In this document: positions 1 to 64,000 of the stretch, piece by piece
Numbering within the stretch: the first letter of the stretch is position 1
Layout: every line of letters begins with the position of its first letter
Source of the DNA: Candidatus Paraprevotella stercoravium
GTDB taxonomy: Bacteria > Bacteroidota > Bacteroidia > Bacteroidales > Bacteroidaceae
NCBI GenBank assembly: GCA_944320795.1
Contig: CALUIU010000012.1
Location: forward strand, 1-64,000
Direction of reading: 5' to 3'
DNA: 64,000 nucleotides
The notes under the pieces: model-generated
The model's input: only the letters and a program-made list of their open reading frames with translations
What the model was told of the DNA's origin: nothing
Databases searched by the model: none
Position numbers and translations under genes: made by a program

Positions 1-16
1 GGTATGATTCAAAAAA

Positions 17-52
17 TTTGCGAGATACTGTCTGTGAACAATATCTCGCAAA
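17..52. terminator. Hairpin near the left edge
   Basis: An 11-bp perfect inverted repeat (TTTGCGAGATA at 17-27 with its complement at 42-52) and a 14-nt loop, followed by a short T-run about 10 nt later. It looks like the end of a transcript entering from the left. Positions 53-287 hold no gene I can support. Confidence 0.45.
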
Positions 53-287
53 AATGGGCTTTTTAAGGGACGACTATGTAACACGGCATCCGCACCGTTT
101 TTGTGTGACGACTTGTTCTTGTTGTCTCCGAAAAGGGACATGGCTTGTTCAAAAAATTTTCCCATAATGTTTTTCTGGTTGTTATTTTACTTTTTTTGAT
201 TTAAGAATTCTCTTTATTTTCAGGATGAAAACGATATGTTTTGTCGAAATCATGCATAAAGAAGTAAATTAGTCAGACAAAATTAAT

Positions 288-328
288 AAAATAGTCAGCT
301 TCCCACACTCGGAAAGCTGACTATTTTT
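288..328. terminator. Bidirectional terminator after the ammonium transporter
   Basis: A 14-bp perfect stem (288-301 with 314-327) and a 12-nt loop, with A-rich and T-rich flanks on either side. It lies about 20 nt beyond the stop codon of the leftward ammonium transporter, so it most likely ends that transcript and may also stop rightward transcription. Confidence 0.8.
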
Positions 329-346
329 ATAGTAAAAGTTAATTTT

Positions 347-1648
347 TTATCCAATTCCATAGCATTCATCGTGCTGGCTCTTGTCCAGACCGGCAGCCTC
401 GCTCTCCGGTGAAACGCGCATCGGGATCATCTTGTCGGTAAGCCAATACAGGATGTAGCTCACCACAAAGGTATAGCCGCAGACAATCACCACTGCCAGC
501 AGATGAATCAGGAACATGTGCACATTCCCGTCAAGCAATCCATGCACAAACACTCCGGTGAGGATTGTTCCGAAAATACCGCCCACACCATGAGTGGGAA
601 ATACATCGAGAGCATCGTCCACATGGGTCTTGTTTTTCCAGTAGACGGCGATATTGCAGACAATGGTGGTCAGGAAAGCGATCATAATGCTCTCGCCCAA
701 GGTGACATATCCGGCCGAAGGGGTGATGGCCACCAGACCGACCACCGCTCCTACCGCCGCTCCCATGGCCGAAGGTTTGCGCCCACGCAGACAGTCGAAA
801 AACAGCCAGGTGATCATGGCCGTAGCCGAGGCGGTGTTGGTATTCAGAAAAGCTTTCACGGCAATGGGGTCGGCAGCCAGTGAGGAACCGGCATTGAAAC
901 CGAACCAGCCCAACCAGAGCATGGCGGCGCCTAAGATAACAAAAGGAATGTTGGCAGGGGCATGGGGTGTGGAGGCATTCCTGCGCTGTCCCAGGAACAG
1001 GGCTCCGGTCAAGGCTGCCACTCCGGAAGAAGCGTGAACAACAATACCACCGGCAAAGTCGAGTACGCCCATCTGACGCAGGAAACCGTCGGGATGCCAG
1101 GTCCAGTGGGCCAAAGGACAATAAACAAAAAGGGAAAAAAGTGCCATAAACACCAGATAGCCGGAAAAATGAACCCGCTCGGCAAAAGAACCGGTAATCA
1201 AGGAAGGGGTAATAATGGCAAACTTCATCTGAAACAGAGCATACAGCGCCAAAGGAATGGTCGGTGCCAGAAAGAGATCCGTTTTGGCGCCTACTCCCGT
1301 AAACATGGGGAAGGTCAGCGGATTGCCGATAAAATGTCCCAGATCATCGCCAAAAGCCAGACTGAACCCGATGACAACCCAGATCACACTGATCACACCC
1401 ATGGCAATGAAACTCTGCAGAATGGTGGAAATGATATTCTTCCGCCCTACCATACCGCCATAGAAAAACGAAAGGCCCGGTGTCATCATCAGAACGAATA
1501 TCGTAGCGGTAATCATCCAGGCCACATTCGCGGCATTGAAGTACTGATCGGGCATCCAGAGTTCCGGTGTTTCCGGTGTAAATACTCCCCAAATACTGAT
1601 GAGCACCAACAGACTCATCATCACAATCCATCTTTTCTTTATTTTCAT
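347..1648 (-). CDS. amtB: Ammonium transporter, Amt/MEP/Rh family
   Basis: This is an inner-membrane channel for ammonium uptake. The 433 residues include an N-terminal signal-like hydrophobic segment and about eleven further membrane helices. The twin pore histidines are present as HASSG (H205) and HGVGG (H353), along with the family signature DFAGG before the first histidine and the FFYGG motif near residue 61. Length is normal for the family. The gene stands alone with its own terminator. No glnK (PII) gene follows it here, unlike the usual amtB-glnK pairing, so any PII partner must be encoded elsewhere. The start has 215 bp of non-coding DNA upstream, in which I found no convincing promoter box. 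Confidence 0.96.
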   Translation of the reverse strand: MKIKKRWIVMMSLLVLISIWGVFTPETPELWMPDQYFNAANVAWMITATIFVLMMTPGLSFFYGGMVGRKNIISTILQSFIAMGVISVIWVVIGFSLAFGDDLGHFIGNPLTFPMFTGVGAKTDLFLAPTIPLALYALFQMKFAIITPSLITGSFAERVHFSGYLVFMALFSLFVYCPLAHWTWHPDGFLRQMGVLDFAGGIVVHASSGVAALTGALFLGQRRNASTPHAPANIPFVILGAAMLWLGWFGFNAGSSLAADPIAVKAFLNTNTASATAMITWLFFDCLRGRKPSAMGAAVGAVVGLVAITPSAGYVTLGESIMIAFLTTIVCNIAVYWKNKTHVDDALDVFPTHGVGGIFGTILTGVFVHGLLDGNVHMFLIHLLAVVIVCGYTFVVSYILYWLTDKMIPMRVSPESEAAGLDKSQHDECYGIG

Positions 1649-1863
1649 AACATTTACATTTAAATTCGCCCAATATTTTGTCTTTGTGTTTTGTGTACAG
1701 TAAAATTACTTTCTTTTTGAAAGAAAAAGGACTTTTTAGATTCCGTTTTGAAAAACAAAAACAGGGAAATTACAATATTTTCGGATTTATCCGGTATTTT
1801 ATTACAAACTGACAGTAGAGAGGCGCAAATAACAACAAAATAAAACAAAGAAAAACTCCTGTT

Positions 1864-2757
1864 TTACCGTTTTTTTGAGAAAGAAGAGTAAACCAGTTCG
1901 GAGATGTCGGCAATGATGCGTGCGGTATCCTCGGCCGACTCACGGGAGTGTTTCACAAAAACGGCAATGGTGTAATAACGGCCGTCGGGCAAGAGGACAA
2001 AACCCAAATCATTGATGGCAGTCCAGCGTCCGGAAGCGTCCCGGTCACTGGTACCGGTCTTATGCCCGATGCGGGCACCGGTGCCGGCCAACGGAGCCGG
2101 AAGGCGGTCGGTACCGGTCTTGCACTCCATAAGCGTGGTTTTCAAGAACTCCTGAATCGGTTTTGCGAACAAGGACTTTTTCAGGAAGATTTCCATCAGA
2201 CGAACGGCTTCTAGCGGTGTAGACCAGTTGTCATAACAGGTCTGCGCATCGCGGTGCATATCGTCTTCGGTAACCTGAACGGCAAAATCGGTCAGGCCTA
2301 GAGAACGGATATAGCGGTCGGTGGCCTGAGGACCGCCATACAGACGGAACAGCAGGTCGCAGGCGTTGTTGTCGCTCTGCTGCAACGTATATTCCAGAAG
2401 CGTACGCAAAGGAAGGGTGACATTGCCCTGAGGATAGCGGTCGCGCAGCGGGCTATAGGTGTTGGGCTTGAGGTCTTCGGGAGTTACCAGCACCTCATGG
2501 TCCACACTCTCGGAAAGGGCCGTGAGCGTATCGGCCACAGCCAGTGCCTGATGGAATTTCACCACGCTCATCAGCGGATAGCGGTTATCGTTATTGACGG
2601 TCAGCGTGTCTGTACCGTTGAAGATTACAGCCACGCCCACCTCTGCTTGTTTTCCAACCAGATAAGCACGGATGGACTGCTCCAGATTTTGGGCAGACAA
2701 TGTACGGACTGCTCCGTAAAAGAAGCAGAAAAGAAAGATAAAGAACTGTTTCGCCAT
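1864..2757 (-). CDS. Class A beta-lactamase, subclass A2 (CblA/CepA-like)
   Basis: This is a periplasmic serine beta-lactamase expected to hydrolyse penicillins and cephalosporins. The start at 2757 gives a 297-residue protein beginning with a clear signal peptide ending near SAQ (residues 21-23). Catalytic motifs are SVVK (S64-K67), SDN (128-130), a glutamate in TEDDMH (about residue 164) and HKTGTS (232-237). The sequence pattern resembles CblA and CepA of Bacteroides. An upstream in-frame ATG at 2892 would add 45 residues in front of the signal peptide and is unlikely, because a -7 promoter box (TAATTTTG on the minus strand, 2812-2819) lies between the two starts. The gene is divergent from the fucosidase. 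I cannot tell the exact allele or spectrum from sequence alone. Confidence 0.93.
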   Translation of the reverse strand: MAKQFFIFLFCFFYGAVRTLSAQNLEQSIRAYLVGKQAEVGVAVIFNGTDTLTVNNDNRYPLMSVVKFHQALAVADTLTALSESVDHEVLVTPEDLKPNTYSPLRDRYPQGNVTLPLRTLLEYTLQQSDNNACDLLFRLYGGPQATDRYIRSLGLTDFAVQVTEDDMHRDAQTCYDNWSTPLEAVRLMEIFLKKSLFAKPIQEFLKTTLMECKTGTDRLPAPLAGTGARIGHKTGTSDRDASGRWTAINDLGFVLLPDGRYYTIAVFVKHSRESAEDTARIIADISELVYSSFSKKR

Positions 2758-2811
2758 ATATTTTTCCGATATAAATAAGTGTTTCAATAAAGAGTTTCTG
2801 TTTGATGTACG

Positions 2812-2819
2812 CAAAATTA
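2812..2819 (-). promoter_or_regulatory. Candidate -7 box for the beta-lactamase gene
   Basis: Reads TAATTTTG on the minus strand and matches the Bacteroidetes -7 consensus TAnnTTTG, about 55 nt before the chosen start at 2757. No perfect -33 element is seen at the usual 19-21 bp distance. Confidence 0.45.
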
Positions 2820-2864
2820 AGGTTTCTTTCCATACGCAAGAGGCAATAAGTGCAAAAAAATACC

Positions 2865-2872
2865 TATTTTTG
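2865..2872 (+). promoter_or_regulatory. Candidate -7 box for the fucosidase gene
   Basis: TATTTTTG matches TAnnTTTG and lies 54 nt before the fucosidase start codon, in the divergent intergenic region shared with the beta-lactamase gene. Confidence 0.4.
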
Positions 2873-2926
2873 TTTCCGTAATTATAAATCATAAACTACC
2901 AATTTTTGTCATTGTAAGACTCAAGC

Positions 2927-5143
2927 ATGAAAAGAATCTTATTTTCCCTGGTCCTTGCGGGTGCCTTGCAGGCGGCATCTGCCCAAAAATATTCTTTAGA
3001 CAATACCATCAAGGTAAACGATTCGGACTCTAAGGAAATGATTATCCAAAAGGCGGCTCACGTGGTTCCGACCGACAACCAGCTGCGCGCTCTGGAAAAG
3101 GAGTTCATTGCCTTTATCCACTTCGGACCGAACACATTCACCCGTATGGAATGGGGAACCGGTAAGGAAGATCCGTCTATATTTGACCTGAAGACACTGG
3201 ACACCGACCAATGGTGCCGGGCGATCAAGGCTGCCGGCATGAAGCTGGTGATGCTCACCGTGAAGCACCACGACGGTTTCTGTCTGTGGCAGACCCGATA
3301 TACGAAACATGGCATCATGTCTACCGGATTTCAGGACGGCAAGGGGGATATTCTGAGAGATCTTTCCAAATCGTGCAAGAAGTACGGACTGAAACTGGGT
3401 GTCTACCTGTCACCGGCCGACCTGTACCAGATTGAGAATCCGGAAGGCCTGTACGGAAACGGAAGCAAAAAGACCCTGCGCACCATTCCGCGTGAAGTGG
3501 AAGGACGTCCTTTTGCCAACAAAACGAAATTCCAGTTCGTGGTGGACGACTATAACGAATACTTCATGAACCAGCTGTTCGAAATACTTACCGAATACGG
3601 CGAGGTGGATGAGGTATGGTTCGACGGAGCACACCCGAAACAGAAAGGCGGGCAGACCTATAACTATAAGGCTTGGCAGGAAGTGATCCGTACGCTGGCA
3701 CCGAACGCGGCCATCTTCGGAAAAGAGGATATCCGCTGGTGCGGTAACGAGGCGGGAAGAACACGCCGCACGGAGTGGAACGTAATCGGCTATCAGGAGA
3801 ATCCGGACACCATGAACATGTTTCCGGACATGGTGGCCGAGGATCTGGGTAGCCGCGAGGCATTGCAGAAGGCCAAGTATCTGCACTACCAGCAGTGTGA
3901 GATCAACACTTCCATCCGTGAGGGTTGGTTCTACCGCGACGATACGGAGCAGAAGGTGCGCAACGCGGACGATGTGTTCGACATCTATGAGCGTGCCGTG
4001 GGCGGTAACTCTACCTTCCTGCTGAACATTCCGCCAAACCGTGAGGGTCTGCTGCCGCAGAAGGATGTGGAGGTGCTGGAAGAAGTGGGACGACGCATCC
4101 GTGAAACTTACGGCACGGACCTGCTGAAGAAGGCCAAGGGCCCGAAAGAGGTGCTGGACAAGGACCGAAAGACCTATACGCTGATTGACGAGAACAATCC
4201 GGTGATTACCATCACTACCCGCAAACCGATTACACTGAACCGACTGACCATTCAGGAGGCCATCGAGCAGACCGGCGAGCGTGTGGAGGAGCATTATGTG
4301 GAGGCATGGATTGACGGAGCGTGGAAAAAAATTGCCGAAAGTACGAACATCGGTTACAAGCGCATCCTGCGCTTCCCGCAGATCACGACTGACCGCATCC
4401 GCATCCACTTCCCGAAAATGAGAATGCAGGCAGGCATCTGCAAGGTATCAGCCCACTATTATCCGGCGGTGCCGCCACAGCTTACCGCCAAACGCAGTAT
4501 GGACGGACAGGTAACGATTCAGGTGAAGGAAAGTGATTTTGGCTGGAAGCGCCACGGCGAGAACAGCGCGGGCAACCTGAATGCGGGATACAGCATCCAC
4601 TACACCACAGACGGTACGGCTCCGACCAAGAATTCGGCAAGCTATCAGGGTGCATTCACGGCTGATAATCAGGAGGTACAGGCCGTATCGGTGCTGAACG
4701 GAAAGACCGGACCGGTGCTTCAGGAACGCTTCGGATATATCAAGAAAGACTGGAAGGCGGAAGCCAGCAGCGAAGCGGAACAGCACAGCGCGGCACTGGC
4801 AGCGGACGAGAATCCGAACACCTTCTGGCTGAGCGGCAACGGGGACCAGGACCGCACGCTGACCATTGACCTGGGCTCGGTGAAGACCATCCGCGGATTT
4901 GCCTACACACCGCAGAACCACAACGCCGAGGGTATGATCGAACGGGGAACCGTATGGGTGAGCCAGGACAAACAGAACTGGAAGAAGGTGGAGGACTTTA
5001 TGTTCGGTAACCTGATCAATGACCCGACCAAGCGCTCTTGCACCTTCAAGAATGCCACAGAAGCACGCTACTTCAAGATCCAGATGACCGAAGGAGCCAA
5101 CCGAAGCGAGAAAGCTGCGGTGGCCGAAGTAGATATTTTCTAA
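2927..5143 (+). CDS. Secreted alpha-L-fucosidase (GH29) with C-terminal F5/8-type domain
   Basis: This glycoside hydrolase is predicted to release fucose from host or dietary glycans in the periplasm. The 738-residue protein has a signal peptide ending at ASA-Q (about residue 20). The GH29 barrel spans roughly residues 45-400, with the substrate-binding KHHDGFCLW stretch (113-121) and the probable nucleophile D233 in VWFDGAHP. A chitobiase-like domain follows (pattern YSIHYTTDGTAPT, about residue 555). The C-terminal F5/8-type (CBM32-like) domain starts near residue 605 and includes TFWLSG and TIDLGS. The long form with carbohydrate-binding domains resembles GH29 subfamily B enzymes. The gene is monocistronic, with a strong terminator 70 nt downstream. 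No SusCD pair is adjacent. Confidence 0.94.
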   Translation: MKRILFSLVLAGALQAASAQKYSLDNTIKVNDSDSKEMIIQKAAHVVPTDNQLRALEKEFIAFIHFGPNTFTRMEWGTGKEDPSIFDLKTLDTDQWCRAIKAAGMKLVMLTVKHHDGFCLWQTRYTKHGIMSTGFQDGKGDILRDLSKSCKKYGLKLGVYLSPADLYQIENPEGLYGNGSKKTLRTIPREVEGRPFANKTKFQFVVDDYNEYFMNQLFEILTEYGEVDEVWFDGAHPKQKGGQTYNYKAWQEVIRTLAPNAAIFGKEDIRWCGNEAGRTRRTEWNVIGYQENPDTMNMFPDMVAEDLGSREALQKAKYLHYQQCEINTSIREGWFYRDDTEQKVRNADDVFDIYERAVGGNSTFLLNIPPNREGLLPQKDVEVLEEVGRRIRETYGTDLLKKAKGPKEVLDKDRKTYTLIDENNPVITITTRKPITLNRLTIQEAIEQTGERVEEHYVEAWIDGAWKKIAESTNIGYKRILRFPQITTDRIRIHFPKMRMQAGICKVSAHYYPAVPPQLTAKRSMDGQVTIQVKESDFGWKRHGENSAGNLNAGYSIHYTTDGTAPTKNSASYQGAFTADNQEVQAVSVLNGKTGPVLQERFGYIKKDWKAEASSEAEQHSAALAADENPNTFWLSGNGDQDRTLTIDLGSVKTIRGFAYTPQNHNAEGMIERGTVWVSQDKQNWKKVEDFMFGNLINDPTKRSCTFKNATEARYFKIQMTEGANRSEKAAVAEVDIF

Positions 5144-5212
5144 GAATTTGTACAACTTTAATAATGAATCCCAGCACCGTTTCGGGGACGCTCTCGGAAG
5201 GGTGCTTCATCT

Positions 5213-5259
5213 GCAGAGCTCCTCTGGCCATTACAGCCGGAGGAGCTCTGCCTTTTTTT
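5213..5259 (+). terminator. Strong rho-independent terminator
   Basis: A near-perfect 15-bp stem (5213-5227 with 5237-5251, one wobble pair) around GCAGAGCTCCTC, with T7 at 5253-5259. It ends the fucosidase transcript. The 5260-5450 stretch before the next gene presumably carries that gene's promoter, but I see no clean consensus. Confidence 0.9.
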
Positions 5260-5450
5260 CGGGTTTCCGCTACTGGTTTTCCGCCAAACGACTGAAACAT
5301 TTGTTGCAATCGCACGCACATTTGTTTCATGAAACATTTATAATCGGGTATGAAACAAACGTGATATTCTGATTCTCAGAACTTTCATACTTTTACGTCA
5401 TCAAACAAACTAATAAATTTTTTCTAACTGACATTTAAATTTAAGATGCT

Positions 5451-7787
5451 ATGAAGGCGGAGAAAAAAATGAGACAAAAGTCAGCTCAGTGTCATGCAGC
5501 TGTACTATTGCTGGGAATGGCTTGTTCCATATCGTATGCCCAAGCGCAGGATAAAAAGGAAAGTAACGAAGAAGGCAACAGAAATGTCATGCTGAACGCA
5601 GCCAGCGCCAACGGGCCGAGAGAGATTCAGATCGGTCTGCCCTCGGCCGATGTCAATGTGCTGGAGAACGGCATTCCGGTTACCTATGCCACCAACCCGC
5701 ATACCGTGAACTCTTTGTGGCCAGGTGACGTGAGTCTGAGCCAGATGGTACTGCTCAAGATCTCGGAAACAGCCGTAACCACCGGAAATATCGGTTATGC
5801 GGTAAACTCTTTCACGCAACTGGGACAAAAAGGATTCCACGGAGCGCTGAATTACAAGACCAATCATTTCGGCATGCAGGAAGTGGCCCTGAACCTGAAC
5901 GGTAGTCTGGGTAAAGGATGGTTCTACAGCGCCAACATGTATCAGGACTTTGACCCGGGAACCTTCGACATCAAGTCTACCCCATTCCAGGACCGTACGC
6001 AGATCTATAAGTTCGCGCTGACCAAAAGATATCACGATAACCGGGGTGAATTTACAGCCTTATACAACTTCAGCAACAGCCATCCGGTATATAACTATGC
6101 CACACAGTCGGCTCCCTTCATCTATGTGGGTGACGGTAGCGTGAAACAGTTCGGCGATTTCAAGCTGGGTACCACTTCTTATCTTCCGGTGGACAACGAC
6201 ATGGTGTATCGCGACATGCGTACCGGTGAAGTCAAGAAGACCAACCTTTATGACGCTTCCGAGAACAAGGGAAACATGATCACCCTGATGAACGATTACA
6301 AGTGGGACAACGGACTGAACTGGAAAGCCATCGTGAAATATGACAAGTCTACCGGTTCGCTGGTTTACCAGACTCCGATGTCGCTCGACAAGAACGAGGC
6401 GGGCATCAACTATCTGTATGAAAGTACCGACGGAAGCATGAAACCGTATGCCGGAGAATATGTGCAGAGCCGTATGACCTGCCTGAACCGGGGATTCATC
6501 AACTCGTTCATGTTCACTTCGGAACTGAGCAGAAGCACCGATCACGGATTGTGGCGACTGGGCCTCAACGAGTGGTATTATGATATCGACTACACCTCAT
6601 CTACCACCATGTACGACCAGTCGGTACCTGCTGACGGAAGTTATCCGGTACGCCTGTATAATGCAGACTATGCCACCTCGCAGAACCGAAAATACAGCAA
6701 CGGATATTTCTATGACTTCAACAAGAACGCCTCTGAATATTACAACGGATTTGACAACAAAGTGGCACTCTATTTCACACACGACTGGGATGTGACCGAC
6801 AAGTTCAACGTGTACTATGGCGGACGATTGGAATATCAGGCTCTGAGAGGAGAAAATGCGGCTGTGAAGGATGCCAACGGAAACTATATCGGACGGTTTG
6901 CGGACTATTATATGGGAGCGGAAAAGGACGGTGTCAAGATCGAACCGACCCCGATGAAGCACGACTGGATGAACTATGCGCTCACTGCTGCCCTGACCTA
7001 TAAGATCAACAGCCAGTTCGGTCTGACCGGCGACTTCACTTATATCACCCAGCATCCGAAAATCGAAAGCTTTGCTCCGGCCACCTATCCGAACACGGGA
7101 ACCATATCCGTACCTCTGGGACGTGCCGGTATCTATTACAACAACAAATGGCTCAGCCTGACCTCTTTAGTGTCTTACATCTCAAAGACCAACAACAACG
7201 CCACGTTGAACCTGCAGCACAAAACAGCTGACGGACAGAATCAGATCATGGCCGCTCCGCTCACCTTCGACATCCAGACCATCGGATGGACCACCGATGT
7301 GGTTGCTCATCCGTTCAAGGGATTTGACCTGCACTTCCTGTTCACTTACCAGAAGCCGACCTACAAGAAGTATGAAACTTCCATTACCTTCTCCGACGGT
7401 TATGTGGGCAAGATCGACGCTACCGGAAATATTGTAGCCGAGATTCCTCAAGTGATTGTGGAAATCGACCCGAGCTATATGATTACGGATTATCTGAAAA
7501 TATGGACCAGCTTCCGTTACTTCAGCAAGACATATGCCAACATCAACGATGCTTACTACTTCAACGGAAGATGGGAAACATTCGGCGGCATCAACTGGCA
7601 GGTCAACAAGAAACTGTCTTTAGGCTGCACGGTGGTGAACTTCCTGAACCAGACCGGCGCCAAAGGAAGTATTGCCGGTGCGGAACTCGTAAATAAAGAC
7701 GAAGCTTCTGCCTATGCGGGCTATGTCATGGCCGGAAGCTATATCCGTCCGTTTACCGTGGAGTTCAACGCTAACATCAAATTCTAA
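5451..7787 (+). CDS. TonB-dependent receptor-like outer membrane protein
   Basis: This is a 778-residue outer-membrane beta-barrel. A signal peptide precedes the processed N-terminus (SISYAQAQ, about residues 26-33). A plug-like domain occupies about residues 48-140 (QIGLPSADVNVLENGIPVTY). The rest alternates aromatic and polar residues as in barrel strands and ends in a phenylalanine (NANIKF), the usual assembly signal. The CarboxypepD_reg-like domain common in SusC proteins is missing, and no SusD partner follows, so the substrate cannot be guessed. A second possible start (MRQKS) lies six codons in. Hairpin terminators follow the gene directly. Confidence 0.8.
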   Translation: MKAEKKMRQKSAQCHAAVLLLGMACSISYAQAQDKKESNEEGNRNVMLNAASANGPREIQIGLPSADVNVLENGIPVTYATNPHTVNSLWPGDVSLSQMVLLKISETAVTTGNIGYAVNSFTQLGQKGFHGALNYKTNHFGMQEVALNLNGSLGKGWFYSANMYQDFDPGTFDIKSTPFQDRTQIYKFALTKRYHDNRGEFTALYNFSNSHPVYNYATQSAPFIYVGDGSVKQFGDFKLGTTSYLPVDNDMVYRDMRTGEVKKTNLYDASENKGNMITLMNDYKWDNGLNWKAIVKYDKSTGSLVYQTPMSLDKNEAGINYLYESTDGSMKPYAGEYVQSRMTCLNRGFINSFMFTSELSRSTDHGLWRLGLNEWYYDIDYTSSTTMYDQSVPADGSYPVRLYNADYATSQNRKYSNGYFYDFNKNASEYYNGFDNKVALYFTHDWDVTDKFNVYYGGRLEYQALRGENAAVKDANGNYIGRFADYYMGAEKDGVKIEPTPMKHDWMNYALTAALTYKINSQFGLTGDFTYITQHPKIESFAPATYPNTGTISVPLGRAGIYYNNKWLSLTSLVSYISKTNNNATLNLQHKTADGQNQIMAAPLTFDIQTIGWTTDVVAHPFKGFDLHFLFTYQKPTYKKYETSITFSDGYVGKIDATGNIVAEIPQVIVEIDPSYMITDYLKIWTSFRYFSKTYANINDAYYFNGRWETFGGINWQVNKKLSLGCTVVNFLNQTGAKGSIAGAELVNKDEASAYAGYVMAGSYIRPFTVEFNANIKF

Positions 7788-7817
7788 ACGTTTTTTTTAT
7801 ACATTTTATCATGCATC

Positions 7818-7864
7818 AGAAAGAGCTGTACCCGAGAAACGGGCTGCAGCTCTTTCTCTGTTTT
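7818..7864 (+). terminator. Terminator after the TonB-dependent receptor
   Basis: An 11-bp stem, AGAAAGAGCTG (7818-7828) with 7847-7857, with an inner short stem and CTGTTTTAT downstream. It lies 30 nt after the receptor stop codon. Confidence 0.8.
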
Positions 7865-7883
7865 ATCGGGAGGATTCTTCTAC

Positions 7884-7933
7884 AGTAAAAGGCTGCGCCG
7901 TCATTCTCAGAATGAACAGCGCAGCCTTTTACT
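7884..7933 (-). terminator. Terminator of the leftward cytochrome operon
   Basis: A 15-bp perfect stem (7884-7898 with 7919-7933) around AGTAAAAGGCTGCGC. It lies about 27 nt beyond the stop codon of the leftward peroxidase gene and insulates it from the convergent receptor gene. Confidence 0.75.
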
Positions 7934-7959
7934 ATTGTCTACACCTAAAAAAACGATCG

Positions 7960-9336
7960 TTATTTCATATTGTCATTGGTCAGAATCTTTCCCTTATACT
8001 CTCCGGTGAGGGTCTTGAGGAATGAAACGAGCTGGGCAGTTTCCTGATCGGTCAGTTCTACGCCAACTTCATACTTGGCCATATCGTGTACCGCCTCTTC
8101 CAGAGTCTTTTTGGTACCGTCGTGGAAATAAGGAGCGGTCAGAGCGATGTTACGCAATCCCGGAACCTTGAAACGGTGAATATCGCGCTCGGTCTTGGTT
8201 TCCTTGTTGCGACCGTGGTCCTCGAGCGTGATCTCGGTATTGCGGTCAGCAAAATAATCGCCCTGCAAGCCCATCAGCTCGTAAGACTGGCCACCGAGGT
8301 TCTCACCCACGTGACAGGTAGCACAGTTGTACTGCTTGAACAGCTCATAACCGGTAATCTCTTCCTGAGTCAAGGCTGCCTTGTCGCCCTTGAGGTATTT
8401 GTCGAAGCGGCTGTTCGGAGTGATCAGCGTGCGCTCAAACTCCTGAATGGCATCGGTAATGTTTGCCTGAGTCCAACCGTCAGGATAAACCTCCTTGAAA
8501 GCCTTGGTAAAAGCTGCGTCTTCAGCCAGACGGGCGCAGATATCATCGAAGGACTTGTGACCCATCTCTACCGGGTTCAACGGAGGACCGCCAGCCTGAT
8601 CGGCCAAAGTCTTGGCACGTCCGTCCCAGAACTGTACAAAGTTATAATGAGCATTGAACACGGTCGGCGCATTGACACCACCCTTCAGTCCCTGAATTCC
8701 CTCAGAGAATTGCTTGTTGTCCACACCACCGGTATTCAGGCCGTGACAAGTGGCACAAGACACGGTGTTGTCAACAGACAAACGGGTATCGTTATAAAGC
8801 ATCTCTCCCAAAATCACCTTGCGGACATCTACCGGAATAGAATCGGCGATCGGACGCACCGGCTCGTTGGCGAACTCGGCGGCAGCCAACAGGTTCGGAT
8901 AATTGGCGGCACGCTGGTCGCGAATCCAGTTCATGGCAATGATCTTCTCGGAATCCAGGATTGAAGATCCCCAGTGAACCAGATAATACTTGGCCATAGG
9001 CATAGTACCGTCCTGAATCACTTTCTCTACCTTTGCCAAATCCACTTCACTGACCGGTGTTCCGGCCTTGATGGCCTCCATCATCGGAGCAATGTCAAAG
9101 GCACGGTAACCCAAACGGGCATCTTCCTTTACCAGATCTCCGGCAAGCGGGAAAGAAGCGTAGAACGGCAACTTGGGCTCGGCTACGTGACAATCCATAC
9201 AGCCGGCATCAGCCAGCAACTGATACATCTGCTCGTTGGCCGGAAGATCAGACGATGGCGGCTGATTGACCAGACGATAGGTAGCCGCTCCTGCAGCAAT
9301 GAGCACGACGGGCACCAACACATACTTCTTCTTCAT
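7960..9336 (-). CDS. Tri-haem cytochrome c peroxidase
   Basis: This is a periplasmic, membrane-anchored enzyme that reduces hydrogen peroxide with electrons from the respiratory chain. The 458 residues begin with an uncleaved-looking signal anchor (residues 5-20). Three CxxCH haem c sites are visible: CMDCH (46-50) in an N-terminal haem-binding domain, and CATCH (194-198) and CATCH (338-342) in the two canonical peroxidase domains. Conserved stretches include NAPTVFNAHYN and VPGLRNIALTAPYFHDG. The classical enzyme has two haems, and the extra N-terminal haem domain is a known variant that probably feeds electrons from the membrane. The gene is last in an operon with two cytochrome c assembly genes 33 nt upstream. 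Confidence 0.92.
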   Translation of the reverse strand: MKKKYVLVPVVLIAAGAATYRLVNQPPSSDLPANEQMYQLLADAGCMDCHVAEPKLPFYASFPLAGDLVKEDARLGYRAFDIAPMMEAIKAGTPVSEVDLAKVEKVIQDGTMPMAKYYLVHWGSSILDSEKIIAMNWIRDQRAANYPNLLAAAEFANEPVRPIADSIPVDVRKVILGEMLYNDTRLSVDNTVSCATCHGLNTGGVDNKQFSEGIQGLKGGVNAPTVFNAHYNFVQFWDGRAKTLADQAGGPPLNPVEMGHKSFDDICARLAEDAAFTKAFKEVYPDGWTQANITDAIQEFERTLITPNSRFDKYLKGDKAALTQEEITGYELFKQYNCATCHVGENLGGQSYELMGLQGDYFADRNTEITLEDHGRNKETKTERDIHRFKVPGLRNIALTAPYFHDGTKKTLEEAVHDMAKYEVGVELTDQETAQLVSFLKTLTGEYKGKILTNDNMK

Positions 9337-9368
9337 TTTTCTCTTACTTTTATTAGTTTAGGTAATTA

Positions 9369-10151
9369 TTATGTCTGACTATATACATGAACACTACTCT
9401 GGGCCGACGGCAGATAATTCACTCCATACCAGCAGATCTGAAGAGTCAGGAAACTCAGGATCAGAATCCAGTAAAGCTTGCGGTGTGACACGCCCGACAT
9501 GAGGCGCAGGTGCACATACAGCAAATAACCGAACCAGGTGATCGCCGCCCAGGTTTCCTTGGGGTCCCAGCTCCAATAGTTGCCCCAGGCATCCTTGGCC
9601 CAAACAGCTCCCGAAAGCATGCCCATCGTGAGGAACGCCAGACCGACATAGACCAGCTGATCGAGCGTATCAAGATATTCGGATTTGTGACGGTAGAGTC
9701 CGATGCAGGAAAGGATAAAGGCACAACCCAGCACGGAATAGGAAAACATGTATACCGTAACGTGTGGGATAAACCACGGACTCTGCAAAGCCGGCATCAG
9801 CGACTGGTCGTGTATTTCGGGCTTCAGAATATTGATCATGCAGAACACAAGCGCCAAAAGCGTGGTGAAGGGCAACACCCAACGGTAGCGCCAGCGCCAG
9901 TAAGTGATCAGTCCGGAAATGCTCAGAAAGAAGGAATACCACAAACGGGTCTCTCCCATCGTACGCAAAGGCGGGCGGGAAAGCGTGGTCCACAGACCGG
10001 CGATGAATACGGCAAAAATCAGGATTCCGGCCAAAGTAGTCCACAAAGCCGCTCGGCTACGGATGGCCTGACGCGCCGAAAGCACGGCTCCCGCAATCCA
10101 GCACAGAGCCGCAGGAGCTACAAAACATTCAAAATTATCCCAACTGATCAT
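9369..10151 (-). CDS. ccsA: Cytochrome c assembly protein, CcsA/ResC-like
   Basis: An integral membrane haem-handling protein of system II cytochrome c maturation. It has 260 residues with about eight helices. The tryptophan-rich haem-binding motif is clear: WGNYWSWDPKETWAAITWF, near residues 190-210. It starts 1 nt after the stop of the ResB-like gene and precedes the tri-haem peroxidase, whose haem attachment it would support. It is shorter than fused CcsBA proteins because ResB is encoded separately here. Confidence 0.92.
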   Translation of the reverse strand: MISWDNFECFVAPAALCWIAGAVLSARQAIRSRAALWTTLAGILIFAVFIAGLWTTLSRPPLRTMGETRLWYSFFLSISGLITYWRWRYRWVLPFTTLLALVFCMINILKPEIHDQSLMPALQSPWFIPHVTVYMFSYSVLGCAFILSCIGLYRHKSEYLDTLDQLVYVGLAFLTMGMLSGAVWAKDAWGNYWSWDPKETWAAITWFGYLLYVHLRLMSGVSHRKLYWILILSFLTLQICWYGVNYLPSAQSSVHVYSQT

Positions 10152-10152
10152 T

Positions 10153-11034
10153 TTATCCTCTCTTTATCGGTCCTTTAACAAACAAAGCCACAGCCGAAAG
10201 CAGCATCATGATGATTCCGGTGAACTGTACATATTTCCAGGGTTGCTTCACAACCTGAAGCACGCAATAGCGCACCTCATCTCCGGCATGCATATCATAG
10301 CCCGTGAGATAGAGGTCTTCGCCAAAACGGATGCTATGCGGTTCATTGACTTTCAGAATGACTTCCTGCCCGTCCACCGCCACATCGGCCTGATAGGTGC
10401 GCGGCATGCCGTTGTCGTAGTAATCCACCTCAAAGCGGAGCAGCTCCAGTTCGTAATCCAGATAATGCACGCATCCGTCGGCCGCATAGGCCATTCGTCC
10501 GGGCTGCTCCTTGTATACCGGCACACGGTACATCCGGGTATCGGCACTGCCCCAAAAGCCACCCAACAAAGCCAGCCACAATCCCAAATGACTGGTCAGG
10601 AAACGCCAGCGGATGCCTTTCCGATTTCGGATACCGCGGAAAGTGATCATCGCCAAATGCGATTGGAGCAATAACAAGATAAAAAGGAAAGGCCAGGAAG
10701 TGGTCATCTCATGTATTCCCAAACGCTCCCAAAATGTTCCCCCCTCTCCCATCGGCATCATGGCCGGATGCTGAGGTACCAATCCAATGATCAGACAAAG
10801 CAGAATGAACATTACAAAGGTAATTGCCGTGGTGCGCAAAGAAAGCAGGAAACGACAAAAACGATTCTGTCGGTAGTCCTTGTAAAGCACCCACAAGGCC
10901 AACAGCCACAGCACAACCAAAATAATGTTCAACGGGAATGAAAAGAAAGTTACCGGAAATCCTCCGGCAATATATTGCACCGCAAAAAGCAGGAAAACAC
11001 CTGCCGCAATGCCGATAATATCCAAATGCTTCAT
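10153..11034 (-). CDS. resB: ResB-like cytochrome c biogenesis protein
   Basis: The membrane partner of CcsA in system II cytochrome c maturation, thought to bind apocytochrome. The 293 residues show four membrane helices (about 8-26, 33-50, 68-88, 110-130), another around 155-170, a periplasmic region (about 170-265) and a final helix near 270-285. It is first in the operon with ccsA and the peroxidase. No strong promoter box was found in the 257 bp upstream. Confidence 0.85.
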   Translation of the reverse strand: MKHLDIIGIAAGVFLLFAVQYIAGGFPVTFFSFPLNIILVVLWLLALWVLYKDYRQNRFCRFLLSLRTTAITFVMFILLCLIIGLVPQHPAMMPMGEGGTFWERLGIHEMTTSWPFLFILLLLQSHLAMITFRGIRNRKGIRWRFLTSHLGLWLALLGGFWGSADTRMYRVPVYKEQPGRMAYAADGCVHYLDYELELLRFEVDYYDNGMPRTYQADVAVDGQEVILKVNEPHSIRFGEDLYLTGYDMHAGDEVRYCVLQVVKQPWKYVQFTGIIMMLLSAVALFVKGPIKRG

Positions 11035-11291
11035 GATGATGTGATCATTGTTTGCATGCGCAAAGATAATACATTTCTATTCATCAAAAAACATCTGATA
11101 TAATTTTTGTAATTAATACAAATATTATAACATTACGGTTTGAAGACAGTCTTTATTGCATGGCATTTTACGTCAAATATTCCATACACCCTTCCAGACA
11201 TTTGCAAAAAACAAAGAAATTCCTTATTTTCAAATCCTGATATTCTGTTTAAACAGAATCGACAGCAATAATTAGATTTTAAATCAGAGCT

Positions 11292-11678
11292 ATGACAAAA
11301 ATTACAAGAAAAGAACAATATGAGTGGGCTGTAAAGAAGGTGGAAGGATTACTGAATCTGGTCACAGACACAACGCCTCCCGAAGACCCTAATAGAATTG
11401 AACTGGAGCTGCTTTCCAATCTGGTTGCAGACTATTCGGAAGAGCACTTTGCAGCACAAACAGTAGAAGTTATTATTGAAAACGCCGGTAGCAATCTCAG
11501 TGCATATATCAAAGACGCTCCAATTATCACAGTCGGAAATAGCATTAAAGAGATTATCGGAAACATAAAAGAAGCCATAAACCTATATCTGGAGGAAAAT
11601 CCAAATCCTTGTGACGCTCTCAAAGGAAACTTCACTCTGGAATTCAAAATAAATGCGGAAACGTTTCTCAACCACTAA
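11292..11678 (+). CDS. Orphan HicB-like protein with HigA-like N-terminus
   Basis: I do not know its function. The 128-residue protein joins two antitoxin-like segments. Residues 1-55 match the pattern that precedes the HTH in HigA-type antitoxins (ELELLSNLVADYSEEHF). Residues 56-101 match a HicB-like fold (SNLSAYIKDAP, a TVGNS turn, then the helix NIKEAINLYLEE). No HTH domain is present, and no toxin gene lies on either side. It may be a relic, a solitary regulator or a stand-alone HicB-fold protein. It is the last host gene before the prophage junction and has a perfect terminator downstream. Confidence 0.7.
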   Translation: MTKITRKEQYEWAVKKVEGLLNLVTDTTPPEDPNRIELELLSNLVADYSEEHFAAQTVEVIIENAGSNLSAYIKDAPIITVGNSIKEIIGNIKEAINLYLEENPNPCDALKGNFTLEFKINAETFLNH

Positions 11679-11750
11679 AGTTATCACTTTTTAAGGCAAG
11701 ATGAACTGATTGCAATAATATCGGAATAATGTTTATGAAAAACGACAAAT

Positions 11751-11785
11751 AAAAAACGGAATTCATTCCGAATTCCGTTTTTTTA
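11751..11785. terminator. Bidirectional terminator between orphan HicB gene and tRNA-Thr remnant
   Basis: A 13-bp perfect stem, AAAAAACGGAATT (11751-11763) with 11771-11783, and a 7-nt loop. It has an A-run on one side and a T-run on the other, so it can end the rightward gene and also the leftward tRNA-Thr transcript. Confidence 0.9.
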
Positions 11786-11787
11786 AT

Positions 11788-11833
11788 GAGCCGACAGCGG
11801 GACTCGAACCCGCGACCCTTTCATTACGAATGA
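11788..11833 (-). pseudogene. 3' part of tRNA-Thr(CGT): prophage attachment core (left junction)
   Basis: Read on the minus strand, this contains an anticodon loop TTCGTAA (CGT, threonine), a variable loop, a perfect T arm (GCGGG TTCGAGT CCCGC) and the 3' acceptor strand TGTCGGC. The 5' half is missing: pairing in the anticodon stem fails from about 11834 outward, and the sequence then becomes AT-rich phage DNA. This is the usual footprint of a phage that recombines at the 3' end of a tRNA gene. The orientation predicts that the intact, reconstituted tRNA-Thr lies at the far end of the prophage, beyond the window. Confidence 0.85.
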
Positions 11834-11858
11834 GAATTGATATATTAACTATCCGTCA

Positions 11859-11931
11859 GAGTATCAATGTTTTACAATAAATATTTTATTTCTAAGGATA
11901 CTCCAATGCACATTTTATGCCTAGAGTATCC
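11859..11931. repeat. GAGTATC repeats beside the attachment core
   Basis: Three copies of GAGTATC lie within 72 bp of the left junction: 11859-11865 (+), 11897-11903 (inverted) and 11924-11930 (+). The last two form an 8-bp inverted repeat (GGATACTC, GAGTATCC) that could also terminate the leftward lipoprotein gene. They may be arm-type integrase sites. Confidence 0.4.
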
Positions 11932-11933
11932 GG

Positions 11934-12275
11934 TTATTTGAATGCCCTTCCGATACGCTCTCCTTTTACCCATCCATCACCGATCTGACAATCATTGATA
12001 CTAACTATTGCCACGCCTTCTATATCTAATCCTTTATTAATGGCGTTTTGCAAATAGGTTTCTGCAAATATGTCAAAGTTCGCTCCCGGATAGGCATCTA
12101 CGGCCAAGACCAATATATTTCCGTCTGTCAGTTCTCCACCATAGATATTGTCTATATTGTATTCTGTCAGAAATTCAATATATCTGTCAGCTTTCTCTTT
12201 TTGTTCTTGTGTCGGTTTCTTATTACCACAGCTTACAAAAATTGTCAACAATGCAAAAAAAAGAACTTTCTTCAT
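11934..12275 (-). CDS. Small prophage lipoprotein
   Basis: Product of 113 residues with a lipoprotein signal sequence ending in the lipobox FVSC (C16), followed by a lysine-rich linker and a small alpha/beta domain with no motif I recognise. It is the outermost gene of the leftward immunity transcript, 3 nt after the PUA-like nuclease. Cell-surface lipoproteins in this position are often lysogenic-conversion or superinfection-exclusion genes; that role is inferred from position only. Confidence 0.75.
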   Translation of the reverse strand: MKKVLFFALLTIFVSCGNKKPTQEQKEKADRYIEFLTEYNIDNIYGGELTDGNILVLAVDAYPGANFDIFAETYLQNAINKGLDIEGVAIVSINDCQIGDGWVKGERIGRAFK

Positions 12276-12278
12276 AAG

Positions 12279-13748
12279 CTAAATATTTAGGATATTTCTT
12301 AATTCATTATACAAATCAGAATTTTTCATATCTTCCCAATAATATTTTTTATAATGGCTTCTACTGAACCCATCTTTGTTTTCGTAAACCAGAATACATT
12401 CTTTGTCACACAGAACAATTACTGATGATAACAGCAGTTTTGCATAGGAAAAAGCCTGAAGAAATGCAGTTTCTACTTCCTGGTTATTCTTCATGTAGCA
12501 TTTTGCTTCAATTAAAACTTTAGCCCTTTCTTCCTCTGGCTTGTTGTCATAATGAAGCGCATAATCTGGGAATATACGGTGTCCTCTTCCTGCATGGATT
12601 GGTAACTGGCGTACATAATCTCTATGCTCATACCACCCCATTTCATTCAACAACGGTTCCAGTAATTTTTTCTCTACATCCTTTTCTTCTTTAATAACTA
12701 TTCCCTCCGGCAATGAAGGTGCATATATTTGTGGAAGTACAGATATGTCGAATCCTTTTGATTCTATCATCCTCATGAGTTCTGCATAATCTTTTCCTGT
12801 GACCGGCCATCCGTTGACTCCTTGAAAGTTTTTTCTAACAAGCGGATGATCTGAAAAGTATTCATCCGCTTTCAGTTCTTTTAAAGTGATATGCGGAATT
12901 TCGATTCTGCCTCCTATATAGGTATTGCTATAATAATGGAAAAATGGATCTACTATGCCATCTGTTTGAGATCTCCATAAGCAAGTTATTGCACTCACTG
13001 GAGATGTTTCATAATGGATAAGAATATCTCCTTTCTTTGTGTCCTTGTTGGATTGCCAGAATCCAGTAGTCCAATGTGTACCATATCCTTTGATAGGTCC
13101 ACCAATAAACCATGCTGCCGATGGTTTTGGCATCTCCTTCCTATCATCATCACCTAAAACATTAGGAGCATGATCATACATGAATGCACTCAATTCTTCT
13201 GGAGATAAACCGTTCCCTGTTCTGAATTGATAGAAAACCTTGCACAACTCCCAATAATACATACACCTAGCTTTATAGTCAGGTTTCTTTGGTATTGGAG
13301 GTAGTTCGATTTCAAAATAGTCTGCAAGTCTTGTAACCTGATAGAATTCGTCAATGTAAATGTATGGGAAGAAGTATTCACTAAACAAATAATTCAATTC
13401 CATCGACAGGAATGGTACATACTCTAACATCCGGTCAAAGTCACCAATCTTTAAGACTTCTTCTGATTCTATTATCAAGCCTGTGGATATAATTTCTTCA
13501 TATAGCTTTCCGGCATCATCCAATGAGTTTAATTCAATCCCTTCATATTCAGACACCTTGTAACACCAAAAATCTTCCAATATTTCGCAAATCATTTCAG
13601 AATTGAATGAATCTTTGATTTTGGGATTATATTTCTCAAACAGTTGTTCTTCTTCGATCCATTCCTTCCTATCCGAAAAAGCAGATATGGCAGACTTTCC
13701 TTCAGGAGAGTTCTTGTATAAATTCCAGATGTATTGATTAAATTTCAT
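12279..13748 (-). CDS. PUA/EVE-like domain fused to a PD-(D/E)XK nuclease: putative restriction or exclusion protein
   Basis: The chosen start at 13748 is 2 nt after the repressor stop and gives 489 residues. Residues 1-200 are helical and unassigned. Residues about 211-296 (AAWFIGGPIKGYGTHWT, then KKGDILIHYE) look like an EVE/PUA-type base-reading fold. Residues about 355-460 resemble the N-terminal nuclease domain of type I HsdR subunits, with D395 in FPDYAL and E414/K416 in LIEAK as the PD-(D/E)XK centre. Fusions of this kind are known among modification-dependent restriction enzymes. Co-transcription with the repressor suggests expression in the lysogen, so a role against infecting phages is plausible. 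The function is inferred. Confidence 0.7.
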   Translation of the reverse strand: MKFNQYIWNLYKNSPEGKSAISAFSDRKEWIEEEQLFEKYNPKIKDSFNSEMICEILEDFWCYKVSEYEGIELNSLDDAGKLYEEIISTGLIIESEEVLKIGDFDRMLEYVPFLSMELNYLFSEYFFPYIYIDEFYQVTRLADYFEIELPPIPKKPDYKARCMYYWELCKVFYQFRTGNGLSPEELSAFMYDHAPNVLGDDDRKEMPKPSAAWFIGGPIKGYGTHWTTGFWQSNKDTKKGDILIHYETSPVSAITCLWRSQTDGIVDPFFHYYSNTYIGGRIEIPHITLKELKADEYFSDHPLVRKNFQGVNGWPVTGKDYAELMRMIESKGFDISVLPQIYAPSLPEGIVIKEEKDVEKKLLEPLLNEMGWYEHRDYVRQLPIHAGRGHRIFPDYALHYDNKPEEERAKVLIEAKCYMKNNQEVETAFLQAFSYAKLLLSSVIVLCDKECILVYENKDGFSRSHYKKYYWEDMKNSDLYNELRNILNI

Positions 13749-13750
13749 GA

Positions 13751-14386
13751 CTATAGTCTTTTCATGCATCCAAGAACCTGAAAGACACATTGTATCATAT
13801 TTTTAGGAAGTTCTTGAATACCGTATTCCGGAGATTTATTTGTAGGAACCAACGTATAGCATTTTGGATCACTTGACGGTCCTAATCTTTTAATTGTTCT
13901 CATACCATTTTTCGTTACGATGGCATATACTTCCCCTAATGGAAGAAAAGACATATCTTCAACTTTCTTTAATGCTATAATATCACCATGTGTAATTTCC
14001 GGTTCCATTGAATGCCCTGTAACATTACACCAACAAGTCGCTTCATTATATTTTTTGAAATCTATTAAGTATTCAGGCTTTGCAGTCTGGTCGTTTAAAA
14101 CAATATCAAACCCACCTATAAAATCTACATTATAATAAGGTACACCTGTTGTGTAGCTGATAGCAGGTTCAGCCTCTGTTTTCTTACTTGCGATAAAATC
14201 TGAAACCTTGAATTTGTCAACAGAAGCAACATCAAATCGAGCGCACAACTTTTTATATTGTTCAGGTTCTAAATCTCTCATAGATTTTTCCATGCCTGAA
14301 ACATTTGCCTGACCACATTCAAGTATGTCAGCAATATTCTTTTGAGTCAAACCAAAAGCCTGTCTAAATCCTTTCAAGTCGTACAT
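13751..14386 (-). CDS. CI-like prophage repressor (HTH plus S24 peptidase)
   Basis: A 211-residue lysogeny repressor. Residues 1-55 form a helix-turn-helix (LTQKNIADILECGQANVSGM). Residues about 85-210 form a LexA/UmuD-type S24 domain with the serine in GHSMEPE (S126) and the lysine in GMRTIKRL (K166). The usual Ala-Gly cleavage site is not obvious; a Gly-Gly at 91-92 lies roughly where it is expected. Four operator palindromes lie upstream, one covering its own start codon, which points to autoregulation. It leads the leftward immunity operon with the nuclease and lipoprotein genes. Confidence 0.93.
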   Translation of the reverse strand: MYDLKGFRQAFGLTQKNIADILECGQANVSGMEKSMRDLEPEQYKKLCARFDVASVDKFKVSDFIASKKTEAEPAISYTTGVPYYNVDFIGGFDIVLNDQTAKPEYLIDFKKYNEATCWCNVTGHSMEPEITHGDIIALKKVEDMSFLPLGEVYAIVTKNGMRTIKRLGPSSDPKCYTLVPTNKSPEYGIQELPKNMIQCVFQVLGCMKRL

Positions 14387-14471
14387 ATCAGTGATATTTA
14401 TAAATTAGATGTTAATAAATAATAATATCAATGATATTTTTACTTTAATATTAGTAATATATCAGTGATAT
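14385..14471. promoter_or_regulatory. Repressor operator array
   Basis: Three 13-bp palindromes of the form ATATCA(G/A)TGATAT lie at 14385-14397 (overlapping the repressor start codon), 14425-14437 and 14459-14471. A fourth with two symmetric changes (ATATTAGTAATAT) is at 14448-14460. The last two sites are offset by 11 bp, one helical turn, and end 4 bp before the rightward -7 box. Confidence 0.85.
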
Positions 14472-14474
14472 TAG

Positions 14475-14482
14475 TACATTTG
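14475..14482 (+). promoter_or_regulatory. Early rightward promoter -7 box
   Basis: TACATTTG is a perfect match to TAnnTTTG, immediately after operator 14459-14471 and 60 bp before the first early gene. Repressor bound there would occlude the promoter. Confidence 0.7.
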
Positions 14483-14541
14483 CATATCGAAACTTTGATA
14501 CGAAACAAAGATAACAAATAACATTAATAATACACACGATT

Positions 14542-14868
14542 ATGAGTACAAAAATCAAGAACCAATTAAAAGAAGTCATGCTGATGGCATGGCAGTTTGT
14601 AAAGCGTAATGGTTATAGCATGAGTGAAGCCCTTAAATGTGCTTGGGCAAAGATGAAGCTGAAAGCTGCGATGAAGCAAAGAATAGTAAAGGTCAAATTG
14701 AAAAAGGGGGATGGATCTATACGCGAAGCATACGGCACGCTGAAAGAAAACCTGATACCTGCTACATCTGGCGAAAACAGAAAAAAGAACGATACCATTC
14801 AAGTTTACTTTGACACAGAAAAGCAAGAATACAGGTGCTTCAAGAAAGCGAATCTAATCACCCTTTAA
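14542..14868 (+). CDS. SH3 beta-barrel (DUF2693/WYL_2-like) early protein
   Basis: A 108-residue protein with a helical N-terminus (about 1-45) and a C-terminal small beta-barrel pattern (KKGDGSIREAYGTL, then FDTEKQEYRCFKK) typical of the DUF2693 family in Bacteroides mobile elements. The exact role is unknown; DNA or RNA binding is plausible. It is the first gene of the rightward early transcript, with the ACACGATTATG leader on its start codon. Confidence 0.75.
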   Translation: MSTKIKNQLKEVMLMAWQFVKRNGYSMSEALKCAWAKMKLKAAMKQRIVKVKLKKGDGSIREAYGTLKENLIPATSGENRKKNDTIQVYFDTEKQEYRCFKKANLITL

Positions 14869-14879
14869 TCCACACGATT

Positions 14880-15188
14880 ATGAGAAAGATATTATCAGAG
14901 ATCACAAAGATGATCAAGAAAGAAGCCTACAAGCTATATGACTGCAACCTTGATTATGTAGGCTTTGAGCTGAAATTAGGCGACAAGGTTATCGCAGTCT
15001 ACGTATCAGAACAAAACTCTTATGTCAATGTATATGACCTTGAAAAAGGCACAGACCTTGACAATGTATCAGACAAACTTTCAGCCAGTCTACCAGACTG
15101 GTACGACCTCTCACCAGAAAGCTATCAGGCCGCTTTATGTGCGTATGCCGCTGATCAGAGATTTCAGTGCTATCGAGATAGCCACTAA
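14880..15188 (+). CDS. Hypothetical early protein
   Basis: I do not recognise this 102-residue protein. The start at 14880 is chosen because it carries the ACACGATTATG leader; an in-frame ATG at 14835 would overlap the previous gene. The sequence is mixed alpha/beta with many tyrosines (LPDWYDLSPESYQ). It lies 11 nt after the SH3-like gene. Confidence 0.65.
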   Translation: MRKILSEITKMIKKEAYKLYDCNLDYVGFELKLGDKVIAVYVSEQNSYVNVYDLEKGTDLDNVSDKLSASLPDWYDLSPESYQAALCAYAADQRFQCYRDSH

Positions 15189-15515
15189 ATGATTATAGCC
15201 CGTCCGGTCTCGATACCGGGTACAATCCGTAGAAGGTATGGCGGGCACTACTTGATTAGTTCTTTGACATGTTGGTAAAACCATATCGGTGTAATTCATA
15301 AACCGGATATGGCGAACAGAAATAACGCATATAAACAAGTTGGGGCTTGTGACCTATGCAATGTTTAACAATTAGCAGATGCCGCCGCAAATAATCGTCC
15401 TTGAGCAGTAAGCATACGGGTTGGGCGTCCGTACAGGTGTCAAGAAAACATATAATCCCGTGGCAATGCCGGCAACCCATCACATCGGAACTGGGACGGG
15501 AACGAAATTTTAAAA
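15189..15515. other. Structured non-coding stretch in the early operon
   Basis: No convincing gene is present; only ORFs below 20 codons occur, such as 15309-15368. Several hairpins can be drawn: 15198-15202 with 15242-15246 enclosing CCGGT/ACCGG at 15204-15219, and CCATATC (15281-15287) with GATATGG (15306-15312). The length, GC content and stem density suggest an untranslated regulatory RNA, but no known family is recognised. Confidence 0.45.
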
Positions 15516-15746
15516 ATGAAGCCTATGAAAGAAAAAGTTATGGCCGTAGCACTGTGCGTGCTGCTTTTGGCAGTTCTTGGCTTTGCCGGGACCTGCGATC
15601 GGGCAAATGAAGTGGTTAATACCATGAAGCCACAAGTCTACCAGCTTATCAAAGATAAGGGGTATAACACAAACAGAGAGATTGCTAATGAATATATGTC
15701 TAACAAGGCCAGTTATGACCAACTGGCAGAACAAAACTTATGGTGA
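15516..15746 (+). CDS. Small exported or membrane-anchored protein
   Basis: A 76-residue protein with an N-terminal hydrophobic segment (VALCVLLLAVLGFAG, about residues 11-25) that looks like a signal peptide or anchor, followed by a short charged helical part. The function is unknown. It begins a run of tightly packed early genes and its stop is 1 nt before the next start. Confidence 0.6.
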   Translation: MKPMKEKVMAVALCVLLLAVLGFAGTCDRANEVVNTMKPQVYQLIKDKGYNTNREIANEYMSNKASYDQLAEQNLW

Positions 15747-15747
15747 T

Positions 15748-15936
15748 ATGGGGCATACTTATAAAGACATAGAAACATATGATCTGTTAAATCTGATTCC
15801 GATAGAGGATGCAATCGCCTTTTACGGATTGGAGAAAATCATATTCAATGCTGGGCAAGATGAGGTTCTTACCCACATTGACGAAGATAAGGTAATCGAA
15901 CATGCAGAAACTATAAAACGAAAATACAATGATTAG
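15748..15936 (+). CDS. Hypothetical small early protein
   Basis: The ATG at 15748, 1 nt after the previous stop, gives 62 residues, acidic and helical (DIETYDLLNLIPIEDAIAFY). A longer reading from 15682 would lie inside the previous gene and is rejected. The function is not recognised. Confidence 0.55.
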   Translation: MGHTYKDIETYDLLNLIPIEDAIAFYGLEKIIFNAGQDEVLTHIDEDKVIEHAETIKRKYND

Positions 15937-16171
15937 AACTTACGAGATTGACGAAAACTACAAGACAGTTAGAGTATTCGATGAAATAGAAAAAGGGGAT
16001 GTCGCACTAATCCCCTTTGATAAGAAAAGACATCTTGGACTTCGCTTAGAAGCCTGCCGAAGGAACAAAGATCTTCGTTTGATTGGTGTTCTAAAAAGTA
16101 AAATGGATGTAAGGTATAGAGTTTCATATAAAGAGTATCCTGGTTTTTCCGCGGTATTCTGTATCAAATAA
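15929..16171 (+). CDS. Hypothetical small early protein
   Basis: An 80-residue basic protein that overlaps the end of the preceding gene by 8 nt, suggesting coupled translation. No motif is recognised; the C-terminal half is strand-rich. Confidence 0.6.
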   Translation: MIRTYEIDENYKTVRVFDEIEKGDVALIPFDKKRHLGLRLEACRRNKDLRLIGVLKSKMDVRYRVSYKEYPGFSAVFCIK

Positions 16172-16182
16172 AGGAGGTGCCT

Positions 16183-16398
16183 ATGGTTAATGAAGAAGTT
16201 CTAAAAATCGTCCTGAATGACAAAACTTTCGGACGTGATCAGGCTGCGGATATTGTAGGCGGACTGGCACGGCTGCTGGATTTAGTCGGCAAAGGGCTGA
16301 TTAGAGCCGAGAAACGGACGAACAAGCAGAACGGAAAGTGGTTCTGTAATGCTTATGATGTGATTAAATATGCAAGACTTAAACGTAATTATTTATAA
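16183..16398 (+). CDS. Small winged-helix-like protein
   Basis: A perfect Shine-Dalgarno sequence (AAGGAGG, 16171-16177) 5 nt upstream fixes the ATG at 16183, giving 71 residues. The pattern resembles a small helical DNA-binding protein (FGRDQAADIVGGLARLLDLV, then a basic wing-like KRTNKQNGKW), possibly excisionase- or replication-accessory-like. This is only a structural impression. Confidence 0.55.
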   Translation: MVNEEVLKIVLNDKTFGRDQAADIVGGLARLLDLVGKGLIRAEKRTNKQNGKWFCNAYDVIKYARLKRNYL

Positions 16399-16415
16399 CT
16401 AAAAAAAACACGATT

Positions 16416-17351
16416 ATGAGTTTGATTAAGAAATCCAATGAGTTAGTAATTCCTACCACAGTAAAGATGATGATTTACGGTCAGGCAGGTATGGGTAAAA
16501 CAACAGTAGCTTTGAGCGCACCAAAACCGCTATTGCTTGATTTTGATAACGGTGTCAAGCGTGTGAATATGGCGCATCTGGATGGTATTGATATTGTTCA
16601 GGTTACTTCTTGGCAAGATGTTCAACAGGTACTGCAAGAAGACCTTTCAGCATACCAGACTATTGTAGTAGATACCATCGGTAAGATGATGGACTTTATC
16701 ATTTCTTACAAATGCGGTACCAGACAACCCCAAATCAGAGATTGGGGCGGTATCAATGCAGAGTTCTCTTGGCTGACACGCACTCTTTCTTCATTAAACA
16801 AGAATGTTGTCTTTGTAGCCCACCGTGATACACGCAAAGAAGGTGACGATACGGTGTTTATACCGGCTCTGCGTGAGAAGTCCTACAACTCCATCGTAAC
16901 AGAACTTGACCTGCTGGGTTATCTGGAAATGCGCAATGAGAATGGTATTCAGAAACGTACAATTACTTTTGATCCTACATCAAGAAATGACGGAAAGAAT
17001 ACTTGCAATTTGCCAGGGCTGATGCAAGTGCCTACCATTCTGGACCGGAACGGTAGCCCTACAGCAAAGAACGACTTCATCACCATGCAAGTGATCCGGC
17101 CCTATCTGAATATGCTTCAGGTAAAGAAAGAAGAAGCCGCCAAATATGACAAGGTCGTAGAAGAAATCAGAGATCAGATAGAAATGATTACTGATGCCCT
17201 TTCGGCCAATGAATTTGCAAAAATCATCAACAACTTTGACCATGTCGGCAGCTCTTTAGCTAAAGCCAGAGATATGTTCGGCAAGAAAGTGAAAGAGTTG
17301 GGGCTTGTGTATGATAAAGAAACTAAGACCTATGCAGACGCAGCAGCCTAA
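16416..17351 (+). CDS. Sak4-like RecA-fold ATPase (AAA_24), phage recombination
   Basis: A 311-residue ATPase with Walker A GQAGMGKTT (about residues 24-32), Walker B-like TIVVDTIGKM (about 81-90) and a conserved VAHRDT segment after the second core strand. Sak4-type proteins anneal or pair single strands in phage recombination. It sits directly before a RecB-like nuclease, an SSB-like protein, NinB and NinG, which makes a complete recombination module. The ACACGATTATG leader covers the start. Confidence 0.85.
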   Translation: MSLIKKSNELVIPTTVKMMIYGQAGMGKTTVALSAPKPLLLDFDNGVKRVNMAHLDGIDIVQVTSWQDVQQVLQEDLSAYQTIVVDTIGKMMDFIISYKCGTRQPQIRDWGGINAEFSWLTRTLSSLNKNVVFVAHRDTRKEGDDTVFIPALREKSYNSIVTELDLLGYLEMRNENGIQKRTITFDPTSRNDGKNTCNLPGLMQVPTILDRNGSPTAKNDFITMQVIRPYLNMLQVKKEEAAKYDKVVEEIRDQIEMITDALSANEFAKIINNFDHVGSSLAKARDMFGKKVKELGLVYDKETKTYADAAA

Positions 17352-18126
17352 ATTCAAGTTCTATGCAACACTTCTCGATGCGTTTACCAACTATTTGAGA
17401 AGTGATGCTTTATATGAAAGGTATTGGGGATTCTCAGAGAATCCCCCACATACCCCTGAAGAGTTCAAAGAACAGCAGTTCCAGAGTCTGATTGATACAA
17501 TCAATCGTGTACCGTTTGACAGTGAAGCTGCCGACAAGGGTACAGCCTTTAATGAGGTTATAGACTGCATGATTGAGAACCGAAAGTCTGATAAGGTACA
17601 GGTGAAAAGATTGCTGTCTGATATGGCTGATGGTAGTCAAAACTTGATCGGACTAAGAGCCATCTACAACAACCGCCAGTTCGATTTTCCAATCGCCATC
17701 TGCCGTGAGTTTGCTAATTATTACAAAGGAGCCTTGACGCAACAATATGTTCAGGCTATACTGCCTACATGTTTCGGACCTGTCTTAATCTATGGATTTA
17801 TTGACGAACTGATGCCTATGTCTGTTCACGATATAAAGACAACCGGAAGTTACTATGTTGGCAAATTCAAAGATCACTGGCAACACATGGTTTATCCTTA
17901 TTGTTTGATGCAGAACGGCAGTGATGTAAGACTGTTTGAGTATAACATAACAGATTTCAAAAGTTCTTATACGGAAAGTTACACATTTGTGCCAGAACGT
18001 GACATACCTATTCTGACAGCACATTGTGAAGAACTCATACGGTTCTTGAATGACAACAGAAATTTGATAACCAACAAAAAGATTTTTGCAGAAGATGAGC
18101 AACCAAATAACCGGGTGTCTGATTGA
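17332..18126 (+). CDS. RecB-like PD-(D/E)XK exonuclease
   Basis: A 264-residue protein with the Cas4/RecB-type nuclease arrangement: an N-terminal helix with DKGTAFNEVID, then YGFIDEL with the metal-binding aspartate, then VHDIKTTG (DxK) and a helix with the QxxxY-like pattern HMVYPYCLM. It overlaps the end of the Sak4-like gene by 20 nt, which is why I favour the ATG at 17332 over 17305. It probably produces single-strand tails for the Sak4-like protein. Confidence 0.82.
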   Translation: MQTQQPKFKFYATLLDAFTNYLRSDALYERYWGFSENPPHTPEEFKEQQFQSLIDTINRVPFDSEAADKGTAFNEVIDCMIENRKSDKVQVKRLLSDMADGSQNLIGLRAIYNNRQFDFPIAICREFANYYKGALTQQYVQAILPTCFGPVLIYGFIDELMPMSVHDIKTTGSYYVGKFKDHWQHMVYPYCLMQNGSDVRLFEYNITDFKSSYTESYTFVPERDIPILTAHCEELIRFLNDNRNLITNKKIFAEDEQPNNRVSD

Positions 18127-18553
18127 AATCGGCCAGACGGTCCAAATACCATCAAAGACAGGCGGTGCCCCATTCCTGAAACGTGAGTTTCTGCTTGACG
18201 CAACGACCTACGATCCTTATACCGGGCAACGTAACGAGTATGAGAATATCTTACCGCTTGAAGTTTCTGGCGATAAGTGTGCAGAGCTGGAGCAGTTCAG
18301 AATCGGTGATGTAATAACAGTTTCTTTTGCCCTGCAAGGACGTTCATGGACGAATCAGGATGGCGAACTGAAACGAATGGTTTCTATCCGGTGCTACAAG
18401 TTGGAAGTCCGGCGCACAACCGGCCAGCCGCCAGCACAACCAGTTCAGCAGACATTCCAACCGGCACCGACACCATTTCCGCCAACTATGGAACAAGCAT
18501 TTCCACCGCCAGTAGACGCCAACGGGAATCCTAAAGACGACTTACCATTCTAG
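18095..18553 (+). CDS. SSB-like protein (DUF3127-type OB fold)
   Basis: A 152-residue protein with an OB-fold N-terminal domain (ITGCLIEIGQTVQIPSKTG through about residue 105), a proline/glutamine-rich linker, and the acidic tail DDLPF that mimics the SSB C-terminal tip. It overlaps the RecB-like gene by 32 nt. It is expected to coat single-stranded DNA and recruit the recombination proteins encoded around it. Confidence 0.8.
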   Translation: MSNQITGCLIEIGQTVQIPSKTGGAPFLKREFLLDATTYDPYTGQRNEYENILPLEVSGDKCAELEQFRIGDVITVSFALQGRSWTNQDGELKRMVSIRCYKLEVRRTTGQPPAQPVQQTFQPAPTPFPPTMEQAFPPPVDANGNPKDDLPF

Positions 18554-18556
18554 CCT

Positions 18557-18997
18557 ATGAGTTTATTCAATTTAAAGAATGAGTACGATATCCCCAAATT
18601 TAAAGCTTATGTAAACAAACTATTTCAAGAACGTGCAGTTGTGGAAGTGCGAAAGAAACTTCCTAACCGCACACTTGCCCAAAATAGCTATTTACATCTG
18701 CTTTTAGGGTATTTCGGTAGTGAGTACGGTTGCAGCCTTGACGAAGCCAAGATTGACTTCTACAAAAGGACCTGCAACCGTGATTTGTTTGAAAGAAAGA
18801 CGGTCAACAAAAAAGGAAAAGAAGTAACCTACCTGAGAAGCTCTGCTGAGCTGACAACTGGTGAAATGACTTTGAGTATTGACCGTTTCAGAAACTGGAG
18901 TGCATCTGTCGCCGGAATCTACTTGCCGGCTGCCAACGAACAACAGATGCTAATTTATGCACAACAAGAAATCGAACGTAATAAAGAGTTTATATGA
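18557..18997 (+). CDS. ninB: NinB-like recombination protein
   Basis: A 146-residue protein with the lambda NinB/Orf pattern: basic N-terminus, RTLAQNSYLHLLLGYFGSE (about 38-56), the central FYKRTCNRDLF and the C-terminal GIYLPAANEQQ. Family members bind single-stranded DNA with SSB and help strand annealing. It lies directly between the SSB-like gene and the next gene (4-nt overlap). Confidence 0.78.
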   Translation: MSLFNLKNEYDIPKFKAYVNKLFQERAVVEVRKKLPNRTLAQNSYLHLLLGYFGSEYGCSLDEAKIDFYKRTCNRDLFERKTVNKKGKEVTYLRSSAELTTGEMTLSIDRFRNWSASVAGIYLPAANEQQMLIYAQQEIERNKEFI

Positions 18998-19851
18998 CAG
19001 AAACAAGAAAATCAGAACAACGGTATGTAACATCAGATCCGAAAAAGATGCTAAACATGTATCTCGCAAAAAATGTCCTGAAAACCTGGACTGAGGATTT
19101 TATCGACGAAAGCACTGGGGAAACAGTGAGCATTGAACGAAATGAGATTCTTTTTGAACGTGGAAGATTGGTAGATCAGGATACTTTGGCTAAGATTCGT
19201 TTCAGTATGTCTGCTGATGGTATAAAAGAAGTAGAGGTCAGCAATCAGAAACGAATGGCATTTGAGAATGAAAATAAATGCCTATTCCCTTATATTGCAC
19301 AAGCCTTGATAGGTGACAAGAAGTATAAATTTCTTCTTTATGCCACCGGATTAGAAAATGTGATCACGATCTTGAAAGACTATATTGAATTGAACTATCA
19401 ATCCGGTTTTACTTTATCAATGGTAAAAGAGTTTGATTCATGTATCATCCTTACTGACAATCTGAAGGAACGCAAAATTGATAGTATTGCGGAATCTTAT
19501 CTGAAAAAAGAAATTTCTACAGAAGAATATTTGGATGCGATGTCTTCTGAAGACACAGAGGAAGAAGCAAAGCCTAACGAAAAGAAGTTCTATCAAATTG
19601 AAACCAAAGTCATCTTTGACGATGAAGAAGAAAGAACACAAACCTTTGTAGTACACACGTTCAATGTAGACAGGGCAATGATGCTGATTACCCATTGGCT
19701 TCAGAACAAAGAAGACGAATATGAGCAACAGGCTAAAGAGAAAGGTCGTGAATATGATAAAAAGAAGATTCATACCTCTATCGAGTCTGCCAAGCCTATT
19801 CCTGTCGGTAGATTTATTCCCAGAGAGTTTTCTGTGGCCTATGTCGATTAA
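18994..19851 (+). CDS. Hypothetical protein of the recombination module
   Basis: I do not recognise this 285-residue protein. It has an N-terminal half of mixed structure, an acidic linker (SSEDTEEEAKPNEKK, about 185-200) and a C-terminal strand-helix domain. It overlaps ninB by 4 nt, so it belongs to the same operon. A structured RNA-like region follows its stop. Confidence 0.7.
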   Translation: MTETRKSEQRYVTSDPKKMLNMYLAKNVLKTWTEDFIDESTGETVSIERNEILFERGRLVDQDTLAKIRFSMSADGIKEVEVSNQKRMAFENENKCLFPYIAQALIGDKKYKFLLYATGLENVITILKDYIELNYQSGFTLSMVKEFDSCIILTDNLKERKIDSIAESYLKKEISTEEYLDAMSSEDTEEEAKPNEKKFYQIETKVIFDDEEERTQTFVVHTFNVDRAMMLITHWLQNKEDEYEQQAKEKGREYDKKKIHTSIESAKPIPVGRFIPREFSVAYVD

Positions 19852-19877
19852 CTGACGGCCCGGAAAGACGGGCATTT

Positions 19878-20011
19878 GGGCGCAAGCACAGGACGTGCTT
19901 TTGTATGGAGTAATTGCGCAATATCTCCATGCACTTGTTTCGTTGAATTAGCTGATATATGAGGCAAGTAAAACCGTGATGGTTGGGCGGGTTCGATTCC
20001 CGTTGCGTCCA
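19878..20011 (+). ncRNA. tRNA-like structured RNA, about 134 nt
   Basis: The 3' end has a perfect tRNA T arm (GCGGG TTCGATT CCCGT) followed by TGCGTCC and an A discriminator. This pairs over 7 bp with GGGCGCA at 19878-19884 and includes a G3:U70 wobble. Inside are a D-arm-like hairpin (AGCAC/GTGCT, 19884-19898) and a long hairpin (ATGGAG/CTCCAT with inner ATTGCGCAAT). No normal anticodon arm can be drawn and the molecule is about 60 nt too long for a tRNA. An alternative 5' strand GGACGTG at 19891 pairs less well. Confidence 0.5.
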
Positions 20012-20035
20012 CTAATAACCTCAAAAACAAAGAAT

Positions 20036-20494
20036 ATGAAAACGAAAGAAATAACTAAAGTCGTTTACGTCGCTAATGATGGGAAAGAGTTTCTTACAGA
20101 AGAAGAATGCAAGAAGCATGAAGCGTTTGTGAAAGAAATTTTGCGTAATATTTCCTATTTCTGTATCCGTTGCTGTCCTGATTTAAATGAAACAGGATAT
20201 TATACTCATAGAATATATGCAGCAGTCCTTTCTAAAAATGGATTATTCAGTAAAGAAATCGCATTTCAATGGGCTTTAAAAAAGTTTGGTACTTACTTAG
20301 GGGAAAGCGTAATGGGATATGGTTTCCAACCTCATTTTGATGTAAGCGAAATCTCTAAAGAAGAATATGAAAGATGTCCTGCTACTGTATGGGGAGGCAC
20401 TCCATTAAAAAGTGAAAAAATATTTCTAAGTCCCAAACAGGTAGAAGATTTTCCTAAGAATATTGATTATATGAAAGAATGGGGATTTAAATAA
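20036..20494 (+). CDS. Hypothetical phage protein
   Basis: A 152-residue protein; the start at 20036 follows the tRNA-like element, whereas an in-frame ATG at 19976 would lie inside it. Two cysteines in FCIRCC and a HKxxF-type N-terminus are visible but no family is recognised. The TAA stop overlaps the ATG of the next gene by 1 nt. Confidence 0.6.
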   Translation: MKTKEITKVVYVANDGKEFLTEEECKKHEAFVKEILRNISYFCIRCCPDLNETGYYTHRIYAAVLSKNGLFSKEIAFQWALKKFGTYLGESVMGYGFQPHFDVSEISKEEYERCPATVWGGTPLKSEKIFLSPKQVEDFPKNIDYMKEWGFK

Positions 20495-21825
20495 TGCCGT
20501 ACTACATCAAGAAACCTAAAAAGAAGAAAGAAAGCCCCTTGCCATTATTTGACAAGGCAGGTATCAAAATCAGAAAGAAGCCGGATCTAAAGGCGAAGCT
20601 CGACAAAGAGTTTTCCCTTTTCATCCGGCTTCGTGATTGTATGCCAAATGGCTTTTTCCGCTGTATTTCATGTGGGCAGATAAAGCCATTTGAACAGGCC
20701 GATTGTGGGCACTATTTCAGCAGAACACACCTTGCTACAAGATACGATGAAAAGAATTGTAACGCTGAATGCCGCCACTGCTTAACTCCTGATGCGCTAA
20801 TTCTAATGAAGGATTTTAGTTGGAAAAGACTTGGAGAAGTTCAAGTAGGCGAAGAAATCTTTGCTTTTGATGAAGAAATTATTTATAAGACATCACGAAG
20901 GTATAGAGTTGGAAAAGTCACATATATTGAACGTGATATTCAAGACGTATATGAGGTTGAATTAGAGAATGGTGATAAAATAAAGACAACAGCTAATCAT
21001 AAATGGCTTGCAAGAGCAAGGCAAGGTACTTCATATACATGGATTGAAACACAGGAAATGTGGATAAATGGAATAAATCTTCATGGTAAACATAAAACTG
21101 GACCTCATACGGATAGAACTACGACTATTGTTTGTAAACCTCTTCAAGTTATACAACAAGACAAATCTTATGAAAGTGGATGGATCGCTGGAATGATTGA
21201 TGCAGATGGACATATTTGTCAGCAGAATATTGTTAATCAAGATGGTACAAAACGCTATGGCTTTCGCATTGGTATAGCTCAATGTGAAAAGTACATGGAT
21301 ATTTGTTCTGAAATAAAGCACTTACTTGAAAAGTTCACAGGTAATAATAAAACTTGCCGACAGACAATGGAAAACTTAAATAGGCAGGGTACATTCAAAA
21401 AAACATATCAATCATGGCAATTTCTCATAACAGGTACAAATATTGAGAAACTTCAGTTTCTAATGCGTGTTCGTCCAAATAAAATAAAAAAAGTGGATGT
21501 GGAGAAATTAGGTAAACTGAAATCGCAATATGATACTAGAGTTAAAAGCATTAAATATGTTGGTAAAGAAGAAATTATTGTCATGGAAACTGATACTCAC
21601 ACATTTATTGCTAATGGCTATGCTATGCATAACTGCAACAGATTCAAAGCGGACCATCTGGAAGGCTACAGGGTAAATCTGATTGTCAAGATCGGGCAAC
21701 CGGCTTTTGATATGCTCAAAGTGAAAGCTGCCAGTACATCAAAAATGAGTGATTTTGAATACGAGCAGCTTATCAAGTACTATAAAGCCATAAACAAGAA
21801 ACTAAGAAAGGAGAAAGGCTTATGA
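20494..21825 (+). CDS. ninG: NinG/Rap-like recombination nuclease interrupted by an intein
   Basis: The 443-residue precursor consists of an N-extein (1-95), an intein (96-380) and a C-extein (381-443). The exteins together resemble lambda NinG (Rap), a Holliday-junction or branched-DNA nuclease: CISCG (57-61), ADCGHYFSRTHLATRYDEKN and ECRH/CNRFKADHLEGY. The intein splits a CxxC zinc knuckle (C93-R-H | C381), so splicing is needed for activity. The gene follows NinB, the SSB-like protein, the RecB-like nuclease and Sak4 in the same operon and overlaps the helicase by 4 nt. Confidence 0.9.
   Translation: MPYYIKKPKKKKESPLPLFDKAGIKIRKKPDLKAKLDKEFSLFIRLRDCMPNGFFRCISCGQIKPFEQADCGHYFSRTHLATRYDEKNCNAECRHCLTPDALILMKDFSWKRLGEVQVGEEIFAFDEEIIYKTSRRYRVGKVTYIERDIQDVYEVELENGDKIKTTANHKWLARARQGTSYTWIETQEMWINGINLHGKHKTGPHTDRTTTIVCKPLQVIQQDKSYESGWIAGMIDADGHICQQNIVNQDGTKRYGFRIGIAQCEKYMDICSEIKHLLEKFTGNNKTCRQTMENLNRQGTFKKTYQSWQFLITGTNIEKLQFLMRVRPNKIKKVDVEKLGKLKSQYDTRVKSIKYVGKEEIIVMETDTHTFIANGYAMHNCNRFKADHLEGYRVNLIVKIGQPAFDMLKVKAASTSKMSDFEYEQLIKYYKAINKKLRKEKGL
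20779..21633 (+). other. Intein with LAGLIDADG homing endonuclease domain
   Basis: 285 residues. Block A begins at C96 (CLTPDALILM), block B is the TANH motif in KTTANHKWLA, a dodecapeptide endonuclease motif is GWIAGMIDADGHI, and block F/G is HTFIANGYAMHN followed by the +1 cysteine of the C-extein. All residues needed for standard class 1 splicing are present (Cys1, TxxH, His-Asn end, Cys+1). Only one LAGLIDADG motif is obvious; the second may be degenerate. The intein is more AT-rich than the flanking exteins, suggesting later acquisition. Confidence 0.92.
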
Positions 21826-22994
21826 GTTATGTGCTACGTGATTATCAGCAAAAGGCCAGCGATGCAGCAGTGAATTTCTTTGCTAATAAATCAAAGAAGA
21901 AAAATGCCATCATGGTATTGCCTACTGGTGCCGGAAAAAGTCTGGTAATAGCCGACATCGCCAGTCGCCTTGAAGGGTACACACTGGTATTTCAGCCCAG
22001 CAAAGAGATTCTCGAACAAAACTTCCTGAAACTTTGTTCGTATGGCATACTGGATTGTTCCATATATTCAGCCTCATTTGGTAGAAAAGAAGTGAACAGA
22101 ATCACATTTGCTACTATTGGCAGTGTGATAAATCATCCGGAATTCTTTCAGCATTTTAAGAACATCATCATAGACGAGTGTCATTTGGTCAATCCCAAAG
22201 AAGGTATGTATAAATCATTCCTCTCGATGCTGAAATGCAAAGTTCTTGGACTAACAGCTACACCATACCGCCTTTCATCCAGCAAGGACTTCGGAAGTAT
22301 GTTGAAGTTCATCACCCGGACCCGTCCGTGTGTCTTCTCTGAGGTTATATATCAAGTTCAAATTTCTACTCTTTTGGATATGGGCTATCTCTCAAAGTTG
22401 AACTACTATCCAATGAATCCCTTGGGATGGAACGAACTTAACCTGAAAGTAAATACAACCGGTGCAGATTACACTGAGAAGTCTGTGGTCAATGAATACG
22501 AACGTATTGACTTCTACGGTTATCTTGTGAGCATCGTGCGACGACTGATGAATCCGAAGGTCGGTGGCAAGCGTAAAGGGATCTTAGTGTTCACGCGTTT
22601 TCTGAAGGAAGCAGAAAGGCTAACAAAGTCTATTCCAGGAACGGCCATCGTTTCGGGTGAAACACCTAAGAAAGAACGCGAACACATACTTGAATCATTC
22701 AAGGCCGGAGAGATACCGGTCGTTGCCAATGTCGGCGTACTTACCACCGGATTTGATTATCCAGAACTTGACACCATCGTTATGGCTCGCCCTACGATGT
22801 CACTGGCTCTTTGGTACCAGATTGTTGGCCGTGCCATCCGCCCGCATCCCAATAAGGAAGCAGGCTGGATTGTAGATCTCTGTGGAAACATCAAACGCTT
22901 TGGCGAAGTAAAGGATCTTCGCCTGGTAGATGGTGGTAACGGCAAATGGGCCGTGTATTCCAATAACAGACAGTTGACTAACGTAAGATTCTAA
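21822..22994 (+). CDS. DEAD/DEAH-box superfamily 2 helicase
   Basis: A 390-residue SF2 helicase with motif I LPTGAGKS (about residues 34-41), motif II DECH, motif III LTATPYRL, and C-terminal motifs VLTTGFDYPELDTIV and QIVGRAIRPHPNKE. It resembles small phage helicases related to UvsW/RecG-like branch-migration enzymes. Its place after NinG and before the replication gene suits recombination-dependent replication. Confidence 0.9.
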   Translation: MSYVLRDYQQKASDAAVNFFANKSKKKNAIMVLPTGAGKSLVIADIASRLEGYTLVFQPSKEILEQNFLKLCSYGILDCSIYSASFGRKEVNRITFATIGSVINHPEFFQHFKNIIIDECHLVNPKEGMYKSFLSMLKCKVLGLTATPYRLSSSKDFGSMLKFITRTRPCVFSEVIYQVQISTLLDMGYLSKLNYYPMNPLGWNELNLKVNTTGADYTEKSVVNEYERIDFYGYLVSIVRRLMNPKVGGKRKGILVFTRFLKEAERLTKSIPGTAIVSGETPKKEREHILESFKAGEIPVVANVGVLTTGFDYPELDTIVMARPTMSLALWYQIVGRAIRPHPNKEAGWIVDLCGNIKRFGEVKDLRLVDGGNGKWAVYSNNRQLTNVRF

Positions 22995-22998
22995 GATT

Positions 22999-23892
22999 AT
23001 GGAAGGATATATAAAACTAAGCCGCAAGTTCTTCTCGAATGATATGTGGAATGAGGCCCGGACTTTTAGCAGTTGCGAAGCGTGGCTTGATTTAATTCAG
23101 TCAGCACGATTTGAAGCAACGCCCCGTATGGAGAGTATCGGAGGTCGAGAAGTCTCTTATACAAGAGGACAATATCCTGCATCCATAAGATTTTTATCTA
23201 AGCGTTGGCACTGGACTGAAAGACGGGTGCGGACATTTCTAGCTTATTTGAAGCGAGAAAACATGATAGCACTCTCTCAGGATCAGGGAATGAACATTAT
23301 AACCCTTGTGAAATACAACGAATACAACGGAAATCCTACTGACACACCAAGTGACACGGCTGCTGACACAAATAGTGACACAAGTATAGTTCAGGAAATT
23401 AGTGAGTTACGTCTACAAGTGACACAACTACTGACACAAGTGTCGACACAGCAAGTGACACAGCCTCAAAATGAGGCCAAAAAGCGACACACGAGTGACA
23501 CAAAGCAAATAAAGGAGAAGAATATTATTAAAGAAACTACTACTAACGTAGTAGCAAAGAAAGACACAGCTAAAGCTGCTACCCTCTCACGAAAAGAAGC
23601 CTTTTATCAGTCTTTAATTCCTTTTGTTGGTTTGTATCCCAAAGAAATGATCAGAGCTTTCTTCGATTATTGGAGCGAACAAAATAAATCAGGCACCAAG
23701 ATGCGCTTCGAGCTTGAAAAAACATGGGAGTTGTCACGAAGACTAAAAACATGGGAAAAGAAAGAATACCAATATGGAAACAGAAATCATACTATCACCT
23801 CTACAACTTCAACAAAGACAAGGCCAGAAGGACTTAACACCGGTTCAGAAAGCCTTGAAGAATGGATTAATGGCATCCCAGTTGGTCAGTGA
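22999..23892 (+). CDS. Replication initiator-like protein (winged helix) carrying the origin iterons
   Basis: A 297-residue protein. Residues 1-105 form a winged-helix domain usual in phage replication proteins (FLSKRWHWTERRVRTFLAYL). A hydrophilic linker of about 70 residues follows, then a basic C-terminal domain with FYQSLIPFVG and FFDYWSEQN. The linker DNA carries ten TGACACA-like repeats with 12-bp spacing, read in different frames, so the gene seems to contain its own origin as lambda gene O does. It lies between the helicase and a DUF6633-like gene, whose start overlaps it by 119 nt. Confidence 0.75.
   Translation: MEGYIKLSRKFFSNDMWNEARTFSSCEAWLDLIQSARFEATPRMESIGGREVSYTRGQYPASIRFLSKRWHWTERRVRTFLAYLKRENMIALSQDQGMNIITLVKYNEYNGNPTDTPSDTAADTNSDTSIVQEISELRLQVTQLLTQVSTQQVTQPQNEAKKRHTSDTKQIKEKNIIKETTTNVVAKKDTAKAATLSRKEAFYQSLIPFVGLYPKEMIRAFFDYWSEQNKSGTKMRFELEKTWELSRRLKTWEKKEYQYGNRNHTITSTTSTKTRPEGLNTGSESLEEWINGIPVGQ
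23340..23502 (+). repeat. Iteron array: candidate replication origin inside the initiator gene
   Basis: TGACACA or close variants start at 23340, 23352, 23364 and 23376 (12-bp steps), then at 23420, 23432, 23444 and 23456 (12-bp steps), then at 23485 and 23496. The first block is read as GAC ACA (Asp-Thr), the second as G-TG ACA CA (Val-Thr) and the copy at 23485 as CGA CAC (Arg-His), so the DNA rather than one peptide is conserved. An AT-rich stretch and a small inverted repeat (CTACTA/TAGTAG) follow at about 23505-23560. Confidence 0.75.
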
Positions 23893-24574
23893 ATGGTCTG
23901 GCACTGAAGCACAGCTAAAGTGTGGCTATTCTTTGGAGGATGTAGCCGGACTCAAAACAATTCCAAGCATTGGAGATGTAAGCCGGGCCTATGGTAACAT
24001 GACCGCAGTTCAAATCATTGTTGAGCATTTGAAATCAATTTTCCGTTATGCCGGAACAGATTTGCCAAATGAACAGCTGGCAGAAACAGCCTTATCCATA
24101 CTAACGAACTATTACTATCTGAATCTTGGAGAACTATGTATCTTTTTTACTCAGTTAAAGGCCGGTTCCCGCGGACAGGTCGTTTGGGGGAACAGAATCA
24201 ATAACCAGGCAATTATGGTGGCCCTATACGAATTCAGTCAAGACAGGTTTACAGCAATAGTACGTAAAGAAGACGAATTGAGAAAGACTCAGGAACGGAA
24301 GGGATTTACAAGAATTGAAAGTGCTGCCGGTGCCATCCTACAAGGCGTTGAATCTATAAAGAAACTCAAGGCCGAGGCCAAAAAGAACATAGAAGCATTC
24401 AGAACCCTTTTCCCCAGCATTCCCGATGGATATTCAGAGAAAACCCTTTTTGAAGCATTTTCTGGCAAAGAAGATGCTATTCAAACAGTTTTCCGTAAAC
24501 CCATCAAAGCCGATGATGCTTCCGAAGCGTTGTACCGTTGGCTTTGTGACTACAATGTAAGAGTTAACAAATAA
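23774..24574 (+). CDS. DUF6633-like phage protein
   Basis: A 266-residue protein in the position usually held by a helicase loader or replication accessory gene. The central part (SIGDVSRAYG, LTNYYYLNLGELCIFFTQLKAG) resembles DUF6633 proteins of Bacteroides phages. The ATG at 23774 overlaps the initiator gene by 119 nt; an internal ATG at 23870 would shorten the protein by 32 residues and reduce the overlap. The function is unknown. Confidence 0.65.
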   Translation: METEIILSPLQLQQRQGQKDLTPVQKALKNGLMASQLVSEWSGTEAQLKCGYSLEDVAGLKTIPSIGDVSRAYGNMTAVQIIVEHLKSIFRYAGTDLPNEQLAETALSILTNYYYLNLGELCIFFTQLKAGSRGQVVWGNRINNQAIMVALYEFSQDRFTAIVRKEDELRKTQERKGFTRIESAAGAILQGVESIKKLKAEAKKNIEAFRTLFPSIPDGYSEKTLFEAFSGKEDAIQTVFRKPIKADDASEALYRWLCDYNVRVNK

Positions 24575-24589
24575 TTTTTATACACGATT

Positions 24590-25066
24590 ATGAACGAAAG
24601 AGAAAAACAACTGAGCAAACTGAGAAACGACTTGCTTAAAGCCATACGGTCCGGCAATATGGTAAAGGCTGCAAATATACAAATGCAGATGAATCGTTTG
24701 CAGTATGAGCAAATATCACTGCAGACCGCAGCGCTAGAGAGTATGACGATAGACGAACATGTAGAGGCCATCAATCTGATGAACCGGGTGTTTGTCCTGG
24801 GAGATCTAATCGAAGAGGCGGCACTGGACTTAGAAGCGCACATGAGAAAGACCGGGGTAGTCAAGATAAGCATTTGCGAGGATGCACGCCAGATTAAGCT
24901 ATTAGCCGGAAAGTTTGCGAAGTTGGTGGATGGATACCATGACGAGGAATTTTCCGACTCGTTTGCAGAGCTGTGCGAAAGCATCCGAATGAACGTCAAA
25001 AACGCTATGTATAAACAAGAGGCGAAGTTACGCCCGGTAATTGAGAAAGCACATGACAAGAATTAA
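24590..25066 (+). CDS. Hypothetical coiled-coil protein
   Basis: A 158-residue helical protein (heptad-like pattern over 1-60) with no recognised family. The start codon carries the ACACGATTATG leader. It is followed by a possible 24-codon overlapping ORF. Confidence 0.65.
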   Translation: MNEREKQLSKLRNDLLKAIRSGNMVKAANIQMQMNRLQYEQISLQTAALESMTIDEHVEAINLMNRVFVLGDLIEEAALDLEAHMRKTGVVKISICEDARQIKLLAGKFAKLVDGYHDEEFSDSFAELCESIRMNVKNAMYKQEAKLRPVIEKAHDKN

Positions 25067-25127
25067 AAACTTTTGGCGGTCAGTCAAGGCCCGCTGGGCA
25101 GAGATAGACCTAATGGATTGGAGGTAA
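25053..25127 (+). CDS. Possible 24-residue peptide
   Basis: An ATG inside the end of the previous gene opens a short basic and tryptophan-rich amphipathic peptide (KNFWRSVKARWAEID). It fills the gap before the PcfK-like gene. Such micro-ORFs are common in phage operons, but this one has no independent support. Confidence 0.3.
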   Translation: MTRIKNFWRSVKARWAEIDLMDWR

Positions 25128-25131
25128 GACT

Positions 25132-25503
25132 ATGACATTTGAGCAGGCTATTAAGACATATCTGGACAAACGGGCAAAAGAGGATGCCTTGTTTGCCAAC
25201 ACGTACAAAAAAGAAGGTAAAAGCATCAAGGAATGCTGTAAGTATATAATATCTCAAGCGAAAAAGCAGAGAGAAAACGAATGTGCTATTCTTCATGACG
25301 AAGAAGTTTTTAGCTTGGCGGTACATTATTACGATGAGGACGACATCAAGGTTCCAGAAATAACGGATAACGTAAGGGTATCTGTTTCCAAACAGCCGGA
25401 ACCAAAACGAGAACCGGCAGCAGATCCTCACCCGAAGAAGAAAAAGGCTAAAAATAAGAACGAGCCTCAACCAGTATTCACCCTTTTTGATGGTATACTA
25501 TGA
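25132..25503 (+). CDS. PcfK-like protein
   Basis: A 123-residue protein with the PcfK pattern (AIKTYLDKRAKEDALFA, then KSIKECCKYIISQAKK) followed by a lysine/proline-rich tail. PcfK was named from conjugative plasmids and is widespread in phages with PcfJ; the function is unknown. It overlaps the PcfJ-like gene by 4 nt. Confidence 0.75.
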   Translation: MTFEQAIKTYLDKRAKEDALFANTYKKEGKSIKECCKYIISQAKKQRENECAILHDEEVFSLAVHYYDEDDIKVPEITDNVRVSVSKQPEPKREPAADPHPKKKKAKNKNEPQPVFTLFDGIL

Positions 25504-26804
25504 GAAAAGGAATAAACAACAAAGTCAAAGAGATGAGCAAGAAATTAAAGCCCTTATCTCCGGATCAGTTAGCGTACATAAAAAATATCTTTGACAAGAA
25601 AGGATATTATAAAAAAAGCGGTGAAGTATGGTGCCAGTGCTGCGGTCGGATTGAACACCAGCTTCCCGGTAGTTTAGACATAGATATAGAATGCGGATAT
25701 CAATGTTCCTGTGGCGCTCACCTTACGTTAGTTTATGCCCCAAGACTGAACAGAATGTATGATAGAGCATATTATTCTGTAGTTCAGACCTGCCAAGGCT
25801 GGCAAATAATACGGACATTTAACGTGGAAAGGAATAATACCAAGGGTATCCTTACTCAATACGACATTAATGAGGTTTATCAGAACTGGATTTCTCCAGA
25901 TGGTGAAGAAGTAATACTGGGGAAAAGCTACTCACGAGGGGTAAATTACTTTTTCTGGAAATATAATAGTGATTTTTCCATAAGACACCACAATGCTAAA
26001 AGTAGTGGATATTATGCCTTTGAGGATGTATTTGATACTTGTGGAAACTATTTCTATCCCAAGTTCTGCATCACCAAAAAACTAAGGCGCAACGGATGGA
26101 AAAAACGGATAGAAAAATTGCCCTGTGTTTCTATGGCCGAATGTATGAAGATGCTACTATCATCAAATCATGCCGAAACCGTTGTCAAGCAAGGACAATA
26201 TGATGTGTTTTTGCACATGGTGCGTAATAAGTGGAAAGAGCTGGAATATATGAATATCCTGAATATATGCCACAGAAACGGCTATATGATTACAGATGCT
26301 TCCATGTACTTCGATTACATAGATACTCTGAATAACCTTGGTAAAGATGTACGGAATCCCAAATATATCTGTCCGGATAATCTCTATGAAGCACACGATA
26401 AGGCACTGGCGGCCTGGACTAAAATCCGGAGGGCGCAGGAACAGCTGGAAGAGAAAAAAAGTATTGCTGAAAAGGAAAAGGATTATAAAGCCTTACGGGG
26501 CAAATATTTTGGCATTCTGATTACAGACGGAACACTGGAAATCGCTCCACTTAAAAGCGTTAAAGATTTCTTCGAGGAAGGATCAGAGATGCACCATTGT
26601 GTATACCAAAACAAATACTACAAAAAGAAAGATGCGCTGATCCTGTCAGCCAGAATTAACGGAAAAAGAGTTGAAACCATTGAAGTAAATCTAAAAACTT
26701 ACAGCATCGTGCAGTCACGCGGAGCCTGTAACAAGAACACCCCGTATCACGATCGGATAGTAAGTCTGATGAACCGCAATATGAACCTAATCAAAGCGAT
26801 ATAA
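25500..26804 (+). CDS. PcfJ-like protein
   Basis: A 434-residue protein with an N-terminal zinc-binding region (WCQCCGR and a CGYQCSCG pair, about residues 40-75) and the C-terminal PcfJ signature EGSEMHHCVYQNKYYKKKD and SRGACNKNTPY. It is translationally coupled to the PcfK-like gene. The biological role in phages is unknown; a nucleic-acid function is likely from the zinc ribbons. Confidence 0.78.
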   Translation: MRKGINNKVKEMSKKLKPLSPDQLAYIKNIFDKKGYYKKSGEVWCQCCGRIEHQLPGSLDIDIECGYQCSCGAHLTLVYAPRLNRMYDRAYYSVVQTCQGWQIIRTFNVERNNTKGILTQYDINEVYQNWISPDGEEVILGKSYSRGVNYFFWKYNSDFSIRHHNAKSSGYYAFEDVFDTCGNYFYPKFCITKKLRRNGWKKRIEKLPCVSMAECMKMLLSSNHAETVVKQGQYDVFLHMVRNKWKELEYMNILNICHRNGYMITDASMYFDYIDTLNNLGKDVRNPKYICPDNLYEAHDKALAAWTKIRRAQEQLEEKKSIAEKEKDYKALRGKYFGILITDGTLEIAPLKSVKDFFEEGSEMHHCVYQNKYYKKKDALILSARINGKRVETIEVNLKTYSIVQSRGACNKNTPYHDRIVSLMNRNMNLIKAI

Positions 26805-26806
26805 TC

Positions 26807-27046
26807 ATGAAAACAAATAGACCAAAGAAAAAACATCTGGCAGAACGATATGCCACATTCGCGTTTATAGATCGGGAGAAAGCACTTGGAGCAAGATTCC
26901 TAAACTTCGAAAATATTTTTAAGAGGAGACACATCAGAAAAGCCTATATAGACGGCTGGAACGCCTGTCTGGAACATCTCGCCAGCATACCGTGGGACGA
27001 AGCCATGAATGTGATTGTTAACTATTGCAAAGGAAAGGAGGACTGA
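26807..27046 (+). CDS. Hypothetical small basic protein
   Basis: 79 residues, basic and helical (KRRHIRKAYIDGWNACLEHL). No family is recognised. It belongs to a run of five tightly packed small genes after the PcfJ-like gene. Confidence 0.55.
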   Translation: MKTNRPKKKHLAERYATFAFIDREKALGARFLNFENIFKRRHIRKAYIDGWNACLEHLASIPWDEAMNVIVNYCKGKED

Positions 27047-27049
27047 GGT

Positions 27050-27256
27050 ATGGCAACGAAAGAAAAAAGAGAAACGCTCGCAAAGACAGATTTCTGTAGG
27101 GCATTTTTGCACGTCCAAGGCTTTCTGACAGATGCAGAGAATGAGAAAGTTTTTCAGCGTATAAGGAAGTGGCAAGATAAACATAAAGTAGGAATAACTG
27201 ATGCACAGCTTTGGTCTGTAGAAGTAATCTATGATGATAACGCAAAGGAGGATTGA
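27050..27256 (+). CDS. Hypothetical small protein
   Basis: A 68-residue protein starting 3 nt after its neighbour. It is helical and charged with a central FCRAFLHVQGFLTDAENEKV. No motif is recognised. Confidence 0.5.
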   Translation: MATKEKRETLAKTDFCRAFLHVQGFLTDAENEKVFQRIRKWQDKHKVGITDAQLWSVEVIYDDNAKED

Positions 27257-27259
27257 GAT

Positions 27260-27448
27260 ATGACACTAAAGAAATACCAAGCGAGGCAGTTGGATCCTCG
27301 TGCTACGGTAATAACCATCCACGAACATGAACGGCATGTCAACCGGATAAAGACAGAGATGTACGTTGCTCTGGCATCATTTAACCGAGCCGGAAGCATT
27401 ACGAACGAGTCACACGATTACTGGAAAAAACGAATAAGCGAGTTATGA
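27260..27448 (+). CDS. Hypothetical small protein
   Basis: 62 residues, 3 nt after the previous stop, overlapping the nucleotide-hydrolase-like gene by 4 nt. No motif is recognised; contains HEHERHVNRIK. Confidence 0.5.
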   Translation: MTLKKYQARQLDPRATVITIHEHERHVNRIKTEMYVALASFNRAGSITNESHDYWKKRISEL

Positions 27449-27765
27449 CGGAGAATAAGAAATCAATTAAGAACGACCGCAAGGATGGCAAGGTCCGCAT
27501 GGACCTGCTGCCCTGGCCAGAACTGGAGAAGATAGCGGAAGTATACACCGCCGGAGCAAAGAAGTACGGCCCTAACCGATGGCAGAATCTGGAAAACGGT
27601 TATGAGAGATATAAAGGCGCCATGCTGCGCCACCTGACGGAAGTAGAAAAAGGCAATGCCATCGACGAGGACACCGGCTGTCTGCATATCGCTCAGGTGG
27701 CATGGAATGCCATAGCAATGGTACACTTTAAACTTAAGGAGTATGACACCCAAAGAATTCTTTGA
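27445..27765 (+). CDS. dATP/dGTP diphosphohydrolase-like protein (DUF5664)
   Basis: A 106-residue all-helical protein of the MazG-like superfamily subset with the pattern RMDLLPWPELEKIAEVYTAG, KYGPNRW and a metal-binding HIAQVAWNAIAM helix. Related proteins lower dATP or dGTP pools. In 2-aminoadenine phages a relative works with PurZ, but no PurZ gene is present here, so base replacement is not supported. Confidence 0.7.
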   Translation: MTENKKSIKNDRKDGKVRMDLLPWPELEKIAEVYTAGAKKYGPNRWQNLENGYERYKGAMLRHLTEVEKGNAIDEDTGCLHIAQVAWNAIAMVHFKLKEYDTQRIL

Positions 27766-27928
27766 TCTTGTTGCCAGAATGAGGAAAATGCAGCAAGAGT
27801 ATTTCCGGACCAGAACGTCCGCATCACTATCGGTCTCCAAAAAACTGGAGCGGGCCGTCGACGCGGAAATAGAGAGAGTGAACAGAATTACTAATGATTC
27901 CAGAAATTTATTTCCTAAACATGAATGA
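27743..27928 (+). CDS. Hypothetical small protein
   Basis: 61 residues, helical, overlapping the end of the DUF5664 gene by 23 nt. The repeated short helix pattern (FFDLVARMRKMQQEYF) suggests a small coiled coil. No family is recognised. Confidence 0.5.
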   Translation: MTPKEFFDLVARMRKMQQEYFRTRTSASLSVSKKLERAVDAEIERVNRITNDSRNLFPKHE

Positions 27929-27930
27929 CT

Positions 27931-28068
27931 ATGATAGACTACGATTTACTTTTTGATGCCAGGGAAGCAGCCCTGAGAGTGAAGTTCCTTACCAGTAGTG
28001 AGGAACTTCTTTTGTATTCATCCGCTTTGTATCTCGCTATGGAATGGGGTAAGAAAGTGGGAAAATAA
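27931..28068 (+). CDS. Hypothetical 45-residue protein
   Basis: A short ORF 2 nt after the previous gene with a helical sequence (AREAALRVKFL, SALYLAMEWGKKVGK). Tight packing and good composition support it. A hairpin-like repeat region follows. Confidence 0.45.
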   Translation: MIDYDLLFDAREAALRVKFLTSSEELLLYSSALYLAMEWGKKVGK

Positions 28069-28082
28069 AAAAGGGAGCCAGC

Positions 28083-28178
28083 ACACACGATCAAAAGCCA
28101 ACTCCCTTACACGATTATGAGGAATATCCTCACACGATTATGATGCAAATATACAAATTCGAACTTAAATAATCGTGT
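28083..28178. repeat. Cluster of leader motifs with two mini-ORFs
   Basis: ACACGAT (28084-28090), ACACGATTATG (28109-28119), ACACGATTATG (28132-28142) and an inverted ATAATCGTGT (28169-28178) lie within 96 bp. AAGGGAG and CTCCCTT flank the first copy, and TGAGGAATATCCTCA lies between the second and third. The two ATGs open ORFs of 8 and 10 codons only. This could be an operator, a regulatory leader or a scar from gene loss between repeats. Confidence 0.55.
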
Positions 28179-28179
28179 T

Positions 28180-28617
28180 ATGACAAAAGAATTTTCATCT
28201 ATAATGGAGTTAAAGGCTATCCGTGAACAAAAATCAAGATTATCAGAACGTGAGAATGAACTATCCTCCCCTATCCTAACCGATTTCGGGCTTATTCCAG
28301 AAGTATATTCCTGGTTCAAAGAGATTCTTTCTGAAAGATCATGTCCACCCAATATTGAAAATGTCACCCAGCGCAAGAAGTTTCTTTTCATTATCTTATT
28401 CCTATTTGCCCCCAGCGTTCTGGCCGGCGGACGGCTCCCGAACGGAATTCGGGCAGAGATTGCCCATGTGTTCCCAGATGTTTCCCCCTGCGTAATATCA
28501 AACAATATTGCCGATGTTTCTTTTATCTATCAACAATATAAAGACTTCCGACAGGAAATAGAGTATCTTTACAGCCGGATAGTTGAACAGTTGAAAATCA
28601 AAGAACTAATCAAGTAG
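28180..28617 (+). CDS. Hypothetical phage protein
   Basis: A 145-residue protein with a coiled N-terminus and a hydrophobic stretch (FLFIILFLFAPSVLAGG, about residues 68-84). The rest resembles short replication- or repressor-associated proteins of Bacteroides mobile elements (RAEIAHVF, FIYQQYKDF), without a defined family. It ends at a clear terminator. Confidence 0.6.
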   Translation: MTKEFSSIMELKAIREQKSRLSERENELSSPILTDFGLIPEVYSWFKEILSERSCPPNIENVTQRKKFLFIILFLFAPSVLAGGRLPNGIRAEIAHVFPDVSPCVISNNIADVSFIYQQYKDFRQEIEYLYSRIVEQLKIKELIK

Positions 28618-28620
28618 TTA

Positions 28621-28648
28621 CTGGAACTTTTAGGGTTCCAGTTTTCTT
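28621..28648 (+). terminator. Terminator ending the long early operon
   Basis: A 7-bp stem CTGGAAC/GTTCCAG (28621-28627 with 28635-28641) and 7-nt loop followed by TTTTCTT. Confidence 0.75.
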
Positions 28649-28656
28649 ATTGTTAT

Positions 28657-28711
28657 GTAGCGAAAATGTTACAATAAAACTTGCATAATTGTAGCGAAAA
28701 TGTTACCTTTG
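28657..28711 (+). promoter_or_regulatory. hicAB promoter with duplicated operator
   Basis: GTAGCGAAAATGTTAC occurs twice, at 28657-28672 and 28691-28706. The second copy overlaps a perfect -7 box TACCTTTG (28704-28711). A TTG at 28681-28683 lies 20 bp upstream, as expected for -33. HicB probably binds these 16-mers to autoregulate. Confidence 0.75.
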
Positions 28712-28734
28712 TATTGTTAAATAACAAAAGCGAT

Positions 28735-28917
28735 ATGAAATTTAGTGAAATGCACCGAAGGCTTGAGCAAGCAGGTTGGTATGTTTTTAAAGAAACTGAC
28801 CATCGCTACTATGCTCACAAGGATTTTCCTTACTTGATTAAAGTCGGTCGGCATGGTAGTAAAGAAGTACCGCCAAATGAGTTTAACAAGGTAATGAAGA
28901 AAGCAGGGCTAAAATAA
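28735..28917 (+). CDS. hicA: HicA-like mRNA interferase toxin
   Basis: A 60-residue toxin of the double-stranded-RNA-binding fold. It has the N-terminal EMHRRLEQAGWYVFKETDH, where the final histidine is the catalytic position, and the C-terminal KEVPPNEFNKVMKKAGL helix. HicA cleaves mRNA until bound by HicB. The start at 28735 follows the -7 box by 24 nt; an in-frame ATG at 28681 would lie upstream of the promoter and is rejected. Confidence 0.9.
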   Translation: MKFSEMHRRLEQAGWYVFKETDHRYYAHKDFPYLIKVGRHGSKEVPPNEFNKVMKKAGLK

Positions 28918-28951
28918 GCCCTGCACTTCATTCTAACATATATGCACGATT

Positions 28952-29359
28952 ATGAAGAAGAAAGTTAAAGCAATCATTAGCAAGTCCGACACAGGATTTG
29001 TGATTATGATGGAAGGGTTTGATTGGGCTATGTCCTATGGTGATACCTTGGAGGAAGCCAAAGCTGATTTTGAGAAGTTTCCACAGGAGTACATCGAAAT
29101 GTCTAAAGAAGCCGGAAAGGAGATTCCGCCAGAATTAAATAATGGCGAGTTGGAGTTCGAATATGTTTATGACTTATCTGGTTTCTTTAAGCAGTTCCCG
29201 TTTATTTCGGCCACTGCATTGGCCAAAAGGCTGGGAATAAATGAAGGGCTTATGAGACGTTATAAGTCCGGTTGCGCTCCTGTAGGTGAGATGCAGAAAA
29301 AAAAGATCCTGGATGGCATTCATGCCATCGGAAAAGAACTGCTTTCCGTCCAATTCTAA
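28952..29359 (+). CDS. hicB: HicB-like antitoxin with C-terminal HTH
   Basis: A 135-residue antitoxin. Residues 1-60 form the HicB fold (KAIISKSDTGFVIMMEGFDW, then YGDTLEEAKADF). Residues about 85-130 form a helix-turn-helix (TALAKRLGINEGLMRRYKSG). The C-terminal HTH likely binds the duplicated GTAGCGAAAATGTTAC operator. The start carries a GCACGATTATG variant of the phage leader motif. A strong terminator follows. Confidence 0.9.
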   Translation: MKKKVKAIISKSDTGFVIMMEGFDWAMSYGDTLEEAKADFEKFPQEYIEMSKEAGKEIPPELNNGELEFEYVYDLSGFFKQFPFISATALAKRLGINEGLMRRYKSGCAPVGEMQKKKILDGIHAIGKELLSVQF

Positions 29360-29383
29360 ATCGCTTTTGTTGTACGAGAAAGT

Positions 29384-29416
29384 AAAAGCCGGAGCGTTAT
29401 GCTTCCGGCTTTTTGT
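29384..29416 (+). terminator. Terminator after hicAB
   Basis: A 10-bp stem, AAAAGCCGGA (29384-29393) with TCCGGCTTTT (29404-29413), followed by more T. It also separates hicAB from the convergent leftward cargo block. Confidence 0.85.
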
Positions 29417-29471
29417 CAATAATATACAGAATGGTAATCATCAAACTGTAATATCATTCAAAATGGCTATA

Positions 29472-30113
29472 CTATAATAGCTTATTAGGTTCTATCCCGA
29501 TAAATTCAGCTAGTATAGAATTCCAATCTGATACGTTAGCTCTGCTAGGATGATAAATTCTTATGCATTTTATCTCATTCTCATTGTCTACAAGATACTT
29601 GCCATTATAGTAATCTGTACCATCCACCCAATTCGTGTTTGGTAAATGATCGTAAGCTCTGTTTCCCCAGACAATTATTAAATTGGGCCTAAGCTCTTTA
29701 ATCACATTATAGAATAAAGGTGTGGAAAGAGTATAATCAGTATTAGAATATAACACATTTGATGCACTTCCTATGTAGGCAGTTTGAAGAAAATTATAGA
29801 AAGATATACTATTCCATAATTTTAAGCTTTCTTCTACTGTTACATTTTCTTTGCCATAGAAAATTTTATCAAAGGGATAAAATGTTTTAGTCATCCATCC
29901 CTGCTTTTCACCAATGTCTTTTCTAAAATCAATATATGACTCCACCGTTCTTTGTGTAAAACAGCTGCATTCTTCCATTTCCTCAAAAGAGCAATTTCCA
30001 TAGACGCCACATCTGTCACATCCTCCACAATAATGGCTGTCACCAATAACAAGAATCTTATAATTCTTTTGTGAGTATTCACTTCCAATCCAAGGTTTGA
30101 AAAAAGTATCCAT
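29472..30113 (-). CDS. Uracil-DNA-glycosylase-fold-like protein
   Basis: A 213-residue protein. The outline matches the UDG superfamily: a first-strand motif KILVIGDSHYCGGC (about 18-31), a central region WNSISFYNFLQ, the strand LIIVWGNRAYDHLP and a terminal HPSR (about 190-193) where UDGs have their HPS motif. A cysteine-rich segment (CDRCGVYGNCSFEEMEECSC) may bind metal. It is last in the leftward cargo block. The catalytic residues of true UDGs are not obvious, so the activity is uncertain. Confidence 0.55.
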   Translation of the reverse strand: MDTFFKPWIGSEYSQKNYKILVIGDSHYCGGCDRCGVYGNCSFEEMEECSCFTQRTVESYIDFRKDIGEKQGWMTKTFYPFDKIFYGKENVTVEESLKLWNSISFYNFLQTAYIGSASNVLYSNTDYTLSTPLFYNVIKELRPNLIIVWGNRAYDHLPNTNWVDGTDYYNGKYLVDNENEIKCIRIYHPSRANVSDWNSILAEFIGIEPNKLL

Positions 30114-30174
30114 ACAATATTATTTTTAATAAAATAGGTCTTTAATGGTATTTATCAGTTGTGAAAGTATAGCA

Positions 30175-30840
30175 TTAAGCTTCCGTCTTTGTATTCAAAC
30201 ATTTAGAATAAATATAGTTCCTGAAATCCAATCTTAATTTACGCACTTTAGGTGATATAATTCCGTATTTATCTATTAGTTCTATAAGTTTTTCCCTTGT
30301 TTCATTTTCAAGATTATTCAACTTAAGTTCATTTATTTCTGGATCTGAATTTTGCTTTTGTAACCTATATAAAATAATTTGTTTCTCAATATGGATGTTA
30401 TAAATGTACCCAGAGATGTTATGGATGTTATCAATAATAACTTTGTCGTCTATAAACAATTCTAATAACGCTTCACATGCTTGTTCCTTATGGTATAAAT
30501 CATTCATTTTCTTAATGTATCTATCAATATCATCATTGTCACCTAAGTCTGGAAACCGCATGATATGAGAGAGCCATTGATATAACTTTTCGTTAGCATT
30601 TATTATTGCATCTCTTTCAGTAGAATAGATCTCTGATTTTACATTAGTAAGTAGAGATAATTGACTTTTTAATATTTCTGTTTTATTGGTAAACGCTGAC
30701 TCAACGCTTTTAATTTCATTTGTAATTTTTCCTATATCATCTTTTGTGGCAAGATTTTTACCCTTTTCTTTAAAAAATGCTATTATGTATTGTACAAAAC
30801 CAGATATTATAACTAATAATATAAACTGCTGCCAGGTCAT
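30175..30840 (-). CDS. Membrane-anchored coiled-coil protein, cargo block
   Basis: A 221-residue protein. A single N-terminal helix (FILLVIISGFVQYIIAFF, about 6-23) is followed by the segment EKGKNLATKDDIGKITNEIK, then a long coiled coil. The same motif occurs in the next upstream gene, so the two are distant paralogues of one architecture. Proteins with the KGKNLATKEDI motif are widespread next to mobile elements and defence genes, but their function is not established. Confidence 0.6.
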   Translation of the reverse strand: MTWQQFILLVIISGFVQYIIAFFKEKGKNLATKDDIGKITNEIKSVESAFTNKTEILKSQLSLLTNVKSEIYSTERDAIINANEKLYQWLSHIMRFPDLGDNDDIDRYIKKMNDLYHKEQACEALLELFIDDKVIIDNIHNISGYIYNIHIEKQIILYRLQKQNSDPEINELKLNNLENETREKLIELIDKYGIISPKVRKLRLDFRNYIYSKCLNTKTEA

Positions 30841-30869
30841 AAATGTTTGCTAATTTAATATGAATATTT

Positions 30870-31463
30870 TTATGGTACTAATGCAGGAATAAAGTATGCC
30901 AATGATTCATTCAGACAATCAATAAATTGTTTTTTTCTTTCTGAAGGAATTGCATTTACTTCTCCATTTATAGGAGAAGTTGTCATAAAATTAAAAAGCA
31001 CGTAATCAGTATCAATATTACCAGAAATACTTCTCAATTTACGAAGGACTGGTATTGAATCGTATCTAGTTTTATAGGTATGTAAAAAGTTAGAAAGCTT
31101 ATTATTTGATGTGAGCAAGGATTCATCATTATCACAATCTTCAATATCTTTTTCAGATTCTACTTTTAGACATGAAGCAATATGTTGCAGTAGTGTTTCA
31201 TCTATTGAATGGCAAAGCCCCATTATATATTTATGTGATTCAAACTCTTTTTGAAGTTCTATTTTATGAGTTTCCAGAGCCTTGTTATAGCTATCCTTTA
31301 CTGATTCTATTCTTTTGGTTATATCTGCTATGTCTTCTTTGGTCGCAAGATTCTTTCCTTTCTCCTCATTATAAGCTTTATTCCGGGAAATACTATAAAG
31401 ACATATAAAGTTTCCTACAGCCAAAATAACAGTAATAACATTAACTAATGTATCAATTCCCAT
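30870..31463 (-). CDS. Membrane-anchored coiled-coil protein, cargo block
   Basis: A 197-residue protein with an N-terminal membrane helix (about 6-25), then EEKGKNLATKEDIADITKRI, a coiled coil to about residue 80 and a C-terminal helical domain. It shares its architecture with the gene downstream. The regulator gene ends 2 nt before its start, so the three genes are co-transcribed. A membrane sensor or exclusion role is possible but unproven. Confidence 0.6.
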   Translation of the reverse strand: MGIDTLVNVITVILAVGNFICLYSISRNKAYNEEKGKNLATKEDIADITKRIESVKDSYNKALETHKIELQKEFESHKYIMGLCHSIDETLLQHIASCLKVESEKDIEDCDNDESLLTSNNKLSNFLHTYKTRYDSIPVLRKLRSISGNIDTDYVLFNFMTTSPINGEVNAIPSERKKQFIDCLNESLAYFIPALVP

Positions 31464-31465
31464 GC

Positions 31466-31726
31466 TTATTCTCCTTTCTCTATTTTAATTTTTTTTCCAC
31501 AATGTGGACAAATCATGTATCCGGCTCCGGTAAATTCAGTTTCTCCAATTAGTTCCGATATGGTCACGTTTAAAACGTCAGCCATCTTCATTAGAGTGTC
31601 AAGAGATGGGAATGATTTACCTGTTACGATGTTGCTAACAGCCACCTTTGAAATTCCCACTTTTTCAGCAAGTAGAGCTGATGTTACATTTCTTGCTGAC
31701 ATAATTTCTTTTAATTGTAAGTTCAT
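31466..31726 (-). CDS. Cro/C1-type HTH regulator with zinc-ribbon tail
   Basis: An 86-residue protein. Residues 1-65 form a helix-turn-helix (LLAEKVGISKVAVSNIVTGK). The tail contains CPHCGKK, half of a zinc ribbon. It is first in the leftward cargo operon. Palindromic sites TAAAGTNTACTTTA flank its start and a divergent rightward promoter, so it probably represses both directions. Confidence 0.85.
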   Translation of the reverse strand: MNLQLKEIMSARNVTSALLAEKVGISKVAVSNIVTGKSFPSLDTLMKMADVLNVTISELIGETEFTGAGYMICPHCGKKIKIEKGE

Positions 31727-31870
31727 AAAGTTTGCTTTAATTAATTACTTCTGCAAATATAGGTATTCTTTATCATATATAGCTATATAAATAAAGTCTA
31801 CTTTATTAAACAATGTTAATTGACAAATAAAACTTTATCAAAATATTTGCAATTAATAAAGTTTACTTTA
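31726..31870. promoter_or_regulatory. Operators of the second regulator
   Basis: TAAAGTCTACTTTA (31792-31805) and TAAAGTTTACTTTA (31857-31870) are palindromic 14-mers. A third copy with one mismatch, TAAAGTTTGCTTTA (31726-31739), touches the regulator's start codon. A leftward -7 box (TATATTTG on the minus strand, 31754-31761) lies between them. Confidence 0.8.
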
Positions 31871-31876
31871 TCTTTG
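31846..31876 (+). promoter_or_regulatory. Rightward promoter of the middle region
   Basis: TTTG (31846-31849), 19-bp spacer, then TATCTTTG (31869-31876): a full match to the Bacteroidetes promoter consensus. Operator 31857-31870 lies in the spacer and overlaps the -7 box by 2 bp. Confidence 0.8.
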
Positions 31877-31919
31877 CATCATCAAACAAGAAGTAATAAC
31901 AATTTAAATACACACGATT

Positions 31920-32207
31920 ATGAAAACAATTAGTAGTGATTACATCAAAGAAATCAAAGAACAGATCAGAGTTATCAATAATTCTCTCAAAAGAGTTCAA
32001 GAAGCTGAGAAGGTTCAGGATTCAGCAGTCAATACAAGAGAGTATGACAGAGCAACAAATGAAGCAATCGACGCAAGTGCAGACGTGATGATGGCTTTAG
32101 AAGAAGCTGTAAGACTTGCATCAGCGATGGGTTGTGCGACTGGTCTGTATGACATACACAAGTATCACAAGATTGCAGAACTTGATTTTAGAGAATCACA
32201 CAAATAA
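31920..32207 (+). CDS. Hypothetical helical protein
   Basis: A 95-residue helical protein, first of the middle transcript, with the ACACGATTATG leader on its start. No family is recognised. A GC-rich GAAA-tetraloop hairpin (GCAGGGC/GCCCTGC, 32217-32234) follows. Confidence 0.6.
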   Translation: MKTISSDYIKEIKEQIRVINNSLKRVQEAEKVQDSAVNTREYDRATNEAIDASADVMMALEEAVRLASAMGCATGLYDIHKYHKIAELDFRESHK

Positions 32208-32216
32208 GTTTAACCA

Positions 32217-32244
32217 GCAGGGCGAAAGCCCTGCATACTCTTTC
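32217..32244 (+). terminator. GAAA-tetraloop hairpin
   Basis: A 7-bp stem GCAGGGC (32217-32223)/GCCCTGC (32228-32234) closing a GAAA loop, followed by a weak pyrimidine run. It may attenuate transcription; the downstream genes have no clear promoter of their own. Confidence 0.4.
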
Positions 32245-32274
32245 ACACGATTATTAATATTAAAACTTATTATT

Positions 32275-32562
32275 ATGAAGACAATAGAAAAAATGCTTGC
32301 AGATGCAATCTTAAAGAGTATTGATAAAAATGAGGGGACGTTTTTTGTCGATGCAGATGACAATGAGAATCTGGTAGAAGTTGATGGTCACTACAAAATA
32401 AAAGGCTACCTCGAAAAAACAAGGTTTGGCAATGATATTTGGGTTACTACTGATGCTTCAGTAACTATAGATAAGGTAAGATCTTATGATAAGAATGATA
32501 ATGAAGTAGAAGTTGAATATGACATTAAGGCCATTGAAGAATACGTAGAGGTGAGATTATAG
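32275..32562 (+). CDS. Hypothetical acidic protein
   Basis: A 95-residue acidic protein; the start at 32275 is the first ATG after the hairpin. Central strands (FFVDADDNENLVEVDGHYKI) suggest a small beta domain. No family is recognised. Confidence 0.55.
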   Translation: MKTIEKMLADAILKSIDKNEGTFFVDADDNENLVEVDGHYKIKGYLEKTRFGNDIWVTTDASVTIDKVRSYDKNDNEVEVEYDIKAIEEYVEVRL

Positions 32563-32596
32563 CATAATAAAAAACAATTAAGAACAGAAGATTAAT

Positions 32597-33037
32597 ATGG
32601 CTAAGATAGTGAAAGCAAAGGTAAGGGTTAAGGTGTTTACAGATTTTGGGTATTGGTGCCTGGCTGAAATCAGAGGCCTGAAAGAAGGTACAATTTTAGA
32701 AGGTTGTTACAATCCCCAAAACAAAGCTTTTGATTTTACCTATAATGGTCAAGACGCAATGCTCTGGGTTAATCAGAATGCAGAACTAATAGGCAATGAA
32801 AAGAAATCAATGAGCAATATAATAGTTACTATTGCTGTTTGCCGTGATAAAGATATTATAGCTGAGTTTGACACGAAGAAAGAAGCAAAAAGATATGTCA
32901 AAGACGAAGGCTATAATAACGTCGAGTACTGGTATCTTGCATCTGAAGTGATAAATCAAAATGGTGACGTAAATCCTGCTTGTTGGGGCAGAACCAGACA
33001 AGAAGCAATTGAAAAACTTAAAAAATCAATGATATGA
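32597..33037 (+). CDS. Hypothetical protein
   Basis: A 146-residue protein with an N-terminal beta-rich half (VKVRVKVFTDFGYWC) and a C-terminal alpha/beta half that resembles small phage proteins with EFDTKKEAKRYV. The function is unknown. The last 4 nt overlap the next gene. Confidence 0.55.
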   Translation: MAKIVKAKVRVKVFTDFGYWCLAEIRGLKEGTILEGCYNPQNKAFDFTYNGQDAMLWVNQNAELIGNEKKSMSNIIVTIAVCRDKDIIAEFDTKKEAKRYVKDEGYNNVEYWYLASEVINQNGDVNPACWGRTRQEAIEKLKKSMI

Positions 33038-33198
33038 GACAGAAATATTTCGACACGAAACAAGCTGCAACCAAAGCAAAAGAAGAACGATCTAAAAATG
33101 GTGTACGTGACCTAAAGGTCTTCAAAATGCCAAAAGGCACAAGAAAAAGTGGCAAGTTCGCAGTATGTACTGAGCTTGAATATCTGAATACGTATTAA
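33034..33198 (+). CDS. Hypothetical small basic protein
   Basis: A 54-residue lysine-rich protein overlapping the previous stop by 4 nt. It has the short pattern YFDTKQAATKAKEER, similar in style to the preceding gene's C-terminal half. Confidence 0.5.
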   Translation: MRQKYFDTKQAATKAKEERSKNGVRDLKVFKMPKGTRKSGKFAVCTELEYLNTY

Positions 33199-33229
33199 AT
33201 GGCTATGCAAAGCCAAAACCTCAATAGTT

Positions 33230-33403
33230 ATGAAAGAGAAAGAAATCTTACAAGAAATTATTAAGTGGCTGGGTAATAATACCAGTTACCTTTCTACAAA
33301 AACAGATTATGCTAGAGGCTATAAAGACGGCATAGAACAAGCAAAAGTGATAGTTGAAAGTATCATCAATGAACATAATCCGGATTTATTATCAAACAAT
33401 TAG
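33230..33403 (+). CDS. Hypothetical small helical protein
   Basis: A 57-residue amphipathic helical protein with a central DYARGYKDGIEQAK. It is the last gene before the tRNA. No family is recognised. Confidence 0.5.
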   Translation: MKEKEILQEIIKWLGNNTSYLSTKTDYARGYKDGIEQAKVIVESIINEHNPDLLSNN

Positions 33404-33454
33404 CGAATTGTTTCGTATGTATTGAATTGTTATTTAGAATTGTCTTCATAATTA

Positions 33455-33474
33455 GGTATCTTTGTATAGATACC
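33455..33474 (+). promoter_or_regulatory. Dedicated promoter of the phage tRNA, inside an inverted repeat
   Basis: TATCTTTG (33457-33464) is a perfect -7 box ending 12 nt before the mature tRNA 5' end, which fits a short 5' leader. It is framed by GGTATC (33455-33460) and GATACC (33469-33474), a 6-8-6 inverted repeat that could be an operator. A weak TTTA -33 candidate lies 20 bp upstream. Confidence 0.65.
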
Positions 33475-33476
33475 AT

Positions 33477-33549
33477 CGCGGGTTAGAGCAGTGGTTAGCT
33501 CGTCACTTTGACTTGGTGAAGGCCGGTGGTTCGAATCCATCACCCGCAA
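33477..33549 (+). tRNA. Initiator-like tRNA with anticodon GAC
   Basis: A 73-nt cloverleaf: acceptor CGCGGGT/ACCCGCA with a C1:A72 mismatch, D stem GAGC/GCTC giving A11:U24, anticodon stem TCACT/GGTGA, loop TTGACTT (anticodon GAC, reads GUC and GUU), 5-nt variable loop, and T arm GGTGG TTCGAAT CCATC. C1:A72 and A11:U24 are hallmarks of bacterial initiator tRNA, and the body closely resembles tRNA-fMet from the acceptor through the D arm and into the variable loop. The three consecutive G:C pairs of the initiator anticodon stem are absent, and position 37 is U. CCA is not encoded. It has its own promoter. An elongator tRNA-Val(GAC) is the conventional alternative. Confidence 0.85.
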
Positions 33550-33573
33550 CTAACATTTAAAAATTACACGATT

Positions 33574-33933
33574 ATGGAAATACTTACACTTATCATCAAA
33601 CAGAAGTTCTTTGACGAGATCTTATCAGGCAAGAAAACACAAGAATTCAGAGAAATCAGACCTACTACACAGAAGAAATACTGTCAGCTTGACGCTGAAG
33701 GCTTTTGCGTAGAGAAAGATGGTGTTTTACAACCCAGACGCTACGATGCCATTCAGTTCTTTGTAGGCTACAATAAAGACAGGGCCAGCGCACTGGTAGA
33801 AGTCAAAGACACAAAGATAGAATTGTTTGAAGATGAGAATCACAATTTGATTGAATACACTTATCAAGGTGAAATTTATTTGGCAGCTCAGGTCGTTTAC
33901 GATCTTGGCAAAGTGATCGAAAAACATGTTTAA
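33574..33933 (+). CDS. ASCH-domain protein
   Basis: A 119-residue PUA-like ASCH protein. The N-terminus (LIIKQKFFDEILSGKKTQEF) and EIRP segment are typical. ASCH domains bind RNA and some hydrolyse modified cytidines. It lies 24 nt after the initiator-like tRNA and carries the ACACGATTATG leader. A link to tRNA or translation is suggested only by the domain and neighbours. Confidence 0.75.
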   Translation: MEILTLIIKQKFFDEILSGKKTQEFREIRPTTQKKYCQLDAEGFCVEKDGVLQPRRYDAIQFFVGYNKDRASALVEVKDTKIELFEDENHNLIEYTYQGEIYLAAQVVYDLGKVIEKHV

Positions 33934-33953
33934 CCCTTTAAAATTGTTGTTGA

Positions 33954-34115
33954 GTCAGAACAAACAGAAGTACATTTTCTACAAGTAACTATCGTGGTGG
34001 CCGGACTGGATTAACAGATCCGAACACTGGTAGGACCTCTCATGGTGGTAGATTTATCACTCGTAGACAGCAGTATTATAACATCCGCACAGGACTTGGT
34101 ATGAGTGGAGGATAG
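33954..34115 (+). CDS. Small basic protein A, proposed GTC start
   Basis: An open frame of 53 codons bounded by TGA (33951-33953) directly before GTC (33954) and TAG at 34113. It contains no ATG, GTG or TTG except an ATG four codons from the end. The product is glycine/arginine/tyrosine-rich (NYRGGRTGL, GRTSHGGRFITRRQQYYNIR, ending GLGMSGG). The GAGTCAGAA context around the GTC is shared with two other ORFs nearby. No strong Shine-Dalgarno is seen here. The start codon is inferred. Confidence 0.6.
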   Translation, partial: VRTNRSTFSTSNYRGGRTGLTDPNTGRTSHGGRFITRRQQYYNIRTGLGMSGG

Positions 34116-34116
34116 T

Positions 34117-34791
34117 ATGACACTGCAAGAAAGAACATATAATAGCATTGACCTCGTCAGGCAAAAGACTGACGGGGCTTTGCTGTTTTTGTCCTTGGGT
34201 AAGGATTCTTTAGTTCTATTGGATATGATCTATCCCAGATTCAAGCGAATTGTCTGTGTATTCATGTATTTCGTCAAAGGTTTAGAGCATATCGAAAGAT
34301 GGATCGGTTGGGTAAAAGCCAAATATCCTAAGATAGAGTTCATACAGGTACCCCACTGGAATCTTACTTACATTCTTCGTGGTGGCCTGTATTGTGTACC
34401 TAATCCCAAAGTGAAGCTTTTGAAGTTGGCCGATGTGGTCAAGGCCATGCAGCTCAGATACGGACTGTATTACACTTTCCTGGGTATGAAGAAAGCTGAT
34501 GGCATGAATCGCCGTCTGATGCTGAAAGGATATGAAGTCAATGGGTATGAGAACAAAGGCATGTGCTATCCTCTGGCCGATTGGACACAGAAAGACATTC
34601 TATCTTACATGAAGCAGAATAGCCTTCCGGAGCCTGTGAGGTATTCGCTGAAGGCCAGTTCGGGTGTAGGCTTTAATCTGGATTGTATGCTATGGCTGGA
34701 GAAGAACTACCCGCAGGATTTACAGAGAATTTACAAGGTGTTCCCGATGGCTGGGAGAATTCTTTGGGAGCACAAGAATAAACAAAATTAA
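34117..34791 (+). CDS. PAPS-reductase/DndC-like family protein (IbrA-type)
   Basis: A 224-residue ATP-pyrophosphatase-fold protein with the PP-loop LSLGKDSLVLLDM (about 25-37). In phages such genes often pair with a ParB-like gene, as ibrA and ibrB do, and a role in DNA or host sulphur modification is suspected but unproven. GGAGG at 34107-34111 sets the ATG at 34117; a GTG at 34105 is less likely. The ParB-like partner follows after small ORF B. Confidence 0.78.
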   Translation: MTLQERTYNSIDLVRQKTDGALLFLSLGKDSLVLLDMIYPRFKRIVCVFMYFVKGLEHIERWIGWVKAKYPKIEFIQVPHWNLTYILRGGLYCVPNPKVKLLKLADVVKAMQLRYGLYYTFLGMKKADGMNRRLMLKGYEVNGYENKGMCYPLADWTQKDILSYMKQNSLPEPVRYSLKASSGVGFNLDCMLWLEKNYPQDLQRIYKVFPMAGRILWEHKNKQN

Positions 34792-34806
34792 TAGGAGGAA
34801 TGCAGA

Positions 34807-35034
34807 GTCAGAAGAAGAATTTCGGATAGAACTATGAGTTATTTAGGAAATCCCTATACAGCTCAAAATCTAATGTCTGGTTATGGATATAACCGAGCGC
34901 AAGTTGCTATTCTCAACCGTTCTCAAGCTCTCAGAAGTAGAGCAACAACAGAAAGCCAATTTAGAAGAATTGGAAGAGCAGCTGAAAATATGCATCGAGC
35001 AGCAAGTGGAGGACTTGGTTTAAGTAATGGTTAA
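34807..35034 (+). CDS. Small basic protein B, proposed GTC start
   Basis: A 75-codon frame. The in-frame TAG at 34792 is followed by a GGAGG (34794-34798) placed 8 nt before GTC (34807). The first in-frame ATG is 9 codons later (34834) and has no ribosome site. From GTC the protein starts RRRISDRT, is rich in Arg, Tyr, Gly and Ser, and ends GGLGLSNG, like protein A. It overlaps the ParB-like gene by 8 nt. The conventional start at 34834 cannot be excluded. Confidence 0.65.
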   Translation, partial: VRRRISDRTMSYLGNPYTAQNLMSGYGYNRAQVAILNRSQALRSRATTESQFRRIGRAAENMHRAASGGLGLSNG

Positions 35035-35776
35035 TATGGAACTAAGCAAATACATAAAGAGTGAATCGGTGGAACTTAACCGCTCCGCCATTCACTTTGC
35101 AGATTATAACCCCAGGAAACTTTCTGAGGAATCCAGAAAGACGTTGAAGCGGGGTATCAAGAAGTTCGGACTTGTCGGTGGGATTGTAGTCAACAAGCGG
35201 ACCGGACTTACTATCGTGTCCGGCCACCAGCGTCTGAGCGTGATGGACGAGCTTCAGAAGTATCCTGAGAACGACTACCGCATCCGTGTCGATGTCATAG
35301 ACGTGGACGAGAAGCAGGAGAAAGAATTAAACATCCTGATGAACAACCCTAACGCGCAAGGCTCTTGGGATTACGATGCTTTGGCTCGTTTAGTTCCTGA
35401 TATAGATTATCAGGATGCAGGTTTAACTGCAGCAGATTTGAATATGATTGGATGTGACTTCCTTTTGCAGACAGAAGAAGAAAATTCTATTGCTGATGCA
35501 TTGGAGGATATGATGGCACCAGTAACAGAACAGAAAGAAGCCGAGAAAGCAGCTAAACAGATGGAAAGAGCCGAAAAGGTGGCCCACATGAAAGAAGTCA
35601 AGCAACAAGTGAAGGATGCAGCCCAGAAACAGGCTCAGGATATGGATGCTTACTTAATGCTTTCCTTCGATACTTTTGAATCTAAAGCCGCTTTCTGTGA
35701 AAGATTCGGTTACGACCCCTACTCCAAGTTTATCAAGGGTGAGGTGTTCGATGAACAGATAGAAAGAATTGAATGA
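35027..35776 (+). CDS. ParB/sulfiredoxin-like nuclease-domain protein (IbrB-type)
   Basis: A 249-residue protein. Residues 15-100 form a ParB-N domain (HFADYNPRKLSEE, then IVSGHQRL). The middle has a coiled, alanine/glutamate-rich linker (about 165-205), and the C-terminal domain resembles the IbrB/ParB tail. It pairs with the PAPS-reductase-like gene. The ATG at 35036 is an alternative start, 3 codons in. A role in DNA modification or regulation is possible. Confidence 0.78.
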   Translation: MVNMELSKYIKSESVELNRSAIHFADYNPRKLSEESRKTLKRGIKKFGLVGGIVVNKRTGLTIVSGHQRLSVMDELQKYPENDYRIRVDVIDVDEKQEKELNILMNNPNAQGSWDYDALARLVPDIDYQDAGLTAADLNMIGCDFLLQTEEENSIADALEDMMAPVTEQKEAEKAAKQMERAEKVAHMKEVKQQVKDAAQKQAQDMDAYLMLSFDTFESKAAFCERFGYDPYSKFIKGEVFDEQIERIE

Positions 35777-35804
35777 CAACATGAAATTTTAGGAGGAAAT
35801 CCGA

Positions 35805-36038
35805 GTCAGAAGAAAAACATATAGCCAGTTGTATCAACAGTCAAGACGAATAATGTACAACGCCGGAAGGCAATACGGGCTTGGAACAGACAGACAAAGA
35901 AGTATAAGAGACAGAACGAGGTTTATAATGGAAAGATATGCGGCAAGGATAGACAGCTATTTCTCAAAGAGAGGAATTGATATTTATGGTGATAAGCCTG
36001 TTTCTCGCCGCATTTATATGGGCAACAATAATGGATGA
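35805..36038 (+). CDS. Small basic protein C, proposed GTC start
   Basis: A 77-codon frame. Its leader is almost the same as that of protein B: TAG at 35790-35792 in frame, GGAGG at 35792-35796, then 8 nt to GTC at 35805, followed by AGA AGA. The only other early start codons are a TTG at 35829 and an ATG at 35853, both far from the ribosome site. The product is basic and tyrosine-rich (RRKTYSQLYQQSRRI, ending RRIYMGNNNG). Confidence 0.7.
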   Translation, partial: VRRKTYSQLYQQSRRIMYNAGRQYGLGTDRQRSIRDRTRFIMERYAARIDSYFSKRGIDIYGDKPVSRRIYMGNNNG

Positions 36039-36041
36039 AAT

Positions 36042-36179
36042 ATGGTAGGAGATTTTATTCTTTGGCTAAAGACGTTTTTAAGGCAGAATCTTTTTTGTAT
36101 CCATCATTATGTTTGGAAAGGACCATTAGATTTCCGCTATGAAATTTGTGATAAGTGTGGAAAATTGAAAAAGAAATAA
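36042..36179 (+). CDS. Small zinc-finger protein (DUF1660-like)
   Basis: A 45-residue protein with a short helix, a His-rich HHYVWKGPLDFRYEIC stretch and CDKCGK, forming a likely C2-type zinc knuckle seen in prophage DUF1660 proteins. It starts 3 nt after protein C and ends 1 nt before the terminase small subunit. The function is unknown. Confidence 0.6.
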   Translation: MVGDFILWLKTFLRQNLFCIHHYVWKGPLDFRYEICDKCGKLKKK

Positions 36180-36180
36180 T

Positions 36181-36693
36181 ATGGGAAATAGTGAATCTCA
36201 AAAAAGTAAACATACAGGGCGAAAGCCTAAATTTGACTACAAGAGTGAGGAGTTTCTCTCTCAAGTGGAAACGTATGCCAAAAAGGGATTCACGGACAAA
36301 GAAATCGCTTTTGCTTTAGGATTATGTCCCCAAACATTCAGTGAAAAGAAGAGTGAGCACTGCGAATTAAGCGAAGTATTAGCGCGCGGGCGTGCAACTA
36401 TCACAGCGGCAGTGCGTGCAAAGTTCCTTGCTATGGCCTTGGGCGGTATCAAGACTAAGAGCACTGTTGTTAGGAAGTTGAAGGACCAGGACGGCAATTT
36501 AACAGGTGAAGAAGAGCTTCAGGTGAGTGAAAGTGAACTGGCTCCTAACCTGCAAGCAATGTCTGTCTGGTTATATCATCATGATGAAGAATGGAGAAAG
36601 GTTGAACGCCGACAGGATGAGGATGCAGATATCCCCCAAGACATTGATCACGGTGTTTCTATTGATTCATGGATTAAAGACAAACTGAAATGA
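36181..36693 (+). CDS. terS: Terminase small subunit
   Basis: A 170-residue protein with an N-terminal helix-turn-helix (GFTDKEIAFALGLCPQTFSEKK is split around residues 36-57), a central helical part and an acidic tail ending DSWIKDKLK. It overlaps the large subunit by 4 nt. It recognises phage DNA for packaging. Confidence 0.85.
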   Translation: MGNSESQKSKHTGRKPKFDYKSEEFLSQVETYAKKGFTDKEIAFALGLCPQTFSEKKSEHCELSEVLARGRATITAAVRAKFLAMALGGIKTKSTVVRKLKDQDGNLTGEEELQVSESELAPNLQAMSVWLYHHDEEWRKVERRQDEDADIPQDIDHGVSIDSWIKDKLK

Positions 36694-37958
36694 TTGAACC
36701 CCAGACGATATATCATCCGTTATATACCGACAATGAGAAATTTATTATTCTCATCACCGGCGGCCGTGGTTCGGGAAAGTCTTTCAACGCTTCAACCTTC
36801 ATTGAGCGTCTGACGTTCGAGATGACTCCCACGGAGAAGATTGTCCATCAGATTCTTTATACCCGTTATACGATGGTATCGGCCGGCATGTCTATTATTC
36901 CGGAAATGATGGAAAAGATAGATTTGGACGGAACCACGAAGTATTTCAAGACCACCAAGACGGACATCGTAAACCGTATGACCGGCAGTCGTATCATGTT
37001 CCGGGGTATCAAAACCTCTTCCGGTAATCAAACAGCCAAACTGAAATCTATTCAAGGTATCACCACCTTTGTCTGTGATGAAGCTGAGGAATGGACCAGC
37101 GAAGAAGAGTTTGACAAGATCATGCTATCCATCCGTAAGAAAGGCATCCAGAACCGGATTATCATCATTATGAATCCCTGTGACTCCAATCACTTTATCT
37201 ACAAGAAGTATATCGAGAAAACCCACCGTCTAGTGGAGATTGACGGCGTTCAGGTACAAATTTCCACTCATCCGAATGTTCTGCATATTCATACGACTTA
37301 CTTCGACAATATAGCAAACTTATCTCCTGAGTTCCTGAGAGAGGTTGAAGAAATGAAAGAGAAGAACCCGGAGAAATATGCTCATGTCGTTATCGGCCGA
37401 TGGGCAGACGTGGCCGAAGGTGCTGTGTTCAAGAAATGGGGCATCGTGGATGAGTTCCCGATGTGGTGTAAGAAAGTTGGTATCGGATTAGACTTCGGTT
37501 ATACCAATGATCCTACAGCAGCTATCCGATGTGGAATCATTGACAATGCACTGTATTTGGATGAAATTGACTATCGGACCGGACTACTTTCCGGGGATAT
37601 AATTAAGACTCTCCGCCCCTGGAACCTGAAAGTAATTGCTGACAGTGCAGATCCGCGACTCATTCAGGAAATCAGTAACGGTGGAATCAAAATCTATCCT
37701 GTTGAGAAGGGACCAGGATCTATCAATGCCGGCCTCGACAAGATGCAGGGTATGGAAGTTTACATTACCAGACGCTCCTATAACCTGCAGAGAGAGTACA
37801 GAAACTATGTCTGGGCAAAAGATAAGGACGGTAACTACATCAACGAGCCAGAAGATCACGATAACCACGGTATCGACGCTGCACGCTACTATGTGCTGGG
37901 AGAACTTCTCGGCAGGATAATGAAACCAAAAGACATATCAGGAGTATTTGGACATTAA
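36690..37958 (+). CDS. terL: Terminase large subunit (PBSX-like)
   Basis: A 422-residue packaging ATPase and nuclease. Walker A is GGRGSGKS (about 19-26), Walker B is FVCDEAEEW (about 127-135), and the nuclease domain starts near VGIGLDFGYTNDP with further acidic residues in VIADSADPRLI and NHGIDAARY. Family resemblance is to PBSX/SPP1-type terminases (headful packaging in relatives). Confidence 0.93.
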   Translation: MIEPQTIYHPLYTDNEKFIILITGGRGSGKSFNASTFIERLTFEMTPTEKIVHQILYTRYTMVSAGMSIIPEMMEKIDLDGTTKYFKTTKTDIVNRMTGSRIMFRGIKTSSGNQTAKLKSIQGITTFVCDEAEEWTSEEEFDKIMLSIRKKGIQNRIIIIMNPCDSNHFIYKKYIEKTHRLVEIDGVQVQISTHPNVLHIHTTYFDNIANLSPEFLREVEEMKEKNPEKYAHVVIGRWADVAEGAVFKKWGIVDEFPMWCKKVGIGLDFGYTNDPTAAIRCGIIDNALYLDEIDYRTGLLSGDIIKTLRPWNLKVIADSADPRLIQEISNGGIKIYPVEKGPGSINAGLDKMQGMEVYITRRSYNLQREYRNYVWAKDKDGNYINEPEDHDNHGIDAARYYVLGELLGRIMKPKDISGVFGH

Positions 37959-37968
37959 AATTTAGTAT

Positions 37969-39444
37969 ATGACTTTAGAAGAAATTTTAGCTATGCCGGA
38001 AGTAGAAAGAAAAATCTACTATCTGAAAAAAGGTCGTAAGACAGAGCTTCCCAATGCTCATGCTCTCTATAACGATTGGAACCCGAACAAGCACGAAATA
38101 GTGATTGATGAGAAAAAATATCCGAAAATCAAAATCACTACCAAGCCGGAAGAGAGGATAACTGACCCGAGCACCGACAAAGAATATGTCGAGCCGGCCG
38201 TGAAGAAAGAAGTTGAGCCAAACCGCATCGCCCTTCCAATCGAACAGGACATCGTGAACATTCAGACAGCTTTCACCGTGGGAACAGAGCCTGTTCTTGA
38301 CTGCCAGCCGGATCAATCGGAAGAAAGCCTTCTTTCTGCCCTGAAGCAGGTATTCAAGAAAAATAAGCTGAAGTATCAGAATAAGAAAGTGGTCCGGGCA
38401 TGGTTGGCCGAGCAAGAAGTGGCCGAATACTGGTATGTGGTGAAAGATGATGGCTTTTGGGCCAAACTCAAACGTAAGGTAGCTGGTATCTTCGGAAAGT
38501 CGCGTCCTGAGTACCGCTTGAAAAGTGCTATATGGTCTCCATTCCGAGGTGACAAGCTCTACCCTTTTTTCAATGATCAAGGAGATTTGGTTGCACTTTC
38601 CCGCGAATATAAGAAGAAAGACCTGGACGATGTGGAGATAACTTGTTTCATGACCATCACAAAGGACAAGGTTTACCAGTGGGAACTGACAGGAAACTGG
38701 GCCTACAATGGATCGTTTACGCATGGATTCAAGAAACTCCCTGTTATTTACATGTACCGTCCTGAAGCATATTGCGAAAAGATCAAGAGTCTCCGCGTAA
38801 GACTGGAGAAACTTCTTTCCAATTATGCGGACTGCATCGACTATCACTTCTTCCCTATCCTCATGCTGTTTGGTGACGTGCAAAATTTCTCCGGTGAGTT
38901 CAAGAACCGGGTGGTCGAGTTGACCGGTCAAGGAGCAAATGCACAATACCTGACCTGGAGCCAGGTTCCGGATACTGTAAAGTTTGAAGTGGAAACATTG
39001 CTCAGCCAGATTTATGGACTAACCAACACGCCAAGAATCTCTTTCGACGCGTTGAAAGGTACAGGGAACGCTGTTTCCGGTGTGGCTTTTGATTATGTTT
39101 TTATGTCCACTCACCTGAATGTGGAAAACCTGAATGAAACTGTTGGTGAGTTCATGCAGCGGCGTGTGAATTTTCTTGTCTCCGCGTTGGGTTCTGTTAA
39201 TACGACTCTTGAATCGGCCTCCGAGACCATTGACGTAGACGTTCAGATGCAACCTTATAGATTGGAGAATCTCAGTGAAAAGATTGACACAGCCGTCAAA
39301 GCTAAAGACGGAGAGATTTGGTCACAAAAGCGTGCCATTACCTTTGCCGGGAATGTGGATGCAGTGGCTGAAGAGATTGAAGCCATCAAGGAGGAACAGG
39401 CAGAAAAGCAAAAGAACAATGTCAAGGAGAAGAATGTAGCTTAA
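37969..39444 (+). CDS. Portal protein (SPP1 Gp6-like)
   Basis: A 491-residue portal with a charged N-terminus, core FTVGTEPVLD, a stem region near RLEKLLSNYADCIDYHF and a glutamate/lysine-rich C-terminal coiled coil. It follows TerL by 10 nt and ends the packaging transcript at a terminator. Confidence 0.85.
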   Translation: MTLEEILAMPEVERKIYYLKKGRKTELPNAHALYNDWNPNKHEIVIDEKKYPKIKITTKPEERITDPSTDKEYVEPAVKKEVEPNRIALPIEQDIVNIQTAFTVGTEPVLDCQPDQSEESLLSALKQVFKKNKLKYQNKKVVRAWLAEQEVAEYWYVVKDDGFWAKLKRKVAGIFGKSRPEYRLKSAIWSPFRGDKLYPFFNDQGDLVALSREYKKKDLDDVEITCFMTITKDKVYQWELTGNWAYNGSFTHGFKKLPVIYMYRPEAYCEKIKSLRVRLEKLLSNYADCIDYHFFPILMLFGDVQNFSGEFKNRVVELTGQGANAQYLTWSQVPDTVKFEVETLLSQIYGLTNTPRISFDALKGTGNAVSGVAFDYVFMSTHLNVENLNETVGEFMQRRVNFLVSALGSVNTTLESASETIDVDVQMQPYRLENLSEKIDTAVKAKDGEIWSQKRAITFAGNVDAVAEEIEAIKEEQAEKQKNNVKEKNVA

Positions 39445-39462
39445 AAACATAATAAGACAATG

Positions 39463-39498
39463 AAAATAGCGATATCTTGCGGGGTATCGCTATTTTTA
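39463..39498 (+). terminator. Terminator after the portal gene
   Basis: A 12-bp stem AAAATAGCGATA (39463-39474) with 39485-39496 followed by a T-rich run. Confidence 0.85.
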
Positions 39499-39512
39499 GT
39501 CATAAATATTTG

Positions 39513-39540
39513 TAGGTAATAAAATAATTACCTATATTTG
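39513..39540 (+). promoter_or_regulatory. Promoter and operator of the DUF4160/DUF2442 pair
   Basis: TAGGTAAT (39513-39520) and ATTACCTA (39527-39534) form an inverted repeat that overlaps a perfect -7 box TATATTTG (39533-39540), 25 nt before the start at 39565. It is a likely autoregulatory operator. Confidence 0.7.
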
Positions 39541-39564
39541 TATATAATAAAAAAGAAACATGTT

Positions 39565-39804
39565 ATGCCTACTATATTTATTCTTTTTGGATTTCGCTTT
39601 ATGTTTTATGCCAATGACCATGAACCTATTCATGTTCATGTAATCAAAGACAACGTGAGTGCAAAGTTTACATTGTTCCCTGTAACACTGGTAAAAAATA
39701 ATGGGCTGAAATCTTCTGAACTGAAATTAGTAGAATCTATTATTGAGGAAAACCAAGAAATTATAGCTGAACATTGGAATAAGTTCTTTAATAACGCAAA
39801 ATGA
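39565..39804 (+). CDS. DUF4160 protein (putative toxin-antitoxin partner)
   Basis: A 79-residue protein with the DUF4160 hallmark FMFYANDHEPIHVHV. The start at 39565 fits the family's MPTI N-terminus. DUF4160 genes are commonly paired with DUF2442 genes and are suspected toxin-antitoxin modules. It has its own promoter between the portal and scaffold genes, unlike the surrounding structural genes. Confidence 0.82.
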   Translation: MPTIFILFGFRFMFYANDHEPIHVHVIKDNVSAKFTLFPVTLVKNNGLKSSELKLVESIIEENQEIIAEHWNKFFNNAK

Positions 39805-39811
39805 TATGATT

Positions 39812-40228
39812 ATGGGAAATATTAAAATTGAAAAGGTTTGGTTGACAGACTCAGAAGTATGGATACGTACTACTGATGGAACTGAGGCCTATGAAAAGTT
39901 CTCTGAGTTCCCAAGATTAAAATTTGCGACTCCGGAACAGCGCAATAATTTTACATTGAGTAATGATGGCATTCATTGGAGTGATATTGATGAAGATCTC
40001 AGTTTTGAAGGATTTTTCCGAGAAAAGAAACCAAATCCATTATATGAATTATTCATTAATCATCCAGAACTGAATGCTTCTGCTATAGCTCGCAGATTAG
40101 GAATGTCACAAAGTTTGTTTGCACAATATGTTAGTGGAACCAAAAAGCCGTCTAAAGAACGTTTGGAAGATATTTTTGAAGCTATACGTACTGTAGGGCG
40201 TGAGTTATGTGCTGTTTCAACTATTTAA
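39812..40228 (+). CDS. DUF2442 protein with HTH
   Basis: A 138-residue protein. Residues 1-65 form a DUF2442 domain (VWIRTTDGTEAYEKFSEFPR). The rest is a helix-turn-helix (SAIARRLGMSQSLFAQYVSG) probably binding the inverted repeat at 39513. The HTH part is similar in layout to the phage HicB (ISATALAKRLGINEG). The start at 39812 carries the GATTATG end of the leader motif; an ATG at 39806 adds two residues. Confidence 0.8.
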   Translation: MGNIKIEKVWLTDSEVWIRTTDGTEAYEKFSEFPRLKFATPEQRNNFTLSNDGIHWSDIDEDLSFEGFFREKKPNPLYELFINHPELNASAIARRLGMSQSLFAQYVSGTKKPSKERLEDIFEAIRTVGRELCAVSTI

Positions 40229-40246
40229 CAATAGGGAATAATTTTC

Positions 40247-40280
40247 AGCGTGATTACTTCGGTAGTCACGCTTTCTTTTT
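40247..40280 (+). terminator. Terminator after the DUF4160/DUF2442 pair
   Basis: An 11-bp stem (40247-40257 with 40262-40272, one wobble) with a TTCG tetraloop followed by TTCTTTTT. Confidence 0.88.
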
Positions 40281-40360
40281 GCCTAAAAACGAACATTCTC
40301 TTAATTGTTTCATATCGTTTGCCTTAAAATTTCCCTTTCCCTTTCTCTATAAGTAAATTT

Positions 40361-40393
40361 ACCGTATGAAATTATTAATCAAACTCATACGGT
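40361..40393 (+). promoter_or_regulatory. Hairpin abutting the scaffold start codon
   Basis: ACCGTATGA (40361-40369) and TCATACGGT (40385-40393) form a perfect 9-bp stem with a 15-nt loop whose last base touches the ATG at 40394. It could be an operator, or an mRNA structure that controls translation of the head genes. Confidence 0.65.
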
Positions 40394-41050
40394 ATGACAA
40401 TCTTTGAACTAATCTTGACAGGACTGCAACAGAAATTTTCTGGGGTGGACACTGCTACACTTACCCGCATCGCCACAAAGAAGGCAGAGGGGGTAACGGA
40501 CGAAACGAAGGTAACCTCCATCGTTGAGGGTATCTCATTTCAGGACGTGATGCAAAACTATGGTGATTTCCGTGCAGGACAAGCGCAGACTTCCGCTGTT
40601 TCCAACTACGAGAAGAAGCATGGACTGAAAGACGGAAAACCGATCGAGAATCCGAAACCAGAACCACCGAAACCAACAGATCCTCCCAAGCCACAGGAAA
40701 CAGACATCGCAAAGATGATTGCCGATGGTATCGCAGCTGGTATCAAGCCGTTTGCCGACAAACTGGCAAAAATGGAGGAACAAGAAGCGCAGGCGCAGCG
40801 CAATTCTCAGATTTTGGAAGTGGCTAAGAAGTACGGTATTCCTGATTTTATGCTGAAGGACCGCAACATCCCTGAGAACACGGACTTGGACACTTATTTC
40901 AAGGACATGAAGCAGGAAATGTCTAACAGCGGTTTCCAATTCGCTAAAGCTCCGGAAACTGCCGAACAGAAGCAGGACAAGGAAGCTAGCGAGTTCGCCA
41001 AAATGATTGAGGCGGACACCAAACAAATTGTCGAACAACAAAACAAGTAA
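40394..41050 (+). CDS. Scaffolding-like protein
   Basis: A 218-residue protein of the pattern usual before the head fibre and capsid genes: an N-terminal helical part, a proline/lysine-rich linker (ENPKPEPPKPTDPPKPQET), then a long acidic coiled coil (about 105-218). This layout suits an assembly scaffold. No separate maturation protease gene is visible. Confidence 0.7.
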   Translation: MTIFELILTGLQQKFSGVDTATLTRIATKKAEGVTDETKVTSIVEGISFQDVMQNYGDFRAGQAQTSAVSNYEKKHGLKDGKPIENPKPEPPKPTDPPKPQETDIAKMIADGIAAGIKPFADKLAKMEEQEAQAQRNSQILEVAKKYGIPDFMLKDRNIPENTDLDTYFKDMKQEMSNSGFQFAKAPETAEQKQDKEASEFAKMIEADTKQIVEQQNK

Positions 41051-41052
41051 TT

Positions 41053-41910
41053 ATGGCAGCAGGATTTAAGTATAATATTGAGCCCGAACCGTCCGTAGAA
41101 GAACGCTATGACGTTTCTACCGGTGTAAGACGTAGAGGCCCTTATAAACTGGACACGACCAACCTGGTTGTTGGATCTTTCCTTCCATCGTTTACGCCGA
41201 TTGCCGCCGACCTGGTAAAGAAGACCGCACAGGTAGCTATCCGCGTGGAAGTTTATGAGAAATTTACCACAGGCTCCAATACCACACTGAAAATTAAGAA
41301 AAACTCTTTGGCTTACAAAGGTATGCACCTTGGTAATGGCGCACATGGAGCGACCATTAATGGCATTGACAAATCATACAAAGCTTTCGATAAGTTGACG
41401 TTGGCAGCCGACTTCGGCGAAACTTTAGAGGCCGGCACAGTGCTTTATGAAGCAACAGAAGTTAGCGGAACTACACCGAAAGTTATTGCAAACTCGGCAT
41501 TGTATGAGAGGAAGCAAGTAGAGGATGGCATTGTACTGGTTGCCCTTCTGATGCGAGCTTTTGAGATTGAGCCGATGAAACTGGCAATGCCTTTCTCTGA
41601 CATAGACAAGGCCAACATGCCGCATTTCCAGTTCAACGCCCCGGACGCTACTCAGAGTAGACAAACGGCATCAGTTGCCAAGGCTTCTTCCAGTCAAGAC
41701 GGTCTGATGAGTAAAGAGGACAAAGCTAAATTGGATGGTATCGCAGCTCAAGCCAACAAATACACTTTGTCAGCCGCAACTTCTTCCGCTCTCGGAGGTG
41801 TAAAACAGGGTGTTAAGGTGGATGATGCTACCGGACAGGAAGATGCACACACAAAATTGAATGCCCTTTTGGCTTCTTTGAGAACAGCAGGTGTAATTGC
41901 AAGCAAATAA
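41053..41910 (+). CDS. Head fibre/decoration protein
   Basis: A 285-residue protein. The N-terminal two thirds resemble a head-decoration beta domain. The C-terminus has the phi29-type head-fibre repeat (QDGLMSKEDKAKLDGIA, then SSALGGVKQG). It lies between the scaffold and capsid genes. Confidence 0.78.
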   Translation: MAAGFKYNIEPEPSVEERYDVSTGVRRRGPYKLDTTNLVVGSFLPSFTPIAADLVKKTAQVAIRVEVYEKFTTGSNTTLKIKKNSLAYKGMHLGNGAHGATINGIDKSYKAFDKLTLAADFGETLEAGTVLYEATEVSGTTPKVIANSALYERKQVEDGIVLVALLMRAFEIEPMKLAMPFSDIDKANMPHFQFNAPDATQSRQTASVAKASSSQDGLMSKEDKAKLDGIAAQANKYTLSAATSSALGGVKQGVKVDDATGQEDAHTKLNALLASLRTAGVIASK

Positions 41911-41928
41911 AGAAAGGAGGACTAATAT

Positions 41929-43011
41929 ATGATGCTAACTATTCATACTCTGTTTAACGATCCGAATATCGTTAATGCCGTTATCCAGCGCGTCCTTCAG
42001 ACGAGAAAGGACACAATCTACTGGCAGCAGTATCTGGACTTCCGAAGAACTACCACCCGTGTATTCAAGGATTACATCGGTCAGGTTACTGGTGTAATGG
42101 CCGGTTCCATCAATTCACGTTATGGTGAAAAGCCTATCCGTGAGCGCCAGAATATCGGTTCCGGATACGGTGAAATCGCTTATCTGGGTGATGCTTATCA
42201 GATTTCAATTGACAGATTGTCCGATCTTCAGGACTTGATTGACAAGTTCAATGCAGCAAAACCTGCAGACCAAGTAGTAGCCATGCAGGAAATCGTGAAC
42301 TTTATCTACGACGATTACCGCCAGGTACTTTTAGCAGCTCACAAGCGCATGGATATTATCGTAGGTTCACTTCTGATGACCGGAGAAGCAACAGTCAAGA
42401 ACAAGGACGACAATGCCGGAGGTGTCGACCTTCTTAACATTGAATTGCCGTTCAAGTTCATCAAACCTGATACAGGTGCTAAAGCGAACTTCATTACCTA
42501 TTTGCAACAGCAGATTAACCTCCTGAAGGCAGATTACGGCAATTTCCAGAAGATGATTATGTCACGAGGAACTTTCGTAAAGAATATCATCGGTTCTGCC
42601 GAGTTCGGCGATAAGTTCAAGATGCAGCTTACCGCTAATGAGATGTATCTTTCAACTGGTTTAATTACATCGCAGTTGGCTTCCCAGGTATTTACTGGCA
42701 TTGGACTGCCGGCCATCGAGATCAAGGAAGACTATGTAAAAGACCAAACCGGAAAGAACGTGCAGATTTATGCCGATGACCGTATCACCTTGCTTCCGCA
42801 GGATAAGATTGGTTATATGCGCTTCCACACTCCATACGAAGCCGTGGACGGGGTTCCGGGCCGTAACTACACTCAGGCCGATGGTGACATGCTTATCTCC
42901 GGCTACAAGGACAAGAACGGACGTTATCTTGAATACACTGCTGAGTGGATTCCACAGATCACGAACCCGAACCTGATTGTGAACTTTGATTTGTCAACCA
43001 TGAACGCATGA
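41929..43011 (+). CDS. Major capsid protein
   Basis: A 360-residue protein, second-largest head protein by position, with a conserved AYLGDAYQISIDRLSDLQ core and an HK97-like order of secondary structure. AGGAGG lies 7-13 nt before the start, consistent with high expression. It may start at the second of two ATGs. Confidence 0.82.
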   Translation: MMLTIHTLFNDPNIVNAVIQRVLQTRKDTIYWQQYLDFRRTTTRVFKDYIGQVTGVMAGSINSRYGEKPIRERQNIGSGYGEIAYLGDAYQISIDRLSDLQDLIDKFNAAKPADQVVAMQEIVNFIYDDYRQVLLAAHKRMDIIVGSLLMTGEATVKNKDDNAGGVDLLNIELPFKFIKPDTGAKANFITYLQQQINLLKADYGNFQKMIMSRGTFVKNIIGSAEFGDKFKMQLTANEMYLSTGLITSQLASQVFTGIGLPAIEIKEDYVKDQTGKNVQIYADDRITLLPQDKIGYMRFHTPYEAVDGVPGRNYTQADGDMLISGYKDKNGRYLEYTAEWIPQITNPNLIVNFDLSTMNA

Positions 43012-43322
43012 CAGTAAAAGACTACATATCACAAAAGTTTCAGACCTTCGGCATTAATTTGTCGGAGGCTGACCTTTTGGAAATAAGTCTGTCTTCAGGG
43101 ATAAGCGGAGAGGATGAGATGGGCCCGTCAAACATCGGACTGGTGTCGGTGGCTATGGCGAAGTTTATCCCCTCTCTCCTACTCCGCGCCACTTCTATTA
43201 GTGAGAATGGTTTCTCTATGTCCTGGGACATCAAAGGAGTAAAGGAATACTACTCGTTTTTGTGCAAGAAGTACGGCCTTGAAGATACGTTAAGCGATAA
43301 ACCTAAAGTCAGATTCTTATGA
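43008..43322 (+). CDS. Head-tail connector protein (DUF6706-like)
   Basis: A 104-residue helical protein overlapping the capsid gene by 4 nt, in the position of the gp6-type connector. The helical pattern LSEADLLEISLSSGI fits. Confidence 0.7.
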   Translation: MTVKDYISQKFQTFGINLSEADLLEISLSSGISGEDEMGPSNIGLVSVAMAKFIPSLLLRATSISENGFSMSWDIKGVKEYYSFLCKKYGLEDTLSDKPKVRFL

Positions 43323-43642
43323 TATTCGCGCCCCATACATTACAGGTTAAAGTCACCATTCCGATGGAAACAGACGAGTTTGGCCGACCTATCCCCGGAG
43401 CCGGCGGAGAAAGCTGGCAGGACGTATGTAAGTGCCGGTGTGACGACAACTCTACCAAAGAGTTTACTTCGGAGAACGGTGAGGTGTTCCGACCGAATTA
43501 TCACGTAGTCTGTGAGAAGAAAATTTCACTGAGTGCTGGTGATGAAATCAGATGTATGGACGGTGAGAATATCCGGGGTACAGGCGAGGTTTACATGGTT
43601 AAGAATACGAATTATTTTGGTTACTCAGAGATATGGATGTAA
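43319..43642 (+). CDS. Head-tail adaptor-like protein
   Basis: A 107-residue beta-rich protein with repeated CRCD and hairpin strands, in the position of a head-closure or stopper protein. It overlaps both neighbours by 4-10 nt. Confidence 0.6.
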   Translation: MIFAPHTLQVKVTIPMETDEFGRPIPGAGGESWQDVCKCRCDDNSTKEFTSENGEVFRPNYHVVCEKKISLSAGDEIRCMDGENIRGTGEVYMVKNTNYFGYSEIWM

Positions 43643-43929
43643 AGTTTGATTTTTCGGATGTGGATAGCTTTTTCGAGCATGGTTATGCAGAGGTGAAAGC
43701 TATTGAGGAAAAAGTAGGAAAGGAAGCTGTCGATTACGCTGTGAAGAATGGCAACTATCAGAACCGGACCGGAACACTCCGTAAGTCAAACAAATATTCA
43801 GTTCAAGATGACGGACTGGAGTTAAGGAATGAAGCTGAGTATGCTGCTTTTGTTGAATCCAAAGGTTATGAAGTCTTGACTGGTGCAGCCTTATTTGCTG
43901 AGAAACGATTGAAGGAGGAAATCAAATGA
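43633..43929 (+). CDS. HK97 gp10-like head-tail protein
   Basis: A 98-residue protein with GNYQNRTGTLRKSNKYSV, typical of HK97 gp10-family proteins. It overlaps the PGDYG gene by 4 nt. Confidence 0.75.
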   Translation: MDVKFDFSDVDSFFEHGYAEVKAIEEKVGKEAVDYAVKNGNYQNRTGTLRKSNKYSVQDDGLELRNEAEYAAFVESKGYEVLTGAALFAEKRLKEEIK

Positions 43930-44519
43930 AGTATAGAAAGAAACCAATAGTAATTGAAGCTATTCAACTTAAATTAGATAACTTCGATGAAGTATGTGAA
44001 TTTATGGGTGAAACTCCCACACTAGAGCATAATCCGGATTTTGGCATAGATGAGCATGGTAACACCAACGAGCCTTATTTAGGTGTGTACATTGAGACTC
44101 TTGAGGGTAAGATGCTTGCAAGTTATGGCGATTACATTATTAAAGGTGTAAACGGCGAGTTCTATCCTTGTAAGCCAGACATTTTCGAGAAAACATACGA
44201 TAAATCTGATGATTTATCATACGCAATGGATTTTGGTGATGCCATTGAAGTTTTAAAGCAAGGAGGTGCAATCCGAAGAAAAGGGTGGAATGGCAAAGGA
44301 CTGTTCGTTATAAAACAAGTGCCGTCTCATATTGAGAACGAAATTATTCCAAAGATGCAGTCGCTTCCTCAGTCAGCCAAAGACCTTATCCTGAAAGGAA
44401 AGGGCTTTATTGACTACACAAGCCAGTGCCTTATCTATAACGAGAATACTGGCCGGGCAGACTCGTGGGTGCCATCCATCAGTGATGTATTTGCAGAAGA
44501 TTGGGAGATTGTACAATGA
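43926..44519 (+). CDS. PGDYG domain fused to a Tad2-like (DUF2829) domain
   Basis: A 197-residue fusion. Residues 1-90 resemble the phage PGDYG domain (MKYRKKPIVIEAIQ, GDYIIKGVNGEFYPCKPDIF). Residues about 98-197 match DUF2829 (MDFGDAIEVLKQGGAIRRKGW, then RADSWVPSISDVFAEDWEIV). DUF2829 includes Tad2, which sequesters the Thoeris signal molecule. An anti-defence role is therefore possible. It is odd to find this gene inside the head-tail joining operon. Confidence 0.78.
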   Translation: MKYRKKPIVIEAIQLKLDNFDEVCEFMGETPTLEHNPDFGIDEHGNTNEPYLGVYIETLEGKMLASYGDYIIKGVNGEFYPCKPDIFEKTYDKSDDLSYAMDFGDAIEVLKQGGAIRRKGWNGKGLFVIKQVPSHIENEIIPKMQSLPQSAKDLILKGKGFIDYTSQCLIYNENTGRADSWVPSISDVFAEDWEIVQ

Positions 44520-44908
44520 TAGTAACTACTGACATAGCGAATATACTTTACCGTGATTGCCAGCCTTTCGGTATATCCATTGTCCCTCATGGCAAGAAAC
44601 TTACGGGTGAATTGAAGTCTGAAAGGATTGTCATTCACGCTAAGAAGCAGCAATCTGAGACGTATTGGAAGAAGTCCTTCGTAGAAGTGAATCTCTGTGT
44701 TCCCGATTTGAAGGAAGGTGAAGCCAACACCATCCGGCTGAACAAACTGGAGAAACAGGCTCAAAAGCTGTTTGACGGCGTAACAGAACGCTATGATGGT
44801 ATCACCTATCATTATTCCATCGAGTCAATTGGAACAGAGGAAGACACTGCCTTAAAGTGTCACTATGTAAATGTAAGAATTTTATTTGAAGTTTTAAATG
44901 TGAAATAA
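44516..44908 (+). CDS. Tail completion/terminator-like protein
   Basis: A 130-residue alpha/beta protein in the position of the tail terminator. It overlaps the previous stop by 4 nt (ATGA). No specific motif is seen. Confidence 0.6.
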   Translation: MIVTTDIANILYRDCQPFGISIVPHGKKLTGELKSERIVIHAKKQQSETYWKKSFVEVNLCVPDLKEGEANTIRLNKLEKQAQKLFDGVTERYDGITYHYSIESIGTEEDTALKCHYVNVRILFEVLNVK

Positions 44909-44909
44909 T

Positions 44910-45458
44910 ATGGCAGAAGCAAAGAAAATCACAGCCGTGAATATCAAGAAACTTTGGTATGGAGAAACAAGTGCTATCACGGCTGATTTGACCGGACAGG
45001 CCTTGCATACTCTCTTGCAGGGTGAAACCTTGAAAGAGGTAAAGAACATTCATCAGGACACGTGGACGCTCGAAGAAGCAGAAGCTAGTCGTACCAACTA
45101 CAAGAACCAGCTCACAGGCCAGACTTACCGTAGTGATAAGGAGATGGGCGATGTGACTGTCAATTTTACTATCGGTGAGTACGATTACCCGACCAAGAAA
45201 GATCTCATGGGTGGTGATGTAATCAACACCGATAAGGGTTGGAAGCGTGCAAGAGGCAAGGTGAACATCGAAAAGTTGATTGTATCCCTGACCGATGACG
45301 ATCAGTATTGCGTGATTCCTCGCGCTGACATCGGTGCCCGTGAAGCAACCACTGACAAGGCTATTGGACTTCCAGTAAGTGCAGTAGAGTTGGAACCGAA
45401 AGATCCTACTATTGCTCCAGAATACTGGTTCGATGCAGAAGAGGTAAAAGAAGCATGA
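44910..45458 (+). CDS. Major tail tube protein
   Basis: A 182-residue beta-rich protein with conserved GETSAITADLTGQALHTLLQ-type N-terminus and TVNFTIGEYDYPTKKDL core, typical of siphophage tail tube proteins of Bacteroides phages. It ends at a TGA (45456-45458) that lies in frame with a further 71-codon Ig-like domain, so a longer minor form may be made by readthrough. Confidence 0.82.
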   Translation: MAEAKKITAVNIKKLWYGETSAITADLTGQALHTLLQGETLKEVKNIHQDTWTLEEAEASRTNYKNQLTGQTYRSDKEMGDVTVNFTIGEYDYPTKKDLMGGDVINTDKGWKRARGKVNIEKLIVSLTDDDQYCVIPRADIGAREATTDKAIGLPVSAVELEPKDPTIAPEYWFDAEEVKEA

Positions 45459-45674
45459 ACAGATGTAAAGGTCGTAGCAACGCCTTCTGATGCAACAGTA
45501 AAGCTGGACGGGCAAACGGTCAAGACCAAGAGGGTGAAATCTGGGACATCCGTTTCCTATGAGGTATCAAAGGCAGGCTATACCACACAGTCAGGAAGCA
45601 TACCTACCTCCCTGTCTGATGCTTTCAAGACCGTTGAGAAGAAAATAACTCTCGTTCAAGAAAGTGGCGGTTAG
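45459..45674 (+). other. Ig-like extension of the tail tube protein after an in-frame TGA
   Basis: The frame stays open for 71 codons after TGA 45456-45458 to TAG 45672. It encodes a compact beta domain (VVATPSDATVKLDGQTVK, VSYEVSKAGYTTQSGS), similar to PEGA/Big domains. It has no start codon or ribosome site of its own, but it looks fully maintained. In other phages Ig-like tail domains are added by recoding. Confidence 0.7.
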
Positions 45675-45726
45675 TTATCAGGTGTTTAATGGGTGGGGCT
45701 TCGGCTTCACCCTTTTCCGTTTAGTT

Positions 45727-46110
45727 ATGAATCAAGGAGCAAAAATTATATCAGAATCTATTGTTGGCAGTGACTTCCGGACAGTTTTTGTCGGAGGAAA
45801 AGCGTATACGATCTATCCGCCTACAATCTATAAATTAGCCGGCGCCATATCCCATTTGGCTGGCGTGCATGAAGCAGACAATTTAAAGGATGTATTATTG
45901 TCACTCGGAGAATCAGACGCTTATAGCAAGGCTCTCTCTTGGCTGATTGCTGGAAACGAAAGTCTAAGTGAAGAACTGGCTAAAGGAACATACGAAGAAA
46001 ATGTGGACGCTCTGGATGAAGCTCTTTCTCTGATTGACTCAAAGGTTTTTCTGAAAGCTGTCAGCTTGGCGAGGAACGTAAGTCTGCTGGCAGCGAAACC
46101 GATACAATAG
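45727..46110 (+). CDS. Tail assembly chaperone (G-like)
   Basis: A 127-residue helical and acidic protein directly before the tape measure. The chosen start is MNQGAKII at 45727; 45664 would overlap the Ig-like extension. The 3' end overlaps a second frame that encodes the T-like extension. Confidence 0.75.
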   Translation: MNQGAKIISESIVGSDFRTVFVGGKAYTIYPPTIYKLAGAISHLAGVHEADNLKDVLLSLGESDAYSKALSWLIAGNESLSEELAKGTYEENVDALDEALSLIDSKVFLKAVSLARNVSLLAAKPIQ

Positions 46111-46304
46111 GCAATGAAACACTTCTAGGACAGATCGCATCGTTCATGGAAAATCTGCATCTGTCATACAAGGAAGTGGTCTATGAGATACCATACAGGA
46201 ATTTAGTATTAATGCAGCGTGACAAGCTACATACAGTTACCGGAACAAAGGTTACAAAGGTGAAGGGAAAGGATATGGCTTCGCGCAGAAGAAGAAATAA
46301 ATAA
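46038..46304 (+). CDS. T-like extension of the tail chaperone, probable -1 frameshift
   Basis: The frame lies at -1 relative to the G-like gene, opens after a TGA at 46035 and runs to TAA 46302. It encodes ETLLGQIASFMENLHLSYKE and a basic end RRRRNK. No start is suitable. The fused product would be a GT protein. The shift must occur between 46038 and 46107; GGTTTTTC (46044-46051) is a possible slippery run. Confidence 0.7.
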   Translation, partial: LKGFSESCQLGEERKSAGSETDTIGNETLLGQIASFMENLHLSYKEVVYEIPYRNLVLMQRDKLHTVTGTKVTKVKGKDMASRRRRNK

Positions 46305-46309
46305 CAAAT

Positions 46310-49300
46310 ATGCCAAAGTTAGTGTTCAAAGTGTCGAGTGACTACCAAGAGGTGATTCGACTGAGACAGGAATGTGAAAAGCTGGAAGCCCAGCTCAAGA
46401 AGATGGATGTAAACAAGTCTCCTGCAGCCGCCAAGGCTTTAGAAACGCAATTGGCATCCACGCGTCAGCAGATGATGGGATTAGTAACTGAGGCGGCTAA
46501 GGCTGGTGCTGTAATGGAGAATGATTTGAAGAAAAAGCTTAATTCTGCGTCAAAGGCCTCCGATGAACTGACAGAGGAAATCATCAAACAAAGGAAAATC
46601 ATCCGTGATACTCAGGATGATGTCAGAAGGCTGTCTGATGAATATTCAAAGATGGGTAAGTATTCTCCTAATTCAAAAGCTAAATTAGCTGAACTAAATA
46701 CGGCTAAAGCGGCTTTGAATGAGCAGAGATATTCCCTTGGCGAGTTACAGGACCAGCAGGCCAGAAACAGGCTCGAAGTGAGGAAACTTACAAGAGAGTA
46801 CAAAGAGTTTTCCAGTGGAACGAACAACGCTGATGAGGTAGTAAAATCACTGGCGGATTCTTTAAAGCGTACAGCCGCTGAAATCGGTGGACTGGTGGCG
46901 ATAAAGAAATTCGGCTCTGATGTGATTGAAGCAACCGGAAAGATGCAGCAGTTACAGGTGGCCCTTTCAACCATCCTTCAGGATAAATCGAAAGCGGACC
47001 AACTCATCGCCGATATTGTCCAGTTCGCAGCCAAAACGCCGTTCAATCTTGACGATGTAGCGACCGGAGCAAAACAGCTTTTGGCTTACGGCTCTTCTGC
47101 CGATAATGTCGTGAATGAACTTTCCATGCTTGGAGATGTGGCTTCCGGACTGCAGATTCCTATCGGACAGCTTATTTATCTGTATGGAACACTGCGTACC
47201 CAAGGACGTGCCATGACAGTAGACATCCGCCAGTTCGCCGGACGAGGTATTCCAATCTACGAAGAACTGGCCAAGGTATTAGGAGTTTCCAAAGACCAGG
47301 TAGGTGAACTTGTGAAGGAAGGTAAGGTCGGATTTAAGGAGGTCGAACAGGCCTTCAAAAACATGACATCCGAAGGAGGAAAGTTTGCCAACCTTATGGA
47401 AAGTTCCGCCGGGACGTGGCCCCAGCGACTGTCGAATATCGAAGATACCCTCTTCCAGAAGATGAATGAGTTCGGGAACAAGTACAAGGAAGTGTTCGAG
47501 TTCGGCATCGGTACGGCGGAAGAACTTGTAGAACATCTGGATGATGTGATTTCTGTAATCGGTGGTCTTATCGCTGCTTATGGGACATACAGGGCTGCTT
47601 TGATTGCGACTGCGGTGGCTCAAAAAGCGGTAGGATTTGTTGACAGCATACGCTTGATTATGGCTTATCGCAAAGAAATGGGGCTTGCGACCGCAGCACA
47701 GCAGGCATTTAATTTGGCTGCAAAGTCAAATGTTTATGTAGCATTACTTTCGGTATTAGTTGGATTGGGTACGGCTGTTTACATGTTCACTAAGCGGACA
47801 AATGAAGCCACGGCATCACAGGAGGCACTTTCCAAGGTGAGCAAAAAAACGGACGAAGAATTTTCGTCACAAGCCGCGACCATAGACCGACTTAATGGGG
47901 TTTTGAGGAGCGAAACCGCTTCTTTAGACCAAAAAAAGAAAGCTTTGGGTGAGTTGCAAAGTATCATACCTGATTACAATGCAAGCCTTAATGAGGAAGG
48001 AAAACTTATCAACAACAATACGGAAGCAATCAAGGCTTATCTCGTACAACTTGAAAAGCAAATCAAACTCAAAGCCGCACAGGAAGAACTGGAAGAATTA
48101 TATCGAAGTAAAAGGCTTCAGGAGAAGAACGTACAAAAACAGCAGGCTAATTATGACAGGACACGTAAGCAAAACCCGATAGGAGTAGTCTATGGTGGTG
48201 ACGCAGGTATAGAGGCACAACGTCTGTCACTCAACAGGATTGCAAAAGCTGAAAAATCACTGAAAGATGCAAACGACGAATTAAAAGATACACAGACGCA
48301 AATTGCATCCATTGAAAAAGAAATAGAGCAAGTTTCTTTGGCTTCGAGTAAGGCACAAAAGCCAACGTCGAGCTTGTCGAGCGAAATAAAAAACGCCTCC
48401 GAAAAAATAAGAAATCTGAAAAAAGAAATATCCGGCCTGCGAAGTGGGAATATAAAGGCTGAGGCAGGGAAAACGGTCGAAAGTACGATAGAGGCAAAAA
48501 ACAAAGAACTACAGGCGGCGGAAAAAACACTTGAGACATTGACCGGCAAGTCGAACAAAACAACCGCCAAAGCCGAAAACCAACGTAAAAAAGCGGCAGA
48601 GCAGCAAAAGAAAGCCCAAGAGGAGCTGAATAAATCCTTGCTCTCCCTTCAGCAGCAGAACCAAGACGACGAAATCGCCCTGATGCGTGACGGCACGCAG
48701 AAGAAACTTGCCGAGATAGACAACGACTATAAGAAGCGTACCGCCGAAATCGACAGGCAGGAAGTCGAGTTCAAGAAGAAGAACAAGGAGGCAGGGGCAA
48801 CTGGGTTAACGGGTGGACTTACGCAAGAGCAGCAAACAGCCCTGCAAGAGGCAAGGGACAATGCGGCGAAAGAGCAGGAACGGCAGACCAACGAGATATA
48901 TCTTGCCGAGGCGCAAGCCATGCGTGACTACCTCAAACAATACGGCACGTTCCAGCAACAAAAACTTGCCATAGCAGAGGAATATGCCGAAAAGATAAAG
49001 AAAGCACAGAGCGAAGGTGAACGTCTGTCGCTAACGGCGGAACGCGACCGCTCACTGCAACAGATAGAGATAAACGCCATTAGGCAGAACATCGACTGGG
49101 GAAGCGTATTCGGCGACTTCGGCACAATGCTTCGTGACGAAATAGAACAAAATCTTGAAGCTGTACGAAAGTATATGAAGTCAGATGAGTTTAGAAGTAT
49201 GGCTCCGGAAGACCAGGCGAAAATTGTTGAAGCAGTAAACAACCTCAGAGGGAATGTCTCAGGCAACTTGTCTGATATTAATTTTAAACAGATAGGTGAG

Positions 49301-51148
49301 CTTACGAATGAACTACAGAACGCCCAACGTAAGATGATTGTTGCCTATTCTGCTGAAATTGCTGCTTATGACAACCTGAAAAAAGCACAAGAAGACTATC
49401 AGAACGCAATGGAAAACGGAACGTCTGAGCAAAAGTCTTCAGCAAAAGCCAATTTGGATGCAGCCCAGGCTGTAGCTGATAATATGTCACAATCCTATAA
49501 GCAGGCTGTCGGTGAATTCAATGCAACAGGCTACAACCTGAAAGATGCAACTGATAAGGCTGTTGATGCAATAAACTCTGTGTCATCTGCCATATCGCAA
49601 ATAAGAAGTAATTCTCTTTCTAGCGCATATGAAGGTACTCAGCAATTAGCAGAAACTTTGGGTAAATCGTTATCAGGATTTAGCGGTATACTTGGCAAGG
49701 CTGGTGGCATTTTGTCCAAATTCGCATCATCATTGGGGGGAGCAACAGGAGAAATTATTTCTGCAGCACTGGGACTTCTAGACCTTTTAAAAGACGGACT
49801 TGGAAGTATATTTGCAGACTTAAGCGATCTTATGTTTAATGCCGTAAATGGTATCCTGGATGACTTACTTAGTGGAGGCATAATAACAAAACCATTACAG
49901 TCCGTTGTAGATGGAGTAAGCAACATCCTTAACACAATAACATTTGGCGGGCTCAATTCATGGCTCGGCGGTAATGACAAGGACGTAATGGAAACTGTAA
50001 ACCGATTGACGGACAGCAATAAATATTTGCAGGAAAGTATAGACCGGTTAAGAGAGCGTATTGGAGATGAAAGTAATACAGCTGGCCAGACTCTTGATTA
50101 TTACATAACGGCAAAAGATGCAGAGGAACAATGGCGTGAGAATCAGCAGGAAATAATAAAAAATCTTGCATCAGCATGGACAAACACTGGTTACGGCTTT
50201 CTTGGATTGGGCGGTAAAGGAACTTTCAACGGTCATGCTCCTGATAGTAATTGGTCTGGATGGGATTCTTTTAGCGAGACGCTGAAGAATTATGGCTTTG
50301 ACGTAACACTTCGTAATTCTGAAGATTTTTGGGAGCTTACACCAGAACAAATGGAATTGTTGCGTGACAACAACCCAAAAGAATGGCAGAAACTCTTTGA
50401 CAGTGATGGTCATAAAAATCCTATAGATGCAGTTGACGAATATATCGAGCATGCAGGGAAACTGGAAGAACTTACAGCTGTGCTTAATGAGAATTTGACA
50501 AAGATAAGTTTTGATAGTTTATATGACAATTTTATAGACACACTTATGGACATGGATGCGTCAGCTGAAGACTTTGCAGATAATATGTCGGAATACTTTA
50601 TGCGTGCTGCTTTGTCTGAAAAAGTCGGTGCGCTGTTTAAGACCAGACTTAACAACTGGTACAACGACTTCGCATCTGCAATGGAAGACGGAACACTTGA
50701 TGATAATGAAATAGATGCACTTAGAAATGATTATGAAAATATAGTTAAGGACGCAATGGCTGAACGAGATGACCTTGCAAATGCTATAGGATATACCAGT
50801 AGTGACAACGAGCAACAGTCTGCCTCAAAAAAAGGATATGCAACAGCATCTCAAGACAGTATTGATGAACTGAGCGGACGTACAACAGCGATGTATGAAT
50901 CTAATCTTAGGATAGAAACGGCTGAACAGCAACAGACTGTCGCCATTACCGAACTGCGAGGTTCTATCAGTGCCTTGACAGCTCAAGCGTCGGGCATGTA
51001 CAATATCGCCGATGAGACACGTACCATATTAGCAAATTCATATTTGGAATTACAACAAATAAGGGAAAACACTGGCGAAATCATCAAGCCTATCAAACAG
51101 ATGCAAGTAGACATTGCTGAAGTAAAACGAAATACATCAAGATTATGA
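46310..51148 (+). CDS. Tail tape measure protein
   Basis: A 1612-residue protein. Residues 1-150 are a coiled coil. Residues about 180-360 contain the tape measure domain (FAAKTPFNLDDVATGAKQLL, RQFAGRGIPIYEELAKVLG). Hydrophobic helices lie near 415-500. Long coiled coils follow, then a glycine/alanine-rich hydrophobic region near 1110-1210. It spans about 4.8 kb, which sets tail length. Part of the gene (48.6-49.1 kb) is more GC-rich than the rest, suggesting mosaic assembly. Confidence 0.93.
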   Translation: MPKLVFKVSSDYQEVIRLRQECEKLEAQLKKMDVNKSPAAAKALETQLASTRQQMMGLVTEAAKAGAVMENDLKKKLNSASKASDELTEEIIKQRKIIRDTQDDVRRLSDEYSKMGKYSPNSKAKLAELNTAKAALNEQRYSLGELQDQQARNRLEVRKLTREYKEFSSGTNNADEVVKSLADSLKRTAAEIGGLVAIKKFGSDVIEATGKMQQLQVALSTILQDKSKADQLIADIVQFAAKTPFNLDDVATGAKQLLAYGSSADNVVNELSMLGDVASGLQIPIGQLIYLYGTLRTQGRAMTVDIRQFAGRGIPIYEELAKVLGVSKDQVGELVKEGKVGFKEVEQAFKNMTSEGGKFANLMESSAGTWPQRLSNIEDTLFQKMNEFGNKYKEVFEFGIGTAEELVEHLDDVISVIGGLIAAYGTYRAALIATAVAQKAVGFVDSIRLIMAYRKEMGLATAAQQAFNLAAKSNVYVALLSVLVGLGTAVYMFTKRTNEATASQEALSKVSKKTDEEFSSQAATIDRLNGVLRSETASLDQKKKALGELQSIIPDYNASLNEEGKLINNNTEAIKAYLVQLEKQIKLKAAQEELEELYRSKRLQEKNVQKQQANYDRTRKQNPIGVVYGGDAGIEAQRLSLNRIAKAEKSLKDANDELKDTQTQIASIEKEIEQVSLASSKAQKPTSSLSSEIKNASEKIRNLKKEISGLRSGNIKAEAGKTVESTIEAKNKELQAAEKTLETLTGKSNKTTAKAENQRKKAAEQQKKAQEELNKSLLSLQQQNQDDEIALMRDGTQKKLAEIDNDYKKRTAEIDRQEVEFKKKNKEAGATGLTGGLTQEQQTALQEARDNAAKEQERQTNEIYLAEAQAMRDYLKQYGTFQQQKLAIAEEYAEKIKKAQSEGERLSLTAERDRSLQQIEINAIRQNIDWGSVFGDFGTMLRDEIEQNLEAVRKYMKSDEFRSMAPEDQAKIVEAVNNLRGNVSGNLSDINFKQIGELTNELQNAQRKMIVAYSAEIAAYDNLKKAQEDYQNAMENGTSEQKSSAKANLDAAQAVADNMSQSYKQAVGEFNATGYNLKDATDKAVDAINSVSSAISQIRSNSLSSAYEGTQQLAETLGKSLSGFSGILGKAGGILSKFASSLGGATGEIISAALGLLDLLKDGLGSIFADLSDLMFNAVNGILDDLLSGGIITKPLQSVVDGVSNILNTITFGGLNSWLGGNDKDVMETVNRLTDSNKYLQESIDRLRERIGDESNTAGQTLDYYITAKDAEEQWRENQQEIIKNLASAWTNTGYGFLGLGGKGTFNGHAPDSNWSGWDSFSETLKNYGFDVTLRNSEDFWELTPEQMELLRDNNPKEWQKLFDSDGHKNPIDAVDEYIEHAGKLEELTAVLNENLTKISFDSLYDNFIDTLMDMDASAEDFADNMSEYFMRAALSEKVGALFKTRLNNWYNDFASAMEDGTLDDNEIDALRNDYENIVKDAMAERDDLANAIGYTSSDNEQQSASKKGYATASQDSIDELSGRTTAMYESNLRIETAEQQQTVAITELRGSISALTAQASGMYNIADETRTILANSYLELQQIRENTGEIIKPIKQMQVDIAEVKRNTSRL

Positions 51149-51567
51149 CAGGAGATTTATTAATTAACGGTAAAGATGCATTTTCAACTTGGGGCGTCCG
51201 CATGGGAGATGGTTTCCTCGATGCCATTGACGGCTTCAATGAGATGAAAGACTATATCGAGAACGAAAGCAGGCTAGAACATGGTAAGCGAGTAATCACA
51301 GAGAATACTAAAGTTGCTTCGCGCGAAGTCACGCTTCAGTTTACTATTGAAGGCAGTTCGGAAAGTGACTACCGGACCAAAAAGAAAAGTTTTCAGAAAG
51401 AACTGGAAAAAGGTGCCGTAAACATCAAAATTCCCGCTCTTGGGAGCGAAGTCTACAAGCTGGTTTACCTGGGGAAAAGCATCTCCTACGGGTTGAGTTT
51501 AGACCGATGCTTCGGTAAGGTTTCGAGTAAATTTTGTGAACCAAATCCTATGGATAGAAGCGAATAA
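51145..51567 (+). CDS. Distal tail-like protein
   Basis: A 140-residue protein overlapping the tape measure by 4 nt, with LLINGKDAFSTWGVRMGDGF and a TLQFTIEGSS strand typical of Dit N-terminal domains of Bacteroides phages. The length suggests a Dit core without a carbohydrate module. Confidence 0.7.
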   Translation: MTGDLLINGKDAFSTWGVRMGDGFLDAIDGFNEMKDYIENESRLEHGKRVITENTKVASREVTLQFTIEGSSESDYRTKKKSFQKELEKGAVNIKIPALGSEVYKLVYLGKSISYGLSLDRCFGKVSSKFCEPNPMDRSE

Positions 51568-51589
51568 CAAACATTCTTTATCTTGTTTC

Positions 51590-51625
51590 AAATGGGAGTC
51601 TCATTTATTGGGATTCCCATTTTCT
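51590..51625 (+). terminator. Terminator or attenuator in the tail operon
   Basis: AAATGGGA (51590-51597) with TCCCATTT (51615-51622) followed by TTTTC. A second inverted repeat, ACGACAAT/ATTGTCGT (51661-51668 with 51675-51682), lies between it and the tail-tip gene. No promoter is clear in 51626-51737. Confidence 0.6.
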
Positions 51626-51737
51626 ATTTATGAACTTTGAAGGGTAGAAATCATTTATTTACGACAATCCCGGCATTGTCGTGAATGTTCCACAGAAGAA
51701 TTAGGTTTACTGTTTTGTAGTAACGACCTTTGAATAC

Positions 51738-54700
51738 ATGAAAGAAGTAGAAATCAAAGACATATCCGGCAAGGTCCGTTTTTCCACTCCTATCAATAAA
51801 GGAGCAAAAGGCAAGTTTACACTGATGAAGGAGGATTACATTATTCTGCCTTTTTCAGTGGCTAAACCTGTTGCGTTTAAAATGGGTGATTACGTAGATT
51901 TATCAGAAGTGTTAGATGAGTCACTGGGTGGTAAGTTATCCAAAATCTATGAAATTGTTGACCTTCAGAAACCTACCTACAACAGTTCCACTGGAGGATA
52001 TGATTACGAACTGAAACTTGATGCCTATTACTGGAAGTGGAAGAACAAAATCTTCAAATATACTCCTGAAAACGCAGGAAGTGAGGCATCGTGGACTTTA
52101 ACAGCCGGACTTGATGTGCAGTTGGGAGTTTTCCTGAGAAACCTCAAGGCTCTGGGATATACCTACAAAGGAAAAGACTATGTTTTTGAAATTGACTCCA
52201 CAGTTGAGAATAAGGCAATAGCAATGACTTACGACAACATAAACTTGTTGGACGCCCTGTTTTCAATGGCGGGTGAGGATAAATGGAACTGTGACTGCTG
52301 GGTTGAAGAAAATGTGATTCACTTCGGAAGAAACGAGTTTGGTGACGCAGTAAAGATCGAACGGGATATTGAAGCATCCAGCATCACCCGAAGCGAAAGT
52401 CAAGGAATTTATGCAACAAGAATCTATGCCTTTGGAGGTACAAGAAACATCCCCTGTAATTATGGAAAGAAATTTATAGACACTGTTTCATTCATTCAAG
52501 GTGATGTTCGTTTCACTGGACTGCAGCATAATACCAATTACTATTTACAACAAGGTGCAGATGCTCAGATCCGTTTCCTTACCGGTGCTGAAAAAGATAA
52601 TACATTTTCTGTACGTTGGAATTCCGGTCACTTTTATTTTCAGGACGATGAAGTGTGTAACGCATCTATTGGTGACCGTTTTGAACTATTGAATTATCCT
52701 GAAAATGTACCAGACCGATATTTGTCCTATGGAACAGAAGACCTAGTCGTAAACGGTGTTGTTCAAAAGCGTTTGATGATGCCGGCAGACACACCGTACA
52801 TTGACGTATATCCGGATATGAGCCAAGAAGAAGCTGTTGAGAGTATTGTTGTCTTTGATGATATTTACCCAAAACGGGTTGGTACTATGTCCGATGTGAA
52901 TACAGTTTCGCGCGACATTAAAGAAGACGATAAGGTTGTAGGAACTTTTGATGCCTATCAGTATAAGGACGCCGGCCTTGTATTTGATAAGAAGTATCAG
53001 ATAGAAGGAACTGAACTAAAGATAACCTTCCAATCTGGCAAAATGAACGGCATGGAGTTTGTAGTGATTTTTGATCCAAACGATAAAAATGAGCAGTTAT
53101 GGGAAATTGTAAGAAACGAAGATTATGGCCGTCCCCTACCCGATGAGTACATACATCCGGAAAACGGAGATCAGTATGTTCTCTCTGGATTCAACATTAA
53201 ACTGGTTTCTGATCAATATATCTCTTCAGCCGAACAGGAACTCAAAGAGCGCGCACAGAAATATGCAGATAAAACTAAGATTGATGACGGAACATATCCG
53301 GTAACGCTTCGAAGTGACTGGGTTAAAGAGAGTCTTATTTTGCGCACATTTGGCTTTGGACAAAGAATAAATCTTATTGATGATACATTCTTCGAAAATG
53401 GCCGTATATCTCGTGTCCTTGGTTGGGAAATAAACCTAGACATTCCGTGGGATTCTCCGGTTTATACAATCGGAGAAAGTATGCCATATTCTCGCATTGG
53501 AGAACTTGAGGAAAAAGTCGATTCATTAATCTATAATGGCCAGACATACAACGGGAACTATGGAGGTGGAGGCAGTTATGTTTATGTGATCAAAACAAAT
53601 GACTCGACATCACCAACAGATAACAATGTATTTTCCGCCCTGCGTTCATTGGCTACATTCCTAAGAAAGGACAAAGAAGACAGCACCAAATATCTGCTTA
53701 CCATGTTGGCCGGAGCTGTATTCGGTGCCAACAAGGCCGAGATAACAGCCGAGGGTGTGGCACAGGTCGTATCGTTGCTGGTTGGCAGCAAAGCGGAGAT
53801 TACCGCCGAAGGCAAGGCCATCCTACAAAACCTGCTTGTCAAGGTGCAGGCTGAAATCAACAGGCTGCTGGTAACCGGAGGAGCGAAAGTGCAAAACGGA
53901 CTGCTGGCCGATCTGATTACCGTGCAAAACGGACTGCTGAAAACCATAATCACGCCGACGGAAATACGTACAGCCACAGCCATCGCAACCAACGTGCAGA
54001 CCGAAACCATCAACAACGACGGTGACAGTGCCGTGCTACATGGCAACAAAGCTGACTTCAAAGGTCCGGTCGGCAGTAAATCCTATGCCCCCGGACTGAC
54101 CGGGTATGGCTGGAATGTGGACGCCAAGGGGAATGGCTGGTTCAACGGAATATATCTCCGCGAGTTTCTGGAAGTGCCGGAACTGCGCTACAACCGGGTT
54201 ACAGTCATCACCGACGAGCAATGGAGTGCGCCGGGTGGCGGTATCATCGAATCGGCCGACACGGAGACACTGATCCTGACCCTGAAACTGGAAGAAGGCG
54301 AAGCCGCTGCCCTTGAAGTGGATGACATCTGCAAAGGCATCTTTCACTCAGGAACCGGCTTCAGCACCTGTTTTTTCCGCGTTACGGAGGTATTGGGAGA
54401 AAGCACCTTCCGCTATACACTGAGGCCGGGATATGAAATGCACCCGATGACTGCCATGCACTTTGTGGCCTACGGCAACTTTACGAACCCGGACCGCCAG
54501 AAATCGGCCTACACCACCCGGGAATACACCCGATATCTGAAAGATGTAAACGACTGGGAAATCACCGAACGCAACATCGTGATGATGATGGGTAATCTGG
54601 ATGGCATGCGCCTGAACGGAATGGACATGAGCGGATACAGTGCCTTCCTGAGAAACATCTACATGACCGGAACCATCAGGCAGATCAGCGGCGACGGGGT

Positions 54701-55142
54701 GACGGAAACCCCTGTTCCGGCATGGAAAGGAGAATGGGTGCCAGGAACATACTACAAAAACGATGAAGTGACACACAACGGGTCCACATGGCTCTGCATA
54801 TCGGACGAACCGACCACGCAGGAACCGTCCATCACGGCCACCGACTGGCTCCAGACGGTGAGCGAAGGCAAGGATGCCGTGGTGGTAAGCGTGTACAGCA
54901 CCAACGGACTGTTTTTTCAGAACGGACAGGGCGAAACCGAACTGTATGCCGTGATACGCCAGGGCGATGCAGACATCACGTCTTCTTTGCCGGTCGGCCG
55001 CTTCAGCTGGCAACGGACCAGCCGGAATACAGAAGCAGATGCCATCTGGAACAAAACGCACCAAGGAACAGGTCCGCGCATCCGGATTACTCCGGATGAT
55101 GTGGAAGGACGGTCGAACTTTGACTGTATCGTAACAATATGA
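51738..55142 (+). CDS. Tail tip/baseplate protein with C-terminal carbohydrate-binding domain
   Basis: A 1134-residue protein. Residues 1-560 resemble the gp27-like tail-tip hub of siphophages (ITRSESQGIYATRIYAFGG). A repeated linker follows (AEITAEGVAQVVSLLVGSK, AEITAEGKAILQNLL, KVQNGLLADL, about 665-740), then receptor-side domains ending in a small carbohydrate-binding module (WVPGTYYKNDEVTHNGSTW, about 1005-1025). The DNA from about 53.7 kb is markedly more GC-rich than the 5' part, a probable recombination seam between hub and receptor-binding end. Confidence 0.78.
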   Translation: MKEVEIKDISGKVRFSTPINKGAKGKFTLMKEDYIILPFSVAKPVAFKMGDYVDLSEVLDESLGGKLSKIYEIVDLQKPTYNSSTGGYDYELKLDAYYWKWKNKIFKYTPENAGSEASWTLTAGLDVQLGVFLRNLKALGYTYKGKDYVFEIDSTVENKAIAMTYDNINLLDALFSMAGEDKWNCDCWVEENVIHFGRNEFGDAVKIERDIEASSITRSESQGIYATRIYAFGGTRNIPCNYGKKFIDTVSFIQGDVRFTGLQHNTNYYLQQGADAQIRFLTGAEKDNTFSVRWNSGHFYFQDDEVCNASIGDRFELLNYPENVPDRYLSYGTEDLVVNGVVQKRLMMPADTPYIDVYPDMSQEEAVESIVVFDDIYPKRVGTMSDVNTVSRDIKEDDKVVGTFDAYQYKDAGLVFDKKYQIEGTELKITFQSGKMNGMEFVVIFDPNDKNEQLWEIVRNEDYGRPLPDEYIHPENGDQYVLSGFNIKLVSDQYISSAEQELKERAQKYADKTKIDDGTYPVTLRSDWVKESLILRTFGFGQRINLIDDTFFENGRISRVLGWEINLDIPWDSPVYTIGESMPYSRIGELEEKVDSLIYNGQTYNGNYGGGGSYVYVIKTNDSTSPTDNNVFSALRSLATFLRKDKEDSTKYLLTMLAGAVFGANKAEITAEGVAQVVSLLVGSKAEITAEGKAILQNLLVKVQAEINRLLVTGGAKVQNGLLADLITVQNGLLKTIITPTEIRTATAIATNVQTETINNDGDSAVLHGNKADFKGPVGSKSYAPGLTGYGWNVDAKGNGWFNGIYLREFLEVPELRYNRVTVITDEQWSAPGGGIIESADTETLILTLKLEEGEAAALEVDDICKGIFHSGTGFSTCFFRVTEVLGESTFRYTLRPGYEMHPMTAMHFVAYGNFTNPDRQKSAYTTREYTRYLKDVNDWEITERNIVMMMGNLDGMRLNGMDMSGYSAFLRNIYMTGTIRQISGDGVTETPVPAWKGEWVPGTYYKNDEVTHNGSTWLCISDEPTTQEPSITATDWLQTVSEGKDAVVVSVYSTNGLFFQNGQGETELYAVIRQGDADITSSLPVGRFSWQRTSRNTEADAIWNKTHQGTGPRIRITPDDVEGRSNFDCIVTI

Positions 55143-55209
55143 TCCAATATTAAACGCTATTTAAACAGTATTCAGAAACTATTTATACACAATCTAAACA
55201 ATTAACAAA

Positions 55210-56283
55210 ATGGCAACAATTGCAAGAGGACAAATTACCATCGTCGATCTGAACGATGCGGTAGCGATTAACAGTATGCTGACTACTAACGTCGGTTTGA
55301 CTCAGCTTTACAACAAGGACACCAAGACCTACACCCCGAACTGGAGTACGGGTTCCTTCCTGGTAATCACTCCGGAAGTGTTCGTGGCAGGAACCACCAG
55401 CAGCGTGATGAGCCGTGTAACCAGTCCGAAATGGACCGTTAACGGAAAGGCTGTATCAGAAGTAGGAGGAACAGCAGCTTCATCTGCCCCATACGCCCTG
55501 ACCATCAAACAGAACATGACGGCAGCCACCAGCTACAATGTGCAATTCGAAGGTACGTACACCGATCCGGAAAGCGGACTGACCACCCCGGTAAAGGCTG
55601 TGATTACCCTGAACAAAGTAGAAACCGGTACCGCATCCCCTGTACTTACAGTGCAGCAGCCACAAGGTATGGACTTTATCAACGACACCCCGGAATCATT
55701 GCAGGCTGTAGCCTATTTCCTGCGCGGAGGTCAGGAGGACACGACGAATGTCACTTATAAATGGGAAAAACAGGAATCCAGCGGCTCATGGACCGCGATC
55801 ACGAATGCCGGCGGTTTCTCCGGAGCCACTACCAAGACCTTGACGCTGACCAAAGATGCGGTCCTGAACTTCCTCAATGTCAGGGTGACCATTACCGATA
55901 CAGATTCCGGCAGCGCTACATTCAATAAGACATTTATTGCTTACGCGTCTTTCCGTGACGCATCAGACCCTATACAGGTGCATATCTCCAGCAGTACGGG
56001 CGACAAGATTGTGAATGGACAGGGCAACACGGAACTGACCGCAGAACTGTGGCGTGCAGGCGTTGAAATCGACAAGGAAGGCACCGGATATACCTATACC
56101 TGGTACAAACATGACAAGACTGGAACCGCTGACGAAGACTGGAATACCACCGGCAGCAAGACCGGTAAGAAGATTACTGTTCCGGCAGCAGACATCGACC
56201 AGAAGGCCACTTTTGTCTGCGACGTCAGCAAAGGAGCAGCTCCAGCCAAGCTCAATGCAATGAAAACAACTACTGAAAAATAA
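55210..56283 (+). CDS. Fibre-associated protein with Ig-like repeats
   Basis: A 357-residue protein. The N-terminus IARGQITIVDLNDA is shared with the next protein. Ig-like units follow (residues 145-235 and 240-345; the second contains YTWYKHDKTG). It probably adorns the tail tip and binds host glycans or the partner fibre. It is GC-rich like the end of the tail-tip gene. Confidence 0.65.
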   Translation: MATIARGQITIVDLNDAVAINSMLTTNVGLTQLYNKDTKTYTPNWSTGSFLVITPEVFVAGTTSSVMSRVTSPKWTVNGKAVSEVGGTAASSAPYALTIKQNMTAATSYNVQFEGTYTDPESGLTTPVKAVITLNKVETGTASPVLTVQQPQGMDFINDTPESLQAVAYFLRGGQEDTTNVTYKWEKQESSGSWTAITNAGGFSGATTKTLTLTKDAVLNFLNVRVTITDTDSGSATFNKTFIAYASFRDASDPIQVHISSSTGDKIVNGQGNTELTAELWRAGVEIDKEGTGYTYTWYKHDKTGTADEDWNTTGSKTGKKITVPAADIDQKATFVCDVSKGAAPAKLNAMKTTTEK

Positions 56284-56288
56284 AAATC

Positions 56289-59200
56289 ATGGAAATTATA
56301 GCGAGAGGACAAATCACAATCTGGAACTACAAGGATGGGGATGACGCTTACAGCGTTATCCTCAACCACGACACTCATGCGGTTGCTTGCGATCCGTCCG
56401 GCAATGCCCTGGGCGGTGAGCTGGGTCCTTCGGGGAAGGCTGTGTTTGCCCTCTCCGCTTATAAGGGGGCAACAAAGCTCACCATGCGCTACTCCAGTGC
56501 CGCATCAACAGCCGGTATGTGTGCCTGGAAGTTCGGTACGATATCCGGGTGTACGGCAGTTCAGGTTTTAGGCGGCAATGAGAAGTTTTATGTCAACACC
56601 ATGACCGCCGACAGCGCGTATGTGGAGATTGTTTGCTCAGTAGACGGAAAGGCTTCTATTACCAAGCGAGTAACCATAGTCAAACAGAAAAAAGGCGATA
56701 CCGGAGATCCGGGCGAACCAGGCGACGACGGAAAGCAAGGCTGTATGATCCGCCCTCGTGGAACATGGACCGCCCAGACGCAGTATGTCTACAATGATCA
56801 GTACCGTGATGTGGTCATTCATAATAATTCGGTATACATCGTAAAGACAACACATACCTCAACTGTATCTTTTGACTCGTCCAAATGGGAACCGTTCAAC
56901 GAGTTTATCAATGTGGCCACCTCGGTTCTGTTGGCCAACAAGGGCTATATCGACGTACTGGGAGCCGCCCGTCTGTTTGTGGGTGACACAAATAAGTCTA
57001 CCGGTTGGGAAATGACCAACGGCTACATCAAGCACACCAAAAGCGGACTTACGCTGACAGCCGACGGTAAGCTCTATGATCCGGACGGTCTGCATCTGTC
57101 AGTAGGCGGTAAAACCGTGCAGGCTATTGTAGACGGTGCTGTGGATGGTATTCAGGTTGGTGGAAGGAATTATATCCAGAATTCCACCTTCATGTATGAC
57201 TTTGACAAGTGGGTTAAATTCAATTATAACGGAAATTACTCCATTTCTTCACAAAATGGGCAGTATTCTTTGTTGATATCAAGACTTGGCTATGCGGGAA
57301 GCAAAAGACATGGAATCAGCCAAACTATCAGCACCAATTTAAAACCCGGAGAATATACTTTAAGCCTTAAATATAGGTCTGACCAGTTTGACGGCACAAG
57401 GAATCAGATATTTGTCAGAATATATAGCACTGCATCTGTATACGCTGATAAAGGAATTATAACCATACCTAACACACAGGGAGGGGATAGTGATGGACAG
57501 ATAACATTCAATGTAGATTCTAATGTATATAAAGCCGAGCTGTATGTAGTGTTAGACAAAAACGGCTATTTGAGAGTATGGGATATTAAGCTGGAGCAAG
57601 GCAATAAGGCTACTGACTGGTCTCCTGCTCCCGAAGACTTGACTACCAAGATTGAGGAAAACTCATCTAAGATAGAACAGCTTCCCGACCAAATATCTCT
57701 TACCGTAAAGAAGGACATCTCTAGCGGTTGCTTGAACTATATCACCAATAGTACTAAAATACTGGAGACGGTAGGAAAAGGAATAGCTAATCAGGCGGTT
57801 GGAGTTGGATGGAAGATAAACAAATCCATATCGGGGAAAAAATATGGTGGAGCATTCAAGGTGAAATTTGAAGGCTGTAGCTTTTCAAGCAATTCAACAA
57901 TCTACTTGCAAGTCGGAAATTCAGGAGGGTGGAACTATCAAGGGATTACCGGATACAATAAAGTTTCGGAGAATGGAGAATACGTTTTCTTTAGAAATAC
58001 TAATACAGCTCCTGAGACTACTGATGACGGAGGAGTTTATATCCGAATAGATTACATTTCAGGAGGAAAGATAACCGTATCGGAAGTACGTGCCTATGAT
58101 GTTCCAGATAGCGGTTTGACAGAACCACTGCCATGGTATCCATCAAAATGGGAAAACGAATCTATATACAGCGAGATCAAGCAGACAGCTGATTCAATAA
58201 GCTTGAAGGTGGCCGGATGGCAAGGCGGCACTAACTTGCTTCCCCGTTCCAAGTTTTCAGAAAGCGTGAAGGGATGGAATGTTAACGGTTCTCCGACTTA
58301 TGGTATCACAACTGCTAAAAATGCAAAATGCCTATATCTGTCAGGAAGCGTAGATGGAGCAGGTATCTGGCAAAAGGGATATATGCCGATACAATATAAA
58401 GTTAAAGGATATCAATTTGCAGTGTCTTTTGATGTGCATAATCCATCTAAAGTTGAAACCTTACGCATAGGTTTGGAAGGATCTTCGCCATCCGATTTAT
58501 CTGTAAATATTAAAGATAAAGGGAATGATGGGTGGACTAGAGTGGCAAAAACTGTGACTTATGACAACGTATCTAATGATTCTTTTGTCATCTATACGGA
58601 CAAGAAGGATTGCCCAACGATCTATATTAAAAATGTAAAGATCGAATTTGGACCATACGCAACCAATTTTACGGAAAATGAGAAAGACGTGTTGTTGTCT
58701 ACAGGCATTGATATTTTTGATCGCAAGCTAGTTCTTACCGCAGACAATACCCTCATCCAAAGTAACGACGGGCAGCAGATAGCCATGTTCACAGTCAAAA
58801 ATGGCAAGCCATTACTAAAAGCTGAAAATATAGATGCCGAAAACCTAAAAGTAAACTATTTGGAAGCGGACACGGCAGATCCTAGACAAACCTTATACGT
58901 TAGCGGCAATACTGGTCGTATAGGCTTTTCGCTGATGAAAAGCACAAACGAAGGGATTGGTTTGCGGTATGCGAATATGAAATTAGGACTACTAGATAAA
59001 TACGATGACGAAAAATGGATCGGGTCTTATATTAATTTGCTAGGATATAAAAAAGGTAACACTACTCATATAATGAAAGGTTACAATGTATTTCTTAATA
59101 ACAAAGAACTGGTTTTTGCTGATGTCGCATATTCCAACTATTCGAGATTATCCCCTACACAACTAATCATCGGTCAAAGCGATGGAGGTCCAAGATCATA

Positions 59201-59384
59201 CGTAATAGGACAGCAAGGTATACAGATATCTCACTTAAAAAGCATCTATTATAAGGGACATAATGGTACTATAACCCTTGGACAAAAAATGTATGATATA
59301 GTTGACGGCTTAATTTGCGAACGAATAGACACTCCAATGTATGAAGAGATACCAGAAGATCAATATACTAATGATAAAAACTAA
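56289..59384 (+). CDS. Long tail fibre-like protein with galactose-binding-like repeats
   Basis: A 1031-residue protein. The N-terminus IARGQITIWNYKDG matches the upstream protein, then comes a short collagen-like stretch (GDTGDPGEPGDDGKQG, about 138-153). Three galactose-binding-like units follow, each beginning with NYIQNS-, NYITNS- or NLLPRS-type strands and closing with KLEQGNKATDWSPAP or similar. The C-terminus is unique and probably contains the receptor-binding tip. From about 57.2 kb the DNA turns AT-rich again. The host specificity is probably set here. Confidence 0.7.
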   Translation: MEIIARGQITIWNYKDGDDAYSVILNHDTHAVACDPSGNALGGELGPSGKAVFALSAYKGATKLTMRYSSAASTAGMCAWKFGTISGCTAVQVLGGNEKFYVNTMTADSAYVEIVCSVDGKASITKRVTIVKQKKGDTGDPGEPGDDGKQGCMIRPRGTWTAQTQYVYNDQYRDVVIHNNSVYIVKTTHTSTVSFDSSKWEPFNEFINVATSVLLANKGYIDVLGAARLFVGDTNKSTGWEMTNGYIKHTKSGLTLTADGKLYDPDGLHLSVGGKTVQAIVDGAVDGIQVGGRNYIQNSTFMYDFDKWVKFNYNGNYSISSQNGQYSLLISRLGYAGSKRHGISQTISTNLKPGEYTLSLKYRSDQFDGTRNQIFVRIYSTASVYADKGIITIPNTQGGDSDGQITFNVDSNVYKAELYVVLDKNGYLRVWDIKLEQGNKATDWSPAPEDLTTKIEENSSKIEQLPDQISLTVKKDISSGCLNYITNSTKILETVGKGIANQAVGVGWKINKSISGKKYGGAFKVKFEGCSFSSNSTIYLQVGNSGGWNYQGITGYNKVSENGEYVFFRNTNTAPETTDDGGVYIRIDYISGGKITVSEVRAYDVPDSGLTEPLPWYPSKWENESIYSEIKQTADSISLKVAGWQGGTNLLPRSKFSESVKGWNVNGSPTYGITTAKNAKCLYLSGSVDGAGIWQKGYMPIQYKVKGYQFAVSFDVHNPSKVETLRIGLEGSSPSDLSVNIKDKGNDGWTRVAKTVTYDNVSNDSFVIYTDKKDCPTIYIKNVKIEFGPYATNFTENEKDVLLSTGIDIFDRKLVLTADNTLIQSNDGQQIAMFTVKNGKPLLKAENIDAENLKVNYLEADTADPRQTLYVSGNTGRIGFSLMKSTNEGIGLRYANMKLGLLDKYDDEKWIGSYINLLGYKKGNTTHIMKGYNVFLNNKELVFADVAYSNYSRLSPTQLIIGQSDGGPRSYVIGQQGIQISHLKSIYYKGHNGTITLGQKMYDIVDGLICERIDTPMYEEIPEDQYTNDKN

Positions 59385-59389
59385 ATAAT

Positions 59390-59686
59390 ATGAGCGAATT
59401 AAAAATTTTAAGAACAACAAGCGTAGTGGACGCTATCCAAGAGAAAACTGACACAGTGTATAATATCCGATATCAATCAGAGGAGCATGACGGAATCAAG
59501 AGCCTACAGGCTGTTCACGTGGAGATTGCCGAAAAGCAGGAAGATGGCATGACGATGAACATCGGTAACATGGACTATATCAGTGGACAGATTTCGATGA
59601 GTGGTTTTCCATTCTCTGAAAAGACAACAACCTATATGAGTGAATTCTCGGAGATTGTGGAGGGAATTAAGTCTCTGATTAAATAA
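59390..59686 (+). CDS. Hypothetical protein downstream of the fibre gene
   Basis: A 98-residue protein with a beta-rich middle part and an ISMSGFPFSEKTTTYMSEF segment. It starts 5 nt after the fibre gene. It may be a fibre-attached or assembly protein; no family is recognised. Confidence 0.6.
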   Translation: MSELKILRTTSVVDAIQEKTDTVYNIRYQSEEHDGIKSLQAVHVEIAEKQEDGMTMNIGNMDYISGQISMSGFPFSEKTTTYMSEFSEIVEGIKSLIK

Positions 59687-59692
59687 AAGGAT

Positions 59693-59899
59693 ATGGATAC
59701 GATTGTGATAATATTGCTGTGCGCCATGCCAGTTAAGGCAGACACGGTAACAAATAGATTCACGGATGCTTTTAATAAGGCTGACAAACAATTCAATAAA
59801 GAACATATTCTTGATATCAGAGCTTTGAAAAGAGCCTCTGAAAAAGCTGCAAGTGAAGCTGCCCAAAAAACAAAGTATTATCTTATTAAAACTAAGTAG
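59693..59899 (+). CDS. Small protein with N-terminal hydrophobic segment
   Basis: A 68-residue protein with a short hydrophobic N-terminus (IVIILLCAMPVKA) followed by basic helices (RALKRASEKAASEAAQK). It is probably exported or membrane-attached. It lies at the start of the lysis region. Confidence 0.5.
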   Translation: MDTIVIILLCAMPVKADTVTNRFTDAFNKADKQFNKEHILDIRALKRASEKAASEAAQKTKYYLIKTK

Positions 59900-59900
59900 T

Positions 59901-60143
59901 ATGAAAAAGATATGGAATTGGCTTAAAACGAGTAACCGATACAAGCACCTTATTGGTGGATTGGTAATCGGATTGATTGCTGATGATTGGTATTGTGCAG
60001 GCTTATCAGGTGTAGGAATTGCTTCGGCACTTGAATATAAAGATAAGAAGCACGGTGCTTCATGGGATTGGCTTGATTGGAGTATAACTATTGACGGGGT
60101 TATTATTGGATACGGGTTAAAATGGATGATAGTATGGATGTAA
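59901..60143 (+). CDS. Small membrane protein (YfiM/DUF2279-like)
   Basis: An 80-residue protein with hydrophobic segments (LIGGLVIGLIADDWYC and VIIGYGLKWMIV), glycine-rich, with a SNRYKHLIGG N-terminus typical of small Bacteroides phage membrane proteins. The start at 59901 follows the previous stop by 1 nt. It overlaps the holin by 22 nt. Confidence 0.6.
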   Translation: MKKIWNWLKTSNRYKHLIGGLVIGLIADDWYCAGLSGVGIASALEYKDKKHGASWDWLDWSITIDGVIIGYGLKWMIVWM

Positions 60144-60589
60144 GTATGTTTTTTAAGTTCGTCCAGCAGGATGTAAAGGGAGGCATAACGATTATTTTCG
60201 CCTGCCTGGTTATCATCAGCATAGCCTGTTTTGTGGATATGTGGACGGGCATAGATGCGGCAAGGACCAACAAGGAGCGCATCCGGAGTAAGCCACTACG
60301 TAAGACTGGTGCTAAGATTGTAGACTATTTCCGCCTACTGATATTTTTTATCATGATCGATATGCTGGGGTTGTGCTTCCCGTGGTATATCCTACCCTAT
60401 GGATGTGTTATTGGCACGTTGGGAGTATTAATCGTGGAGGGGCTGTCGGTGATAGAAAACCTACGCAAGAAGCGTAGTCATGCTGCAGAGGTTGCAGAAA
60501 TGGCAGCTAAAATCGTAGGTTGCATGACCCCTGAGGAGGCTGAAAAAATTATTAAACTAATAAAGGAGAGTCAAAATGCGAAACATTAA
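60122..60589 (+). CDS. Phage holin
   Basis: A 155-residue protein with three hydrophobic helices (about 18-38, 70-90, 92-108), a basic loop (TNKERIRSKPLRK) and a charged C-terminus. Its position just before the amidase supports a holin that releases the endolysin. ATGs at 60122 and 60134 or 60146 give slightly different N-termini, a pattern also seen in dual-start holins. Confidence 0.85.
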   Translation: MDDSMDVSMFFKFVQQDVKGGITIIFACLVIISIACFVDMWTGIDAARTNKERIRSKPLRKTGAKIVDYFRLLIFFIMIDMLGLCFPWYILPYGCVIGTLGVLIVEGLSVIENLRKKRSHAAEVAEMAAKIVGCMTPEEAEKIIKLIKESQNAKH

Positions 60590-61025
60590 GTACATCGCCG
60601 TACACTGTACGGCAGGTAGTCAAAAAACTACAATAGAATCCCTGAAACTAGAGTTTAAAAGAAAGGGTTGGAAGTATCCCGGTTACCATTATGTAATCGG
60701 CCCGGACGGCACCATCACACAGTTATTGGACGAGAGCCTGGTGAGCAATGGAGTCAAGGGTTACAACTCAGTATCAATCAACGTCGCATACATCGGTGGT
60801 ATTGATTCCAAGGGCAAGGCGGTAGACAACCGCACTGAGGCGCAAAAGGCATCCCTACTGAGCCTGCTCCGGCACCTGTATAAAAAATACCCGGATGCTG
60901 TCATCCAGGGACACCGGGATTTTTCGCCGGACACCGACGGCAACGGAAAGGTAGATACCTGGGAACGTATCAAAGAATGCCCCTGCTTCGATGCAAAAGT
61001 AGAGTATCAAGACTTACAGCCATGA
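60576..61025 (+). CDS. N-acetylmuramoyl-L-alanine amidase (endolysin)
   Basis: A 149-residue amidase-2 domain enzyme that cleaves peptidoglycan. Zinc ligands are H10 in IAVHCTAG, a histidine in IQGHRDFSP and a cysteine in CPCFDA. It overlaps the holin and spanin genes. No separate cell-wall-binding domain is present. Confidence 0.94.
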   Translation: MRNIKYIAVHCTAGSQKTTIESLKLEFKRKGWKYPGYHYVIGPDGTITQLLDESLVSNGVKGYNSVSINVAYIGGIDSKGKAVDNRTEAQKASLLSLLRHLYKKYPDAVIQGHRDFSPDTDGNGKVDTWERIKECPCFDAKVEYQDLQP

Positions 61026-61429
61026 GATGGATAAAGTATATACTGTCCACACTGCTGTTACTGGCGGTGTGGTCATGCCGGACGACGGAGTATGTGCCGG
61101 TCGAGGTTGTCAGGTCCGACACTACCTATATTAATAAGGTACAACGGGACAGCATCTATCAGCTGGACAGCGTCTATATCCTGGACCGGGGAGATACCAT
61201 CCTGATCACAAAGACCAAATACCTATATCGTGACAAGTTGGTATATGATACGGTCTACAGATCAAGGGTAGACAGCGTGCAGGTGCCATATCCTGTAGAG
61301 AAGCAGCTAACCCGATGGCAGCAGCTTCAGCTGGATATCGGTGGCTGGGCGATGGGTGGCTTTATCGTGATGATTATCTTTCTGATTTTCTACATTTATA
61401 CGAAATCGGCAGGTGCCGATAAAAAGTAA
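61022..61429 (+). CDS. Unimolecular spanin-like protein
   Basis: A 135-residue protein with a lipobox AVWSC (C19) at the N-terminus and a transmembrane helix (MGGFIVMIIFLIFYIYT, about residues 111-127) at the C-terminus. Between them is a long helical, charged stalk. An outer-membrane lipoprotein tethered to the inner membrane fits the u-spanin architecture known from phage T1. It is the last gene of the lysis cassette. Confidence 0.82.
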   Translation: MRWIKYILSTLLLLAVWSCRTTEYVPVEVVRSDTTYINKVQRDSIYQLDSVYILDRGDTILITKTKYLYRDKLVYDTVYRSRVDSVQVPYPVEKQLTRWQQLQLDIGGWAMGGFIVMIIFLIFYIYTKSAGADKK

Positions 61430-61447
61430 TCCTGATTCTTATATATA

Positions 61448-61480
61448 AGGTAGGCAGACGATTGTTTGTCTACCTTTTTT
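61448..61480 (+). terminator. Terminator after the lysis cassette
   Basis: A bulged stem (61448-61459 with 61468-61475) followed by six T. Confidence 0.75.
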
Positions 61481-61522
61481 GTTATCAAAAGTTAAAGCAC
61501 ATATTTTGCACACAAAAATAAG

Positions 61523-61562
61523 TGCAAATAATTTGCAAATAAAAATGTTTGCAGTATATTTG
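61523..61562 (+). promoter_or_regulatory. Promoter of the right accessory genes with palindromic operator
   Basis: TTTG (61532-61535), 19-bp spacer, TATATTTG (61555-61562): a full consensus. The palindrome TGCAAATAATTTGCA (61523-61537) covers the -33 element. Confidence 0.75.
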
Positions 61563-61608
61563 CATTGTCAAACAAAACAATAAGTCAAACATTTAAAAAA
61601 AGAACATT

Positions 61609-61845
61609 ATGAAGACTAAAGGTATTAAATCAGTAGTTAGTGAGTTTAACAACATTTATTTCGGTAATTGGGCTCGTATTTTTTTCGACAAAGAAAAAAA
61701 CGAGGTCTGGATGCTAGAATATGTTGACTGTAATTCTGGTCCTTGCAATTTGCCTAAGAACATTACAGAAATTGCACATCTTGCAAGAAGAAATGGCAAA
61801 ATCACCATGCGTTACGTACAAGATTGCCTGAATGAGGCAAGATAA
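61609..61845 (+). CDS. Small accessory protein
   Basis: A 78-residue protein with a single-domain alpha/beta look (FGNWARIFFDKEKNEVWMLE). It has its own regulated promoter behind the lysis genes, so it is probably expressed in the lysogen. No family is recognised. Confidence 0.55.
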   Translation: MKTKGIKSVVSEFNNIYFGNWARIFFDKEKNEVWMLEYVDCNSGPCNLPKNITEIAHLARRNGKITMRYVQDCLNEAR

Positions 61846-61910
61846 ATAATAGCTGCGCTATCGGCTTGACGGGCATTCTGAAGAAACTTTGTACATAAAA
61901 TCCAGAAATC

Positions 61911-62537
61911 ATGTACATACAAACAATGACTACGGCAGAAATCCTTGGAGAATATGACAAAGACCTGCCACAAATCTTATCTGTTTGTGATGCAAAACAG
62001 ACTAAGGTAGATAAGATCATCCGCCGTTCTGCTTTGTTCCCAGTGTATTTGCATAGTTCCGTCAGGAGCAAACGAGGCAATGACTGGCTTCTACTGTTCG
62101 AGGCACGCAGTAAAAAAGAGATTGGAGATAATTGCCGAATTACCCTGATATCCACCTTTGACAGTGCTCATGGGCGATATGCTATTATGTGGACCACCAT
62201 TCAAGACCTGCCGGTTCATATTATATTCCAGCCTCATTTCTTCGGGCGCTATGCGCAAAGAGCGGGTATGGATCTATCTGGGATGGAGCTGATCAGACAA
62301 TACTTTAAAGTCAACAACTCTTTCGGTTTTACAACACAGAAGGAACAATATGACAACAAAATATATCTTAATGCTTATGGATCATCCAGCGAAGGTATAG
62401 CCTTAGGATACTGGCTCAAGACAGAACGGCCGGCTATCCTGTTCAAAACTTTCATTACATATGATATGTGCAAAGGTCAGCAGATTGAGAGCTTTGCCAA
62501 AGCTGATGAGATCCGAAAAGAAATTCATGAATCTTAA
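61911..62537 (+). CDS. Hypothetical accessory protein
   Basis: A 208-residue alpha/beta protein. The most conserved-looking stretch is HIIFQPHFFGRYAQRAG, which resembles the start of small toxin-like or nuclease-like domains, without a clear family. It pairs with the RHH-type gene 12 nt downstream, so a toxin-antitoxin relation is possible but untested. Confidence 0.5.
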   Translation: MYIQTMTTAEILGEYDKDLPQILSVCDAKQTKVDKIIRRSALFPVYLHSSVRSKRGNDWLLLFEARSKKEIGDNCRITLISTFDSAHGRYAIMWTTIQDLPVHIIFQPHFFGRYAQRAGMDLSGMELIRQYFKVNNSFGFTTQKEQYDNKIYLNAYGSSSEGIALGYWLKTERPAILFKTFITYDMCKGQQIESFAKADEIRKEIHES

Positions 62538-62549
62538 AATCGTATCAAT

Positions 62550-62972
62550 ATGGCAACAAAAAATGTAACACTCCGACTTCCGGAGGATATCGCAGAATAT
62601 CTGTCACGTAATAACAATAGTATTAATCAGGCTGTAATCTCAGAAATTTCTTTCCTTCGTCGGATCCGACAAGTAAGCCTGGGCGAATTAAAAGGCTTTT
62701 TTACCGTTGATGAATGGTTGTTTATGGCCGACACATTCATCGGCGGACTCAAAGACGAAACTTTTTGTGCGAACAAAGGGGCATTTATTGCAGCTTGCGA
62801 AGATGCCGTAAAATTTGACGGATTGGATAAAAAACACCAGGTTGATTTTCCCGCATTCCTGAAAAAGGTAGATTCGCTGCATGGTGCAAACATTGAAGCA
62901 ATATACCGCAGAATCTCGGAGTTTTGGAAGAATTGCAATGAGATCAAGATTACCGATTGGGCGAAGTTTTAG
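62550..62972 (+). CDS. Protein with N-terminal ribbon-helix-helix-like segment
   Basis: A 140-residue protein. The N-terminus (NVTLRLPEDIAEYLSRNN) has the ribbon-helix-helix pattern of small DNA-binding proteins. The rest is helical. It is the last rightward gene and a hairpin follows. Confidence 0.55.
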   Translation: MATKNVTLRLPEDIAEYLSRNNNSINQAVISEISFLRRIRQVSLGELKGFFTVDEWLFMADTFIGGLKDETFCANKGAFIAACEDAVKFDGLDKKHQVDFPAFLKKVDSLHGANIEAIYRRISEFWKNCNEIKITDWAKF

Positions 62973-62979
62973 TAAAAAA

Positions 62980-63000
62980 GGCAGAGGGAAATCCTCTGCC
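62980..63000. terminator. Terminator between accessory genes and integrase
   Basis: An 8-bp stem GGCAGAGG (62980-62987) with CCTCTGCC (62993-63000); A6 lies on the left, so on the minus strand it ends in T6 and would terminate the leftward integrase transcript. Confidence 0.7.
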
Positions 63001-63068
63001 TGGTGTCAAACGTCACAATAAGTCTTAATAAGACCGAAAGGACAATACAAAGATAGTAACAAAACTTC

Positions 63069-63096
63069 AAAGGCGCCATTGCTGGCCGCCTTTTTT
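63069..63096 (+). terminator. Rightward-facing terminator facing the integrase
   Basis: AAAGGCG (63069-63075) with CGCCTTT (63087-63093) and an inner CCA/TGG, followed by T6. It ends rightward transcription from the accessory genes. Confidence 0.75.
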
Positions 63097-63167
63097 GTTG
63101 TTTTACTCGAGATTACTCGAATTTTACCTGAAAATTCTAACCGTTGATTGAAATTTACTCCAGAATT

Positions 63168-64000
63168 TCACCCTCGCATCAGCATAATATCAGACCGGAG
63201 TTCGATGTATTCTTTGTATTTGTCGGGGTTATTCACATAGTCAATCACCCGCGAAATAGCCATATCAGCCTGTTTCTGCCGGACTTTAGTGTAGTATCGG
63301 ATTACGCCTTTAGATTTGTCTGAATGGCCCAGACAATAGTCAATGATACTATCCGGAATACCAATCTCAGAAGCATATTGGGCAAAAGATTTTCGGGCCG
63401 AGTAGAAAATGACTCTTTCCTGGATGTTAAGTTCTGCTGCAAGTTTCTGAAGCGAACGGGTGACGTAATGAACAAAGTTCTCGTAGGAAAACTTATAGCC
63501 GAAGTCCAGTTTGCCGGTATGCTTATTCATCCAGGTCCCTGCGATAACTTTGGCCGGTTCCGGTAAAGTGAAGCAGATCTTCTTTACTCCTTGTGTTGTG
63601 TTCCGGGACTTGGTCCGCACATACTCAACTTCCTCTTTTCGGAAATCCAGATTCATCAGATCAATCATATTGATGCCTCCAAGATAAAAAGACAGGAGAA
63701 ATATATCTCTGGCTACCCTTAATCTTCGTTCGTCTGTAGTATAGTTCCGAATTTTGTTGAATGATTGTATGGAAAGGTCCGCTTCCCTGATAGGAGCAGA
63801 AGCGATTTTACAGGCGATGAACGGATGCACGTCATATCTCACCAATCTTTGTTTAATGGCCCGGTTAATGATCACCTTTGTTCTGGCCAACATGATATTA
63901 ATTGATGTATCGCTGATAGTTCCCTTCCGTCTGAGATATTTTACATACCCGTCGATTAATTCCGGGGTAACTCCTTGAATAGGGATATCCCCTTTGCAAA
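63168..64000 (-). CDS. int: Tyrosine recombinase (prophage integrase), cut by the right edge
   Basis: The frame runs leftward from beyond 64000, so the N-terminus is missing; an internal ATG at 63893 is not the start. At least 277 residues are visible. They include the SAM-like arm domain (to about 63770) and the catalytic part: SFYLGGINMIDL, YSARKSFA, LGHSDKSKG and the nucleophile in RYYTKV. The usual first catalytic arginine (G-L-R) is replaced by Asn in GINMID, as in IntDOT-type Bacteroides integrases that also lack it. Its place opposite the tRNA-Thr half-site fits a phage integrase with attR near by. Confidence 0.9.
   Translation of the reverse strand, partial: CKGDIPIQGVTPELIDGYVKYLRRKGTISDTSINIMLARTKVIINRAIKQRLVRYDVHPFIACKIASAPIREADLSIQSFNKIRNYTTDERRLRVARDIFLLSFYLGGINMIDLMNLDFRKEEVEYVRTKSRNTTQGVKKICFTLPEPAKVIAGTWMNKHTGKLDFGYKFSYENFVHYVTRSLQKLAAELNIQERVIFYSARKSFAQYASEIGIPDSIIDYCLGHSDKSKGVIRYYTKVRQKQADMAISRVIDYVNNPDKYKEYIELRSDIMLMRG

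Follow-up and report, generated by a model that had tools for sequence, protein, structure and literature searches.

An initiator-type tRNA with anticodon GAC in a Bacteroidales prophage and start codons that change with its anticodon in related phages

A Bacteroidales prophage is present in the window, i.e. the stretch of 64,000 nt from Candidatus Paraprevotella stercoravium that was analysed (CALUIU010000012.1, GCA_944320795.1). With a probability of roughly 0.9, this phage carries a second initiator tRNA with anticodon GAC (AAC or UAC in relatives), which starts small basic proteins at the matching GUN codons. This reading is carried by comparison: in related phages of gut bacteria, the start codon of these proteins changes together with the anticodon of the tRNA. 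The locus comprises the following features.

33457..33464, + strand: promoter-like TAnnTTTG (TATCTTTG) upstream of tRNA(GAC), within the inverted repeat GGTATC...GATACC; read from the sequence
33477..33550, + strand: tRNA with initiator body and anticodon GAC; ARAGORN, Rfam RF00005 (54.4 bits), family in relatives
33574..33933, + strand: ASCH-like protein (phrog_625), ATG start, first gene past the tRNA; ASCH match with E 0.012, below the cut-off
33954..34115, + strand: ORF1, 53 aa, basic, GTC start immediately after TGA; relatives start with GTC, GTT, GTA or ATG
34117..34791, + strand: PAPS-reductase-like protein, ATG start; family match
34807..35034, + strand: ORF2, 75 aa, basic, group 2, GTC start; sequence and relatives
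35027..35776, + strand: ParB-like protein (phrog_9353), ATG start; PHROG match
35805..36038, + strand: ORF3, 77 aa, basic, group 2, GTC start; sequence and relatives
36181..36693, + strand: terminase small subunit (phrog_309), ATG start; PHROG match

The element TAnnTTTG, which we take to be the Bacteroides promoter consensus, occurs at most 60 nt upstream of 29 of the 45 distinct tRNAs of the phage initiator-like family. The genes adjoining the ORFs give family matches when read under table 11; GTC, GTT and GTA encode valine already in the standard code.

The tRNA and its resemblance to initiators

The sequence-only reading had described a tRNA with an initiator-type body and anticodon GAC, and both ARAGORN (33477-33550) and inspection of the sequence bear this out. 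The acceptor consists of C1:A72, G2:C71, C3:G70, G4:C69 and A73, and the D stem contains A11:U24; the 1:72 mismatch, the three following pairs, A11:U24 and A73 are shared with canonical tRNAfMet. In contrast to the latter, the anticodon is not CAU (GAC in the window; GAC, AAC or TAC in relatives), and the three consecutive G:C pairs that initiators have at 29-31:39-41 are missing from the anticodon stem (TCACT/GGTGA). According to PMC2268962, these pairs are important for P-site binding; thus, their absence is a point against the initiator reading. Pair 31:39 is U-G here and in most relatives, and the anticodon loop is TTGACTT, with U-U at positions 37-38. The sequence-only reading had not remarked on the missing pairs or this U-U. 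Among 46 distinct GAC/AAC/TAC tRNAs with U37-U38, 1:72 is unpaired in 45 and T-A in the remaining one. Note that A11:U24 was imposed by the pattern in some of the tRNA searches (for one finder in part), whereas the other finds were not selected on it.

The initiator tRNA of the host resembles the phage tRNA in its acceptor, its D arm and the mismatch at 1:72; at 29-31:39-41, it has A29:U41 and two G:C pairs, and it differs from the phage tRNA at pair 31:39 and positions 37-38. When the phage tRNA was aligned to the 45 host tRNAs, the initiator reached the best score (73 vs 67.5 for the next, among the best 8 of 45); by raw identity, two host tRNA-Pro lay slightly above the initiator (0.72 vs 0.70, again among the best 8 of 45).

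Alternatively, the molecule might be an ordinary elongator tRNA-Val that adds to the capacity for reading GUC, the GTN ORFs being weakly started by the host initiator. Such a supplement is conceivable, as the host tRNAs (45 distinct sequences from 62/63 hits) include only Val(tac) and no Val(gac). However, the elongator marks, a paired 1:72 and Y11:R24, are replaced by C1:A72 and A11:U24, and GTC accounts for 14.7% of the valine codons across 13 genes of the phage and for 12.9% across 7 of the host in the window. Moreover, with anticodon UAC the phage tRNA would be redundant with a tRNA-Val(tac) like that of this host, and start codons that change with the anticodon are not predicted. We therefore consider an elongator very improbable.

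An initiator tRNA serving mainly counter-defence deserves more weight, but is still unlikely. In this case, the altered anticodon arm would escape host nucleases that cut tRNAfMet, and proteins would be made despite blocked initiation. The differences from the host initiator at 31:39 and 37-38 fit this proposal; the available text of PMC10264068 puts forward that anticodon-loop mutations let phage tRNAs escape defences directed at tRNAs, and its references include work on VapC toxins cleaving initiator tRNA. An altered anticodon loop is common to those tRNAs and the GUN-reading phage tRNA; in the same part of the paper, "start codon" is absent and "initiator" occurs only in the reference list. 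Counter-defence explains a changed arm, but not that GTN starts are limited to a few small proteins.

The GTC-start ORFs of the window

The claim that three small basic ORFs start with GTC in a shared context was confirmed: they open at 33954, 34807 and 35805, all within GAGTCAGAA (GA-GTC). TGA immediately precedes the GTC of ORF1; in ORF2 and ORF3, an in-frame TAG lies upstream with four codons in between. In none of the three is there an in-frame ATG, GTG or TTG between the upstream stop and GTC. A GGAGG 8 nt before GTC, which had also been pointed out, is present in ORF2 and ORF3 but missing in ORF1, so it is not a general feature. In addition, recognition of SD sequences is reported to be lacking in the ribosomes of Bacteroidia (PMC9976891); the argument from SD spacing is one of the weaker parts of the sequence-only reading. 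The GTC pattern exceeds chance, since it recurs in relatives where start codon and anticodon change together; a relative of ORF3 in contig L014, 97% identical, starts with GTT.

No Pfam or PHROG match was found for the three ORFs. ORF3 is predicted to form a helical hairpin (mean pLDDT 89), and a Foldseek search of this model against the PDB gave no match with E ≤0.001; a 228-aa protein with GTT start was modelled too poorly for use (pLDDT 47). Substitutions among 25 ORF1 sequences (all pairs, hence not independent) gave pN 0.27 and pS 0.45 for codons 1-9, pN 0.07 and pS 0.70 for codons 10-22, and pN 0.48 and pS 0.55 for the 8 codons upstream, which indicates no more than moderate constraint on the N-terminal stretch. 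Against 50,697 phage records, an ORF1 protein matched only BS-TP2, in which the annotation of gp53 begins at an internal ATG, and MT838676; the ORF1 of L255, which has an ATG start, had no match among them.

Start codons and anticodons in related phages

The comparison covers 103 ORFs encoding distinct proteins, picked by a profile match combined with a typed pattern of the residues that follow the initial V. Since GTG commonly serves as a start codon, ORFs opening with it were not counted. Single ORF proteins were used as queries, since no stretch of the family alignment was conserved enough. Prior to counting, internal-valine placements in L236, L029, L184, L228, L224 and L178 were excluded or re-placed, as were VSRVRRK in L228 (GTC three codons on), VRNSYV in L233 and VKSARQ in L139. 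The group-2 ORFs of L059 and L233, first listed with GTA, have GTC three codons downstream.

In these phages, tRNAs with GAC go with GTC or GTT, those with AAC with GTT and those with TAC with GTA. The counts are 68 GTC and 12 GTT for GAC, 14 GTT for AAC and 7 GTA for TAC; two further GTC starts come without a detected tRNA. The GTT starts accompanying GAC correspond to G34 wobble. All 97 ORFs tied to one of 38 distinct tRNAs can be decoded by the tRNA of their own phage (97/97), and none of 100,000 label shuffles reached full decodability. The GTA starts of UAC phages were predicted beforehand and then found; one such phage carries four GTA-start ORFs of the family. Hence, the expected co-occurrence of the tRNA with GTN starts in homologous phages was found, and the start codon shifts with the anticodon, which would not be the case for an ordinary non-AUG start read by fMet-tRNA, where the codon is independent of the phage tRNA.

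Bacterial genomes are in agreement with these findings. A first tRNA pattern, although it fits the window, had no match in bacterial genome contigs; a shorter one matched 17 stretches, and 15 of these are tRNAs. In the contig scan, 9/9 testable loci were concordant, four having ORF1 proteins not previously seen and five repeating ORF1 proteins already counted. The locus occurs in the named genomes Bacteroides neonati MS4 and Hoylesella buccalis ATCC 35310; among 393 genomes sampled from the order, a narrow pattern matched only the window's own. On the ASCH tree, computed without L175, L206, L238 and L167, at least six anticodon changes are needed; two independent pairs lie on well-supported branches, too few for a sign test.

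The GTN codons are not simply internal to longer genes, a possibility that would have undermined the sequence-only reading: a stop directly precedes GTN in 59 of the 103 ORFs, the upstream frame lacks a canonical start in 42 more, and only 2/103 have one further upstream in frame. Frameshifting from an upstream ATG, instead of initiation at GTN, has a negligible probability. An open out-of-frame ATG does lie upstream of 34/103 ORFs, e.g. at 34800 before ORF2, but the other 69 have none, and frameshifting gives no reason to expect covariation with the anticodon of a tRNA.

The base at position -1 is A in all 103 ORFs; combined with U37 of the tRNAs, this makes a four-base signal A-GUN possible. 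A longer pairing, looked at by eye (G-2 to U38, C-4 to position 40), was set aside, C-4 being found also where position 40 is C. Base pairing alone would produce covariation between loop and mRNA, as expected if the RNA were a tRNA-like regulator that binds GAGUN through its anticodon loop and governs the ORFs without being an initiator. However, the triplet in question comes immediately after an in-frame stop in 59/103 ORFs and opens a conserved frame, and an intact cloverleaf with initiator marks is left unexplained; we regard a regulator as highly unlikely.

Several cases do not fit smoothly. The expectation that ATG replaces GTC where the tRNA is missing held for one ORF1 relative, which starts with ATG in a record without a detected tRNA; the ORF1s of L058 and L258 start with GTC and sit in fragments without a detected tRNA. 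In three distinct phages, ORF1 begins with ATG although the tRNA is kept, and in two of them (L178 and L224) no GTN family ORF was found. Dependence of the products on the tRNA, which we infer, is a weaker part of the reading. Among probably unrelated contigs with initiator-bodied tRNAs, no cognate-start family ORF was recognised in L125, L166, L175, L176, L206, L209 and L243, nor for CAC, CCA, CAG and GCA versions; L240 has one.

Proposed initiation at GUN and its significance

In bacteria, the use of Met-tRNA for initiation is regarded as close to universal. To our knowledge, known non-AUG starts read by fMet-tRNA need no dedicated tRNA, and the only initiators reading codons other than AUG are engineered ones. 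In the proposed mechanism, a tRNAfMet-type body carries GAC (AAC or UAC in relatives) in place of CAU. The valine anticodon and A73 of the window tRNA are compatible with charging by ValRS; most likely, the host enzyme would attach valine, and the charged tRNA would then be formylated and placed in the P site. The small basic proteins would start at GUC (or GUU, GUA), codons presumably poorly served by the host initiator, and the conserved A just upstream probably pairs with U37, so that A-GUN would act as a four-base start signal. A likely use is gating, in that translation of the products would have to wait for transcription of the tRNA, which heads their gene cluster.

E. coli tRNAfMet with anticodon GAC (the G34C36 mutant) starts translation at GUC, as the sequence-only reading had stated, and is charged by ValRS and formylated (PMC2268962). 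Initiator body and anticodon are common to this mutant and the phage tRNA, for which the same three properties are proposed. The mutant is man-made; the phage change is natural, comes in G34, A34 and U34 versions with U37-U38, and is matched by natural start codons. The window tRNA, unlike the mutant, is without the three G:C pairs. Phage-encoded initiator tRNA-Met (CAT), with 28 rows in viral contigs in a list that includes rows from a biased sample of 53 pattern matches, likewise has an initiator body, but reads AUG, and its position 37 varies, in contrast to the GUN-reading tRNAs. The starts GUG, UUG and AUU are non-AUG as well; only the phage codon follows a phage anticodon. A literature search found no natural initiator tRNA with a matching private start codon.

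Whether the elements add up to a separate initiation channel, in which an initiator-derived valine tRNA serves a private phage gene set via four-base A-GUN recognition through U37, anticodon and start codons having changed together several times to re-tune it, we judge to be evenly balanced. The system looks testable now, as the deposit of phage BS-TP2 names its host strain (Bacteroides salyersiae BG8) and the locus occurs in named bacterial genomes. If true, it would be a natural, evolving pair of a non-Met initiator tRNA and a private start codon, would explain why gene finders miss or truncate such genes (e.g. gp53 of BS-TP2), and would constitute a new way to gate a gene set and a natural orthogonal initiation system.

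The window prophage and its initiator-like tRNA

In this Bacteroidales contig, host-type genes, among them those for an ammonium transporter and a cytochrome c peroxidase, extend to about 11 kb and are followed by a prophage with genes for a CI-like repressor, Sak4, NinG, terminase, portal, major head and tape-measure proteins. A tRNA-Thr(cgt) at 11790-11859, between the host-type genes and the repressor region, may be the integration site. The NinG-like gene (20494-21825) has Intein_splicing and Hint matches (below cut-off) between two NinG parts and, judged by these matches, seems to be interrupted by an intein. The elements considered below are:

33477-33550: tRNA, anticodon GAC (ARAGORN)
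33954: GTC start of ORF1
34807: GTC start of ORF2
35805: GTC start of ORF3

The order 3' of the tRNA is an ASCH-like gene, ORF1, a PAPS-reductase-like gene, ORF2, a ParB-like gene, ORF3 and the terminase genes. The sequence-only reading had assigned an initiator-type body and the anticodon GAC to this tRNA; both are confirmed by the ARAGORN call and by C1:A72 and A11:U24, to which G2:C71, C3:G70, G4:C69 and A73 can be added. Among the phage tRNAs of this family, nearly all anticodon loops read TTNACTT, and changes in the anticodon stem are compensated. The host's own initiator has the loop CTCATAA and the stem CCAGG/CCTGG, from which the commonest stem of the AAC type, CCAGT/GCTGG, differs solely at 31:39. 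The main objection to placing the window tRNA in the initiator class is that it lacks the three consecutive G:C pairs of the initiator anticodon stem; the host initiator has just two of them.

Of the 45 distinct tRNAs of the phage family, 29 are preceded by a TAnnTTTG motif at a distance of at most 60 nt. Immediately 5' of the window tRNA ends an inverted repeat, GGTATC-GATACC (33456-33475), and the related Bacteroides phage BS-TP2 has a different one, GTACC-GGTAC, at the equivalent position; these repeats are perhaps processing or control sites. ARAGORN misses the tRNA at three related loci (L253, L254, L044), where it precedes ORF1 by about 0.45-0.5 kb and both its T loop (GGGCRGAG) and its D loop are unusual; these loci nevertheless retain the anticodon arm and GTC starts.

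GTN codons as probable starts

A common context had been claimed for the three GTC codons of the window, and each indeed sits in GAGTCAGAA. In none of the three ORFs does an in-frame ATG, GTG or TTG follow the upstream stop before the GTC is reached; in ORF1, TGA immediately precedes the GTC. By means of profiles of ORF1 and of group 2 (ORF2, ORF3 and relatives), we gathered 103 distinct proteins with GTN starts (GTC, GTT or GTA), GTG being excluded. The GTN codons might have lain inside longer genes, but a stop is immediately adjacent in 59 of these ORFs, the upstream frame is open without a canonical start in 42, and only two have such a start upstream. Alternatively, ribosomes could reach these frames by frameshifting from an upstream out-of-frame ATG. 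An open ATG of this kind is present in 34 of the 103 ORFs and absent from 69, which argues against frameshifting. Position -1 is occupied by A in 103/103 and position -2 by G in 100/103; these bases were not selection criteria, although some profile seed proteins had been picked in GA context.

ATG-start homologues have a few additional residues (MATRIAVGT versus VRIAVGT; MPTAIQRR versus VQRR). Across 24 aligned group-2 proteins, whose identity to ORF3 is 81-97% in the closest set and 25-44% in the others, V1, R2, K4, Y71 and G73 are invariant. Group-2 proteins (34807-35031, 35805-36035 and relatives) have a conserved V-R-x-K close to the N terminus and, in most cases, a C-terminal YMGxxNG, whereas the middle part is highly variable; from sequence, this pattern may point to a tag for packaging or binding. 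A further family of 222-228 aa has a cognate GTT or GTC start after GA (L074:6433-7116, L225:26-691, L238:814-1479); its L074 member matches phrog_2563.

Covariation of start codon and anticodon

BS-TP2 shares the gene order of the window, an unannotated GAC tRNA, and an ORF1 opening TGA-GTC, which the deposited record annotates from an internal ATG. An anticodon-arm scan of viral_contigs yielded 23 stretches; each includes the tRNA, and 21 have a GAGTC-start ORF. Of the other two, the L018 contig ends about 0.2 kb past the tRNA, and L030 does combine a GTC-start ORF1 with a second ORF starting at GTT. With an ORF1 protein as query in place of the tRNA, 44 loci were found (GTC 29, GTT 11, ATG 4). 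Of the GTC loci, 27 have a GAC tRNA called by ARAGORN. Of the two others, L044 carries the tRNA in its form with the odd T loop, and L058, whose sequence breaks off 0.5 kb before ORF1, shows none. The tRNA is AAC in 11/11 GTT loci and likewise in the four ATG loci (L065-L068), which represent a single tRNA and a single ORF1 sequence.

Scanning for tRNAs that combine an initiator body with a base other than U at position 36 gave 113 stretches and 90 new loci (ARAGORN: gac 30, aac 22, tac 7, cac 5, cca 2, cag 1, gca 1, incomplete 1, none 21). For TAC phages, GTA starts had been predicted beforehand: ORF1 of L256 and L257 opens TGA-GTA, and four family ORFs of L218 start with GTA. Co-occurrence of tRNA(GAC) and GTC starts, a question raised by the sequence-only reading, was seen for 68 of the 103 proteins. 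The remainder were GAC with GTT (12), AAC with GTT (14), TAC with GTA (7) and GTC with no tRNA seen (2), the reading expected from G34 with wobble, A34 and U34.

All 97 ORFs that could be tied to distinct tRNA sequences (38 tRNAs) are decodable. Label shuffles, which ignore kinship, gave a mean of 75.5 and a maximum of 95, and reached 97 in 0/100,000. A tree of the neighbouring ASCH protein, built from 59 rows with four omitted, requires at least 6 changes of the anticodon and 9 of the start codon; as its well-supported branches offer only 2 independent pairs, a sign test is without power. Both tRNA and start call are present in 56 of 63 per-phage rows (GAC/GTC 43, GAC/GTT 1, GAC/ATG 1, AAC/GTT 7, AAC/ATG 2, TAC/GTA 2); of the remaining rows, five lack a start call and two lack a tRNA.

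In bacterial genomes (genome_contigs), 15 of the 17 stretches found in a scan for such tRNAs were tRNAs. Nine loci have an ORF1 match, and anticodon and start agree in 9/9 (AAC/GTT four, GAC/GTC four, GAC/GTT one); this test is only partly independent, since five repeat earlier ORF1 proteins and only L263, L268, L274 and L276 add new ones. Of the six tRNA loci that remain, five break off no more than 0.5 kb from the tRNA; in L266, 2.7 kb beside it contain no ORF1 match.

ORF1 starts with ATG despite a retained tRNA in L065/L141, L178 and L224. In L065, GTT still opens an ORF of 149 aa, which matches LPD3 weakly (E 3.8e-5, below cut-off); a GTN family ORF was looked for in L178 and L224, and none was found. 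The expectation that ATG replaces GTC where the tRNA is lacking fits L255, which has the same ORF1 protein with ATG in a record without a detected tRNA, though Rfam might miss one with the L253-type T loop. L058 and L258, both fragments, start with GTC, and no tRNA was detected in them. A loose motif search of the L255 and L258 records gave four one-mismatch matches, none tRNA-like.

Proposed mechanism and purpose

Among the matches listed, judged by titles and abstract starts and drawn from literature with few subscription journals and no bioRxiv preprints as such, none concerned an initiator tRNA that naturally has a non-Met anticodon, or a link between the start codons of a phage and its own tRNA; both are likely absent from print. 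Further non-Met initiators may exist: initiator-bodied tRNAs with anticodons AAC, GAC, TAC, CAC, CCA, CAG or GCA occur in viral contigs L125, L175, L176, L206, L243, L187, L208, L234, L242, L245, L170, L190, L214 and L230, where no matching-start family ORFs were recognised.

An E. coli initiator tRNA with anticodon GAC is described as initiating at GUC, charged by ValRS and formylated (PMC2268962). The phage tRNA retains initiator features in its acceptor and D stems, and A73; it would be charged with Val, formylated, and would then initiate at GUN, probably assisted by a contact between A(-1) and U37. For E. coli, it has been suggested that the codon-anticodon contact is extended during initiation. 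As to purpose, the main rival explanation is that a phage initiator provides escape from initiator-cutting nucleases; PMC10264068 proposes anticodon-loop mutations as a way for phage tRNAs to evade tRNA-targeting defences. In our reading, the private start codon probably couples production of the small basic protein set to the phage's own transcript.
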